A DNA stretch of 64,000 bases from Polychytrium aggregatum. Its lineage: Eukaryota > Chytridiomycota > Chytridiomycetes > Polychytriales. The notes below the pieces were generated by a model. It was not told the DNA's origin. It worked only from the letters and a program-made list of their open reading frames with translations, and ran no database searches. A program made the translations under genes and the position numbers. Below, piece after piece: positions 1-64,000 of this stretch; within the stretch, counting starts at the first letter, position 1, and each line of letters starts with the position of its first letter. The stretch is from positions 62,001 through 126,000 of the forward strand of contig NW_026516262.1 of the NCBI RefSeq assembly GCF_025602895.1, written 5' to 3'.

Positions 1-226
1 CTACATGAGCTCGGAATTGAAGAGGATCACGGGCCATAAAAACAAGGGACCGTCGCAAGACCACACCGTAAGTGCAGGCATTCAGCAAGGCCGTCTGGAG
101 AGATTCTGCGCCGTGCGGACACTTTGCTCCCCCGAAGTATGTCGCTGATAGCCATGCACTCATGAACGTGTGTCGGCCTGCCTCCCCCAGGGCATCATGA
201 AGATGGTCGGCGACAAGAAGATCTAG
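1..226 (+). CDS. C-terminal end of an unrecognised protein (partial gene)
   Basis: The first 67 bases read open in one frame and stop at a clean GTAAGT donor at 68. The segment is basic, with the pattern SSELKRITGHKNKG. A pyrimidine-rich acceptor (CCCCCAG) ends at 190 and is followed by 191-226, which encodes GIMKMVGDKKI and a TAG stop in the matching phase. These look like the last two exons of a gene whose body lies left of the window; another small exon could sit between 68 and 190. I do not recognise the family from this short tail. The gene converges on the Mpo1-like gene that ends at 585. Confidence 0.45.
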
Positions 227-546
227 CGACAGCTCGCTCCTTTGCTTGGCACCTCTGACCATTCAATCGACGGCCCAAGATTTGAATCCTCTACTGCAGC
301 CATGCATTGGAGCCGCCCTTCCGCTTTGCGCTGCTCCATTGGCACAAAACCTGCACATGCTGGTGACTGGGGCTCGATCATTTGTCGCATTTTGAACAGA
401 TATATTGTGGAAACGCTGGTGATTGTTCTTCGACAGAGGCATGACAAAAGTCGATATGAGATCCTTAACACATTACCGAGTGGGCCGAACTGAACTTGAA
501 CTTGGGCAACAAACCACAATACGAATGATATGAGCCGCCACCTGGA

Positions 547-570
547 CCTGGCTGGCTGGCTGGCTGGCTG
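547..570. repeat. GGCT tetranucleotide repeat
   Basis: About five to six tandem GGCT units lie just downstream of the stop codon of the Mpo1-like gene, in its 3' flank. Confidence 0.8.
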
Positions 571-584
571 ACGCCTTGGCATCC

Positions 585-2068
585 TTAGTCGGCGCGATGT
601 TGCTCGGCCTTCCACTTGAGGATTGCAATGTCGATCTTCTTGTCGAGCTTCTCGCACAGGGCCTTCTTGTATCCAAAGAGAGTGAGGATCTCAAAGAACA
701 CAAAGAAAGGGGCAAACAGGAACGCTGTCCGCAGTAGGCGGGAGATGAGCTGGCCGATCCGATCCAGAATCGAGAAGATGCAGCGGCGACGGTCACCGTC
801 GCGGACGTAAACCATCTCCGACGAGGAACCAGACAGGCAAGATGGTGCTGCAAGATACCGAAACAGAATCCTGCCATATTTCCGAAGCTTTACCTTGAGA
901 CAGATTGTCGAAAAACGCGGGACGTCGCTTCTCGGCGTATTCGTGGCCAGCTATGGTACCAGAGAGCAGATATGAGACGATGCCGTGTGGATCCAGCAAA
1001 CAGGCACGCAGGAACAGCGCCTGCTGGGCCAAGTGGCAGGTTGTGTGGATTTGCAGAGGTGCCGCTTACCGATTTGGATGGCAAAGCTCACGACGATGGA
1101 GAGCACCGCCAGAGCGGTCGAGTTGTCCACAAGGCTAGCGAACAGGTGAGCAGTATGGTAGCCGAGAATGAGAAATGGCGCATACAGGATCTGTCGTATG
1201 GAACATCAAGTTTAAGTGTGAGCGGGGAGGACGTTGCTGATGAGGCTGGGATCGAAGAGTTGCCGGCATGGCGCCAAATAGAGCCGGACCCACACAAAAG
1301 ACTCACGCCAGTCAGAGGCTCGATGAGGATATAGAAGCCCGTGTAGACCAGGGTCGTGAGGCTCGCAATGTTGAGCGGAATATAGTAGCTGTAAGCCCAC
1401 TCGGCAGCGGCAGGGGTATTGTGGAGCTGGGGGGACATATAGGAATGTGTCAGTGGCTTTCTGGGGCTCGATACTTGTCCGGCTTGACCCACGGACACTG
1501 GTGTCGCCATATACCAGCTCGGTCGAGCCCCTCGCAAAAACATGTCCGCAATTTCTGCCTCTCGGATGAGTGAGGGTCGAGAGTCGCGCGGAAAGAGGGC
1601 ATTGTCATCAGCGACTCTCACCAGAACCAAGACGCTCCACAGGATCACAGGAACAAAGACAAAGTGGATGGCCTTATTCCTTCACGAGAGGGAAGATCGA
1701 TGAAGAGGCCGTGTTAGCCGGATGCGAGTGGACACTGGTGCTGCATGGTCCGGGGCAGGTTGCACGTCGGGAGGGGGCAATCATGTTTCGCGGGGTCTGT
1801 ATGTCCTTCCAGACGATCAGGCATGCTTACACCGAGTCCCGGTGATCTATAGGAGGCGATGGGAACGCTGGCTCAGTGAAAAGAGCAGATGCGCACGCTG
1901 CCGGTCTCAGGCTGCCGATAGGTGCTGGCATATCCCCGACGAATGCTCCGGATCGCTCACGCCCAAACGACCGAGAATATCAGCACAGGCACGGAGCCAT
2001 GGCGGGCGCAACCTACATTGGCCATAGAACACAATCTGGTCTTCGAAGGAGAAAAAGTTTCCGGGCAT
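585..2068 (-). CDS. Mpo1-like DUF962 membrane protein (2-hydroxy fatty acid dioxygenase family)
   Basis: Seven exons in matching phase give 228 residues: 2017-2068, 1831-1846, 1622-1679, 1307-1426, 1070-1190, 894-950 and 585-847. The protein follows the DUF962 (YGL010w/Mpo1) plan from end to end. It has an N-terminal FEDQIVFYGQYH block, then NKAIHFVFVPVILWSVL, a membrane segment ending FYILIEPLTG, a segment with GYHTAH, the GHEYAEKRRPA block and a C-terminal FLFAPFFVFFEIL membrane segment. The conserved histidines expected of the family are present. In yeast, Mpo1 is an ER Fe(II)-dependent enzyme that shortens 2-hydroxy fatty acids during phytosphingosine breakdown; that role is inferred here. 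Exon 2 is only 16 nt, yet without it the FYGQY-HRDS-VNKA junction and the frame are lost. The intron between the last two exons is about 46 nt. Confidence 0.9.
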
Positions 2069-2519
2069 TGTTGTTGCGCTGCGGGGCGATGGGGAGCGAT
2101 GCAGTCAGAGACAACGGAGTCGCCCCCCGACGGATTTCAAGCATAGGAGCGGGCAGCAGAGAGCCCTGCAGCCACGGGCTGGCTGGCCATGGTGTTTGTT
2201 TCATGTGCATTCCAACGGAAGCGTGACGCGGCATGAATCCGCTGGCCGGGATGGCTGTGGTCTGCGTCCGAGGTTGTCGTCGATGCATCTCGGCCCCGAA
2301 TTGCAGCGATGACCACACGCAGAGGTGACGACCACAGGCATAAGTGGAGACCGCACGCACTCGTCCAGGAAGATTGCGTAGAGCACGATGGACCTCCAGA
2401 CCGAAGCACTGCCCAAGTTTCGCCGGTTGCGTGTTGGCCCCCTCTGAAGCCCAAACCAAAAGAATATACAGCCACCTCAGCACTCCCCCGAGCCAGCCAG
2501 GCTCGAGCACTGCAGACAA

Positions 2520-5500
2520 TCATTGCAGAAGGGGATCAAGTTCGGACGCAATTTCGTCCGCCAGACAGATAACCGCTTTGGACAGGGCACCGAGTCTGTT
2601 GAAGAGCCATATGCATGGATCAGTATCCACAGTTGCACGCTCGGACCATACAGAAATATGTTGCTGTGCTTACCCGCAGAGGAGCTCATCAATACTCTCC
2701 GTCGCCGTCCTTGATCCTTCAACGACAGCCACCATGCAGGGGCCGGCTTTGAGCTGAGATGGAGAGTATTAGTGCCAGTCCAACGTCGACAGCGCTCGCA
2801 AACTGCCAAATACGGGCGGTTGCGGTTCATCCGCCAACATGTGCGCCCCTTGATCAAAGTTCCTCATCCGACTGGATCGAGGCGCGAAACCATCTCTCCA
2901 CGCAGACTGGATCTTACCCAGTCAAGCACCTGCTTGTCGACAACATCGGCGAGCCGCTCCACGACAGATTGACTCAGCTTGGTCAGCTTGAGCTTGGCCA
3001 TATTCATCGGTCGGCTGCGGTCGGCTGAGCGGGTGTGCCGATGCGGTTTGCTAATCGACGGGGCGTTGCCACACAGCTCTTCCAACGTTTTCCCCCACAG
3101 ACTGTAGTTGTCTGCCATCATCGGGAACTCGCATGCCACCACGACACATATCCGACGGTCGGATCCGTGCGCTCCTCGCTCGATCGCTGCGGGGGCTGTC
3201 AGTTCATTCGTTGGTACAGCGGCAATGCCGAGTTGAACGGAAGGGGCAATAATCTGCCGCAGCGTAAAGGGGTCCTGGACAACAAGAGCATCACAGTGTC
3301 GGCACATCAGCACATCAGCACATCAGCAGATGGCCGAGACTTGGACTCCCTCGCTCGACCGTCGTACCTGGGAGCATGCAGACAACTCAATGTCCATCCC
3401 CTCTGGAAACAGGATCTTGAGTTGGAGACTGGCGAGCTCATATGTCCATGGCAAATACACCCCGCAAAAGCTTGTAGACGTTTCTGGAGATGGCCATATG
3501 TCATGAGGTCAACAACAGCCCACCAGATCGGACTAACAATCCCACTGCATGTCCATAACAAAAACCTTACCTCCGCATAGGCAGTCGAGCAACAGCCTGA
3601 CTGCATCCGAATGCACCACCCCCAGCACGACAGACATTCCAGCGGCGGGCTCCTGTGCAAAATGCAGGGTACCGTTTGTTGGGCAATCGCTACGATACTT
3701 TGCAGCAATCTTGCGTAGCCTCGATGCTGTATCTTGTTGAACATGGACCGTCGTCAGGGTCGATACAACAAGCCCACAAGCCGCGGTCCTGGCGAGAATC
3801 GAGCCAATGCAGCCGGCCTGGGGGGGGGGAGCAGACACAATGCGGTCAGGACTCTGCGTGATTCGTTTGGGTGCAGGTTGACGGACGTGAACTTACCAGT
3901 GATTGCGGCACTATCACAAACGAGCTGATCAGGAGCGGAGGCGTTGTCGCATATGCAAGCCAGCCGAGCGCAGCCAGCCTTGGGGTATAAATGTCTGCAG
4001 ATCCCAAGCATTCTATGCGCAGATCGCGGTCGTGGAAGAACGCATTGACGTGCGCAAAGGCCGCTTCTGGGTTCTGTGAAAACACCACCGAGAGCTGCTG
4101 TCGTAGCCGGCTGACACGATCATGATATTGCTCGCAGTTGTTTGGGGGCTTGTTCAGGGGTTTTGGCAGTAGCTCGTTGGCAATCCTCTCCGCAAACGCA
4201 TATCCATCTGCGCGATGCAGGGCAAGGACAATCCAGGACGATTGCTCTGGCGGCTCGAGGTTCCCGGGATCCATCAGCGCCTCCAGACTTGCCACGCTGT
4301 CCCAAGTCCCGGTGGCAAATGGTGTGAGTGTGGCAGCCAGATGCCGATCAAGTGCCCGAACCATCTTGATTCCCAATAGCCTCGTTCCCACGACAGGGAA
4401 TCGGTCAGATGGTTTGGTAGGATGCTGCGTTGTAAGGAGCGGCGATTCCTTGACCGGAAACAGCTTTCTCAGCAAATCGACAGCCAGTCGAAACCGAGCT
4501 GCTATGACAAATGTCTGAGACTGGGTCTCTCTCGATAGCGGGTGTGGGCAGTTGAGCTGTCGCTCGATGACGATGTTCCTGAAACAGCAGACGAATGCCA
4601 TCAGCGATATCGCGGCAGGTTGCAATCGGCGATGCAGCTCAATCCGGTCACCTGGCTGTTGGGGCCACGCGATTGCCATAGCAATCAAAGTTCCGAAAGC
4701 TCACCGTCTCGGTATTCGGTATTCCGTATTTTCGTCGCGAACATGAGTCTCGCCGACTTCCAACTGCACAGACGAAGCTTGGAAGAGATCGCTGGCCAGA
4801 GCCTCAGTTATCGGCTCAAGCATCACGGCCGTGTTCTTAAAGTGGACATGGCACAGATTGATGAGGAGCTTGTGCAAATGCTCGCTCAAGCGGCGGGGTT
4901 GCTCAAAGACAGAACAGACTCCTTCACAACGTCGCAGTGTCACTGCAAGATGCCGCTTATCCCTAAACGGCACAGAGTTCCGGGTGAGCCACATCAACGG
5001 CCACAGAAGCCACAGAGCCACATTTGACTGGCGTCGGACAGACAACAAGACATGTCCAGCATGGAACCCACCTCTGCATGTTGAGGACGTGAAACCCGAT
5101 CGCCTGGATTTCTTTGAAAACATTGGTGTAGAAGCACAGGGGGACATGCTCCGATATTCGCAACAACAGCTCGCTGGGGCCCGCCGGGCGCTGAGGCGGG
5201 TCATGAAGACACGTCTCTGGAGGCTGCTTGCCATCAATAGGCGATTCCTGAGGAGCGGTAGGTACAGGGACGTTTCTGGGATAGCCTGGTGGTTGGGGCG
5301 AGTGTGTGCGAATCTTCGTTCCACTCTCCTTCTCGATGTGGTCAACGAGCCGGGCCACCGACTGCTGTTTCCTGGATGCTTCCTGGGCTGGGTGATTGTG
5401 CTCCACGGGCGAGACTGTGGCCTCGACCTCGTTCTGTGACTGCGATGAATCGGTTGCTTGATCCTTGTCGGCGGTGATGCAATAGAGTGAGGGAGTCTGG

Positions 5501-6653
5501 TCGCTATTGGAGCTGTCGGTCTCAGTTGCCACAAACCCCTCGAGCTGCTGCTCGTCCGCAACGTTGTGCTCGTTACCACCAACATCGTCTCTTCGCCCCT
5601 CGCAGACCTCGCTTTCGCTACTTTCATCTTCAGAGGACGCCGTGTCCGCCTGTGCTTGTGCCCGCATGGCGTATTGAACAGAGGCGTGAATGATGCGTTT
5701 GGCGTCCGGCAATGGTGCCAGCGGCCGAGGACCGGATGTGTGAGAAAAGTATCGGTTCAGCAGGTCCTGGTCGCTTTGCGAGCAGTGGCCATCGACCAGA
5801 ATCGAGGCCAGTTTCAGCTCGGTCTCAAAGTTCAGCTGCGCCGGCAACGAGGGTTGGTCTGGCCCAAATGGCGATGTGCATCGAGAGTCAGCGATTTTCA
5901 CCGGAGCCGGAACCGGGGCTGGATTTGGAGCTAAGGTTGAGTGTGGGGCGGGGGCCGATACAGCCTGGTCTGCTCGTTCCGTGGCCACCTGCGATGGTAA
6001 AGACTTTTGCGGTTGCGGCTGTGGTTGTGGTGGCGGCTGCTGGATCGTCAGAGGCCGGGTGTGGGCGAGGGCGGGCAGCCACGTTTCGGTTGTGCGGCTC
6101 TGAGTCGCAGGGATCGGCAGTAGGATAGCGAAAGACAGATAAGTCGATGAGTTCAGGGCAATATCGTGCAGCCGTATCGGTGAGTTGGCAGGATCGACAA
6201 ACCTTCGAGAGGGCATGGACTTTGGGACCCACGCGGCTCAGCGATGCCAACCACGGAGCATCGTGCTCTCCGTTGGGGAGGGGCAATGCTGTCCGAAAAA
6301 AAGGGCGTTCGGCAGCAGGTCAGAGATACATGGCCGTGATCGCCCATGCAGAAATCGCCGGATCTAGTGGGCCTTTCATGATAATGCAAATACGCCTTCC
6401 GCCTTGATGTCGGTATGGCCGCATACTTACGAGCTGCCGTATCCAGGCTCCGATGGCCCTGCACAGAGATCGACCTGCCGGCACTTCCGCGAAAGTGCTC
6501 GGCAGCCGGGGCGACGGTAAAGATATGGGACTTGCGGGGCTGCAGGTGTTTTGGGAGCGGCACAGCGTGGTCGTTGAGGTCCAAGCCTGGACGGCTGGGG
6601 TCCTTGGCTGGAGCATGAGACGGCTTTTGGAGCTTTGACTGGGGCCACGACAT
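2520..6653 (-). CDS. Unrecognised 1,073-residue multi-exon protein, probable helical solenoid
   Basis: Ten exons join in phase: 6431-6653, 6203-6288, 5068-6099, 4705-5027, 3897-4578, 3571-3817, 3368-3483, 2918-3274, 2674-2753 and 2520-2595. The start at 6653 is the first ATG of the open first exon. Residues 1-130 are proline-rich and basic. About 200-330 is acidic and serine-rich (SSEDESSESE). The rest looks like helical repeat protein, with blocks such as RLSEHLHKLLINL, RFPVVGTRLLGIK and FPMMADNYSLW. No catalytic motif is evident and I cannot name the family. Most donors are GTAAG- or GTGAG-type; the weakest junction is the 5028-5067 intron, where GTTCC is assumed as donor to keep frame. The gene lies between Mpo1-like and AAR2, both on the same strand. 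Confidence refers to the gene's existence, not to a function. Confidence 0.7.
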
Positions 6654-7049
6654 GGTGGGATGCGCAAAGGGCCGAGCGATCGGCGTCCAAGCACGATCGA
6701 CAGTACAGGCTGGCGGCGAGAGGGAAGTCTGGATGCAAGACCGGGCGGACACGCCAGAGTGGGTCTGTGGGTGGAGCAGTCGAAGAAGAATTCGGTCGCT
6801 GTCCGGGAGCGAGCGAAATCTTCCCGCCGCCCGCTGATCCGCCCGCACGGATTTCCGGCGCTGGCGCCGATCACGCCGACTGGCTTTGAATGTATGCTGC
6901 TGTTCACGAGCACATTCGCGGGCGGATGGACGAAAACACCCAGGGGGCATGTCCGCGACCAAACACATGACATGTCCGCAGCCAGACACATGAACATGAA
7001 CATGGGCAGGAACAAGGGACAGGATGCTGTATTGGCCCTGAGCCGACGG

Positions 7050-8941
7050 TCACAGCTCGACAACGACAGGGGCGTACTCGTCGTCGTCGTTCTCGTCGCT
7101 AAACAAAACCGACAGCTCGCCCTTCAGATCCCACCCAAACCGCTGCTGCACGAACGCAGCCAGCTTCTCGGTCCTTGTGGTGAGAATCGTCGGGGCAATG
7201 CTGGCATTCTCTTGCATGATGCGCATAAAGGCCAGCAGAGCCACTCGGATAAAGTTGTCGCTGGTGATGGCGTCGGTGAAGAAGTCGAGCGGGCACTCCT
7301 CGAGCTGGGCATACAGCACACCTACAACGACCAACGAGAGCATACGCACAACAGACCGGCACAGAAGAGTCGGGTGTGTGAGAATGGCGGTGATTTCGGG
7401 CAGGAGCGGCAGGCGCAGACAGGGGTCGTGGTTCACGCATCGACAGCAACAGGGCAGGGGGCACTCACCAACGAATTCGGCCATGAGCGTGCTGCCGTGA
7501 GTCGAAAGCGCCTCCTCGCACTGGGTGAGCAGCTGGATCAGGCACTTCCACTGCTCGAATCCATCGTACACCTGGCCGATCAGGAAGATGATGAAGGACA
7601 ATTCTAGCTCTCCCAGGATCTGCTTGTAGCCTGAAGCCGTCACAGAGGCAGTGTTCAGTTCAGAAACTACATCTACAGCTGCCACAACTGCACTCCCAGC
7701 GACTGCTGCCGCTGTCGGAGCCGGGCCACTGACCGAGGGATTGCACAACAGACGGCTTACCTTCCGGACGACGAGGCAATAGCGTTTCGAGCAGATACGA
7801 CTTGTCCATGCTGTACTTTGTCACCTCAGCCCCCATCGCTCCAGCTCGGAATGACCGCTTGAGATCGATGGGCGTGAAGCGTATCCGCAACTCCTCGGCG
7901 ACATCGCTGTATGCTTGGCTTGTGGGGAGCGGCGTGATCACTCCTTCGGTATTGCCGACAGCGCTGGCTGAAGACGAGGGGACTTGTCCAGACACATCGA
8001 CGCTCATTTCTTGCTGGCGCTGCTTGGTGATTTGCTCCAGGCGCTCGTCTGGGATATCGGAGAACCTCGAAGTACTCGACATGGTCGAAATGCGGCCGCC
8101 TTGCGGAACGACCTTGCGCACCAGATCTTCGTCAATGTAGGAGGTTAGACGGAGCCACTTGTGATAAGTGTTGACACCGCCAGCGATCGACTCGACCGGC
8201 ACAAGCGGGTAGGCGCCCAGGAATGGCTCAAACTCGCGGATATCTGCAGACATTGGGGACCGCAGTGTCAGTTAAGGTGGGTACTAAAGACATGCCGCCG
8301 AGCAGCTGCAGGGCATGCGGTTCAGCACTCTCGACAGACAGCTCGATGGCCTGCTGCTGCGACAGTAGGGATTCTTACTGAACTTGAGCCGCTCGATTTG
8401 CTCAGGGTCAATCGAGCCTTCGGGATACAGGTCTTCTATTTCGGGGTTCCACTGCCTCACCAAGATCTATGAATGCGTTGCATCGAAGATCTCTATGTCA
8501 TTTGATATGCCGACAGCCATTTCTGCCAGTGTGTCGGCCAGAGGAGATCGCAACTCATCGCCATACCATCCGCATCACTGCGGCTGTCTGTAAGCGATCA
8601 ATGGCAAACCTCTTTAGCTTTGAAGAAATGGAAGAATCCGGTCCTGCCCAGTTGCTGTGTTCCTCCTGATCCTGTAGTGCTGATAAGCCCCCAGTGTCGT
8701 CAGTTGCAGGAGTCAATGGCGAGGACAGACGCACGATGCTGAAATGCGGCGGACAAGCTGCGACGCACCTGTAGTAAATGAAATGAAGCCCTGGCGGAAT
8801 GAGCTTGACGCCCTTGAACTTTGGGCCGATCTGCCAGCTGTTGTAGTCGATGCCAAAGTCCATGTTGGCTGGGGCATCGAGAAAGAGCAGACAGGCGCCG
8901 TTCTCAAAGACGGCTCTGGCGGTATCTGGATCGAGGTCCAT
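7050..8941 (-). CDS. AAR2: AAR2 splicing factor homologue (U5 snRNP assembly)
   Basis: Six exons in phase give 403 residues, close to the ~380 typical of the family: 8769-8941, 8610-8643, 8379-8466, 7761-8243, 7469-7630 and 7050-7321. The N-terminal domain shows the family signature ACLLFLDAP, FGIDYNSW and GPKFKGVKLIPPGLHFIYY. After a linker come PEIEDLYPEGSIDPEQIERL and REFEPFLGAYP. The C-terminal helical domain ends FGWDLKGEL and then APVVVEL. AAR2 binds Prp8 during cytoplasmic U5 snRNP maturation and is replaced by Brr2 in the nucleus; that role is taken from the family. An ATG in frame at 8992 would add 17 residues, but the 8941 start (MDLDPDTARAVFENG) fits the family better. Exon 2 is only 34 nt. 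The gene is divergent from the FGF-motif gene starting at 9228. Confidence 0.93.
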
Positions 8942-9227
8942 GGCAGGGGCGGGCGTGTCTGGATAGGGTATGCTTGATGAGCAGCCCAGCACGATCAGAA
9001 ACCAAGACCAGAGTGGCCAGATTGATCAGAGTGGCCAAATTGACCGGATTGATCGGAATGACCAGAAATCAAGACCAGACGCCAGCCACTCGGCGGCCAG
9101 CCAGCGGCGGTTCGATCCGGCCGGTCTGCTTCGCGCCGTCGTCATCGCCCACGCCCGACGATCGGCCCTGGTCCGTCCTGCATCAATCAAACCCACCACC
9201 GCACTTGCTTTGCCAAGCAGGCCAGCC

Positions 9228-11196
9228 ATGTCAAATAGAGCGCTGCGTGCCAGCACCCGCTCGGCTCGCCGCAACAACGAGAACGCCGCCCAGGCCAGCG
9301 ATCTCGGCCACGTTGATGCGCATCTCCCGCCCTTGCGCAAGTCGTCTCGACCCCTGTCGGCCACCATGCCGGTGGTGCTTGAGCCCGCTGCCAAGCCATT
9401 GAAGCCTGGGGCAGCACTGAATGCATCCAAGCCGTCCAAGACCTCTGGAGCCTTGAAGCTGTCCAAGCCATCCAAGATGTCCAAGACGTCCGAGATACCC
9501 CAACAATCAAAATCCCTCGGCAGTTCGCTTACGCCAGCAGGCAAAGTCACAGACGCCGCAGCATCCCCGATCTCCAAATCGCAGCGCTCGTCCATTTCTC
9601 GTCCACTTCAGACGCTGATCGACAAGAGTTCAAACACCCGCGCCGATCCCAAGACCGGCCCACCGATCCTGGCCACTGCGAGCCCAAAATCGAGCGTGGC
9701 CAGCCGCACCATCCCTCTCTCGACCTCAACTCCCCAGCATGGACGGCTGTCGGCCGTGTTTGTCCAGAGCCCCAATCTCTCGCCGCTTGGGGGCGGCAAG
9801 CAACGGCCCTCGGTCTCGCATGATCCCGATGGCATATTCGAGTTTGGCTTTGATGACGACGACGAAATCGGTCTTCCAGCGCGGCCCGCAAGCGCCCGTC
9901 AAAGTCCTGGTGGCCGAAGAAGCATCGCCAGTCGACAACTGGGTCCAGAGAGCCCCGCTCCATCAACCGAAAGCGACCGCATCACAAACAGTGCTCGGTC
10001 GCCCAAGCAACGCTCGCCAAGACACGCTGCCAAATCGTCACTGCCGCTGCTGGCCATCGACTTGGCCTCCGATCGGGTGCGACCCAGACGGCCGCCATCT
10101 TCGTGGCGAAAACTGGTGGACGACTCCCGGTCCGAGCCCGAGGAGACCGGCATCAATACCAAGCCCGATCCGATGAAAGATCAGGCGGAGGAGGATTGTG
10201 CCGCGCCATCAAGCCCAACAGAAAGCCGCTCACGACGACGAACAGTGCGGTTCCGAAAGCGATCGCCAGACCATGACGAACCAAAACCAGCGACATTGAC
10301 ACCGAACAACCCAAGGAGCTCGCGGCCGATGAGATCGGCCCTGAAAGCCCCCAGTAGCACTCAAGCACGAGCAACCGCAAACGAACCCGCAAACGAACCC
10401 GCATCACCAGCCCAGCAAGCTGTCACTCTGGATTCTCCGACAAAGGGCGGCAGCGCCGATCTCATTCCGGTTGAGACCACCGGTGCTTTGCCCGTCGATG
10501 GCAGTGTTGCTGGTTGTGCAGAGCGTCCCGTCGACGATCCACAGCTCTGTCCGTCACCGGCAGCACCGGCCCTGTCTTCGCCATCGGCGTCCCAAGTATC
10601 GCCGGGATCGAGCCATTTGTCGTCGCCGCTGCTTCCTGTCGGAAAGATTTCAGAGAGCATGGATCTCGAGCCTCTGTCTTTGCCGACTCCCCGCAAGCCC
10701 GCTGAGCCGAGCGGGGCCCACAAACCAGCGATTCGCAACAACAAGCGAAAGCAGCCCCAACAACCGCGGCGGCGGAGGCGACGGGCTTCGCTCCAGGATA
10801 CCGACTCGATAGCCGCAGATTCCGACGGTGACGATGATGCCGATGATGCCGATGATGCCGATGGGATCGACGATGAAGATCGGCCCAGGCGAGCCAGAAA
10901 GAGGCCAAAGACCTACGGCCGACGCAACGAGGGCGAGCCATCGGCCGACGCGAGCCTGGATGATCGGGTGAGTGCATTAATCGACGTCGGTCAGTCGGTC
11001 GGCCTGACTGGGCATTGCGGCATATCGACATGGAGTGTTCGCGGATTTGACTTTGGTGCTAAGGAATCCCTGGACTCACGGATGCTAGCTCATAGCACTG
11101 ACACGCGGGATTTCATGACCACAGATCCGGAAGGAAAGAGAGGAAAGGATCCAGCACTTTGCCGAAGTGGACGAGTTTGTGATCGAGGGCTGGTAG
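9228..11196 (+). CDS. Disordered nuclear protein with FGF motif and sororin-like C-terminus
   Basis: A 580-codon exon (9228-10967) ends at a GTGAGT donor. After an intron ending GACCACAG, a 24-codon exon (11125-11196) supplies the C-terminus, giving 603 residues. The protein is Ser/Pro/Arg-rich and mostly disordered. It carries an acidic EFGFDDDDEIG segment (FGF at about 9843-9851), a run of arginines, an Asp-rich stretch and the basic patch RARKRPKTYGRR. The final exon ends RIQHFAEVDEFVIEGW. FGF motifs recruit Pds5 in WAPL and sororin, and sororins end in a short con­served block with an F-x-E-x-[DE]-x-F pattern, which this tail resembles. I therefore infer a sororin-like cohesin regulator; a WAPL fragment or an unrelated protein remains possible. 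The frame is open back to an ATG at 8970, but that lies 29 bp from the divergent AAR2 start, so 9228 is preferred. Confidence 0.55.
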
Positions 11197-11884
11197 TTGC
11201 TGGCGTTGGCGGATGCCATGGGGGGGGGCAGCCCATCGGCGTTGTTGGTGCTGGGATGTGGGTCGTGGTTGGCTGGTCCTGAACGATTGGGGTCTTGTTT
11301 CGACACCGATCTCCGAGATGCACACCAGCAGCAACTCTGCCACCGGTGGATGTCGTGGCGGCCTGGTTAATGCGATAAAGTTATTTGCATTCTGCTCCAA
11401 AGAGCAACGGCCGCACCCCACACCCATTTGGCATCGCAATCCGAGGGCGAGGCTGTCGTGACATGGACGTGCGGTGCAGCCCCATCGAGACCGATGTGAC
11501 TCGGCATATCATAGCAGGATAGCGAGCGATCTGTATTTGCACAGCGCCCTGCAACGCTATCCGCAAACCAAAATTCAGCGCAAAACAGCTCGCCCAGGAA
11601 AGAGGGGTCTGGACAGAGGGATGTTGGAGGGGGGGGGTAATGAATGGCTTGGCACGACGCGAGATGGAGGTATGGGGTCACTCGGGGGCTGGAGCTGCAG
11701 GGGGCTCATGCTTTCTTATGGCATGAATATTTTGGGCACTGCATTGATGGGGACAGATCGGGCGGATGAGTGTCGAAAGCCGGTGCATTCATGCAGCCAG
11801 ATGGAAGGCCAACAGCAAAAGAGCGGCCCACAGCACCACCAAGAAGCAGCAGCACCAACAGTTGCTAGTAAGAAGCTGCCAGAG
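11197..11884. other. Intergenic stretch without a supported gene
   Basis: This lies between two convergent 3' ends. It holds short G-runs near 11219 and 11630 and only small ORFs on each strand with no recognisable content. Confidence 0.6.
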
Positions 11885-12463
11885 TCATACCGGCCACACG
11901 AAGCAGTTCAGGGTTTCATCGTAACTGCAGCTTTCGTTGGCAGAGCAGGGGTTGTCGCTGCACTTGATGAGCTCAGGCGCGCAGCTCTTCAGGCAGTCCA
12001 GTTTGGACTGGTTCGGTTCGTCCGGCAGACCAAACAGCAAGCGCAGAGTTCCGAGTCCCAGCATGCAAATGAGCGGATGATGAGAGTGTGGCAACGGCGA
12101 TGATGAGAGTGCGGCCAACGGCAATGCATGGGGGAACCGAGGGCGAGGCATCCGGCTCAGTGCATGGAGCAGTGACATCAGGTCGTGCGACAGGGCCCGC
12201 TCGCTTCTGGATGCCTGCATCGACCCCAGGCTTACCGCAAAGATTCGCTCGCTGCCGCAGCCACCCCAGATATACGAAACGCAACCCTGCTCGGGATCAA
12301 AGTAGAAGCTCTCGATGCTGGCTCGGCACGGCCCAGTGGTGCCGACGAGCTGGCACTCGGGGCCAGGGCCGGGCGGCTGGCCGAGTGCGAGACGGGAGGC
12401 AAGGACAACAACCGCAAGAGAGGCCAGCGACAGCATTGGAGGGATCGGATTTAGCCTGTGCAT
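11885..12463 (-). CDS. Secreted Kunitz/BPTI-type protease inhibitor-like protein
   Basis: Two exons in phase 0, 12236-12463 and 11885-12007, encode 116 residues. The N-terminus is a signal peptide with a hydrophobic core (LASLAVVVLASRLALG). Next is a Kunitz domain: CQLVGTTGPC, then SFYFDPEQGC, then GGCGSERIFA, with SKLDCLKSC from exon 2. All six Kunitz cysteines are present in the usual spacing and the intron falls between cysteines 4 and 5. A C-terminal extension has four more cysteines (KCSDNPCSANESC and NCFVWPV). The residue after the second cysteine, the P1 position in BPTI-type inhibitors, is Arg in the GPCRAS context, which would suit trypsin-like targets. Inhibitory activity is inferred from the fold. 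An internal ATG ten codons in could also serve as start. The gene is divergent from Rrn7. Confidence 0.82.
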   Translation of the reverse strand: MHRLNPIPPMLSLASLAVVVLASRLALGQPPGPGPECQLVGTTGPCRASIESFYFDPEQGCVSYIWGGCGSERIFAVSLGSMQASRSERALSHDLMSLLHALSRMPRPRFPHALPLAALSSSPLPHSHHPLICMLGLGTLRLLFGLPDEPNQSKLDCLKSCAPELIKCSDNPCSANESCSYDETLNCFVWPV

Positions 12464-12878
12464 TTGGAGAGCCGAGACGAGTCAGCGCAGGAGCCGAGAC
12501 CAGGCCATCTGGGAAGCGCAGACGGGGAGCCACGGGCCGAGACGGCAACGCAGACGGCGAGCCGATAGCGAGTGCGAGCACAACATGCCTGGTGGGCGGG
12601 TCGGTGGCTTCGGAGTCGGTGAGATGGAGACAGGGTCGACGACGGCCTTGGCCGGCTGGATGTCGGGATGTTTGACCATCGCAGAGCAGAAGGTTTTGTG
12701 GCGTTGCCTGCAGTGGGCCATCGCAGACACAGAACCGGCCATTGTCGTCGACATGAGCCCCGCGGCCAATCATCGCGGCTTCGGATCCGATCGTCGGTCC
12801 GGCGTCTGCAATCATCTGCCTGCAATTACCTGCAGTCGCCTGCAATCGGGCACCGTCTCCGAGCCTGCTCCATCAAGC
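12464..12878. promoter_or_regulatory. Shared upstream region of the Kunitz and Rrn7 genes
   Basis: About 415 bp separate two divergent start codons, so both promoters must lie here or overlap the genes. I see no clear TATA box or other named element; the sequence is GC-rich. Confidence 0.45.
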
Positions 12879-15658
12879 ATGAAGTTTCCTCCGTGCACCG
12901 TCTGTCGCTCCGTCCGGTATCGCCGCAACGACTCGGGCGGCTACAACTGCATCAACGGCCACGAGCTCCAGGTACGGGTTTCTGCTGCCTCGTAGATCAC
13001 CGCAGCTTCCAGCGGTCGCTTACTGTTTCTCCACTCGCAACCACGCCTGGTGCTTCGCACTATCGGCAGCATTACAGAGAAGAGGTCGAGGACGACGAAG
13101 CCCATATCGGCCATCTCCGCACCCGCCTGACCCGCAAACGAGCGCCCCCGCCCGACTCTGAAGAAGACCGAGCCTCTGGTGGGCCATCGCTGCGGCTTGC
13201 ATTCTCTCTTGGATGCATCCAACCAGGACGCTGATCCTCCACTGGCCACGCCGCACACTCTGCCTTCTGAACCCAGACTACGACGCACTCGATCACTATG
13301 TGATTCCGTACAGTATCCGGGCCGAGCTCTATCAGCTACTTCTGCGGGCCCAAATCGAGGCTCTGACCAAGCACCTCTCGCTTCAAAACCACGGCGAGAT
13401 CGAGGTACCATGCCGACGCCGTGATATGTCAGTGCGATATGCATCCCGCGCTTTGGTTGCCAATGGGCTCGATGAATCGAAACCAAGGTTTGGCTCCGAT
13501 GACGACGGGCTCGGGAACGTCCTGGATCTCGGGGTGGCCAGCAGCACCGGCCAGCAGCATCGGCCACCACCTGAGGATCTCTGACCAACTGCTGACCTAA
13601 TGCATTTCTAGAGTACGGCCCTGGAGCTCTGGATGATGTATATCACCCGAAGCAACATCAATCTCGACGATCGTCTCAAGGGCCGTGCTCACAGATCGCG
13701 CAAGGTCGCCCAAGACAGCACGAGTATGTGGGCCAAGAACACCGAAATATCGGACCAGACACGGCTTCCTGGCTCGATGCGGCACCATTCGTCCATAAAG
13801 TTCAAGCTCAACTACCATGTCACACTGGTCGTCTGCTATGTTGCCTGTCTCATCCATCGCGTACCTGTGATGGTCGGGGATCTTCTGAGGTTTGTCGATG
13901 AAGGCGGCCGAGCCACGATTCAGAGCGGGACCAGCGCCGGCCCGAGAGTCTCATGTAGCAGCGTTGCATCGATGGTTTCTATTTCGGATGAGCTGGACCA
14001 GCGATGAACCGAATCGGCAATGAATCGAGACTCTGACTTGTTATGCTGAATCTGGATAGATGGGCGTCGAACGAAGTCATTCCATATTCACTCAAGTCGA
14101 TCGACCTGCCGGTAGAGCTCAAGACGATTGCTGGAATAGACATATTCCCAGTAAGCCACCAGCAGCCATTTTCTGACTTGGCATCCCAGAGAGCGCGGAA
14201 TCGTACGGGCGGAGGGCCTTCTTGAGCCCTGAAGGTGCGAAGAAATGCACCTCGCAATCTAATCGGGAGTAGATCCCGCCCCTGTACCCCGACAGATTTC
14301 TCAAGTTTGCTCAAACGTGCATCGAAATGTACATTTCCGACTTCCTTGTCCTCTTGCCCTGTCCAAACTGGCCGCTGCTATGGGTTCGGATCCTGAAAGA
14401 GACTCGGCTGCCATGTATGTAGTCTTCGCTTAGCAAGCACTCGCAATGTCGAGTGTATAACTGACAACGGATTGCGGTGGAAGGGGGGTGTTGCTTCCAT
14501 TATCTCGACTATTGGCCTCATTAGACTCACTGTATTCCACGTTCGTGCGTTGGTTGTTGCTTTCAGTGGCGATATACGCCATCGCCGACCAGTTCAACAA
14601 CATCGTCAATAATTTCCGGGTGCCTCGGGACTACAAAGCACACAGCCAAATCACCATGATCGTCCCAATTGTAGCCACAGTTCGGATGATCTATGGTCTA
14701 GATGGCATTTCGAGGTACGTATGGTCACGACCGAGCAGTGCCCAAGAAACCCACCCGATCCAGCGGACACACCCGAACTGAATGGCGGCATCATTCGTCG
14801 CAGGAAAGAGCCTCCCGAATCACACCTCAATATTGCTGCGCGGCTCATGCCGCTCGACGAGTGGCTGCGGTTCATGGTCGACAAGTTCGGCTCAGATACA
14901 GGATACATGTCCTGGAACTTTAGCAAGTAGGTCGCCGTTCGACCGGCTTGTTCCCGTCCAATTTCATACCGCCATCCCACCCACGTGCACTGACGCCATG
15001 GCCGCCATCTTTACACTCGCAGCAAAGGTCGCCCGCTTTCGGGTCACCAGGTGGTCGAGTATTCAAAGTTTGTCAGCCGGATTACCACAGCCAGAGGCAA
15101 TCCGAACAGTAAGAACCAGTCCGAATTACAGATCCGAGTCGCCTCAGGACAGCGCACGCGATGCTCGCCCAGCAACATGCGATTCACAACTGACACCGAG
15201 ATGGGTCTTTAGTCCACGACATCATAGCCACCGCTCTCAAACAACCAAGTGGCCGTGCTGATACCGGCTTGAGCCAGCGCCAAGTCCAGACGATGCGTGA
15301 TGGCGATGCTGTCCCCGCGCATTTGGCAGCGTCGCAGCAAGAGCTCGTTCCCTCCGAAGAAGCAGGCCACGACGATGGTGACGGCGACAACGACGACGAC
15401 AACGACGACAACGACGACAACAACAACAACAACAATGACGATCTGCAGCTCGCTTATGGCGATCATATGCGCATTTTCTACTCGACGCGCAGAAATCGCA
15501 GTGCCTCGTACTATCTGTCGGCTTCTCAGATGCCCGTGCATCATCACCAGTATGCAATCGTCCTCGACTGCTTCTCGAGGATCGTTGGCTGCATCATTGA
15601 GGATCTGGAGGAACAAGTCTCCAAGTTTGTAGTAACCCTGGATGCCCTCACGCCCTAG
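12879..15658 (+). CDS. RRN7: Rrn7/TAF1B-like RNA polymerase I core factor subunit
   Basis: Ten exons give about 561 residues: 12879-12971, 13085-13178, 13277-13404, 13612-13889, 14060-14150, 14273-14414, 14567-14714, 14747-14926, 15023-15108 and 15213-15658. Exon 1 encodes the family zinc ribbon (CTVCRSVRYRR...YNCINGHELQ). Later segments match the TFIIB-like cyclin folds of Rrn7/TAF1B: ALELWMMYITRS, LVVCYVACLIHRVPVMVGDLLRW, then AHSQITMIVPIVATVRMIYGLDG. The core factor recruits RNA polymerase I to the rDNA promoter in the nucleolus. The C-terminal exon carries an Asp/Asn run from a GAC/AAC repeat. The acceptor of exon 2 and the very short (~32 nt) intron before 14747 are the least certain junctions; the others have good GT-AG sites and keep phase. 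Confidence 0.82.
15375..15437. repeat. GAC/AAC trinucleotide tract inside Rrn7
   Basis: A run of GAC-type triplets grading into AAC triplets encodes Asp then Asn in the last Rrn7 exon. It keeps several frames open at once and produces shadow ORFs of Val, Ser or Thr. Confidence 0.8.
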
Positions 15659-16116
15659 TTCCTGGTGCCCACTTTGTCCTTTATTTTGCCAATCAAAGCT
15701 GCTCTACTAGGGAGCTGCAGCGGCAATATCATCGACGGCTGTTCTGTAATCCATACCGGGCTGCCGAGTCAATATCTACCCGATGGCGGCCTGTCCAGAC
15801 CACCATGTATATATTGGACTGACTGACTTTCGAGAATGCGATATGACAGCAGGAACAGAAGCAGGTACCCAGGTGGTTGCGGGTGGCATGCTGGATGCTG
15901 GGAATACTCCAACAGGGAGGACCAGTCGCAAGTTCTATACACTCGGTGGAAATGAATCGGGTCGATCCGTGCTCGTCGAGGTCTGCGGCTCTGTCTGTAT
16001 CCGGGCGCCACGAATCAGAATGCCCTCCAGCGCCCAGAATCTATCTAGCATCCAGGCGACAGCGTCACTGGGCTTGGCAGTCCCGTGCAGATCTGCGGCA
16101 GTCTCCAAGGCCGCCT
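15659..16116. other. Gap between convergent Rrn7 and HAUS1 genes
   Basis: No gene is supported. On the minus strand an open stretch at 15935-16120 (with AKPSDAVAWMLDRFWALEG) begins right at the HAUS1 stop in another frame; see the findings. Confidence 0.5.
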
Positions 16117-17223
16117 TCAACGAATCTCCTTGGCAATGTTTGTGAGAACCTCTTCCTTCCGGTCGATGAGCCGAGCCTGGTTCGGGAGGGTCTAGGTCAG
16201 CACCACGATCAAAGCCAGTGTCGTTCGGGCATGGCTCGGCCGCTCAGAGACTTTGGTGGATGGCATTAGCAGCCGCCAGGGGATATGTCTGTGCCTCGAT
16301 ATCAGGTTGTTTTGCCTACCAGTTCCTGCTTCTTCTCTCCGAGCTGCATTCGAGCCAGGCGAATATCCTACTCGAAAGAAAAAACACAGTCAGAGTGAGG
16401 GAATGCATCGAGGCGCAAGGGGGAGGGAGCGGCGGGCTTCGTTGAATCAATGCACCCACCGGAGGCAAATCTCTGTAGCTGCCGAGCTGGTCTTGAGCGA
16501 CGCCCAGATCAGATGCCAGCTGGAGCACCTCCGACTCGAGCGATTTGAGCGTGCTGAAGCGCAGATCGGCGCTCTCGGGACTGAGATGGCTCTGTTGTCG
16601 ACGGTGGAAGCATCAGCGATCGGTCGGCGCCTGACGCAGCACCAGATGACACTCAGGACTCTGCCAATACCTCCATATCCGTAATTCGATCGTGATACTC
16701 CTGGCGCTTCTCATCAATGACGATGCACTGTGTCCTCCAGCTCTGGAGCAGGGTTTGCTCGGCCTTCTGGCTGTCTCTGTCGTCGACGGTCTTGAGCAGC
16801 CTGGTTCATCGGGTCAGGTCAGCAAACACTGCAAGCCGCAGTGGTGGATGGGCTACGGATCGGGATTTCGCTCGAAGCTTTGCATGCATCGCATCAGGCC
16901 GACCAGGATGCTTGCCTCTGCGCCTCTTCTCTCCGTGCTTCCATCATTGATATTCTCTTGGACAATGTGTCCTTGGTACGGCCGAGTTGCCCGATTTCCC
17001 GCTCGAGGCGACTCTCTCGCACATGGATGTCGGCAATCGCTGCCAGGATCACGCCAGTCGAAGCATCGCTGCAGTCCATGGATTGATACAGATGGCCCAT
17101 CTCCTTGGCGAGCGCCTCGCTATTCTTCCAGGACTTGTCCGTGAACCCCATCGCAGCCAGCACGGCACTCATGCGGTCGCTTTCAGCAGCGTATTCGCTG
17201 CGCACGAGCTCTTCGAGCTGCAT
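16117..17223 (-). CDS. HAUS1: HAUS augmin-like complex subunit 1 homologue
   Basis: Five exons in phase give 234 residues: 16904-17223, 16671-16800, 16460-16591, 16320-16367 and 16117-16191. The protein is almost all coiled coil. Recognition rests on the order of blocks typical of HAUS1: an early SEYAAESDRM segment, a middle LESEVLQLASDL coiled coil, then DQLGSYRDLPP followed by DIRLARMQLGEKKQEL and a final ARLIDRKEEVLTNIAKEI. HAUS1 belongs to augmin, which recruits gamma-tubulin to existing microtubules for branching nucleation in the spindle. At 234 residues it lacks the N-terminal ~40 residues of animal HAUS1, so a first exon may be hidden between 17224 and about 17520. It lies 320 bp downstream of CEP120 on the same strand. 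Confidence 0.7.
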
Positions 17224-17543
17224 ATTTCGCGGGCGGGTGATCGTGGCGTGCTGTGCGGGAGTATGATAGACTTGCGGTGTGCTGTCTTGGGCAGGCTCTG
17301 CTACGGGGCGAGATGGAACGGCTCGGAGAGGGACAGACGCTGGAGAGCCCAGACTCGGCTGCAAGCAAGCTCCTGCTGCCGGGGCGGATGGCACGTGATG
17401 CCACCTGTGGGTCTGTGCGACATGGCCCACGATCCACACCAAGTTCGGGCAGCAAGTTTGGGCAGCGCCGGCCAACCGCTCCAGCTGCCAGCATACTGTT
17501 CTCTGTATTGTGCATCAGACTGATCCAGGTTCGACGGCGCCGC

Positions 17544-20500
17544 TTATCTCTGGGCGCCGCCGGTATGGTGCATGCTCATCAACTCGTTGATTCGCCGGTC
17601 AAGCTCGCGCACCAGCCGGTCCTCCCTGGTATAGACCCCGGTCATGAGCAGTGCGTCTCGCTCGGTAGCGAGCCGCTCGATCTCGGTTGCCACGCTGGGA
17701 TCCAAGGCAGGTGCTGCGAGAGTCTCGGCGCCGTGGAGTCGGCTTGGGTCGCCTTCGTGGCCTTTGGATTGCTTGGCAACGATGGCGGCCTTGGCGCTGC
17801 TGGCAAGCTGGCGCAGCTGTCGGATTTGCCTGCTCCAGTTCTCCTTGTCGTGTTCTGGGGCTGCCGTAGCTGGCAACACGTCCGCGTCTCTTTCGTCGTC
17901 GTCCTGGAATGGCTGCTTCGTCTGGGGCTCGGGGAGGGCGGGCCGTTCGTCCTCGAGTTTGGATGGCGGTCGAATCGAGTGCGACTTGAGGCCGTCGAGG
18001 TCATTCTGGATCTCCTTCAGTACCCGGCGATTGCTGCTTTGATTCTCGACTTCTTCCTTGGCGAGCAGCCGCATCTTTTCCATCTCAAGGCTCCTCTTCT
18101 CCTCCTCGACCCGGCGTGCCTCGGCGTCGATTGCGGCTCTCTTGAAGGCTTCGATGCTCTTGAGGGCCTTGGCGAGCTGCACCTTGTACTGCTTTTTGGA
18201 GGCCTCCAGGGTTTCATTCTGGCGCTCGAGCTGAACGAGCTTCTCCGTGAGCTCGGCAATACGCGAGCGCAAAGATGCCTCAACGGTCACACCGCTGCTT
18301 CGTCTAAATCCGTCCAGCTGACTCTCCAGCTCCTTGCATCGGCCTTCCCATGCATCCCTATCCTTGTTTGCCTTGGCCAGACGCTCCTCGGTTTCGGCCG
18401 TCCGCTCGCTGTGAAGCTCCATCCGATGGCGGTACTCTTCATGCAGCCGGCGACTTGCGTCACGGACCTCTTCGAGCTTCCGTTCGTGCTGTCGCTCCAG
18501 GTCCGATCGGAGCTTTCGGACCCCGTCTTCGCTAGAATTGAGCTTGCGTTCGCGGGCCTCGAGATTCAGCACGAGCTCATTCAGATGGCCCTCAAGGTCT
18601 TTGAGTTCTTCGAGCTTGCCTTTCAAATGTTGCTCGCGCTCTCGCTCGCGCTGCTTCCACTCGTTGCTGAGTTTTTCCATCAGCTCTTGCTCGCGTTGCT
18701 GGAGCTTGTGCCGAAATTTGCGCTCCTCCTCCTTCTTCCAAAGCTCCAGCTCAAGGGCGACCTTGTATTCGATCTTGCCGTGCATTGAGCCGCCATAGCC
18801 TGAGGACCCCTCGGACTCGGTGTAGCCTGGATTTGGATCGGGTTCATAGCTGGCTTGTCGCCGATGGCTAGCGTGGAGATGTTGCGGGGAGTCTGCATAT
18901 TCGTATCCACTCGTGCGGCTGGGCTTTGCCCTTGACTTTCCATCGACCTTGCGAGCACCCTTCCCAAAAGCTACGTCGGGATACAGATTCGACTCCAGAG
19001 ACGCACTGGGCGCTGTATCGACTTGCTCCCTCGATATCGAGTTGATCGGTGGCTCAGACACAGCCGGCCGCGCGCCAAAGTCACCCTCGACTGCGCCAAA
19101 GTCCTCGAGCGCAAGAACTACCTTGAGCTGCAGCCATTTGTGGTAGCGTCCGTTTGCTGCTCCGATAACATCATACCATTCTTCGAGCGTGTGAATACGC
19201 ACTTTGCGATCGACAGCGCCTTCCGAGTCTTCGACAACAGGACTATGGTAAAGTCGCCCGAGGTCCAGCGTTGCTGATCCGAGACAATTGTCATGTTCGA
19301 ATCCGGCCCGATTCTTTTCCCAGAGCTCGACAACCAGCGGCACGCCTTCAAGGTAGGTGACAAGACGGGGGTAGAGCATAACAAACTCAAAGGCGCAGAA
19401 CGAATGCGGCAAAACTTGCTCACTCTCGACATTGGGATGCGGCTTCAGAGACGGAGCGATTATCGGCGTTGGCGTACCAAAGGCAGGATACACATATTTG
19501 AAGTAGATCAGAGGGGACTGTGGTTGTGTGAAGCGGGCTTCTCGAATGGAGCGGAGGTCGATTGAGAATCGAAATTGGTGCCACCGACCATCATCCATGA
19601 AATGCGTAGTGGGCAGGATCGGCGCAAGGAGCCCCTCTGCGCCCCCTGTGGCATCGCGCGCGACATTGTCGAGATCGTTCGATGGCACTACGCCGAGATG
19701 ATTATCCCCGGCTTGGCCGCTGGCCGCGATCGCGCCGATCGCACCGCGTTCATCAGACAATGGGTGATCAGCAACCTCAAATCCGGGCAGATCCGAGTCG
19801 CTTCTGAGGAGCGACTGCGTCTGTTGCGGAGGTTGGTGTGGGGCGAGGGTCTCCTGCTCGTGAGACTGGCGGTGCTGATATGCCGATGGTGGTGGGAGGC
19901 GCTCGCCAGATCGAGCAGCCGCCGGAGTTGTGGACAAAACGATATCGTCCGATCGAGCGAGCGGTCTCCGTGTCGACCCAAATGCGGCTGTTGGAATGCG
20001 CGACCGATTTGAAGAGGCAGCGGGCTGATCCTCTTCCAGCGCATCGGGCTCGTAGTCCTCTTTGTCGGGCTGGAGCATGATCGACAGGCCAATACTTGCC
20101 GACTTGCCCTCCTGGTTAACAGGGAGCTCCTGTTTCTTGTTGTAGAGGGGATAGAGCCGTTCGGTGACCCTCATCTCACCCAGCGGGGTCATGGCACTGG
20201 CGGACTCGTCGCTCCACAAGCTGGAGAGCTGGACGTCGGCAAATCCAAGAAAGTCGCGCTCATGGCACAGATAGATTGCGATTTTGCCAGATTCGTATAG
20301 GAAGGTTTTGAGATCGGGAAGGAGCGCACGGATGCGGATCGACACTTTTTCGGCCGGAAAGTTTGGCGAAGATATGTCCCGAAACTTTTCGGTGACGATC
20401 TGATTGCCGAGAAACGTGTAGTAAAAGTATAACCCCGGTGTGAAGATGGTTGAGCGATGGGAGCCGTCGAGCAGCACGGCGAGGTTCTCGGCAAAGGCAA

Positions 20501-21306
20501 TCGAGACCGACAAGACCCATGGCTGTTGCCCGCTGCCTATCCGGTAGAATCCATCCTGAAGATCGATGGGGAGCGACGACCCGGCGTTGAAGGGCATCTC
20601 GCGGCCTGCCGCCCGGAGCTTGGGTGAGGAGATATGGTCCTTGGCAGCAAGTTCCTTGGATATGGCGCTTCCGCTCGCCCAAGCGGGAGGAGCCTCCTCG
20701 TACAGGGGCAGACCCTCGTCCTTGGCCGAGATGGAGAACGATAGCTTGATCTCGGGCCGGAAAGCACCGGACTGTTTGGGATTGATCAACGGGTAGAACT
20801 TTTCGATGGCCTTGGCGGCCTCGGCGGCAGCTCGCAAGTCCAGGACGATGTATCCAACAGCGTCTCGACGGTTGTGGACATCGACAGAGTAGCACATGAG
20901 CTTCAGGGTGGCTCGCTGGGACCGCAGAAACGACAGCACCTTGGTATCCAGATCCCATGCCAGCTCGGTGTCGAAGGTGGGGCTTGCGACGTGATCAACC
21001 GGATCAGTGGTGAGGATTTCCGTGTTGAAGCGGCACTGGATGTAGAGCTTGGCATTGGGGTTTCGTGGGAAATAGCGGCCTGTGATGCCGAGGGGATAGG
21101 GCCACGATCGGCCAATGGATGAGTCTGAATCCAAACCCGATTGCGAGTGCAAGCGAACGATGGGCGGCAAGCTGGATCGGCGACGGTGAGGTCTGCAGAA
21201 CAGCACCCTGCCAGGAGGCGGAAATGCACGACCACCCAAGACATGCGACAACGGCCGCACCTTCAAGAAGAGTCACCAGCACGGTATACTGATGAGGTCT
21301 CGACAT
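17544..21306 (-). CDS. CEP120: CEP120, centriole elongation protein
   Basis: A short first exon (21261-21306, MSRPHQYTVLVTLLEG) is spliced over a 181-bp intron to one long exon (17544-21079), giving 1,193 residues; human CEP120 has about 986. The join recreates the family N-terminus: LLEGRYFP, then TTDPVDHVASPTF, TELAWDLD and GYIVLDLR of the first C2 domain. Further C2 domains follow, with SVSIAFAENLAVLL, FYYTFLGNQIV and later RFSIDLRSI...SFCAFEFVML. The C-terminal third is coiled coil (ELELWKKEEER onward) and ends with ATERDALLMTGVY and REDRLVRELDRRI, the conserved CEP120 tail. CEP120 acts at the centriole/basal body with SPICE1 and CPAP in elongation and ciliogenesis. Its presence implies a flagellated life stage. 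The 3.5-kb uninterrupted exon contrasts with the intron-rich neighbours. Confidence 0.95.
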
Positions 21307-21365
21307 GCTGGTGGACGAATGCGCCCGACGTCGTCTGAGCTGCCAAAGGAGCGAGGGAGATGCCG

Positions 21366-21400
<35 letters not shown>

Positions 21401-21815
21401 GGCAGAAGCAGAAGCAGGGCGGACGAGCGACGAGGGGAAGCAGCAGACGACAGACAAGATCACGGCTGAGCACCAGCGCCAGTCCGCCAGGGCCAGGGAC
21501 AGAAAGCGCGGGCTGACGGAATGGGATGCGACGGAATGCGATGGGATGGCTGGGATGGGATGTGCTGGCCTTCCGAAGCGACGGCATGCAAGGAGCATCC
21601 AGGACAGCAGGCAACTGGGCGGCTGAACATCCAAGCGGATGACGGGCTGGTCAACGGACACCCAGGAAGATGAGAGAATAGCAGGCAAATGTCCAACCTG
21701 ACGAGAGACGGGGCAGATGAACGACCGCCCGGTGAGTCACCGCCTGCCAGACTTGACCGCCTCGCCTCGGCCGACCTGCTGGCCCGACCGGCTTCGTCTT
21801 TGATCCGTCGCTTGC
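21307..21815. promoter_or_regulatory. Divergent promoter region of CEP120 and gluconokinase, with CAG/CAA repeat
   Basis: About 510 bp separate the two start codons. A run of CAACAG/CAGCAG triplets (about 21368-21418) lies just upstream of CEP120, and several GGGATG-type repeats occur near 21520-21560. The triplet run creates Gln, Leu and Ala shadow ORFs that I do not accept as genes. Confidence 0.55.
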
Positions 21816-22567
21816 ATGTCCATGGCGGCTCAGCGGCTCCTCGTCCTTCTCATGGGCGTCTCTGGATGCGGCAAGTCGACGACGGCTCGGCTCCTCCAGG
21901 ACCGGCTTCCCAACTGTGTTTTCCTCGAGGGCGATGACTTCCACCCGGCAGCAAATAGAAACAAAATGACCAGCGGACAGGTGAGCTGCAGTACATGTTT
22001 TGTAACGACATGCGTGTCGACATCGTTCTTGGCTGTCGCTCGAGATGGGCTCTGTCCTGGCTGACCACCCGTCCTGTCTGTATGGCTCGGCCCCAACGGC
22101 GATACACATCGCAGCCCCTCAACGATCAAGACCGAGCGCCGTGGCTCGCGGCCATCCATGCAGAGCTCGTGCATCGATGGCTCGACGCCGATGGAGGCAT
22201 GTCGCCCGACACGATTGTTCTGGCCTGTTCGGCGCTCAAGGCTCGATATCGCAGTGTGCTGGTCCCCGTCGATGCGCCGTTTGCTGCCTTGGTGGTGTAC
22301 TTGCGGGTTGACCGCGATGCGCTATCGCAGCGGCTCTCCGCGAGGACAGACCACTTTTTCAACCCAGCATTGCTCGACTCACAGCTGAGCGCACTCGAGT
22401 CCCCGACTGTCGACGAGTTCCGAGGCCACAGCAAGCCGGTCCAATTGCTGGAGCTCTCGGCTTCCCAAAACGAACCAACCGACCAAAGCGCCCTGGCGGA
22501 ACATATTGCCCAAGCTGTGTCTGTATTCAGAGACAGATCTGGCGACGCCGCCTTGGGCATGTTATGA
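21816..22567 (+). CDS. Gluconokinase (gluconate kinase)
   Basis: Two exons in phase 0 (21816-21980 and 22115-22567) encode 205 residues. The protein begins with a P-loop NTPase fold: LMGVSGCGKSTTARLL is the Walker A, followed by FLEGDDFHPAANRNKM, the family substrate motif. Exon 2 opens with PLNDQDRAPWL, again diagnostic of GntK/IDNK. Later segments include LACSALKARYR (the lid-adjacent CSALK motif), VYLRVDRDAL and DHFFNPALLDSQ. The enzyme phosphorylates D-gluconate to 6-phosphogluconate, feeding the pentose phosphate pathway in the cytosol. A methionine two codons downstream could also start translation. The gene converges on the small gene ending at 22646. Confidence 0.95.
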
Positions 22568-22645
22568 TCGAATAGAGCCCAACGGCCCCGACAAACGGCT
22601 GGTAGGACTCGCCGATGACACCGCTGGCCATTGCAGTGGGCCGAT

Positions 22646-23375
22646 CTAATCGTCGAGCTCGTCGGCATTGAGCGCCTGCAGCTGGGCCTTGAGTTCCTGG
22701 ATCCGCAGTCCGATTCGACGCTCAACGTCCTGCCTTTGGGCCTGGTCGGGAAGCTGCTCGATAAGGCCCTCGTAGGTCTTCAGGCAAGCTTCGACCGATT
22801 CTTGTGCGGCGAGCTTATCTTCATTGTAGTATGTCGTACCCTTGCTTTCAGTGGCATATTCAAGCTGATTGCCGCATGGGCCGGGCATGAATTGGGCGTC
22901 AATCGACCACAGAGCAATCAATGGGCCGTATCAAAATCGGACAACAACAAGTCCCGTTAGCCTGGGATGCGACCCAATCATTCCACCGGAGTGGCTTATT
23001 GAGCCGTCATCGACACCACCATCGCCATCGACACCACCATCGCCATCGACACCATTGACTCTCGGCGTACTGAGCAGGACAGCTGCAGCAAAGACATATC
23101 CCTCTGTCGCAATCACTTTGGCGATCCTTTCTTCCGACGGCGTCGCATGTACTCACATCTTCCCGGGCCACACTGAACATATCGCCGATGGTGTCGATCT
23201 CTTTCTGGATATCCACGGGGCGGCTGGAGAACGGCTGGTGCCGGAGGGGCGAGAGAGCAGCAAGCGGCTGCACGACGCTGGCTATCAGGCGGCTGGGCCG
23301 AGCGGACGGGGACATTGTCCCATAGCTAAACGAGCAGCGCAAGAGGATGTTTGAGGCTCGGGCAGCAAATCGCAT
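22646..23375 (-). CDS. Small protein with probable mitochondrial targeting sequence, family unknown
   Basis: Two 219-nt exons (23157-23375 and 22646-22864) join in phase 0 and encode 145 residues. The first ~50 residues are rich in Arg, Ser and Ala and lack acidic residues (MRFAARASNILLR... RPSRLIASVV), as in mitochondrial presequences. From about residue 53 the protein is helical and acidic: DIQKEIDTIGDMFSVARED, then LEYATESKGTTYYNEDKLAA and a C-terminal coiled coil with RRIGLRIQELKAQLQAL. The mature part looks conserved rather than random, but I do not recognise the family. Mitochondrial location is an inference from composition only. Confidence 0.7.
23011..23052. repeat. GACACCACCATCGCCATC minisatellite
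   Basis: About two and a half tandem copies of an 18-bp unit lie inside the intron of the small mitochondrial-type gene. Confidence 0.75.
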
Positions 23376-24597
23376 GATGTCGTTGATGATGGCACGATCG
23401 ATCGATCGATCGATCGATCATGTCGCCGCGAAACCCGAGATCACTCCCAGCCCAGAGCGAGAGCAGAACAGCGCTCTCGGCATCTCCTCGGTGTCTCCTC
23501 GGTGTCTCCTCGTTGGAGTGGAAGTTGGGACTCTGCCGGCGGACCGCTCAGTTGCCTCGCACCGCTCCAGGACGGCTGTTGCTCTGGGACTCGAATATAC
23601 CCACACATTGCAATCATGTCCAAACAGTGTGTCCCAGGAAGCAGCGGTTTGCTGGGTACTTTGAACAGCGCAGGTCGATTGTGGAGACTGGAGAGCAACC
23701 CACGGTCTTCACTCAGAGGCGATCTGTTGAATCGCATGTGGTTCTGTTGGACCCATTCTCATCCTAAACCATGCTGGCATACGGGATCGCGAGGCCGTCC
23801 CATGTGTAAAGTGTATGGCGAAACATGGACTCGGGCAGCATGATCATGACCACACCGCAGCACGACCCGATAATTTCGGCAGGACTGTTTACGCCATTTT
23901 TGCGTTGGCTGTTGTTTATTGCTTCGTTACTGGCCGTTTTGATTGATTCGGCGTTGTTCATTCCTGCACCCATCACTCTACTGTTTTTGGTTTCTGGTTG
24001 TTCTTCCTGTTGCAATTGTTTTGTGTTCACTTGGAAACGTCTCCGACTGATAGGTAACCCCGTGACCAGTCGTGGTAGGGTTAGGGTAGAGCACACGCGT
24101 GTCTGTGCGCGCCTGCTGTCGCACAGCCGCGTGGCCGAAAATAGCCGACGCGCCCGTCGCCACCGGCCAAGCGGCGTCCGTTTCGGTCTCTTTGAGCTGC
24201 TGGGCCGCTGGGGTCTGCTTGCGTTTTCTTTTTCCCTGTGGCATCATCGTCCTCGGGTCGCCTCCTCGGGTCGCCTCCTCCGCCTGCAGCCCCATTCTCC
24301 TTGCTCGACCTCCCTGTCTGGGACGTCGGCGGTCCGTCTGTTTCTGTCTCTACCGTCTCTTCCGTTTCTGTTTCCGCCATCCGTCGCCCAACCGAGCGGC
24401 GCTCTCAGAGATTGTCTTGAGTCGTCTGTGCCTCCTCGGTCTGCATCCCTTGCTCGCCACAACCGCCCTTGCCGCCGCTGCTTCTTGGCCTGCGGCCTCA
24501 GCAATCAACTGCCCCGACCACCGGTTACTCACCCGCCCGGTCTGACGAGTGCTGCCCTGCCATCACCAACTTTGTCGCCAAGTTCTCCCATTGCGCC
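23376..24597. promoter_or_regulatory. 1.2-kb divergent upstream region with telomere-like TAGGG motif
   Basis: This separates the small mitochondrial-type gene from the C2-AGC kinase. A TAGGGTTAGGGTA motif occurs at 24076-24088. The last ~450 bp before the kinase start are pyrimidine-rich (many CTCC/GTCT stretches), as in a transcribed leader. No convincing gene is seen. Confidence 0.5.
23398..23419. repeat. ATCG tetranucleotide repeat
   Basis: Five tandem GATC/ATCG units lie just upstream of the start codon of the gene at 22646-23375. Similar ATCG runs occur in a PUF-gene intron at about 57364-57380. Confidence 0.8.
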
Positions 24598-27572
24598 ATG
24601 AACGGAGAGGGCCCCATCCACTACGCCAACAGCGCCCCACTCGGCCGTCTCCACATGAGGGTCGTCGAGGCCCGGAACCTTCAAATCCGGGGCGCTGCCG
24701 ACAACAGCACGCTCTGCCAGCCGTATTGTGTGATCGAGTTTGAAAAGACCGAGGTTATCACTCGCGAGGCCATCACGATGTCGGCCAACGCCGACGGCAC
24801 CTTCAATCCTCTCTGGAAGCACGAAGCCATCTTGTAAGTCGTTGCCGGGGCTCTGCCGGCAATATGCTTGCGATTCCTCCTGTCCCCTCTGGGTATTGGT
24901 ATTCGCCAGGCGTCCACTCCCCCCCGTCCGCACTGTTCCGCATCCCTCGCCCTACTGTGGCCGCTGCCGGCCTATTCATCCTTCATGTGCATCCCGTTTC
25001 TGCATCCCTATCTCTGCATCCCTATTCTGCATCCCCGTTTCTCTCCTGCTTCATTTTCTGTATGCTGTGTGCTACCACTGGCAACTCGTCCACTTCTGAC
25101 CACTTTGCTTCCACAGTGATGTGTTCCGTGCCGACAGTTCCCTCCAGATCAGCATCTGGGACCGCTCCACCAAACACGGCGGCGAGGAGACGTTCTTGGG
25201 CATGATGAAGATCCTGCCGATATATGACGACACAAAGCAGTACGACAACTGGTTCCGGCTGCTTCCTCGATCGTGGTCACATCGGGTCAAGGGCGATATC
25301 CGTGTGTCGTTCCGATTCTCTCGGACCGAGGTAGGGTTGCTATCCGATTGACCTCCGCTGGATTCCTGGCTGTGGGCTGGCTGTCGGATTAAATCCATCA
25401 CCATCTTGTTCTGCAGGCGGTATCGCTAAAGTCGACAGACTTTGAGTTCATGAAGGTGCTCGGCAAGGGCGCCTATGGCAAGGTCCTGCAGGTCCGAAAG
25501 CGAGACACATGTAAGCCACTGACGCGCAGTCGATGGTCCAGCCCAGCCCAGCCCGGTCCAGTCCGGTCTGGTCCAGTCGCTTTGCCTGGATATGTCTGCA
25601 GTGCATACGCCGCAGACTCGATGTGGGCTTTCATGAATGCTCACTCGCTGTCGGCATCGCCTTCCAGGCCGAGTCTATGCCATGAAAATCATCAACAAGC
25701 GCGACATTGCCCAGAAAGACGATATGTACAAGGAGATTGTCCACACCATCTCGGAACGGAATGTACTCATCAAGGCGCAATCGCCCTTCCTGGTCGGCCT
25801 CAAGTTCGCCTTCCAGTCTCCCGAGAAGCTCTACCTGGTTCTGGACTACATGAATGGCGGCGAGCTGTTCTTCCATCTCCAGCGCGACCACATCTTCACG
25901 ATGGAACGGGCAAAGTTCTACTTGTGCGAGCTGGTGCTGGCCCTCGGCCATCTGCATCAGTACAATATCGTGTATCGGTAAGTTCGTGCGAAACAGTCGA
26001 CTGTGATTTGCCGATCGAGACAGCTGTCTGCTCGCCCCCACAGTGTCTTGGCTGCAGCACTGGCTGTCGGTGGAGCCGCCATGCCCTAACATATCTGCGT
26101 ATCTGGTCGCACTCTCGATGCTAGTGATCTCAAGCCAGAGGTAACGTGGCGATGAGGCCTGCCGACCCGTCTGTTTTGGCCTTTACCTGCTCTTTTAGGC
26201 TGTCCAGCCGATGTCTCGCTCGGTCACTTTGTCATACTTGATTGCTCGACACTTCTTACCGACCCCGTTGTGGTCTAATCGTACCATACTCATGCAGAAC
26301 ATCCTGCTGGACATCAACGGGCACATTGCGCTGACCGACTTTGGTCTCTGCAAAGAGGAAATCGACTTCAACACCACCACACATACCTTTTGCGGCACAC
26401 CCGAGTAAGCACGTCAAAGGGCACCCTGGTTGTTTTGTCAACCCGTCTCATGCATTTCTTCGTCACCTGTACATCAGCACGACTGTTGAGCATTGCGGGG
26501 CTGATTTGATCCAGCACAACGTGTCTTCTCATTTGCTTTCATTTGCCTCACTTCTCGTCAGATACCTTGCTCCTGAAGTCATCCTGAGGCAGGGCCATGG
26601 ACTGGCTGTAGATTGGTGGGCTCTGGGCATCCTGTTCTACGGTAAGCCTCACCTAACCACCAGGGCAGTCACGGCAGTGTCCCGCATTACGGACGCATCA
26701 CATCGGGACCTCGTTATTCTTGGTCACGTCCCTCTCCATGCAGATTCTCCAGGTGTGTCGCATCAGCTGTGATCTGTGCGAATGCTTTGAGCTAACCGGC
26801 GTCGATTTTCCCTTTCGGTCTGCCAGAAATGACCACAGGCTTGCCCATGTTCTACAGCACCGACCGAGCCACAATGTTCCACAACATTGTCCACCAACCC
26901 ATCAGCTTCTCACCCAGCTACGATCCGATAGCAGCCAAGATCGTTCAGGCAGTAAGCACAATATGCATATCACATCACGATCGTGTGTGGCATCTTGGGG
27001 CATGGACGAGCCTGGTGCCTCAACCAAACTCCCAATCGCTATGCTGAATGGCATTGTCCCCCCCCGCCTGCATCCATGTAGCTCCTGCAGCGCGATCCAC
27101 AAAAGCGGCTGGGAGCCGGTCCGAGAGATGCTCTCGAAGTTCAGGAGCACGAGTTCTTCGATGGCATCGACTGGATCAAGGTGCTGAAGAAGGACCTGTG
27201 CCCCCCTTTCAAGCCCAATGTGGTGAGTGTTGGATTCCTGGGCCCCTGGGCCCGTTGCTCTGCGATAGTAGCTCGCGAGGTTATCTCAATGCTCTGTTGG
27301 TGTGCGTGGGCATTGCGACCGCCGTTAACAATGGTTCCGTCTTGGCGGCCACCGCTGCAATCCAGGAGTGCGAAACAGACACATCCAACTTTGATCCCGA
27401 ATACACCAGCGTCCCCGCCACCATCGACTCGGTCTCGGATCACCAAGACACGCTCCAGATCACCGAAAGCTTCCAGGAGCAGTTCGAGGGCTTCTCATAT
27501 ACCAACGTCACGCCTGGATCTAGTGCCACATCCCGGTTCAAGTATGTCCTGCGAGGCACCAACAACGAATAG
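24598..27572 (+). CDS. C2-domain AGC-family protein kinase, Sch9-like
   Basis: Ten exons in phase give 509 residues: 24598-24833, 25117-25330, 25417-25510, 25668-25977, 26125-26140, 26298-26404, 26562-26641, 26827-26951, 27082-27222 and 27366-27572. Residues 1-150 form a C2 domain ([31 protein letters not shown]). The kinase domain has LGKGAYGKV, the VYAMKII lysine, YRDLKPENILLD, TDFGLC, the activation loop [15 protein letters not shown] and DWWALGIL. The AGC tail ends with the hydrophobic motif [10 protein letters not shown]2 domain fused to an AGC kinase is the layout of fungal Sch9, a TORC1/PDK1 target controlling growth; an Akt/SGK-like assignment is the alternative. Exon 5 is a 16-nt microexon carrying the catalytic-loop residues DLKPE. 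The preceding Thr/Ser sites for PDK1 and TORC phosphorylation are intact. Confidence 0.92.
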
Positions 27573-28191
27573 CGCCCTCGGTCGCTCGATGGACCCCCAG
27601 CGGCCGTGCAGGCAACCTCTGGGGCCCTATTCGTCTCACTATCGAAGCCAAATGTCTTTGTTGAGCCATTGCCTGTCCGGGAGAGCCTCCTCTTTGCCAT
27701 TCTCTCACTTCTTTGACCACCGTGCCCCTGTCTGGGCTGATCTGTGTCAATGCGATGTCAATGCGATGTCATGTCATGCGATGCGATGTGTTCGCCATGC
27801 CCTGCTGAACTGCTGAATACATCATTCACCCGACGCAAGGTTTGCGCTGGCCGCTTGGTTGCTCGCCACCGTGTCCACGAGGGCCCACGGCGAGGTCCCA
27901 TTTGTCAGCGCCTCAGGGACTGCGCGCGATGGGCGGATGGGCAACAAGGCATCGCGACTCCTCGAAACAGAACAACCCGCGATGCCACGCAATCAATCGC
28001 GACAACAGGGGCTGTTGCCGGACTGCCTCGTTCCGGGCACTCGCCGACTCGCCGGGCCGCTCTCGTCCCCGTCCGTCCTGTCGACCCGCTGTTCTCCCGC
28101 CCTCTGTCCTCGTCCGTGCTTGGTCTGGTTCGCTAACGAGTCTCACCACCACCACCACCGACATCGCCGACATCGCCGCCAACACGCCGAC
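27573..28191. other. Intergenic region between kinase and GNAT genes
   Basis: About 620 bp hold the 3' flank of the kinase and the upstream region of the acetyltransferase, with repeated TGCGATG motifs near 27745-27790 and a CCA/CGA triplet-rich leader just before 28192. I see no gene. Confidence 0.55.
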
Positions 28192-29019
28192 ATGCCGATC
28201 GAAATCAGACCAGCCGAGCTCGAGGACGTCGACGCCATTGTCGCCGTCGTAAACGATGGTGAGTCTGCGGTGTGTTCACAGCGGAATGGGCCATGGCTGC
28301 GTCTTGCTTCGTGATCCGAATCCCACTTTGCCTTCGAGATGGATCTCCTCCTACCTACCCCCCGATTCTTACCCTTCTCGCACGCAGCGTATCAGGACGC
28401 ACACTACTTCAAGAATCCCGATGCCTTTGACCGCACCAACGCCGCCGAAGTCCGCGACTTTCTCAGCAGCGAGATCAGCCAGGATCCGGCGGAGCGGCGC
28501 CGAACCTTCTATTGCGTCTGGGACGACAGCGAGCTCGCTGCCTGTGTCCAATTCGATGGGGACTACAGCGACCAAGAGACTTACTTTGGCATGGTGGGTG
28601 CATGGCAATAAGCACCGCCTCTGGATCCAAAGAAGTTGCTTTGCACTGTTCTGGCCTGTGTTGCGCTGCATGAGCAGATTTTCGTGGGTACTTTGTGGTC
28701 CAGCCTGACTCCGTCCCCTTCACCCTTTTGCCTGGCCCATCGCTGTCTCAAGCTCTCGGTCAAGTCATCCCACCAAGGTCGGGGGCACGCCAAGCGATTG
28801 CTCCACAAGATCGAATGCAGAACAGCCGAACTCGGCAAGACGACGCTGACCTGCGCCGTGGTCTCGATCCAGGGCCATCTGATGAGAATGTATTCTTCCA
28901 AAGGCTTCAAGATCATCGACTGCTCAGAGTGGCCCGTGGACTCCAAGCCCTTTGTCGTGCGCTCGGACTATTTCGAGCTCGTCAAGTTTGTGAACATGAA
29001 GAAGGCGATCGCTGCTTGA
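28192..29019 (+). CDS. GNAT-family N-acetyltransferase
   Basis: Three exons in phase (28192-28258, 28388-28593, 28753-29019) encode 179 residues. The N-terminus IEIRPAELEDVDAIVAVVNDAY is a typical GNAT opening. The acetyl-CoA binding motif A appears in exon 3 as LSVKSSHQGRGHAKRLLHKI, with the Q-G-R-G-H-A pyrophosphate loop (Q/R-x-x-G-x-G/A). Motif B follows with MRMYSSKGFKIID. The substrate cannot be told from sequence. The intron junctions are GATG|GTGAGT, ATG|GTGGGT and standard AG acceptors. Confidence 0.9.
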
Positions 29020-29876
29020 TGCCTGCTTGATGCAGCGGAAGCAAGGCAAAGCATCCACATCTAAATCATTGCGGACATCTACATCGGCATCGGCATCTGC
29101 CTCGACACAATCATTAGCATCAGACTAGTCGACAACGCAGCCTCCCTGGAATTACGAACCAACCCTCGAGTATCCCTTGGCCGCTACGGCCAAGCCGTAT
29201 TGCAGCGCTCCCAAAACAAAACGAGACACCCTGTTTCGAGCCAGGCTAAGTTATTTTCTGGTCCTGAATACACACCCATTTACCATTCACCATTGTGTAA
29301 CAGTGTGCCCACAGTGTCTGTTGGCTAATCGACATGAAAAAGCCGGGTATCTTGATGCCGAGCAGCCATGGAGCTGCCCGGAGGCTGTACAGCGGACGGG
29401 TTGCTTTGTTGCATCGTAGTATGCAACGGCCATCGGCTTTGGATTCCGACTACGCTGATCCCTTCGTCCCTTCGTCCCTTCGTCCCCGTTCATCCATCGC
29501 TGCCAGCGAGATCGTCCAGACGCCTTCACAAACAATGCATCGTGCGGCATACCCGTACGGGAGGGATCTGTATTCGATCTCGTAGCTCTGCTCCGCAACT
29601 GTGACGACACTCATGGCGCTGCGCCTGTGACAGCCGCATCCCACAGCAGCGAGATGGCATGATTTTTGTGGTCAAAGTGTCGCCGCAGAGTTGTGGGTTG
29701 ATCGGGCAAGTATCTGCATGTGCACACAGCGAATGCCCAGACCCCAGCCAACTGCTTCGACATCTCAGTCCGAACCACTCCGCCTCAAGGACTTGTTCAC
29801 TACGGTCCAATCTGTGTCCAACACAGCCATAATACCAGCGGCATCGTGGCAAGCGTAGAGCAGCCAACCCCACTCA
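29020..29876. other. Region without a supported gene
   Basis: About 860 bp between convergent 3' ends. It contains repeated CATCGGCATC-type motifs near 29080-29100 and several CCTTCGTC repeats near 29461-29490. Small ORFs on both strands show no recognisable content. Confidence 0.55.
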
Positions 29877-31932
29877 TCAGAATCCCTGGAAGCACTGGTT
29901 ATATCGTGGCAGTGGCGCATCTACCTTTTGATACACGCCGGATACACTGTCGCGGCCCCCATTTTCGTCTTTGCTTTCGTTGTCATCGTAGCTGTTCGGT
30001 TCTGAGAAATCCTCCTCGACAATCTTGACCGGAACGCTGTGGCGGGTTGACACCTGCTCCCAAACAGACTCAATTGGAGTCGGGATCGCTATCTTTGGCT
30101 CGGGGTGACCGGGTTTGGCGGACTTGCCTTTGCTTTTGAGCTGGTGGAGCATCGGCCACGTATACTTTGTGCGGCCCAGATCCGGGAATGGTCGAGCACT
30201 CCCGGGAATCTCCTCTTTACTGGGCTAGCGATGGAGATGGAGATGGAGATGGAGATGGAGATGGCGGTCAGGCGAGGCCAGGATGCGGATGATGCTCGTG
30301 AAGTACAGTACTGCCAGGGCAAAGAGGAAGCTCTTGACACCCCCAGCGACGCCGCATGGAGTGCTCTCCCACACATCGGTACTTGATGAGTAGACTTACA
30401 ATGACTTCGACTGATTCCCAAAAGGCGACCATGAATGTAATGCGCCGTTCGTCTGGGTTCGTCCGAAAACTCCTGCCCGGGATAACACCTAGTATGTCCG
30501 AGACACACGCATGAGATTGCGTTTACAAGCAAGCATCGGCTGTTGACGCTTATCGCCTCTAGTGGCGAGTTTGCCATACGCGCTCAAGGCTGCGTGATCT
30601 ATGACGCTAATTCGCGCTTACGTGATCAATGACGCTGACCCGAGCCCATCTGCAGATACGAACCAGTCACTCCAAATGACTCTGCACTGCAGTCTTACCG
30701 TGAAGCACGCTGCCATCAAAGACGGTATACCGATTGAGCTTCGGGAAGGCCAGCCAGGCTTTGTCTGCCAGAGGATCACCAAGCCGCTGGTTGGTCACTA
30801 GGGTCGGACCACCGATGCCTTCGGTTAGATAGCAGACACTGCTCACGATCGGGTGCCGTGGCTTGCCGCCTTCGCGTCGTCGGCCCTCGTCGTCAGAGTC
30901 AAAATGAAGCTGATGGCCGTGCGAATGCGGGCGGCAGTGCGCCCACCACTCGGCGTACTTGGCTTTGGCGGCTTCCGGGTAGAGCTCGGTGGCGAGAGCA
31001 TGCAGTTGGTGGATGATGGTGTCGAGGTAGGTGGCTTGCTGGCCCGGAGACGGACTCAGGGCATGTACATAGGAAAAGTATGGCGAAAGGGGCGAGTAGT
31101 GATGTTCTTTCCAGAAGACCGAGTTGATCCCAAAGGTTGATTGCAGATGAGCAAGCATCTCGGGCGGCAGAGCGTCGTCCCAGACTCGAACATAGTCCAC
31201 ATCATTCTTCCAGGGGCCCCTGACTGGATGCGGATTATAGTGCAAGGCGTGCGGGGAGAGCCGCCAGGAGTATCCCAGCTGCTTGAGAATCGGCTCGGCG
31301 TCGTTGTCTCGTCCCTCCTGGCACAGGAACAGCAACAGGAACTGACTGGCTTCCTTGCCGGCCTCGATTTCCTCGTAACATGAGGGCTCAAAGACCCACT
31401 TGCCGTCGTCGACAGACTCGAGCGACTTTCCGATGCCGATCATCGAGAGGCGCTGTTCCTTTTGAGCCTCAATCAAAATGTCGGCTGCCTCGATGGCGGC
31501 CCTCAAATGGGTTTCGATCGAGTTGAGCTCCTCCTGCGATGTGGCGGACTCGCGGATCAGCTTGGAGACACGCAGATTGATCTTGGAGCTGTAGGGAAAG
31601 ACAATGATGGCCTGCTGATACTCTTCATGGGCGAGCGACATGCTGTCGGTCTCTTGGAGCTCTTCATAGAGTGCGCCGAGGTGGAGATGTGCCATCGAGC
31701 GCAAGTAGTAGGGATTGTCCAGCACAGGCTCGGTCACCTCGTCGTTGCATGTGTGGATGTTGGCCTCATCTTTTAGCAGACGGATGCAGGCCTCGAGCTG
31801 CTGGATCTTGTCGTGGATGTCGCTAGGGAGTGAAAAGCAGTTGCCATGATCGTCTTCCTGTGTGGCTGCCTTGTAGAAGGGAATGGCCCTGCGGACGGCG
31901 GCAATCTGCTCGTTCGTGAAGAGCCGGGACAT
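29877..31932 (-). CDS. 2-oxoglutarate/Fe(II) oxygenase-like protein with helical N-terminal half
   Basis: Three exons give 552 residues: 30699-31932, 30400-30488 and 29877-30212. The first ~230 residues are helical and repeat-like (SMAHLHLGALYEELQ, AHEEYQQAIIVFP), resembling TPR helices. The C-terminal half is a double-stranded beta-helix oxygenase: HGHQLHFDSDDEG supplies the H-x-D metal pair, then HPIVSSVCYLT, GGPTLVTNQRL and FDGSVLHGV with the distal His. Exon 2 continues PDERRITFMVAFW, giving the Arg/strand that follows in this fold, and exon 3 ends after ARPFP and a hydrophilic tail finishing CFQGF. The substrate is unknown. The acceptor of exon 3 (AAGAG) is chosen to keep frame. The intron before it contains a GGAGAT repeat. 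Confidence 0.8.
30230..30263. repeat. GGAGAT hexanucleotide repeat
   Basis: Five to six tandem GGAGAT units sit inside the last intron of the oxygenase-like gene. Confidence 0.85.
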
Positions 31933-32912
31933 GGCGGGGGAGGGAGGCGAAGACGTAGTTGGCTTGGGGTTGCAGCGATGGAGACTTGCGGTGGAAGATT
32001 GAGAGCTGTCGCGATTGCGGATGGACCAAGACGGATGATTCGCTGGCGAGCTGTTGCTGTTGATGGTCTTGACAAGCGAGGTACAGGATGCTGATCAGCC
32101 GGGACTAGTGTGGATCCGGATCGATTGACGGACCTGGGTGAGCAGCTTGTGGTTTGCTATCGTGTACAACACGTTGCGTCGAATCGCCCAATCGATCCAC
32201 AAGACTGGCTGCAGGTCGAGACAGCGGTAACAAAGCGGGCACAGCAGGACCGGCCCAAGCGACGGCGAGAGAACGCAAGATTGGCTGAAGATACAGTTGG
32301 TCGGGGACGGGATTGACCAGCGAGGGGGGGGGAGATTGCGCAGGACAGAGACGGACGGCGATGGCCAGCGGATGGACTTTGGATACGAAAGAGAGCGTGC
32401 AGCTCCAGATGGCAGTCGAGAGAGGCAGGGATTGGCTCCAGAAGACTGCCGGCGGCGGTGGTGCTGGTGCTGGTGCTGGTGCTGGTGCTGGTGCTGGTGC
32501 TGGTGCTGCTGGTGCCGGGGTTGCAGATGCGCTTGTCGGTTGTCAATCGGCATCGAAGAAAACACAAGCCACATCGGCGTGTGTGTGTGTGTGCGCGGGT
32601 ATGACAAACACGTGACACACCACTTCTGCACCAGATGCAGCGCCACACCATGCGTACTGCGCCACATCACGTGCCTGCTGCGCGCCGCGCCACCGCCCGG
32701 CTTGCCCCGCGACCGCTTTCCCACCACTGCTTGCCGGGATGCGCCGTCTCCGAGCCGCCTTCTTTGCTGCTCGGTCTTTGCCATCGTCGACTTTGCATCC
32801 GCTCTCGCCTTTGCCGTCGTCGTCGTCGTCGTCATCGTCGTCTGCTCGCCTCCGCTGCCTGTCAAGTCCTCCCCTCCTCCATCGTCGTCCGCTCCATCGC
32901 CGCTGCTCCACC
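31933..32912. promoter_or_regulatory. Divergent promoter region of the oxygenase-like and DPP III genes
   Basis: Nearly 1 kb between start codons. It holds a GGTGCT hexanucleotide array (about 32457-32513), a short TG run (about 32579-32593) and a GTC run (about 32813-32840). The arrays open long shadow ORFs on both strands, none of which resembles a protein. Confidence 0.55.
32457..32513. repeat. GGTGCT hexanucleotide array
   Basis: Roughly nine tandem GGTGCT units upstream of DPP III. Confidence 0.9.
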
Positions 32913-35900
32913 ATGCCTGTCGCAGAACGGTTCCTCGCCGACACCCAGATCCCCATCTCGGTGCTGGAAGCCAAGGTCGCCTTTGAGCTCCTGACTCCCA
33001 CCGAGAAGAAGTACGGTAAGCCAGCGTCGTCGTTGCTGCCATGTCGTCTTGCCACGCTTCCTCTCTCCGAGGTCCTGCCAGTCCGATCCTGTCCGCCTCC
33101 TCTGCGTGCCTTCTGACAGTCAATGTCCATGTGTCTCCCTCTCCACAGCCCACTTCATTGCCCGTGCTGGCTGGGCTGGCTCCCGCATCGTCTCGGCCCA
33201 GGCCACGCATCACTCGACCGACCTAGTGGACCTGCTCCTGGCCCTGTTCACCGCGCCCGAAACCCTCCATACTGCCCGTCCGCACACTGTCGATCTTGCC
33301 CAGCTCAAGACCGCCGCTGGTCTTGACGATGCCGCCTGGACACACCTCCTCGAGTACGCCGCCGTTGTCCTCCACAACCGAGGCAACTACAAGTCTTTTG
33401 GCGACGTCAAGGTCATTCCTCGCCTCAGCCTCGAGGCCTTCGATCGTGTTGTCGAAGCCTCGTCGTCGGACGCCGCCAAGACCATCTATCCCCGTGTCAA
33501 GGACGAAATCTTCTCTGCCGATCCCGAGTCCAAGCTTCTGCTTGGCTTCCCAGCCGAGGGCCATGTCTCGGGTTACTACTTTGGCAATGTCTCCAAGGAA
33601 GACAACGACTTTGTGCAGGCCATCCTCGAGCAGAACGATGTCTCGTCGCTCAACACCCGCCTGGCCAAGATCTCCGAAACCGAGTTTGAGGTCCGTGTTG
33701 CCTCGGTCGACTCGTACATCGGCAAGACCTTCCAGAAGGACGGCAAGTCCGTCACCCTGGTCTTTGGAGAGTTTGCCCCGCATCTCGCCAAGGTTGTCGA
33801 GAACCTCGAAAAGGCCATCCCCCATGCCGCCAACGAGCACCAGCGCCTGATGCTCGAGGCCTATGTGCGCTCCTTCCGCACCGGCTCCATCGAAGACCAC
33901 AAGGACTCGCAGCGCCACTGGATCAAGGACATCGGCCCTACCGTCGAGAGCAACGTCGGCTTCATCGAGTCTTACCGTGATCCCGCCGGCGTCCGCGCCG
34001 AGTGGGAAGCCTGGATCAGCATCGCCAACAAGGAGCAGACCAAGAAGTTCAATGCCCTCGTCGAGGCTGCCAGCGACTTTATTCCGCTCTTGCCCTGGTC
34101 GGCCGAGTTTGAGAAGGACACCTTCCGCCGTCCCGATTTTACCAGCCTCGAGGTTGTGACTGACGCCGTCTCGAGCGGTCCCCCCGCCGGCATGTAAGTC
34201 AGCGCAACTGCACTTGATTCTTGCATCTGGGGGTTTGCCAGCGTTTGTGCTGACGCCTCTCTGTTCTGCTTGGCCCTCTATACTGTCTCATCCCCGTCGA
34301 CAACCGCAGCAACATGTAAGTTCCTCACTGCACCACGCTTGCCGAGAAACTGCCCCAATATCATGTAGTCGGCGGCTTCCTTGGATGGAGCGTCTGCGGA
34401 AGCCAGTTCCTCCAGGAATCAGGTCGACCTGCAGATCCTTCACCGAGCGGCATTGACTGAGCAGCAGGTCTCTCGGCCAACACCATCCCTCTACTGTGCG
34501 CTAATCGTGCGACCCCGCCCTTGGCCGTTTCTCTGTCCACCGGTACACCAGCCCCAACTACGACGACATTCGCATGAACGAGGGTTTCAAGAACGTCTCC
34601 TTTGGAAACATTGTGAGCGGCCGCCCCACCAACGACAAACTCACCTTCATCCGTGATGAGGACAAGGAGGTCTACGCTCAGTTCTATTCCGAGACTTTCG
34701 AGGTTCAAGTTGGACTCCATGAGCTTCTCGGTAAGCATCTCTTGCCGCCCGGCACACCATCTGCAGCGGCGAGGTCCTGGTCCTGTCTAGGCTTTGTTCT
34801 GCCTCGGCGGCTGGATAGAGCGTCGAGTCTCATCGGGTTGTCTTTAACCAACTTCAGGGCATGGTTCCGGCAAGCTCCTGTCCGAAGAGACTCCCGGCCA
34901 ATACAACTTCGACATTGAAAACAAGCCCATCTCGCCTCTGACCGGCGAGCCCATCAAGACCTGGTACAAGCCCGGCGAGACTTGGGGCTCGGTCTTCAAG
35001 GCTGCTGCTGCGTCTTACGAAGGTACGTTCCTTGTGATCGATCAGCGCCCTGCTTCATTGTGTCATGGCCAGCTACTAATGCACTGGATATCGCTGTGCA
35101 GAATGCCGCGCCGAGGCCGTTGCCATGCACTTGGTCCTGAACCGCCAGGTTCTGGACATCTTTGGCCACAAGGGCGAGCAGGAGAGCCAAGACGTCATCT
35201 ACATCTCGTATCTCAGCATGGCTCGGGCTGGTCTCATCGCGCTTCAGTTTTATGGTGAGCGACTCTGAATGGATGCAGCTCTGCTGGAGGATACTTTCTC
35301 TGTCTCGGTCGGAGCCTCTGAGCTTCTGGGTTGGCCTCGGCACACCGCCGATGCCGCCTCGTGATCTAATCCGCCGAACTCTCCGTGCATATCATCCCCG
35401 CGCGCTCTCTGGCAGATCCCAACTCCAAGAAGTGGGGTAAGTCGCCCGAACGGTCCCTGTAGTGCGCACTTGCGAAGCAAGCGTCTTGGATCGCGCCTGG
35501 CCCTTGACGTATCGCTACCACATCACCAGCGTTTATTGACTGACTGAGTATCCCTTCCCTTCTCGACACTGGCATCGGCAATGCTGCCGCAACGTGCTCG
35601 CTGCTCTTCCAGGTCAAGCCCACATGCAGGCCCGCTATGCCCTGCTGCGCGTGTTCCTCGAGTCTGGCCTTGTCCATGTGGAAGTCACCAAGGAAGGCGA
35701 CCTCGACTATCTGTTGATCCATCTCGACCGCAGCAAGATCGAGTCGGTCGGCCAACCCGCCATCGCCAAGTTCCTTCAGAAGCTGCAGATCTACAAGGCC
35801 ACTGCCGATGCCGAAAACGGCCTCAAGTTCTACGAAGACTCGACTTCGGTCTCGGATGAATGGGTTGCCAAGCGTGAGATTGTGCTGAAGCACAAGCAGC

Positions 35901-36019
35901 CCCGCAAGATCAGAATCGAGAGCAACACGTTTGAGCTCGAGAATGGCGACATTCTCTTCAAGGAGTACCCTGCTTCGTTGGAGGGTCTTGTCGAGTCCTA
36001 CGTCGAGCGTGCGATCTAA
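32913..36019 (+). CDS. Dipeptidyl peptidase III (zinc metallopeptidase M49)
   Basis: Eight exons in phase give 692 residues, near the ~710-740 of fungal and animal DPP III: 32913-33015, 33149-34193, 34310-34315, 34552-34730, 34858-35022, 35102-35254, 35416-35436 and 35613-36019. The family zinc motif HELLGHGSGKL (HExxxGH) is split by an intron between Gly and His, and the third zinc ligand lies in [12 protein letters not shown]. Other family blocks are [31 protein letters not shown] and [10 protein letters not shown]. The enzyme removes dipeptides from the N-terminus of short peptides in the cytosol. Exon 3 is only 6 nt and supplies Asn-Ile of GINIPNYDD; exon 7 is 21 nt. Skipping the 6-nt exon would keep the frame but delete two conserved residues. 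Confidence 0.95.
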
Positions 36020-36464
36020 GCCCCGCCTCTTTGGTGTTGGCATCATCGATGTTGGTGACTGCGATTGACGATGATGGCAGTCTGTGATACAGCGCGTTGA
36101 ATACACATCGGAATACATCGTCTCATTCGGACAAAAATACGGCGCTGTCGGATCATATCACACACCCGGCCAACAACGGCCAAGTGGATCAGATCATATC
36201 CCTGGGTTCCGCCCGCATCGTCCCCTGGCCCCGCATCATGACTCTCGGGATCACATGTCCTGCATCGCGAGCGCGGGGTGACAAGATCGTCCTCGCGATC
36301 CCCGAAAAAAATTTCTGGATTTGTGTTCCGTCTGCTCGCTCGTCTGCTCGCTCATCTGCCCGCCCCAATCGACGCGCATTCGTCTCGCCAGGTTGCCCAT
36401 CTCTGCGAGACTCGAGCCAGCTGCACACGAGCGCTCTTTACTAGATTGCGGGATCCGAGTCGCC
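36020..36464. promoter_or_regulatory. Intergenic region upstream of URB2
   Basis: About 445 bp with the 3' flank of DPP III and the presumed URB2 promoter. A run GCTCGTCTGCTCGCTCATCTGC near 36340 is pyrimidine-rich. No gene is seen. Confidence 0.45.
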
Positions 36465-39400
36465 ATGCAGTTGAAGGAGAAGCTACAGGGCGTTGTCACC
36501 ACCGAGTCGGTTACTCGGCTGTTGAAGAGCGCCAGTAACGACACCAGCTCCCAGGACAAGATCCGATTTGCACAAGAGATCCTGGCATCGCGCTCGATAT
36601 TCATACCGGCCAAGCAGGAGTGGCTGTGCGAATGGGTCTGCTCTGCAATGATCAAGTCGATCCCAAAGGACCTTGCCAAGGTCGACGGGCGCAGGTGAGC
36701 CCTGTCTGTGAGCCGCTGCCTCGGTGCTGCGACATTCTGATTTGCCAACAATGAACTGACGCCCATTGCGTCGTCGTGGTCGTTGTTGCGGCCATCGTCG
36801 CCGATACCAGGCTCGACTGGAGCCATCCAGATCCCTACGTCGACGCCGATTACTGGGCATTTCTCCTGTCTCTCATCAAGGAATTTGCCAGGCTGAGAAA
36901 GGAGTCGCTCAAGAGCAGCGGCGTCGATCGCACCCGAGCCGCATCGATCAAAGTGCCGATCCTCCCGCTTTTTACGAGTCTCTGTGCAATTGTATCGTCT
37001 CCAAAGACTGAGGGTGCCTTCTTGGACACCTGCAACGACTTGGTTCGCTTGGCCATTGAGTGCTATGCGCTCCTGACGACCGAGCTGCCGGATGCCTTCC
37101 ATTTGACCATCGAGCAGCTCGTCGCCTTCTCGTCAGACATTCTTGCAGCGATTCTCGTCCGGACCCAACCAAAAAGTCTCCACCGTGATCTGTCTGCCAC
37201 GCTGTGTGTTCTCCTCTGCCGGGTCCTCTCAACTCTGACAGCGTCCTGCAACCAGTCGTCGAACCAAAAGAAGGTGTGCTGTCGATCGTCTTTGGCTTCA
37301 GATCCACAATCCGTGGCATCGCTGGGTGCAAGACTCACCAGCGCCTGCCATCTGCCTCTCATTCGTTGTCCAGATCTTTGGTCTTGTCTGCCCAAAGCTC
37401 CTTGTGCCTCTGCTTTCGATCCTGCATCAAGCACGCTGGGACCATTGCTTCCAGGAACAGTGCATCGCCCCGATCCAGTCCGAGTTGGAGACCCAGATCG
37501 AGGATCTCATTCGCACCGGCCTGTTCCACCCTGAGCACATCGCCGAGTTTTCTCTCACGCTTCAGAATCTCGAAGCTATGGCCAAACTCCCCAAGGAGAG
37601 CAAGAAGGATGTTTTGCTGAGCTATCCGCGGCAGTTTTTTGACCAGATCAAGGCCTTGGCAGGTGCCGATGCTGGAGGCGCTAACAGCACCATGGGTAAG
37701 TCGCTGCTCGTGCACTCGACCCTCGAGGTGCCATTGCCGTCAGCTTATATCCTTCGTCGTGTGGCCCTGTAGCTCTCCGCTCCCTGCCGATTCTCTTGAA
37801 GCTCTTCCTCACGTCCGCGACCCAGAGCAGTCCCGCCATCTCGGCCTCTGCGGTCTTTCGAGTCGAGTTCAGCTTCTTCAGCCATATGATCGAGATTGCA
37901 ATCGCTTGTGTTGATCGGGTGTGTTCCGAGGCACACAAGTCTCAGAATATTGACTCTCAAGGTGCCAGCGATAGTCTCGCCGCCGCTATGTTTGCCGTGC
38001 ATGCTCTGCTGGAGCAGCTCGACCGATTCGAGATCTATCGCCCGACAAACGACGACATCTCGCGATTCCAGCTCAAGTATTTCCAGGGCATCCGTCAATC
38101 GCTCGGACAGTATGCCAGTCAGGCCCCTGGTATGAGCATCGCAGTCGCCTAGTGTCCCGCTCCTCGGCGAGTGTCCACCGGCTGTGCCTGCACTTGCCCG
38201 AGTGATATCTATCATAGCACAGACCTCGCTCCGAATCTCGTTTGCCATCTTACTGACTCGCAACTCTCTTGTGGCTACGGCTGCGATTACGACTCACTGT
38301 GACAGCGGATGTACACAGTCTCTTTTTCCTCGCATGGCGCCAGCTTCTCAAAATCGACTTTTCGATCATCTTCCAGAATATGGACAACATCTGGCCGCTC
38401 GCGCTCCAGGCAAGTAGTTGGGCTCTGGCAGCCTCCTTTCCTTTCCTTGGATATCGATATGCCCATGCGCACAGCGGGATCTATTTTGACACTTCATCTT
38501 GCCCACATACCTTGCATCTAGCCGCACACGGGATGCTTTGAGGACGCCGAGGAGTTTGTCGTCGAGCTCCTCGACACATTCACAAAGTCGCGCCAGCTCG
38601 ATCAGCTTATCCGGGAGGTTCTTGGCTGGATCCAGCAGCTGCACTTGCACACAGACCAGCGCCGTTTCCAAACCAGCACCTTCTTTTCGCCAAGGGTCCT
38701 CGGGGTGCTCTCTGCTTGCATCCGAAGAAACCTACCCGCACAGAACGTCCAGATCATTGGCGTATTTTGCGAGCAGCTCGACGAGTGCTCTGGCTCGATT
38801 CGAGATTGTCTGGCTGATCAGGATGAACCTGCACCGAAGAAGGTCAAGAAATCAGACCAACTGGCCACTGGCAGTGTCGAGGGCACCAAGAACATAGGAT
38901 GCGTCGAGCCGCTCTCGCTGCTGCTGGCGCTTGTTATCAAAAACACCGCCATCTCTGCGGGACAGCAAGCGGCATTTTCGAGATTGTCGGGCACCCTGTA
39001 TGAGCGATTCATCACGCCTGTACTCCAGAGCATGCCTGCTCTGGAGTCTGCCTCGACTAAGCGCGCCCGAGACGATCCGACTCTGGAGTTTCTGTATTCT
39101 GCGCTTGCCCTGCATCTCAACCTGATGGAGGCCTCAGACCAGTACTGGAGGGAGCACGTTCGCACCAACGACATTTTGACCCTGGTCAAGGGCCTCGCTG
39201 TCTTCATCGGCCGGGAGCCGCGCGTCGCTGTTCTCGTGGTAAGGATATCCGCTGTGCGCTCTGGGCATTTGCGCACTCGGTGGATGGCTCATGCCGACTG
39301 TGGCTGCACCTCGGTTCATTCGACAGTCCAGTACTGTACCCGCCTGAGTCGCACGTTCGCCAGCAACAGGATTTGTTCGGCAATGCAACGATTGACGATG

Positions 39401-42400
39401 TTCTGTTTCTGCACCACCTCCGCCAGTGTAAGATTGGGCTCCATCATGTCGACCGAATCGCCAGCACCAACACCGATCTGCGTGACGACCAAGATTGCAT
39501 CGACATTGTTTCAAGAATCATGAACAGTGCGACGCAGCTCATCGGCTCGGCTAGGCACGCCACATGGGACCGCCAGTGGAGCCAAGTCTCCGGCAGCAAC
39601 ATCGGTGTGGCTCTGTGGGTCACCTTGCTGGATCATCTCGCCGCTATCTGGTAAGCAAGGATCGGTATCATGCGCGTAGCTTTACTAGTGCTCGGGCGGG
39701 AGCAACCCACAAAGAGTCGCTGTCCCGCACCAGAAACAATCCCCAAGAGCGGTGCAATGCTAATCCGCAGTATCGATGAACATGGTCTGGCCACGCACCC
39801 TCCAGCCGCGTGGCTTCACAAGCTCAAGTTGAGTTCATCGTGAAAAACGTGCTTCTCTCGCTGTCGATGACCAATGTTGCCGCCCACTCTGGCGGCTCTG
39901 CCCTCTCCATGGCTTCCGTAACAGCTCAGCTGCTGTCCAGCGCGTCCTTTTTTGAACTGCGTCCGATTCGGGGTAAGTGTCGATGCTCCACATATACTAC
40001 GCTATGCCATGCCATGCTATGTTATGCCATGCCATGCCATGCTATGCTATACCGGCTTGTTGTCACACCTGTAACCATCGATATCGTCCAGACTTCTTCC
40101 TGCTTGGTTTCTGGGAGCAAGTCTCTGTCCTCAATACGGCTGTCCTCCCTCCCGTCCTACTGGACTTTGTTCGGTCGCCCAGTCACTCCCAAGATCCGTC
40201 TCGACTGCAAGAAGCCATCGTTGATCCAGCCTCGTGGCCCGCCCACAGCTCTGCTCCAGTCGACATTCTGTGGAATCAAATCTCCTTGCTCAGCTTGTTT
40301 CCGTCTTTGTATTTCACGGCGCCAGAGCGAGAGGCGCTGTCGTGGCTTTGCCTCGCCCTAGCTAGCTTCATGAAAAGTCGGATTACGTCCAACACTGAAT
40401 CGCAGGCGCTAAGACTGATCGCTGTCAGCCTCAAGCTTCTTGTTCGCTACGGAAAGAAAGACGACCGATTTATCACCGTGAGTTTCAGCATGTGTTCGCG
40501 CCAAACACAGCACATGATAGTCTTGCGCAGGGTACGGCTCTCTCACATCGATCTCGTCTGCACCGCTCGCTCAGCTACAATCGCCACGACTACTGCAATC
40601 CATCATCGAGCTGGCAAGCAGCCTTCCCGAAGGGCCCGAGCACAACCCGATCTGCGATCAAATCCGAGGCGCTGTCTTGGCGACGGTTGATCAAACGTCC
40701 AAGTAAGTTCTGCCAGCCGATCCAACCGGCTCCCCCGGGAATTTTCTTGTTCGATTGGTCATGCTCTCGAATCTGGCGAGGAACGGCGTCTCGGCATCTC
40801 CGCCATACCGCTATACATTACTCGTGCAGGAGCAGGCCGTGTGGCTGCCCTCGCCGCACATAACCGAGTCGTCTAATGCCATGAATGGTTTGCCTGTCCA
40901 GGAAACTGCCTCCAAAGATTGGATCCAAGTCCGTTGGCAGGGCCGCGACTACGACTCCAGCCGATTACGTTCTCGAGATGATCCGCTACTTTACCTCAAG
41001 TCAAGCGCGGCTGCCGCAAGCCCATGGCTTGTGGGAATGCAGTGTGGTTGGCTTCATGACTCCGTTGACCCAATGGGTCTGGAACAGGCACAAACGGTAA
41101 GTCATTGATGTTTTCTTCTGGCTCAGTGACCATCACTGTCGCCACCAGAAGAGCTGGCCGGTCTGGAGCAGCACTTAGCATCAGCCAGTGCTAACCTGTG
41201 GACCGACCTAATCCATCGACTGATCCTTATCCATCGTTGCTCTCTAACACCAGTGACACCTCGCATGCGGGCGATCAGCCTGCGGCGACTATCGAGAGTG
41301 AGCCTGTGGTTGCTCACGTTATCGAAAGCATCAATGGGTTTATCGCGCTGATTGAGGACACAGCAAAGCGCCATCTTGAGCAATACGCGAATTCCACCTC
41401 TGTCTCTCGCTCGGTCCTGGACTCTGCCATGGGCCATTTGCGCCTGCTTTCCATGGCCATCCGCCACTACCAACGCCTTGCATTGAACACCAACGATCCA
41501 CACCATCAAAAGATCGAGCAGCTCTACGTTTACCTCGTCACGCTCGCTGCCAAGGTGCTCGCTGACCTGCAGCCCACCAACGCGGGCAACTCGGATGAAG
41601 GACAGCTCGACTTCAGCGCCGGGATTCTTGCCGAGCTCTTCCACGGCATCCAAGTCATGAGCCTGGGCGAGTCTGGCATCGGTGGGCTTCTCGATGCTCA
41701 GTTGCGGATCATGCATCAAACAGCGCATCGCAGTGGTATGAAGCTGCAGCGTGCATGTTTCGCTTGTGACATTCTAATTTGGCGGTGAACCCACTCCCTT
41801 CTTCTCGGCGACACGAGCCACACCGCCGCCACCGCCATAATCGCTGACCTGTTACGACTCGCTTGGCAAACAGACCGATCTGACAAAGGCGCCGACTGCG
41901 CCATTGACGGCCTCGTAGCTCTGGTACAGAATGTGAACTCGGAGCAGTACCAGGTCCTGATATCGTGGGCCATTCAGAAGCTGGAGCTGGTTTCGGCCGC
42001 CAGAGGGCTCGCCGATCCATCCGCCTCGCGCTCGGAGACAACCGTGCACATCCCGAGCCTCGGGCGAATCGTGGAGGCAATGGTATCGGAGATCAACCCA
42101 AACGGTAGGCGTGAGATCGAACCCGATCGATATGGCGCCACTTAGTGCGCGCAAGAAGCGTCTTTCTGCGGAGCCGCATGCGCTGGATGCTCGTGGTATC
42201 AGAGCAGACAACTCAGTCCTATGCAATGAATCATCTACTTTTATGGTGCCTCGATCCAGTCTCGCGCAGATTCCTTCGGCAAGAACTCGGCCGCATTGTG
42301 GTCCAGCTGTCACGAATACTCATGAGTGCCGACGACGTGGCGTCCTTGATTGCGGTTCTGCACCTGCTCAACACTCTTGTTTGCGATAGGGTAGGTGATG

Positions 42401-43388
42401 GGCTGCATTCTCGAACCGGGTGCTCAGGCCGTCTCTGATGTCGATCCAATCGCGCAGGGCCTCAACATGCGGAACCACGACGTCGCGACCGTCCTTGGCG
42501 CGGCATCGACCGTCACTTCGGAGGTCGCCCTTGCGCATGTCTCCAAGATCACTCCGGAAGTCGCAGAGAAGCTGTTTGATGGGATCTATCGGCTTCTTCT
42601 GTCACTGCTGCGACAACGGCGCGACTCGGTCGTCGAGCTCATTCCGCCGTTTTTCAGCATCCTGAAACATATCCTTTTTTGTTACTGAGTGACGGTCAGG
42701 CGAGGCGCACATGTGCCGACTGATCCGCGGGCTGGCTGGCTGGGAGTGGAAGCAGCGTTTCAAGGACTGCTTGGCATCGGAACGGTATTAACCAACGTCT
42801 GGATATGAGCTGCCCGACATCTGTACTCCGCAGCGACTTACGATTGTCCTTGACTCCTTACGGCTCTCCCGATCCCAATCTCTACAGCTCATGCACGCCT
42901 TCCGTCTACCAGTGACGGCGGTCTCGTCGCGCAAGGCAACAACCGCCGATGCAACCCGACCGTTCCAGGCGCTGCCGTGTCCTCTCATCTGCCGGCACGC
43001 TCCGCTCTCGGATCTCTCGGCAATCAACTACTCGCGTCTGCTGACATCGCTGACCGAAAAGGCTGGTCCGAGCCAACGCCCCGGTCGTGGCCAAAGCGCT
43101 ATTTCGGATGTAGGAACGTTGTCGGCCATGAGTGTCAAGCCATTCAGCAAGCATGTTGCATTCTTGCTCGCCGAGTTCATTTCGATCCAGACCTCGAGCC
43201 GACCCATCCATCCGCGCCGGAAGCACGACATTGTGCAAGGCATCTATGCGCTGCTGGATCTTTGCGGCGAGCACGGCCGTGAGATGATGCTGGCAGCGGC
43301 AGACTCGCTTGGCTCGGGCGGTCGGGATCTGTTCAAGTCGCTCGTCAGTGAGTGGGAGAAGAGCCATCGCTTCAAGGGCAAGGTGTAG
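36465..43388 (+). CDS. URB2: Urb2/Npa2-like ribosome biogenesis protein
   Basis: This long multi-exon gene encodes a helical-repeat protein of well over 1,000 residues. Exons I could place in phase are 36465-36694, 36811-37273, 37374-37695, 37773-38129, 38306-38409, 38543-39238 and about 39371-39656. Later exons include parts of 39820-39975, 40087-40480, 41253-41735, 41866-42103, 42225-42390, 42447-42685 and the last one ending 43388. Identification rests on the C-terminal Urb2 domain: KHVAFLLAEFISIQ, then KHDIVQGIYALLDLCGEHGREMM and GGRDLFKSLVSEWEK. Urb2 works with Npa1, Dbp6 and Rsa3 in early 60S subunit assembly in the nucleolus. The intron after 38409 begins with GC (CAG|GCAAGT). An ATGCC/ATGCT repeat near 40002-40052 lies in an intron. 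Exact central exon boundaries are not resolved. Confidence 0.78.
40002..40052. repeat. ATGCC/ATGCT pentanucleotide repeat
   Basis: About ten imperfect tandem ATGCC, ATGCT and TATGC units lie within a URB2 intron. Confidence 0.8.
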
Positions 43389-43952
43389 TCATGCAGCCAG
43401 CGATTGCACACCACCGTCGAGGCCGAACGATTGCGCATCGCCGTCGCTGAGAGTCCGGACTAATATACAGCACGTTGACGACGAGTCGGATGGGAGCATG
43501 TATTGGAAATCGATGGTCGCGAACTCGACCGGGGGCAAATGCTGTGCGCCCTCCTGACCTCGTTCCTGCACAGCCATCATCCGCGTGACCTGGACGCGCG
43601 CTGCGGCATGGGCACCTGTGTGCCGGGGGTGGCCCCGTTTGCACCAAGCGACTGTCCCGGCTGTTCCGGCTGTCCCGGCTGCCCATTCTTGTCTGCGGCT
43701 GGGCGGGTGTCCATGCCATGCAGCCCCAACAGGGATACTCCGCTCTGTCGCACCTGGATGCGACATGAGGAGGAAAGTCGCAGACACAAAGGGTGTCGGC
43801 ACGCCGATTGCTTTCTTTTTTCGCCTTGATCTGGCCCCCACCGCTTTGCTGTCTCAGGCCCTGGTGGCGATCGGCGATGCCGGCGGGACGCTCATATCCC
43901 CATCGGCAAGGGTGGGCTGGCGTGGACGGGACAGGCATGCGCTGCTGCACGG
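43389..43952. other. Region upstream of the membrane protein gene
   Basis: About 560 bp after the URB2 stop. A plus-strand frame at 43503-43829 is rich in cysteine (CPGCSGCPGCP) from a CTGTCCCGG repeat near 43649-43685; it could be an upstream ectodomain exon of the next gene, but I cannot place a splice with confidence. Confidence 0.4.
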
Positions 43953-45071
43953 ATGCAGGGCCGGCAGACAGAGGCCGGCAGCCGGATATCAACTGCCACC
44001 GTCCTCGACCTGATCGGCGCTGGTCTCTGCCTCGCGAACATGCATCTCGGAGCGGCAATCCAAAACACCCTCGGATTCCTGCTAGATGCATCCGCTCCGG
44101 CGGCCAGTCCGACGACGGACCTGGGCGCCAGCACAGCGACCACGGACTCAAGCGTCAACTCGGCCAGCACCGACCCCATCTCGTCCGGGACCAGTTCCAC
44201 TCCCACCACAACCATCTCGTCTCTCGGCGCGACCTCATCTCCCACAAGCCTCGTTACGGATCCACAGCAGCAGCAGTTTTGGACACTGGTTGTCGTTTGC
44301 ATCGTCGTCGGCGTCATCCTGCTGCTGGTTCTTGCTCTTGGGCTTGTTGCCTATCGTTACTACTCTGGCCCTCGACGCCGCCAGCCCTTGGACATGCGTC
44401 GGCCATCGACAACCCCGCTGGCCCAGGACAAGTCTTTCTATCCTGCCGAACTCTCTGAGCCTTCTGAGCCCGAGCCCCTGGCCATCGTCGTCGACACTGC
44501 CCATCTCTCGCTGCGGCACTTTCCCACCCCCTCGGCCATTGCTATGCAGGACAACCCGGCTTTTACTCCAGCATTCGGCAGCCAGCAGATCGCTGTCGAT
44601 CTCCGGACTATTCCAGATGAACCAGCGACACGACCGGCCGTCTCAGCCGTTATTCCCAGAGTCGACTCCCTTGGGTTGCCTGCAGACCCCAGTCAGGCCT
44701 CGCTTCCTCGGCAGGACGACATGTACGAGCCAATCGCCCAACCCGCTCCCGCCATCACCGCAACTGCCCCGATAGCCCTGTCGACCCCAACTGCCCCAAT
44801 GATTTACCAACCCATTCAAGTACTGAGAGCGCCGTCGGTGAGGAGCATGGCTGCGTCCCCTCGCCCGGGCTCGACATCAACGCCGCTGGTTCGGCCGCAC
44901 GACTCTCCAGCAATCGGCCGCGGCGCCATTCGCACAATGGCCCCACTCGCTGGCTCTGACGACTCGGCCCGGATGGAGCGTCGGGGCTCCTATGCCCCGC
45001 GACACCCTCGAATAACAACCCTTGCGTTCAATACACCGGCGCAGGGCTACCTTGTCAAGCCTGACATATAA
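43953..45071 (+). CDS. Single-pass membrane protein with Ser/Thr-rich ectodomain and long cytoplasmic tail
   Basis: The open frame encodes 372 residues from the ATG at 43953; a second ATG at about 44040 (MHLGAAIQNTLG) is an alternative start. Residues ~45-110 are Ser/Thr/Pro-rich, as in heavily O-glycosylated surface stalks. A strong transmembrane helix follows (FWTLVVVCIVVGVILLLVLA), then YRYYSGPRRRQ, a basic stop-transfer signal. The remaining ~240 residues are disordered and proline-rich, consistent with a cytoplasmic tail. The layout recalls fungal wall-stress sensors and other stalked surface proteins, but no WSC or other named domain is visible, so the ectodomain may lie in an unresolved upstream exon. 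Function not assigned. The gene ends about 75 bp from the left end of a Fanzor-bearing element. Confidence 0.65.
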   Translation: MQGRQTEAGSRISTATVLDLIGAGLCLANMHLGAAIQNTLGFLLDASAPAASPTTDLGASTATTDSSVNSASTDPISSGTSSTPTTTISSLGATSSPTSLVTDPQQQQFWTLVVVCIVVGVILLLVLALGLVAYRYYSGPRRRQPLDMRRPSTTPLAQDKSFYPAELSEPSEPEPLAIVVDTAHLSLRHFPTPSAIAMQDNPAFTPAFGSQQIAVDLRTIPDEPATRPAVSAVIPRVDSLGLPADPSQASLPRQDDMYEPIAQPAPAITATAPIALSTPTAPMIYQPIQVLRAPSVRSMAASPRPGSTSTPLVRPHDSPAIGRGAIRTMAPLAGSDDSARMERRGSYAPRHPRITTLAFNTPAQGYLVKPDI

Positions 45072-45146
45072 TGCCCAGGAACACACTAATGCCCAGCCAC
45101 ACATTATAACTCAGTCTGCCAAAGCTATGTCGGGTGTCCTTCCTCT

Positions 45147-45793
45147 TACAGTCTATCCAGAAAGAAACGGGACACTTCCCCTTCCTGGCTTCAGATGTCT
45201 GAACCCCGCTGACTGACTGTAGGCCCCAGAGGGCAAGCCATGCGATTTTTTCCCGTCCTGGCTGGCAATCGAGTGGTTTTGGTTGGTTTCGGGAGCACAG
45301 TCTTGAATACACCCGGTCGATCTCCCGTGGCGATGATCGACTGGCATACCGAGATCATGTTCCTTGAGGCATTGATGTCTCGATCCCACAGCGTATGGCA
45401 GCTTGCACAGCTCCGGACAAAGTGTGGTTTCTCGATATCAAGATACTCGGGTGACTCGAGTCACTTGGCTTCCCGACAATGTGAGCACACCTGGGATGTG
45501 TTGAACTCGTTCACCGAGCACACATGGATCTTGGAGACGGATCGGTCTGGTGGTCGTCTCTGGTGGTGGATGAACTGCTCAAAGTATTTGGCGAACCTGA
45601 GTCTCCTGGGACTGGATGCATATCCCTTCCCTTGCTTCCACGTGGCATTCCCAAAGGCAATCACCATTTCGGTCTCCCTTGGACATACTTGCTTGGCCAT
45701 GAATGCGATGAGTGGGTAGGTGTATTCAGGTCTCGAAGAAGCGACAGTCCAAGCTCAAATCGGAATGTCCCATTTCATTTTGGAATCGCTGTA
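45147..45793 (-). mobile_element. 647-bp Fanzor-bearing transposable element, copy 1
   Basis: The element is 647 bp, exactly as long as copy 2 at 60720-61366, and the two align end to end with only scattered substitutions and no net indel. Both ends read TA-CAG / CTG-TA. The terminal 26 bp after TA form an imperfect inverted repeat (about 21 of 26 match between ends here, with TCCANAANGAAANGGGACA in common). The TA at each side fits target-site duplication of the Tc1/mariner type. Inside, on the minus strand, is the C-terminal half of a Fanzor protein and nothing else, so this is a short non-autonomous element. The superfamily is inferred from the ends and TA; no transposase is present. Confidence 0.85.
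45191..45700 (-). pseudogene. Fanzor (eukaryotic TnpB-like) C-terminal remnant, copy 1
   Basis: Seventy-nine codons from the ATG at 45700 run to TGA at 45461-45463. The same frame then stays open for 90 codons to a second TGA at 45191-45193. Before the first stop: MVIAFGNATW, KGYASSPRRLRF and VNEFNTSQVCSHC, which matches the RuvC glutamate region and first Cys pair of Fanzor/TnpB. After the stop: CASCHTLWDRDINASRNM, the second Cys pair and the RuvC-III Asp motif. The N-terminal part of the protein, including RuvC-I, is absent. The frame is also open upstream of the ATG (YPLIAF), so it was truncated from a longer protein. An active nuclease is not expected. Confidence 0.85.
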
Positions 45794-45879
45794 ATATCAT
45801 TTTCTGTGCTGCCACACAGCCCTGTGCACTGTTTTTCTTCCTTCCTCGCTGCAAGTGAGCAGATGAATCGATCGACCTG

Positions 45880-45990
45880 CCGCATCGAGACATCAATGCC
45901 AGTCGATCATCGCCACAGGAGATCGACCGAGTGTATTCAAGACCATGCTCCTGAAACCGACGAAAACAAAGCGATTGCTGGCCCTGACTA
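45880..45990 (+). pseudogene. Third, decayed Fanzor C-terminal fragment
   Basis: On the plus strand, 45882-45990 matches the end of the Fanzor frame from the RDIN codons onward (CATCGAGACATCAATGCC, then the GATCGACC...GTGTATTCAAGAC region). It lacks 25 nt just after AATGCC; in the intact copies that segment lies between two ATGCC direct repeats, so a slippage deletion is likely and shifts the frame. It also has more substitutions than copies 1 and 2 have between them, so it is older. It lies 87 bp from the end of copy 1, in opposite orientation, and about 100 bp from the carboxypeptidase stop codon. Confidence 0.7.
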
Positions 45991-46086
45991 GACTGGAGTG
46001 AAGTTCCGTGGCCCGCAAGCCCACGGCAGCCCACGCAAAGCTGGGAACTGTGGGATAGACCGTGCTGGTGGCGCTCAGAGGCGCAA

Positions 46087-48870
46087 TCACTCATAAGGTC
46101 GGTCCATAAACAGATTAAAGATCTCGAGACTGTGTCTGGGCTGGTCGTAGGGAACCTGTGGGCGAGCAGTGTCAGGGAATTGCGGAAGGCGGCTCAGCGC
46201 TTGGCTCGGCACCATTCCGGCCGAGTATCACAAAACCAAACTCTCTTTGCCAGGGTGGCGGAATCGCCACACTCGAGCCGACTGGCGGCGTCGCTTACCA
46301 TGTGTCCGGCCTCAAAGATCTTCACAAAGGCCAGATTTTCATAAACCCTCAGAGTTCCAGCCCTCGATCCAGTGGTGTAGCTGATCCAGGGCAGATTGCC
46401 GGCGCTCAGGAATCCATCCTGTCCCCTCCACTCCATTTTCTCGAGCCAGTGCTCGTTGCCGATCCAGTTGCAGATCCAGTCTGTGATAACAGATCACGTT
46501 GGACATCAGCGATCGCCAGCGGTGAGCACCGGTAGTGGATGCGCCGGTCCAGTCTCTGCGTGATTCCATGCTTACCGGCATCACCGGCATATCTATACCA
46601 TAAAATTAGGATAGAGGAGCCGAGTGAGACACATATCTTCAAGCACAGCAGGTGGAGTGACAATAGCAGCAGTAACAGTGGCAGCGACAGGGAAAAAAGT
46701 GAGAACACTGCTCCCAGACACCAGAGGCAGGTACTTACACCAGGACTTTGATGTTCTGGGCAAGCAACTCCGAGACATGGTCGACCGAGGTCCAGTATCT
46801 GTGAGAACGTAGATGAGTCGAAGGATGCGCCGTACTGCGCTGGATTGCATCGGACAATCCAGAACGGACAAACTCTGCTCGTATCGGAAGCACCACAGAA
46901 CCGAGCCTGCCGGCAAGTCGATTGCCTCGTCTTACCCTTCGCCAGAACCCAGGAAGGCGCCTCCGACGGAGTTGCTGCAGCCCTCAAACTTGCGAGGCAC
47001 TCCGTCGACGCCCAGGCGGACCTGGATCTCGGGCTGGTTCAAATAGGTCTCGATATCGGTCTCGATCGGGTAGCACGCATCTGGATCGCACTTCATTCGG
47101 ACGTCATAGACATTTCGGCCCGTCTTACTGTAGGCATTGTTGTAGAGCGACTCACAATAGGCACCTGCTGGAATGCATGTAAGGCGGCTTCGGTACTTGT
47201 CGCAGCTGTCCAGGAGACTCTTGCAGGTGCGGTACTTTTGATCGAGCTCCATGATATCAGTGTCGGGAAGAATGGGTCCGTCTAGCAGAGAGAAGACCAA
47301 AGAGAAGACCAATAGCAGGCAAACGTGACAATCAGAATCAAGTACCGGCACTTTGTCGAATATGGCTTCCAACTGCACTTACACTTGTCATCTGCAGCCA
47401 TGGCCGAATATGCTGTTGGCCATCAAGAGGGAGGTGGGTGAGAATCCTGCAGTGTTGCAACGGGCGGACACGATGGGTAGACAGTGCCGAAACGGAAGCG
47501 AAACAGTAGTGAATCGAAAGTGAATCGACAGAGATACAGCGGACTCACATTTGCTGGGAACAGCGGGATGCACAGCGCAGTGTCGACGGCGATGGAGGAG
47601 ATGGGATCGCAGCGAGGCAAGGCACCATGTTGGATCCAGCACCATTTTGAGTTCAGTACCGATAGACCGCCAGCCACACCCCGTCCGTCGAGAGCGAGCA
47701 AGACGAATGAGTGATTCGGTGTGTTGACTTGGTATCATCGCCGCAGCTATTGATGCATGGCCTCCACTTACAACTGAGCGATCGGATCGACCCAGGGGTT
47801 GCCAAGTCCAATTCCCTTGAGGTTCACATCGATGATGGGTCCGTTTCGGTTGTGCTCTAGGATGGCGGTGGCCAGGGGAGGAATGTAGTGACCGGCATAC
47901 GATTCGCCAAAGAGGTACAGATCAAGCGGGTGATACTCCTTGAAGGCAGTCAGGAAGATTTGGAAAAAGGCCAGGGTGTCGGCGGCGGCCAGAACCGACG
48001 TCGACGGAGTCTTGGAGTTGGACGAGTACGAGAACCCGACGTTGACGGGCTACAGGACCGCAAGTGTGAAAGTGCGATGAGCGGGTCCGTAATGGCAGGC
48101 TTGGACTCGACCGATGCCGTCCTGGCAATCCATCTTATGCTCACTGACCTGGTCCAGGAAGATCACACTGGCATTTGAGTTCCATGCATGGGGATTGAAC
48201 TCGATGTCCTTGCCTCCGGGCAGCACTCTGCAGGGACCATTCTCCATCAACAGTCCCGTGAACGAGCTGCATCCAGGGCCACCTGTTCCAGGCGCAGAGT
48301 AAGTGAGATGCGAGCTGTGCTTGAGAGTCAGGAGCGTTGTATTTGGTCGGTGGTGGCTTACCGTTGAGCCAGAGGGCAAGCGGGTCTTCGCTGGGGTTGG
48401 AGCGGCTCTCGAAGAACCAAAAGTAGAAATGCTTTTCGCCGAGGGCAACGACGTAATCCACCGGTCAGCAAAGCTTCGCCTCGATCGATGTACTTGCCGA
48501 CCATCATCCAGCCGCACTCGATATCACCATCCGGGCATCGAGCGATATCCACCGCCTCTCAGCTCGCGACGTGCAGCTGATCAATGAGGGGGGGGGATCT
48601 CTGCTGGTCGTCCTCAGGCCAGGCACGACACTATACCTTCCCTTCGTCGAGGACATCCAGGTAGCCTGTGAGCTGCCTGACGCTGGTGTCGCAAAGCGCC
48701 GAGTCATTTCGAACACGGACGGCATACTTTGGGAACTTTTGGAGGGTGAAGACGGTCCAGCCACCCTGGCTCGTTTGCACCAGGCTGTCGCCAAGAGCAG
48801 CAGCCGAGGCCAGGAGCAGTAACTGGGAGAACAACAAAAGCGCCTTGATCCACACTGGCAGGCGGTTCAT
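46087..48870 (-). CDS. Serine carboxypeptidase (carboxypeptidase Y family, S10)
   Basis: Exons in phase are 48637-48870, 48362-48431, 48149-48282, 47772-48049, an unresolved exon ending 47384, 46936-47281, 46739-46798, 46576-46592, 46299-46480 and 46087-46155. The protein opens with a signal peptide ([18 protein letters not shown]). Family motifs follow in order: [39 protein letters not shown] with the catalytic Ser, VYAGDADWICNW with the catalytic Asp, and FEAGHMVPYDQP with the catalytic His. Cysteines of the S10 fold are present ([16 protein letters not shown]...C). It is a vacuolar or secreted enzyme removing C-terminal residues. One exon (46576-46592) is 17 nt and carries YAGDA. The 5' border of the exon with YSAMAADDK (near 47385-47420) could not be matched in phase to the previous exon. 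Confidence 0.92.
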
Positions 48871-49535
48871 GGTGCGAGGAGGAGACAAAGTCGTTTCGGC
48901 AAGGCTGCCCAAGCGAGACGCAGATGGCGAGCAGAAGGCGGGCGGGCAAGTGAGCGAGCGAGATTGCTGCCTGGGCGGGCTTGCGACTGCCACGAATGGC
49001 GAACATGCCCATGCCGATCGGGGCGTGGGCAAGGCGCATCCGCTGGATGTATCCGCTGTGTTGCCGGGTGGCTGTCGGGTGGTGCGGATTGCTGCTTGTG
49101 CAGACGAAGTGGTGGAGGAGGCCAGGATCTCTGAAAACGCCCTTGATCTCGGAATGCAGTGCACCATGTTCCATCGCCAGGGTGTCCCAGAGCAACTCCT
49201 TGCAATGCTCAGTGCTCTGTTACAGCGCAGATAGCATAGGGGTCGCGGATTGAGTGATGTTGATCGATCTGGCCGAATTATGTCGATCGCTGCTCGCACT
49301 GCCGTGATGGACTGGCTCCATGGCGGACTGACTCCATGGGACGGACATCCACAGAAACGATTTGGCACACTTGCCCATCGTCGGTCGAGCGCACGATATG
49401 ATCCAATTATGGCGTGTTTTGTCTGAGAGAAACAGTGCCTTATTGTCTTTCAACGCACTCTACTGGCGGCGATCCAACAGGAGACCAACACATCGCTTTT
49501 GCAGCTGAAGCCAGCGACAGGTAGTCTGCAGTGCG
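48871..49535. other. Region upstream of the carboxypeptidase gene
   Basis: About 665 bp between the carboxypeptidase start (promoter side) and the 3' end of the next minus-strand gene. GCGGGC/GAGCGAGCGAG repeats lie near 48935-48960 and a GGACTGACTCC repeat near 49310-49345. No gene is seen. Confidence 0.5.
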
Positions 49536-52500
49536 CTACTTGAGAATCCAGTCGTTGAAGCGCCTTGCCAGCTTGTTTATCAGCTCCATTTGCTCTGTCC
49601 AGGTTGTCGAGCTGTTGGACTTGCGCGAGGCCATCTTGGACGACGGACAGCCATCGGTATGCATGTCGTCGACCTTGTGCTCGCTGCTCTCTTTCGGCTT
49701 GTACTCGATCGTTTCTTCGCTCTGGGTTGCTGGTGGGTACTTGGTGCCGCCTGCGATCGTTGCAGAGGACTCGAGCAGACTCATGGCGCCGAGATCGGCC
49801 TCCATATCAACGTCAGGATTCCCTTCGGTGCTAGAATGTGTCCTGTCGCCAGCTGCATCGGCAAGTGGATCGCCGTGGATCGCTTCGGCGAGAGCTTGGC
49901 CGAAGACCTTGATTGTGTCGGCCTGGGAATAGAGCCGGTAAGTATACTCAAAGTCCCGGAAGAGCCTCAGCTCGAGCCAATCCTTTTGCGACCTTGATGC
50001 ACAGGCTCCGGGTTGGAGTTGTGCTCTGGCAAAGACAAGCCCCGGACTTCTGGTGCTTCGGATGCTCAGCCGAGTTCCAAAGGCGTTTGGACAGCCGAGA
50101 TGGACCGTCACAGGTCCCAGCGACTTCCACTGGGCATCGGCCTGGATCCACAGCTCGTCAAAGGGCTGCATGACGGCATCCGTGTCGTCATTCATGTCCG
50201 TGCCGCCGTCGTCGTTCACCAAGTCTTCATCAAGCATGTAGTTGCTGAGCACCTTGAAGCGTTGCTGGATGCTCTGAGCACTCTGGTGCTCAAGCGCATG
50301 AGTCAGATCCGAGGCCTGGGCGGCATCGCTGAGTTCAAAGAGAAAGACATGTGCCCCAGTATCACCCATGTCCAGGAAGCAAACCTTTTCGCTTGTGCTG
50401 TTGGATGTCCATCGACAGGATGGCGTGATTCGAATGTCGATGTACTTCCGAAACGTCCACGGGCACGCCAGCGCAATCCACGATCGAGGGGTGCCGACGC
50501 TGTCTTCGGTAACGTTCACGGACAGTTTCCGGCATGCCAACTCTTTCCACTCATGGTCTTTGAAGACATGGACTCGTCGACAAACGAACGTGACCAGAGC
50601 CGGGTCGGTGGCATCTGAGCCCATCACAGGAACACATGGGACAGCCTTGCTCGCCACTGGAGTAATCTGAGTTATGAATTGAGATGCCGAGGCGGTGGGT
50701 GAGATTGGACCAGGGACCAGTTTGGCTGGTTGCAGTGATGTAAATTCTGCGTACCCGCCCAGAGCGATAGCAGGACGATCACGAACCTCGCTGGTAACCT
50801 CCCAGCTCCACTTGGCCATCTGGGTCGTTTGTACATCCACACGGACTGGCGTTGATTCCGGGGCAGTTGGCGTCTGTTCTGCGGCTGTATACATTGCCAT
50901 GAATAGCTGTCCAACCAACGACACGGCCACTGCTGTCAACGCTCTTTGCAAATACAGACCTTGCTGCTGGCGCTTTGCCTTGAGCGAAGCAATTGTCGAG
51001 TTCAGCTTGGCCGCTGTGTAGCTCGAGTGGCCTTCAAGGATCAAAACTTCGCTCCCTACCCGGAGCTCGATGACACGATTGAATCCTTCGGAAATCGCAC
51101 ACACAGTCAGCGGGGGTTCTTATGTGAAAACGATCTCGGCCACAGTGCCAAGTTGTAGGCAGATCGATGGGTTGCAACATCAGACAGTCACCTTGGACGG
51201 GCTGGTATATCACGTCGACTTGAGCAATGTTTGAAGGCGCCAGCAAGAGTCGATACTCCTGGATATCAAAGGGGATCAAATAGCCGAGTCAAAGGCAGCC
51301 ATCGAGTCAAAGGCAGCCATCGAGTCAAGGACGGCCATCGAGTCGAGGACTGCTCGATAGCTTTGAAGGTATGTCAAGCTGGCTCCAGGACTCGGCGGTA
51401 CTCTACCTCTGTGTATTCAGGGTCGCCCTGATTGAAGAACACGAGAACGCATTCTTGAAGAAGCGTCACAAAGACAGCTACTCGCTTGGCTTTCTTGTCG
51501 AGCTTCAGGGTGTCGGGATCATCGTTGTGGAGCTGGCTGGTCTTCTCGGCGATCAGGCTGGACTGGAATGGACTCCATCTCTGGATCTTTCGGCGTCCCG
51601 TCACCGCCCGACGTGCTGCGGACTTTGCCGTTGACTCTGAGCCGTCCTTGGGGTCAAATAAAAGCAGATTGAAAGATACCCGCTCGAAGATAATGGCTTG
51701 TGGATAGACGTGGTTTCCAAATATCACAGGCCGAAGAATATCGATCTGAAGCACAGCGCAGCGCATTGGTAGTGAAGGAACAGAGCACGCGGAGTGAGGA
51801 GATGATTCTGTGAAGCACGGGTCGATCATCGCCGACTCGATGATGGGAGGTCAGGGACATACACGGTCACTCTCGAGAGATGCCTCAATGGCACAGAGCC
51901 TGGTCCAGTCATCTGAAATCCAGAACGGAGTCGTGCACTTGTAGTATGGAAAGAACTCGGTGATGATGAGGTTGATAGGCGGAATGAAGCCTTCAAAGTC
52001 GCTGCCGGGGCACATGCGGCTCAGGCGCTAGAGATGCAACCAGAGGAGAAAAGTGAGATGCAAAGATACGCAGCGCAGATGAGCCGTGATCGTATTGCGA
52101 GGCTACAGCGAGACATCCATCAGATTGGAGCAGCAGTCCTGCACCTTCATGTAATATCTATAGAAGAAGAGTCTTTGATACGGGCGCCAGAACGACTCGG
52201 CGACCTCGGACCAGTACGGGTGCTCATGCAGAGGGGACTCTTGGCTCTCGATGTGGCTGGCCAAGACAGTTCGGAAGGTCTTCAGCAGCGGAATGATGCT
52301 CTGGAGGCAAATGTGGAGTCTGTCAGTGGATCGAACAAAGGATTGTCTCTGCCAAGCGATATCAGCCGACTTACTCGAGCCATGTTGAGACGGCAATAGG
52401 ATAGAAAGTTTTGGCTGAGTCCATCCCATTCATAATACTGGCTCGATGAGAGTATATGTGGGGGGGATGTGAGCATCCGCCCAAACAATCGTGTCGGGTC

Positions 52501-53371
52501 AGGAAAGCAAACGAGGCAAACGAGGCAAACGAGGCAAACGAGGCAAACGAGGCAAACGAGGCAAACGAGGCAAACGAGGCAAACGAGGCAAACGAGGCAA
52601 ACGAGGCAAACGAGGCGATCAAGGCAACCGAGGCGATCAAGGCAAGCGTGCGAAGAGTCGGAGAGGAAGCCGCTGTAAAGCCGGGCAGCCCCCGCCGGTT
52701 CTCCATCCCGGAGATAGCTCGCGGAATTGGCGCAACTGGAAGCAACAGAGAATTTCGCAGCGCACCTCGATAAAGTTCCGAGCAGTATTCGCAAAGGCAG
52801 CCAAGGCAGCTTCGGCCGGAGCCCAGTCCCCGACTTTCAGAAACCCCAGACGCTGCACAAACGGTGGAGTGCGGTAGGCAGAAGAAGGAAGAGTGAGCAG
52901 GAGTAAGTGGACGACGATTGCCGCTCCTATTTCATGGACCGCACTGTTGGATTCATGATCCCGCACGCGTTGGCGAACCTGGAGGGCAAGTTCGAGGTCA
53001 CTCAGAAATACACGCTCGCTCTGAACCCATTCGCGCAACAGAGCATGGTGCTCCTCTTGACACGGTGCTGAACCGACTGAGGGCACGTCGGGGCGTGGAG
53101 ATTCGGGAGGTTTAGCAAAGCCTAAACTGAATAGATTCTTTGAGGGTGCTCCCGAAGCCGAGTCCAGATCCAGCAGAACGCGGCGTTGATTGTGGGAGAG
53201 GTTAGTCGAGATCACGGATGTCGACAGTGCTCGGAGAGCGCATCGGGGGCCATATCTAACACGCCAGTCGATCTTTCGGTGGGAATTGCGTGCGCGGGGA
53301 AACGGAATGCAGCATACCTTGATTGCAACTGTCGGACTGATGTTGCGCTTGAAACCATGGGAGGTGTTCAT
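49536..53371 (-). CDS. Multi-exon gene of unknown function, possible divergent DH/PH (RhoGEF-like) protein
   Basis: A 3' exon of about 1.5 kb (49536 to about 51104) encodes a mostly beta-rich, acidic protein ending ELINKLARRFNDWILK. Upstream, in-frame blocks bounded by plausible splice sites include HALLREWVQSERVFLSDLEL (around 53030-52985), RLGFLKVGDWAPAE...FIE (around 52850), IIPLLKTFRTVLASH, YQRLFFYRYYMKVQDCC, RLSRMCPGSDFEGF and VFVTLLQECVLVFF with VEYRR. The E-x-x-F-L-x-D-L opening and the later beta segment recall a DH domain followed by a PH domain, but the conserved DH QRxxRY helix is not visible. Whether all blocks belong to one gene is inferred from strand and phase. The 5' end is not resolved; 53371 is only the leftmost plausible codon. 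A 9-bp minisatellite lies in one intron. Confidence 0.4.
52507..52617. repeat. 9-bp GAGGCAAAC minisatellite, about 12 units
   Basis: Near-perfect tandem array of a 9-bp unit with no stop codon in any frame. It yields six open frames (Asn-Glu-Ala, Gln-Thr-Arg, Gly-Lys-Arg, Phe-Ala-Ser, Leu-Val-Cys and similar). It falls between coding blocks of the minus-strand gene, most likely in an intron. Confidence 0.92.
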
Positions 53372-54174
53372 ATTTAATCACGATGATGCGAGAAGGAAAA
53401 TACCAGCCATGTACCCAGTGACGAACAGAGGGCGTTTGGTGTGCAAGGAGGGAGGAATCAAGTGCCGTCAGCGCCATCCAGCGTGATCCCGTGGATGTGA
53501 GAGAGGGGAGTTTGCTTGAGCAGGGGAGGGCAGCCCGCGGGATACCACTTCGATGACACTTTGCAGCCGACATTCTGCACACAGCCACACATCACATCAA
53601 TGCCGCTTGTGGGGACCGATATTCATGACCACGCCGCGCCGCATCGCACGGATCGTGGCGGCTGTGCGCAGCAAGCGAGCGGCGTGTCTGGAGACACGTG
53701 ACTGCGGCCGCCGGCGGACAGGGACCTGCGGCGGCGACGCTCGCACACCCGCGCAGGCCTGTCCGGGAAAGGAAAGGGCACTGTGCGCAGACGCGGCGTG
53801 CTGCGGGTGCACGGCTGTGTCGCAGACGGACAGTCTCTGTGCGGCGCCTGCTTGTCTGGGCAGCCGGTGCCGAGGAGTCGCTTGAGAGCAATGTGTCACC
53901 TGTGTCACCACGCCTCCCGCCCAAGCCGCAGCGGCACACGGACTACACACAGACTGCACGCCGGCCGCACACACACACACGCATCCACTCGCCCGTCTGA
54001 AAAGGAAAGCCGCTGCTCCTCCGAATGCTCCTGCTGCTCCTGCTGCTCCGTCGACACCTTCGTCTCCTCCGTGGTCCTCCGTGGTCCTGCTGTCGGCTCG
54101 CCGCTGCCCATATCTCTCGCCTCGGCTTCCGGGCTCTGCACTCTGACTGGAGCCTCGTCCTCGGCGATCCATCC
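53372..54174. promoter_or_regulatory. GC-rich upstream region of the PUF gene
   Basis: About 800 bp, GC-rich, with CACACA and CTGCTCCTGCTGCTCC runs near 53970-54050. It lies between two divergent genes and probably holds both promoters. The several overlapping ORFs here are composition artefacts. Confidence 0.45.
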
Positions 54175-57100
54175 ATGACCCATCCCACGCCCTCCGTCGG
54201 GGACAAACTCCCCAGGTACGCCTATTTCGGTTGCTCGGTGCTGTGTTTTGCCATGTCTCCCTGGATCCTCTTCGCTTCTGTCCTTTGGCGTCTTCGTCCT
54301 TGCTCTGCCTCCATTTCCGCATCCGTTGCTCCTTTCCCCCTCCTGTCCTTCACTCCCATCCCGCTGGCGGCAAGATCGGCGGCAAGATCGGCGGCACTTG
54401 CAGGGGCAGTCGGCTTCAGAGCACTACTTGGAGTGGCTAAGCCGTGCCGCGACCGAGGCCGGATCCGGCATCATCGGCCATGGCCGCTCCTGGCCCCAAC
54501 TCTTTTCGACGGAATCGCCCGATTCGCGCTGGAGATGCAGCCCGGGCCTAGAGGCATACATCGGTGATGGCTCTCGCTGGATCCCTCGACCTCCCTCCCC
54601 CAATCCGCTCCGCTGATTGGGTCTGCTCGAAGGAAGACTGGCCTGGAAGGGTGGCGGCGCGACCCAGGAACGTCAGGCGGCTTTCGCAGAAGAGTTACGC
54701 AGCATCGATCTCTGGAAGGCTGGACAGAAGGCCCTCTTCCGTCTGCCTTCTGCGCTCTGTCGCCTCTGCCCTGCAATTCAATCGACGGGCACTTGTATTC
54801 GGGCGGTAATCGCCGTTGCCGTCGTCGATCGTGCACAGGTGGCCGCGACTGCCGCGAGTTCCTATGGAAGCCGTTCTCGAAACTCTGCCGGATCTGCCCC
54901 CCGCTGCCGCCAGCTCGCCACTGCCCTGCCTTTCTATTCTCTCCTCCCGAATTTCTACTGTGCCTTCTGATCCCCACCGGATCGGCTGCCCTCATTCCAG
55001 ACGAGGCCATGCGTGCAAGGGGTGGTGTCCGGGAGGGGGTCCCTGCTGCCTCGTCTGCCGGTCGCCAGAACGACCGCTTCCCGCCCACTTCTGCTCCCCC
55101 CCTGCTTTCGCTGCGTCGAGTCCTGCATTGTTTTCCTCGACTCTTCCCCGGGCGCTCTCTGTCCCGGCGTCGATCCTGCCTTCGTTGCTCTCCTCGTTCG
55201 TTCTTTCTTGCTACATAATCTCCAACTCGCTGTGGGTGTGCGTCTCTGTCCTGTCGACGTAGACCCCCGCAGCCGCCTCCCTCTCTGCCATCCCCGTCCC
55301 CCGTGCTTGCAGCCAGAGGGCCCTCCCCTTCCACCCGCACTTTTGTTCTTCACCCACCTCCCCATCTCCCCGACCTTGGTCGTTTCTTGGCCTACTCACC
55401 TGGCCCCGCAACGTTCCGCCTCTATCCACCCCCTGTTCTTCTTGCTTGTCCTCTGCCTGTGCTTGTTTGGCTGACCCAGACGCGGCTCCTGTCGGCTCGC
55501 TCGCTTTCATTCCTATCCCTTTCGCTTGTAGGTCCAAGCTCCGCACCGAGATCCTGCTTGACGACATGGCCGGATCCTACCTCGACCCCTTCAGCCCTTC
55601 CTCCACCGACTCGCCAACACAGTCTCTGAATCCCAGCTTGGCCCCCATCATCCGCCGCACCCGGGCCGAAACCTTTTCGTCCTTCTCTGCCTCATCCAAG
55701 CTCTTCCATGACCTCCCGGCCCCAGAGAACCCCTTGGCGTCCAGCTCCGGCGGCGGCCGCATTCGGTCGGGCTCGCTGTCGTCATCGCTTCCACAAAACA
55801 CCAGCCGACAGTCTTTTGGCAGTGCCCTGGCGCCGTTCCACCAGAACAGCTTCCCCTTGAACTTTGGCGCCTCGTCCTTCGAGTCGTCCTGGCACTCTGG
55901 CCCCATGGAGCAGCCTGATCCCCTCGCCAACTACCACCACCACCCCGGTGGCCAGTACGTCGAAGATGTGCCCTACAACCTGGACTTTTTGCCCCTGGAC
56001 GACGACCAGTCGGTCTACCATCGCGGCGCACCCGACTATGGCTCGCCGCAGCACGGCATGCCTCCCCAGGGTGGCGTCTCCCAGAGTATGCTCTCATCGC
56101 ACACTCTCCCCCCTCAACACCTGTACGGGCCCCCTGGTGTCGAGCCCAGCCTTTCGACCCGAATACGCTCCCTCTCCATCAACGGTCCTACGCCCGATAG
56201 CATTTCTGTGGGACCTGGTGGCCGTCCGCGATCGAGCACCATTGCCCAGACCGAGACAATCCAGAACTCCTTCTACAGCTACCCCCGTGAATTCATCCCC
56301 AGCTCACACTACAACGAGCCCAAGTGGGGCCGCCACGAGGTTAGCACGGTTGCCCTCCGCTTGATCTCCTGTTCCGACATTCGATGCATCACCTGGGTTT
56401 GCAATGGCTATGCGATCGCGCTGCTGATATGTGCTGCTGATATTTGTTGCTGACGCCTTGTATCAATGCCATCCGTCGCTGCCCTCCTTTGTCGTGTTAG
56501 CAGATGCAGCATCCGCCCAAGAGTCACGACCGCCACAGTCGCGATTATGGCGCCGATTACCACCATTTCGAGCCCAGCGTTCCCGATAACACCTTGCCCT
56601 CGCGCTGTCTCTGCATCCGCAACATCAACCTCACTGTCTCGGCCTCGGACCTCCTCCACACCTTTGAGCAGTTTGGTCCCATCGAGTCGCTGAGGCTCTA
56701 CTACGAAAAGGAGTGCGCCTATCTGACCTATGCCAAGATGGAGCACGCCCTCCACGCCCAGAGGACCATGGATGCGGCTCGTATCCGCTCGCTGCCCATT
56801 CGTGTGGGGTTTGTGAGCCCTGAAACCAGCAACCTCGTCAATGGCGCCGCAAACCCAGGTCCCAACTCTGGCAATCTTCAGCCCGGCCATCCCACCGCCA
56901 CCGCTGGCGCTTCGATTCAGGAATCGTCTGGTGGCGCACCAACCAAGTCGCTGTGTGAGTAGATGCTGTCCGAACGTGTTGGCGCGACAGCTTGTGTGCA
57001 CTGCCGCCTCTGTATGCAGGGTAATCTGCTTCAAGCGAGCCTGTCTGGGTCTGTCCTATCCTTGGCTGCCTTCCGGGCTGCCTTTCGCACAGCACAGCCA

Positions 57101-59748
57101 CTGGTGGTTGGCATATGTTTCCAGCATCGCTCGACGTTGCTCTGATATGTATGGCTTGATCATCAACAGGGATCGGCAACATCTCCCCATCAACGGATCC
57201 TGCAGAGCTGGAGGCGCTCTTCACACAGTACGGACCCATCGAGTCGGCCCGGGTTTTGGTAAGTCTCTCGTCGCCCCCAAGCTGGATCAATGTGCCCTGG
57301 TGCTCCTGTCGAGACGAGCCAGTAGTCTGGCGTGCCCATTCCCAGGCTAACTCTCTTAATCAATCAATCGATCGATCGATGCCGATAGACCCACAAGAAC
57401 TGCGGTTTTGTCAACTTTGAGCGCGTCGAGGACGCCGTCGAGGCCCGCAAGCGCATGAATGGCAAGGAGATCGGCGGGTTTGTCGTCCGGATCGGCTTTG
57501 CCAAAGTACCCGGCCGTGGGGACTCGGTCAACACGAGCTCGCCCGAGTCGTCTCCTGGCCATGGGAACTTTGCCACGCTCCCTCGCCGCGAAACTCAAGA
57601 CAGCCACGACGCCGACAGCAGCCACAGGTCTCAGCCGATCAACCCTGTGCCGATCCCACCCTCGTATGGCTACAGCAGCCGCCCTCAGAGCGAGCACAGT
57701 GGCAGTCCGGTTCACAGTGACTATACCCAGCAGCAGGCATCTTCTTATCGCTCCGAGCCCCAAAGCACGCCTGTTGTGTACCGGGACGGTAAGTGCTCCG
57801 AGAGCGTTGGCTGCCTATCTGCCCTTTGTTGACTGAGCACAGCTGCTTCTTGATGTCAGGCCCTGCTGTGTTGCTATTTTCCGCTCGTTGTCGCCTCTTG
57901 ATGTGGTGCGGTACGCTTGCTGGCGTGCGCTCTTTCGTCTAACGGTCAGCTTTCGTCGGCAACCTTGGCGCATAGGACAATACGAGTCGGTCATCCCGCC
58001 CCTGCCTGAAGCGAATCCCAATCGACGTGTCGATCAGAACAGACTGCGCGAGCTTCGCAAGAAGCTTGAGAGCTCCATCTCCTCGCAGGAGGTTGAGGCC
58101 ATCTACGCCGAGGTTTTGGACGAGGCTTCTGAGCTGGCGACAGGTTTGTACTATTCGAACTGCATGATCAATGCCCGCTGGCGGAGGGACGCGCTGGTGT
58201 CCTCCTGCGATACGGGGCGGTCCATCGGCTTCACAGTGCAGGCCGATTCTAACTGGGTCCGGTGCCACCCCGCACGCTCATGTTTCCAATTTCTGACCTT
58301 TACACTGCCACCTCTGTTTTGGGGACCGATCGCCAACAGACTACATCGGCAACGTTGTTCTCCAAAAGATCATCGACAAGGGTGATGACCAGATGCTGCT
58401 GGGTCTCATCGACAGACTTGGACCCTACATGGCCTCCATCGGCATCCACAAGAACGGCACCTGGGTGATCCAGAAGGTGATCGACACGGCTCGCACCGAG
58501 GTTCAGATGCAGCAGATCACTGCTTTCCTGAAGCCGTATACCCCTCCCCTTCTCCTGGACCAATTCGGCAACTACGTCATTCAGTGCTGCCTCCGCTTCG
58601 GAACGGTCTACAATCAGTTCATCTTCGACGCCATCCACAACAAATGCATCGACATTGTTCTGGGCCGCTTTGGTGCGCGCTCCACCCGCACCTGTCTTGA
58701 GAGCCAGTTCACCACCAAACGCCAGCAGAAGCACGTTGCCATCTCCATCGTCCAGAACGCTGTTCAGCTCTGCACGAACGCCAACGGTGCGCTTTTGATC
58801 ACCTGGTTGCTGGACACCTCGACTCTCCCAGGGCGCTTCCGCGTGCTGGCGCCCAAGCTTGCTCCTCACGTCTCTCAGCTCTGTGTGCACAAGCTGTCCT
58901 CGGGCACGATCTTCAAGCTGGGTGAGTGGCAGGGCGATTGCATCTGCATGCTGTCCGATTTTGGCTGCCCGGCGGCATGCATGCATACTACCGTTTGCTT
59001 CTCTTGACCACGACGAACGGCGTCTCATGCATCTTGCTCTATCCTTGTTCCTGCAGTGAGTCAGCGCTACGAAATGGACGCCCGCGATGTGATCATCAAG
59101 GCCATTTTCTTCACCGACGACGTCACCCTTCGCGAGGTTCTGCTGGACCATGTCCATGGTGTGCCCCTCATCCAGAGGGTCATCCCCACTTGCTCCGTCG
59201 ACGAGGAAAAGATCCAGATTGCCGATCAGATCCGTCTGGCCCTTGCCACGATCAACCCCGAGCTCAAGGAAAGCGCTATCGTCTACCGCCGCCTTTCGGA
59301 TGAGCTGCTGAACATCAAGTCGTATCTGCCGCGTTCGGAAGACCAGCCCGACTTTGCCGAGGATATCGTGTCGCCCCTCAACCCGATTCACTTCTTTCCC
59401 CAGAACGGAAACGGCACGGTGCCATACGGCACCATGAATGGCATCCCGCACCACCTGCCCACCCCGATGCACTCTCCCCAGCGCAACGGTGGCGGTATGG
59501 GCATCCATTCGCCCATCAACGCCCATCCCCGTCCCCAGGGCTTTTCCCTGCCTCCGTCCCAAGGCCAGCGACAGGGCGTCCCGCCTGCCTTCAACCACCC
59601 CTACGACGCCAGTGGAGCAGACTCTTACGACAATTACCCTGCCGGCGCCGGCGCTGCGGATCCCGCACAGCCATCCAAGTGGGCGCAAAAGTCGCCGGTG
59701 CAAGCCCCCATGGAAGATGCCTCGAGGGTAGCCGTCGACTATTCCTAA
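54175..59748 (+). CDS. RRM-PUF RNA-binding protein (Jsn1/Puf1-Puf2 type)
   Basis: Eight exons in phase give 1,076 residues: 54175-54215, 55532-56339, 56504-56954, 57170-57258, 57389-57788, 57976-58143, 58340-58921 and 59057-59748. The first exon (MTHPTPSVGDKLPR) joins across a 1.3-kb intron to SKLRTEILLDDMAG. Two RRMs follow: LCIRNINLTV with AYLTYAKMEHA, and LWIGNISPSTD with CGFVNFERVEDA. Then come PUF repeats (YIGNVVLQKIID, NGTWVIQKVID, QFGNYVIQCCL, VHKLSSGTIFKL). The C-terminus is Pro/Gly/Asn-rich. Two RRMs plus PUF repeats is the fungal Jsn1/Puf2 layout, which binds 3'UTRs of mRNAs for membrane and mitochondrial proteins. The ATG at 55566 would be used only if the long first intron were not real; the phase match and TTCGCTTGTAG acceptor favour splicing. 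Confidence 0.9.
54216..55531 (+). other. Long first intron of the PUF gene
   Basis: Starts GTACGC and ends TTCGCTTGTAG. It is 1,316 bp against 40-300 bp for most introns here, and becomes strongly pyrimidine-rich towards its 3' end (about 54950-55500). Frames such as SEHYLEWLSRAATEAG near 54415 are open but could not be joined to either flanking exon; they could be an alternative exon. Confidence 0.5.
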
Positions 59749-60719
59749 TCCCCCTTGGCTCTCGAGTCGCTTACTAGTACCATGATAGCATCACACCCTC
59801 TAATCTTATGCACATACCAACGCGGACTCGACACGACCAAACTCGAGACATGGAAGCGCTAATGTTTGGGTAATCACAAAGTATCCTCCTCCGTCTTGAG
59901 AGGAGGGAGGTCTTCGTCTCTGGAGCAGCTGGCGTTTCTTGACCATAGACGTCGCCTCCTGCTCCTCCCCCTTATCTCTTTTGCCCGCCTGCATAACTGG
60001 GGGGCAGTAATCACGTCGGTGGCCTCGACTTTCCCTCGAAGCTCCCCCTCCCCCCCCGCTTGCATGAGTGTTCCGTCAAGGCGGCTCCGGAGCCCAACTA
60101 TTGTTACTATACTACTCCTCCCACCTTACTACTATTATTATTGCCACCACTCCTCGGTCTCTCCCGAGCAACCCTCATTCCTTCCTCCCTCCCTCTCTTC
60201 CATCCTTCCGACTCTGGAAACTGGTTCCCACCAGCGTGTCCCACAGTCGCCCGGCTGTCTGGGCTGGTCTCGTCTCCGCTCCTCCGCTTTACCCCCCTCC
60301 TTCCCCTACTTCTTCATCCTATTCGTCGTTGTCGGCTCCCTGCCTTATCTTTCGTTTCCCGCTCCCTTCTTCTTTGTACTCTAAAACGAATTTCAAAAAA
60401 ATGTAATTTCGCCCCTTGCGCTACTTTTCTTTTTCTTTTTATATTTTTATAGTTTTTCTCTCTTTTGCATTTGGCTTGGGAGTGTATGTGTGAGTGATTT
60501 ACGTTTGTGTGTGCAGGTGTATGTTTTTTTTTTTCTTTTTTGCCTTGCTTTCCTTTCGATCTTCCAAACCTTGATCCCTTTACATTGGGTTGTCCATCCT
60601 GTTGATTTATTATCGATCTCTTTTTTCCTCCTTCTTTTCTTTCTTGTGCTTGATTCTGGCTTGTCACTCGTCAATAGCCTCTGTGTATCTGTCCAATGAA
60701 ATATTGTCCTTGCTCGTAT
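59749..60719. other. Intergenic T-rich region next to Fanzor element copy 2
   Basis: About 970 bp after the PUF stop. Pyrimidine-rich stretches (CCTCC, TACTATTATTATT) give way after 60370 to a markedly T-rich stretch with many TTTCTTTT runs and T tracts near 60525, unlike the GC-rich surroundings. No gene is supported. Copy 2 of the Fanzor element is inserted at its right edge. Confidence 0.6.
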
Positions 60720-61366
60720 TACAGCGTTTCCAAAATGAAATGGGACACCCCCTGTTTTGTGCATGGCTGTATTTTTTCTGGAACCTGAATGCACCCACCC
60801 ACTCATCGCATTCATGGCCAAGCAAGTATGTCCAAGGGAGACCGAAATGGTGATTGCCTTTGGGAATGCTACGTGGAAACAGGGAAAGGGATATGCTTCC
60901 AGCCCCAGGAGACTCAGGTTCGCCAAGTACTTTGAGCAATTCCACCATCACCAGAGACGACCACCAGACCGATCCGTCTCCAAGATCCATGTGTGCTCGG
61001 TGAACGAGTTCAACACATCCCAGGTGTGCTCACATTGTCGGGAAGCCAAGTGACTCGAGTCACCCGAGCATCTTGATATCGAGAAACCACACTTTGTCCG
61101 GAGCTGTGCAAGCTGCCATACGCTGTGGGATCGAGACATCAATGCCTCAAGGAACATGATCTCGGTATGCCAGTCGATCATCGCCACGGGAGATCGACCG
61201 GGTGTATTCAAGACTGTGCTCCCGAAACCAACCAAAACCACTCGATTGCCAGCCAGGACGGGAAACAATCTCACGGCTTGCTCACTGAGGCCTACAGTCA
61301 GTCAGCGGGGTTCAGACATCTGAAGCAGGAAGGGGAAGTGTCCCGTTTCTTTCTGGATAGACTGTA
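60720..61366 (+). mobile_element. 647-bp Fanzor-bearing transposable element, copy 2
   Basis: The boundaries are TA-CAGCGTTTCCAAAATG on the left and GGATAGACTG-TA on the right, with the flanks CGTAT and TAATC outside. Comparison with copy 1 fixes both ends because similarity stops there. The terminal inverted repeat matches at about 20 of 26 positions. The only coding content is the Fanzor C-terminal frame on the plus strand. Two equal-length copies 15 kb apart in opposite orientation, each with TA at both sides, point to transposition rather than segmental duplication, since the flanks are unrelated. Confidence 0.87.
60814..61323 (+). pseudogene. Fanzor (eukaryotic TnpB-like) C-terminal remnant, copy 2
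   Basis: An ATG at 60814 opens 79 codons ending at TGA 61051-61053; the frame continues another 90 codons to TGA 61321-61323. The two segments carry the same motifs as copy 1: FGNATW, SSPRRLRF, NEFNTSQVCSHC before the stop and SCASCHTLWDRDINASRNM after it. The only difference noticed in the first segment is an Ile-to-His change near residue 44 (FEQFI versus FEQFH). Because the in-frame stop splits the zinc ribbon in both copies, it predates their separation. Confidence 0.85.
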
Positions 61367-61654
61367 TAATCAACGGGTGTGGTGAGGCATTTTTGATTGA
61401 CGACCATATGGCCTGGTACCTCACATGGGCACCCACACAATAGCCACACTGTTCCGTAAGCTGGCGCCGTAATCCATGAGTGCCGCTGGGAAGTGAGCGA
61501 CCGATTACCGAGGGCCATCGCATTTTGGGGCAACAGCAGTCGAGCTGCACGAGAATATATTGCAGTACGCATACAGGTTTTGTTGGAAGGGGGGGGGAGC
61601 GAATAAAACAACTGAAAGGTCAGGGGCACTGCCATGAATGCTCGAGAGTCTCAT
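61367..61654. other. Gap between Fanzor element copy 2 and the vWF-A gene
   Basis: About 290 bp with a G-run near 61590; no gene seen. It is the 3' flank of the minus-strand vWF-A gene. Confidence 0.5.
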
Positions 61655-61762
61655 TCAGGGGTCGAGGTCCATGTCCGTCGGAGCCCGTTGTTGCTGTTGC
61701 TGTGGAGGAGGGCGCCCAAATGCGGACGGAGCGGGCTGTTGTTGCTGTTGCCGTTGTTGTTG

Positions 61763-61795
<33 letters not shown>

Positions 61796-64000
61796 TGATT
61801 GAGCCCCAAATGTAAACCCGCTCACTTGGTTGTGTTCGCATTCATGTTCGTGTTCGCATTCATGTTCGTGTTCGCATTCGTGTTCGCATTCATGTTCGCA
61901 TTCGTGTTGGTGTTTGTTTGTGCTGGCCTGCCAAATCCAAAGCCAAACGTCGGTGGTACTTGTTGCGCTTGCTGTGCTTGTGGCGCTTGCCTGGATGCCC
62001 CTGAATAGGCGGTGCTGGCTTGCTGGCCAAAGGCGCTGCTGGACACTTGGAAGGCACCCTGCTGCATCTTCTGGATTGGAGCAAATGTTGCCGAGCCAAA
62101 GTCGGTATACAGGTTGCGCTGCTGGCCGTGCACATATGCAACCTTGGTGTAGCTGGACACTGCCGCGCTTGTCCACGACTGGGCCGACATGAGCCGGAGA
62201 CATCCGTCGAGGTCGCTGAGGAATCCAAGGTAGAGCATCCAGTCTTCGCTGGAGAATTCGCTCGGGGCAGGGAGAGTGTGGTAGACGTCCACGCTGGTCG
62301 TCTCTGGGTTCGGGAAGAGGTCGGTTCGGCTGCTGGCAAGACCATACGCAGCGAGCAGGAGCTTGATCAGCTTGTCCCGTGCATCCATGAGCACCTTCTT
62401 GCCTTGATTGTGTTGTGCATTGTTTGCGTGCTTCATGGCTTCAGGGAGAGTCAATGCCACAAGAGTCCGACACCGCTGCTTGGCTACAGCGAGGCTGGGT
62501 CGTTCGCTGGGCAGCGGGAAGACTGGCGACTGACTGAGACGAATGCGGCAAACAGCAGGCTCATTCAAGCGCTCGATTTTTTCGCCGGTCGATACCCGTT
62601 CAAAGGCGCAATCGGCCGACAGGGCAACAACACTGCTCTCGGCTGTGGTTGCGCCATCGGCACTGTCGCTGTCGCTCGCAGGTGTGTGTTCCAACTCGAT
62701 GAGAATGCTCTTGGACTCTTCGCTGAAGAGATTGGCGATATCGACAGTGATGCCTGTGGGCTTGAAAGGAACGACTCGCTTGCCTGCGTAGGTGAACGAC
62801 TTGATTGCCAGACTCGGGAGGACGGTTCGGACCGAGACGCTCAGGTTCTGGAAGGGCATCGCCTTGATGGCGCCGAGGCAGCCGGCAAAGGCGTCTTGGA
62901 TGGCATCGTTGTTCGAGATATATGCGTATTCACCACCCTCGGAGAGGCTCTTGAGCAGGGCGGCGTCGTGGGACGATCCATAACCAAAGGTGTAAATCGG
63001 GATGCTGAGCGACCGGGACCAATTTTGGATCTCGAGGTACGCTCGTTCGTTGCGGTGGTTGTCGTCACCATCGCTCATGAGCATGACGCCCGCGGCTTGG
63101 TTCTTGGTCGATCGTTGCGCCAGGAGATTGAAAGCCTCGCTCATGCCGCTGGGAATGACCGTGCCACCGCTGGCACGGAGCGACGCGCAGATCTGTGAGA
63201 AGGCTGCACGGTTCTGCTGGTTGGAAAAGATTAGATTGCATCTGCGCGTGGCGGCACTGCTGAAGGTCACGATCGCGATGCGATCCTTGGGTCCGAGGTG
63301 GTCGTAGATGTACTGGAGCGTCTGGCGGACATATTCGATCTATGAGGGCATCCGTCAAAGGCAGCGTTAGTGCGAGGAAGGCGGCGGGCATGCCAAGTGG
63401 CGAGGGGCCGCTCGGAAGCGGTAGTGGCCGACTCAAGGCGCGAAATCATGATGCGCTTGGCAGCATCAAAGAGTCGGAGCGGAGCAGTGCAGAACAGAGG
63501 GGATAGTCCTTGCCGCGAGCGGAAGCCGTGGGAAGCCGCACTAACCTTTTCTCCACACATGGAGCCAGATACGTCGACGACAAGCACCAAGTCGATATCG
63601 GTGGATACTTGGGTCTGAGGGGCTTTGGCAGTTGCTATGGCATGGAAACTCGCCGGGCCGGTGCCCCTGGCTGGAACAGAAGCATACTCGAGTTCGAGTG
63701 CAATTGTTGGTGCAAGCGTTTCGGCAGACCCAGCAGCAACAGCAGTGTTCGCATCAGGAGCACTCTCGACCAACTGTTCCCTTTCAAGGATGTCTTGGGT
63801 GTACTGGGGCGGCTGGGGCCTTCCAAAGCTTCCAAAGAGGCCTGGCGTTTTAAAAGTCCCAGATGGCCGAGGGGCTCGAGATGAACTGAAGCTCCCAAAG
63901 CCCCCAAACAATCCAAAGCGGCTGGACTTGGTGGGAGGCGGGGCAACATTGGCATTGGCATTGGCATTGGCATTGGCATTGGCATTGGCATTGGCTGGAG
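61655..64000 (-). CDS. von Willebrand factor A domain protein with FG-type flanks (5' end outside window)
   Basis: Exon 1 runs from the right edge to 63546, exon 2 from 63339 to about 61826, and a Gln-rich frame ends at TGA near 61655. The N-terminal part has Asn-Ala repeats, then RFGLFGGFGSF and GLFGSFGRP. The vWF-A domain starts DLVLVVDVSGSM, the MIDAS D-x-S-x-S motif, and continues RIAIVTFSSAATR, SGGTVIPSGM and MLMSDGDD. A helical region follows, then FGQQ, TFGFGFGRP, Asn-Thr-Met repeats and, in another frame, FTFGAQSQQ with SAFGRPPPQ and MDLDP. vWF-A domains bind proteins in a metal-dependent way; the FG motifs recall nucleoporins, but the role is unknown. The main frame stops at TGA near 61823 after NANTTK. 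Reaching the Gln-rich tail needs a very short intron (~33 nt) or a frameshift. Confidence 0.75.
61778..61798. repeat. CTG/CAG triplet run
   Basis: A run of CTG triplets, part of a longer CTG/TTG tract at about 61740-61798, encodes polyglutamine on the minus strand at the end of the vWF-A gene. Confidence 0.85.
61827..61922. repeat. Imperfect TTCGTGTTCGCATTCATG tandem repeat
   Basis: Five or so imperfect copies of 12- and 18-bp units encode the Asn/Thr/Met/Ala repeats of the vWF-A protein on the minus strand. Confidence 0.85.
63947..63996. repeat. GGCATT hexanucleotide repeat
   Basis: About eight tandem GGCATT units at the right edge encode Asn-Ala repeats in the vWF-A frame; the Met-Pro frame seen there is a shadow. 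Confidence 0.9.

Follow-up and report, generated by a model that had tools for sequence, protein, structure and literature searches.

Short elements that share sequence with the 3' region of a Fanzor gene, a gene for an RNA-guided, TnpB-related nuclease of eukaryotes, are already known from Spizellomyces punctatus, in which Saito 2023 (PMC10432273) reported 42 Fanzor loci, full or partial, together with 134 ghosts, and the ghost-type element of the Spu-1 system is a close precedent for the unit described here. The Spizellomyces ghosts are about 550 nt long and carry a CA motif before the left inverted repeat (IR), and the target-adjacent motif (TAM) of the Fanzor SpuFz1 is CATA (PMC10432273). 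In the same account, a transposase was not found within the ends of Spu-1, and the biological roles of Fanzors were called unknown (PMC10432273). Bao and Jurka 2013 (PMC3627910) had earlier described mariner elements that carry Fanzor1, some with a transposase and some lacking one (PGv-1, PUl-1, PUl-4). Here, we describe a 647-bp element from Polychytrium aggregatum and its longer relatives in the same genome.

A 647-bp element with TA borders and a Fanzor remnant

The window analyzed, a stretch of 64,000 nucleotides from P. aggregatum contig NW_026516262.1, contains a non-autonomous element of 647 bp (45147..45793) with TA at each border, whose Fanzor sense lies on the minus strand. Its 28-bp terminal inverted repeats (TIRs), delimited by comparison of the ends, lie at 45766..45793 (-) (left, or 5' in Fanzor sense) and 45147..45174 (-) (right, or 3', and common to longer elements of family A). 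They are identical at 21 of 28 positions and each border has a single TA, confirming the inverted ends and TA borders that an earlier interpretation made from the letters alone (the sequence-only reading) had proposed. The unit reads TACAGTCTATCCAGAAAGAAACGGGACA from 45147 and TACAGCGATTCCAAAATGAAATGGGACA inward from 45793 on the minus strand; in Fanzor sense, it begins TACAGCGATTCCAAAATGAAATGGGACA and finishes TGTCCCGTTTCTTTCTGGATAGACTGTA. The same reading had noticed a Fanzor/TnpB C-terminal signature in the minus-strand frame, and this was correct: the frame reads IAFGN...NEFNTSQVCSHC...CASCHTLWDRDINASRN and, with X at the stop, scores 41.4 bits (E 1.6e-10) against PF07282 (Cas12f1-like TNB), for which the curated cut-off is 26.3 bits. 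The TNB/zinc-ribbon domain, which holds the alternative catalytic glutamate and the third catalytic aspartate, occupies 45356..45532 (-), within a reading-frame remnant extending approximately over 45263..45681 (-). An in-frame TGA at 45461..45463 (-), seen in the translation, breaks this frame, and the 79-aa part before the stop scores, alone, 17.8 bits against PF07282, under the cut-off. To call the insert half of a Fanzor gene was an overstatement, since what is retained, apart from being interrupted by the stop, amounts to some 137 codons at the end of 855, together with 116 nt of 3' sequence (equivalent to 3261-3789 of the element in locus L052, which is 3789 bp long).

Several other features of the window deserve mention. 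A second full copy of the 647-bp element (locus L003) lies at 60720..61366 (+), and an 83-bp fragment of the 3' end of a family A Fanzor lies beside the first copy, in the opposite orientation, at 45896..45978 (+). A 51-bp fragment at 23670-23720 is a 90% match to the right region of family B. The 647-bp element begins 75 bp past the stop of a 372-aa frame (43953-45071, +), which is rich in Ser and Thr, has one hydrophobic stretch as judged by eye, and resembles a surface protein anchored in the membrane.

The unit is a repeat in the host assembly (64.7 Mb in 418 contigs). There are at least 46 matches in the genome, at least 24 of them spanning positions 1-647, from the 40 of 1328 candidates that were scored, and the left-end pattern, with up to two mismatches, gives 214 genome matches, against 0 for the reversed control. 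Together, the PF07282 scores and the copy number ruled out a chance match or a misread domain. Eight loci that were cut out pair by matching flanks into four pairs, and both haplotypes therefore seem to be assembled. The left end alone is shortened, by five to about nine terminal bases, in six copies that occupy four distinct sites (places C375:18653, C62:1492, C408:470107, C366:134526, C157:228124, and C67:30332, corresponding to loci L070-L071, L074-L077, L082-L083, L090-L091, and L097-L098), and this uneven decay might be the mark of failed excision.

Full-length relatives and two Fanzor lineages

Complete mariner-like elements of 3.7-3.8 kb are present in the genome, in the order left TIR, 310-aa transposase, Fanzor, and right TIR. 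Among the loci opened, five complete elements were counted, each with both ends and with intact transposase and Fanzor frames: two of family A (L052:803-4591, 3789 bp, and L048:3135-6922) and three of family B (L046:410-4152, L053:107-3848, 3742 bp, and L058:290-4031). The element in L050 was not counted as complete, having both ends and an open Fanzor frame together with a shifted transposase frame; the right end of the L049 element was sought within its locus and not found. The TIRs of these relatives are bordered by TA on both sides, as befits a TA target-site duplication. The L052 transposase scores 120.4 bits against the NCBIfam IS630 model (cut-off 100) and has D145, D221, and E256, a DD34E arrangement, and the L049 transposase scores 82.8 bits against Pfam DDE_3. 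The DDE transposase of an IS630/Tc1-mariner element is thus present in the full-length relatives and absent from the 647-bp unit, and the mariner/Tc1-like origin originally proposed for the unit is upheld by its L052 relative.

The last 529 of the 3789 bp of the L052 element match the unit at 89.7%, and a composite element in L039 matches it at 92.7% over 536 bp. Compared with the A left end of L052, the left TIR has 22 of 28 bases in common and 6 different, and among the loci opened this left-end variant was found in short copies only; three extra loci proved to be copies of 533, 556, and 638 bp, and no long element with the left end of the unit was seen among the loci opened. The expectation that longer relatives with the same ends would be found therefore holds for the right end (about 535 bp in common) and not for the left, and the suggestion that an intact parent exists elsewhere is borne out to the extent that complete relatives are present in the genome, a direct parent carrying this left end not having been found among the loci opened. 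In being short, numerous, without functional genes, and equipped with the right end of an autonomous element, the unit has the features of a ghost or MITE, with the reservation that its left TIR agrees at only 22 of 28 positions.

PF07282 has at least 150 scored matches in the genome (of 663 candidates), 59 of which, both haplotypes included, lie in stop-to-stop frames of at least 700 aa. All four full Fanzor proteins scanned with this profile scored 38.1-39.8 bits, above the cut-off of 26.3, and so the remnant and the full proteins alike fall in the TnpB/Fanzor family through their C-terminal domain, as had been supposed. Fanzor A (850-883 aa) and Fanzor B (736-791 aa) are 42% identical, and yet between-family comparisons of their transposases, three from each family, gave 96-97% identity (89-91% for one further A copy, L055). 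On the criterion of Yoon 2023 (PMC10711439), a Fanzor has DPG at RuvC1 and a glutamate that precedes the zinc finger by six residues; this fingerprint of DPG plus alternative glutamate is present in 11 of 12 full proteins, the B protein of L056 being without the E motif. The DPG-to-E spacing is 192 in A and 173 in B, longer than the 120-160 spanned by the search pattern described in that paper (PMC10711439). Differences between copies at codon positions 1, 2, and 3 number 81, 64, and 162 for the A copies L052 and L039 and 20, 19, and 50 for the B copies L058 and L045, and this preponderance of third-position differences implies that the Fanzor copies have been under protein-level constraint. 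The size of these proteins (736-883 aa) and their mariner context would fit the Fanzor1 type.

A protein database search with Fanzor A gave nothing at E <= 0.001 among 8000 candidates scored, and a search with the transposase gave 18 proteins, the best of them 36% identical, with no eukaryote named. Single-sequence Fanzor searches against solved structures gave no significant match. With a five-protein profile (four A/B Fanzors and the TnpB-like protein of L018), the best solved match was mimivirus TnpB-like L79 (E 1.2e-10), covering the C-terminal region only, and the profile listing had no Fanzor1 by name.

Further Fanzor-related lineages are present in the same genome. Frames of the L011 type (L011:280-1710, 477 aa; likewise L010, L014, and L015) fuse the start of an IS607-type TnpA to a TnpB-like protein and sit in inverted pairs about 5 kb apart. 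The L011 frame scores 46 bits against the NCBIfam IS607 model (under its cut-off of 110) and 109.8 bits against guided_TnpB (cut-off 100), and its best solved match is again mimivirus L79; by these sequence comparisons, it is a Fanzor2/IS607-like lineage. A 447-aa frame in L018:406-1746 (PF07282, 56 bits) is a further TnpB-like lineage, bringing the genome to at least four Fanzor/TnpB lineages. In addition, a family A Fanzor with the mariner right TIR lies inside a larger element with CACTATC...ATAGTG ends (L039:2696-6132, L047:1041-4489, L051:1068-4425, and L054:2671-6132, with deletion forms in L042-L044). Duplications of 3 bp (TCA, TCG, and TAT) occur at three of the five distinct carrier sites, and not at L039/L054 or L042. 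This arrangement suggests capture of the Fanzor by a carrier that resembles CACTA elements.

Allelic copies differ more inside the elements than beside them. For the 647-bp element, the flanks of four allelic pairs (L001/L002, L003/L005, L004/L007, and L006/L008) are 99.65-100% identical and the elements 94.9-98.9% identical. Between L045 and L046, the B element has 120 differences in 3742 positions (3.2%), compared with about 0.4% or less in the nearby right flank, and in L039/L054 the differences are arranged in blocks. This points either to very active exchange of sequence between dispersed copies or to copies mixed up in the assembly.

Flank bias, the predicted guide RNA, and the origin of the short copies

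A sequence bias was observed immediately outside the left end of family B. Pattern counts were made on exact left ends in the first 100 of 248 places listed (78 B-type, 15 A-type, and 7 others that were excluded), type being assigned by one letter of the left end rather than from the individual Fanzors. T precedes the TA at 74 of the 78 B-type ends and at 7 of the 15 A-type ends (Fisher 2e-5), the A-type sample being small and containing probable haplotype copies as well as one or more short derivatives (in C57 the ends are 212 bp apart). The whole genome holds eight exact B-type left ends without the T, and T makes up 22% of the bases in the window. Among B-type left ends that were fetched, T stands before the TA in 20 of 20 and A or T before that in 19 of 20, with no clear bias further out, whereas the base after the TA at fetched B right ends is C in 8, G in 6, T in 4, and A in 2 (n=20; T 20/20 at the left versus the mirror base A 2/20 at the right, Fisher 3e-9); both sets were taken in list order, one A-type place being skipped at the left and four places at the right. 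By pattern, the mirror base was seen at 32 of the 167 right ends.

The 647-bp unit belongs to family A, whose left ends show the motif only weakly. For the 647-bp family itself, the base before the left TA, with the rest of the end exact, is T in 48, A in 28, C in 3, and G in 3. Counted by distinct sites, it is T at 12 of 16 and C at 4 of 16 on the left, against A at 5 of 20 on the right (Fisher 0.006). These site counts exclude six left-truncated loci at four sites (L071/L091, L075, L077, and L083/L098), L088 and L089 (without TA), and, for the left only, L061 (broken left end); haplotype duplicates (L002, L005, L007, L008, L031, L084, L085, L090, L095, L096, and L097) were removed, L099-L101 were omitted because they were drawn from a T-first list, and L087 and L094, which have eight flank bases in common, were both retained. 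The other flank counts include both haplotypes at some sites; with counts roughly halved to allow for this, P is 0.001 for A versus B and 0.004 for A/T at the left versus the right in the 647-bp family. The (A/T)T before the TA at B left ends resembles a Fanzor TAM, and in the unit the candidate motif would be ATTA in Fanzor sense (45792..45795, -), made up of two flank bases and the TA.

The short derivatives of family B that were opened are 1113, 385, 312, and 283 bp long and have, respectively, left pieces of 665, 209, 99, and 99 bp joined to right pieces beginning at 3294, 3575, 3527, and 3575 of 3742. All four have T before the left TA. None has lost any of the terminal 168 bp, of which 68 nt belong to the gene and 100 nt follow it; this part is retained in derivatives with four different right breakpoints and in the composite deletion form as well, the 647-bp unit keeping 535 bp. 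Such retention, in the few derivatives opened, is what a kept guide-RNA region would look like, although transposase binding needs could be an alternative cause. From its position and the flank statistics, we predict that a guide RNA derives from the right end, with a scaffold in the right-end 168 bp of the unit (45147..45314, -) and, by analogy with Spu-1 as described in PMC10432273, a putative guide in the flank beyond the right end (45127..45146, -). RNA folding z scores were modest, between -0.5 and -2.4 for five A-type right ends and -2.8 and -2.9 for two B-type right ends, and Rfam gave no match in the window at gathering scores or in four loci at E 0.1. A hairpin at the right end was considered as proof of a guide RNA and rejected, because the left-end TIR, judged by eye, likewise pairs with nearby sequence and the folding is modest.

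We consider it likely that the 647-bp unit is a non-autonomous ghost of an IS630/Tc1-mariner element with a Fanzor gene, moved in trans and perhaps also maintained so by a predicted guide-and-survival route. This confidence applies mainly to the identity of the element; on the guide-and-survival part, our own judgment is evenly divided at best. A transposase encoded elsewhere would move the unit in trans, by cut and paste at TA, and the right end of the unit would encode an RNA that takes its guide from the host flank past that end. After excision, the Fanzor of a complete element and the RNA of the unit would cut the empty site if a TAM lies upstream, and the excised element would then be copied back from the sister or homologue during repair. 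Copies at motif-bearing sites would survive, leaving a one-sided motif at the left border.

The chief alternative is that the unit is an ordinary dead MITE moved by an IS630-type transposase only, with the one-sided T reflecting the preference of a transposase that discriminates between its ends and with Fanzor and guide RNA uninvolved. TA-inserting transposases usually have symmetric preferences, and a symmetric preference would put the mirror base at the right, where it was found at only 2 of 20 fetched ends and in 32 of 167 by pattern count. For the movement of such a MITE, the ends and TA borders are enough, and two further observations fit it: the motif is stronger in B than in the 647-bp family or A-type ends, and several copies have a stop in the remnant frame. 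Yet transposases that are 96-97% alike are accompanied by T at 74 of 78 ends in B and 7 of 15 in A. Since the Fanzors of the two families are only 42% identical, the flank bias seems to track the Fanzor rather than the transposase. The retention of the right 168 bp or more in all derivatives opened also speaks against a dead MITE, and on balance we regard this alternative as unlikely.

A stop within the domain of the remnant frame is common to 5 of 13 aligned rows of 647-bp copies, at three distinct sites, and the L061 row is out of frame; copies L004 and L005 are open through the domain. Over the first 40 codons, variation among the copies is in excess at the third position (0.058, 0.024, and 0.187 for codon positions 1-3), which is unlike pure drift after the deletion and fits exchange with coding copies or constraint. 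A stretch around SVSKIHVCSVNEFNTSQVCSHC is nearly invariant, with pi of 0.006 in two 25-column windows and 0.04-0.05 beside them. A further reading, in which the remnant is kept because its translation yields a short zinc-ribbon protein interfering with full-length Fanzor, would suit the third-position excess, the near-invariance, and the two open frames, but is highly improbable given the stops and the frameshifted row, and exchange with full-length copies accounts for the pattern equally well.

Returning to the ghost maintained in trans, the short copies might be guide-RNA satellites, each with its own guide (the right flank) and a borrowed Fanzor, and kept only at sites suited to that Fanzor; we think this possible and lean slightly against it. 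If it were true, families A and B would be a natural experiment in which survival of an insertion depends on the nuclease rather than on the transposase, and, as a further stretch, guided cuts would also drive the exchange of sequence inside elements at allelic sites.

Comparison with known systems

Like the Spu-1 ghosts, the 647-bp copies are short, are bounded by IRs, and have a right end similar to the Fanzor 3' region (PMC10432273). The IRs of the Spu-1 ghost are seven positions off those of the full element (PMC10432273), and here the left end is 6 of 28 off the A left end. Two conserved bases precede the left end in both systems, CA in Spu-1 and A/T then T in family B (PMC10432273), and the SpuFz1 TAM, CATA, and the candidate here are both four-base motifs ending in TA, nuclease activity being predicted for the P. 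aggregatum proteins. These proteins share with SpuFz1 and other characterized Fanzors the DPG and alternative glutamate, a C4 zinc ribbon, and an RD motif. The two systems differ in that the guide RNA was sequenced for Spu-1 and is here predicted from DNA sequence, and in that the 647-bp unit keeps part of the Fanzor reading frame, whereas the Spu-1 ghosts are described as having no Fanzor gene (PMC10432273). Unlike Spu-1 as reported, the full elements here encode an IS630-type transposase beside the Fanzor (PMC10432273).

The titles and abstract openings of the literature surveyed gave no report of an A/B contrast of this kind or of a CACTA-type Fanzor carrier, and the main text of PMC3627910 does not contain the words "EnSpm" or "CACTA," in contrast to the second Fanzor carrier found here (CACTATC...ATAGTG ends). 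As in PGv-1, PUl-1, and PUl-4, a mariner-like transposase and a Fanzor are found in one TA-bordered element (PMC3627910). The elements of Bao and Jurka also include Fanzor-only forms with mariner TIRs, and the P. aggregatum elements depart from them, as described there, in having two Fanzor lineages on a near-identical transposase and derivatives of several sizes (PMC3627910). Because this genome combines elements that encode both transposase and Fanzor, two Fanzors that accompany nearly the same transposase and have different one-sided flank patterns, and gene-less copies, a possible role of Fanzor in maintaining its element can be tested through sequence analysis and assays.
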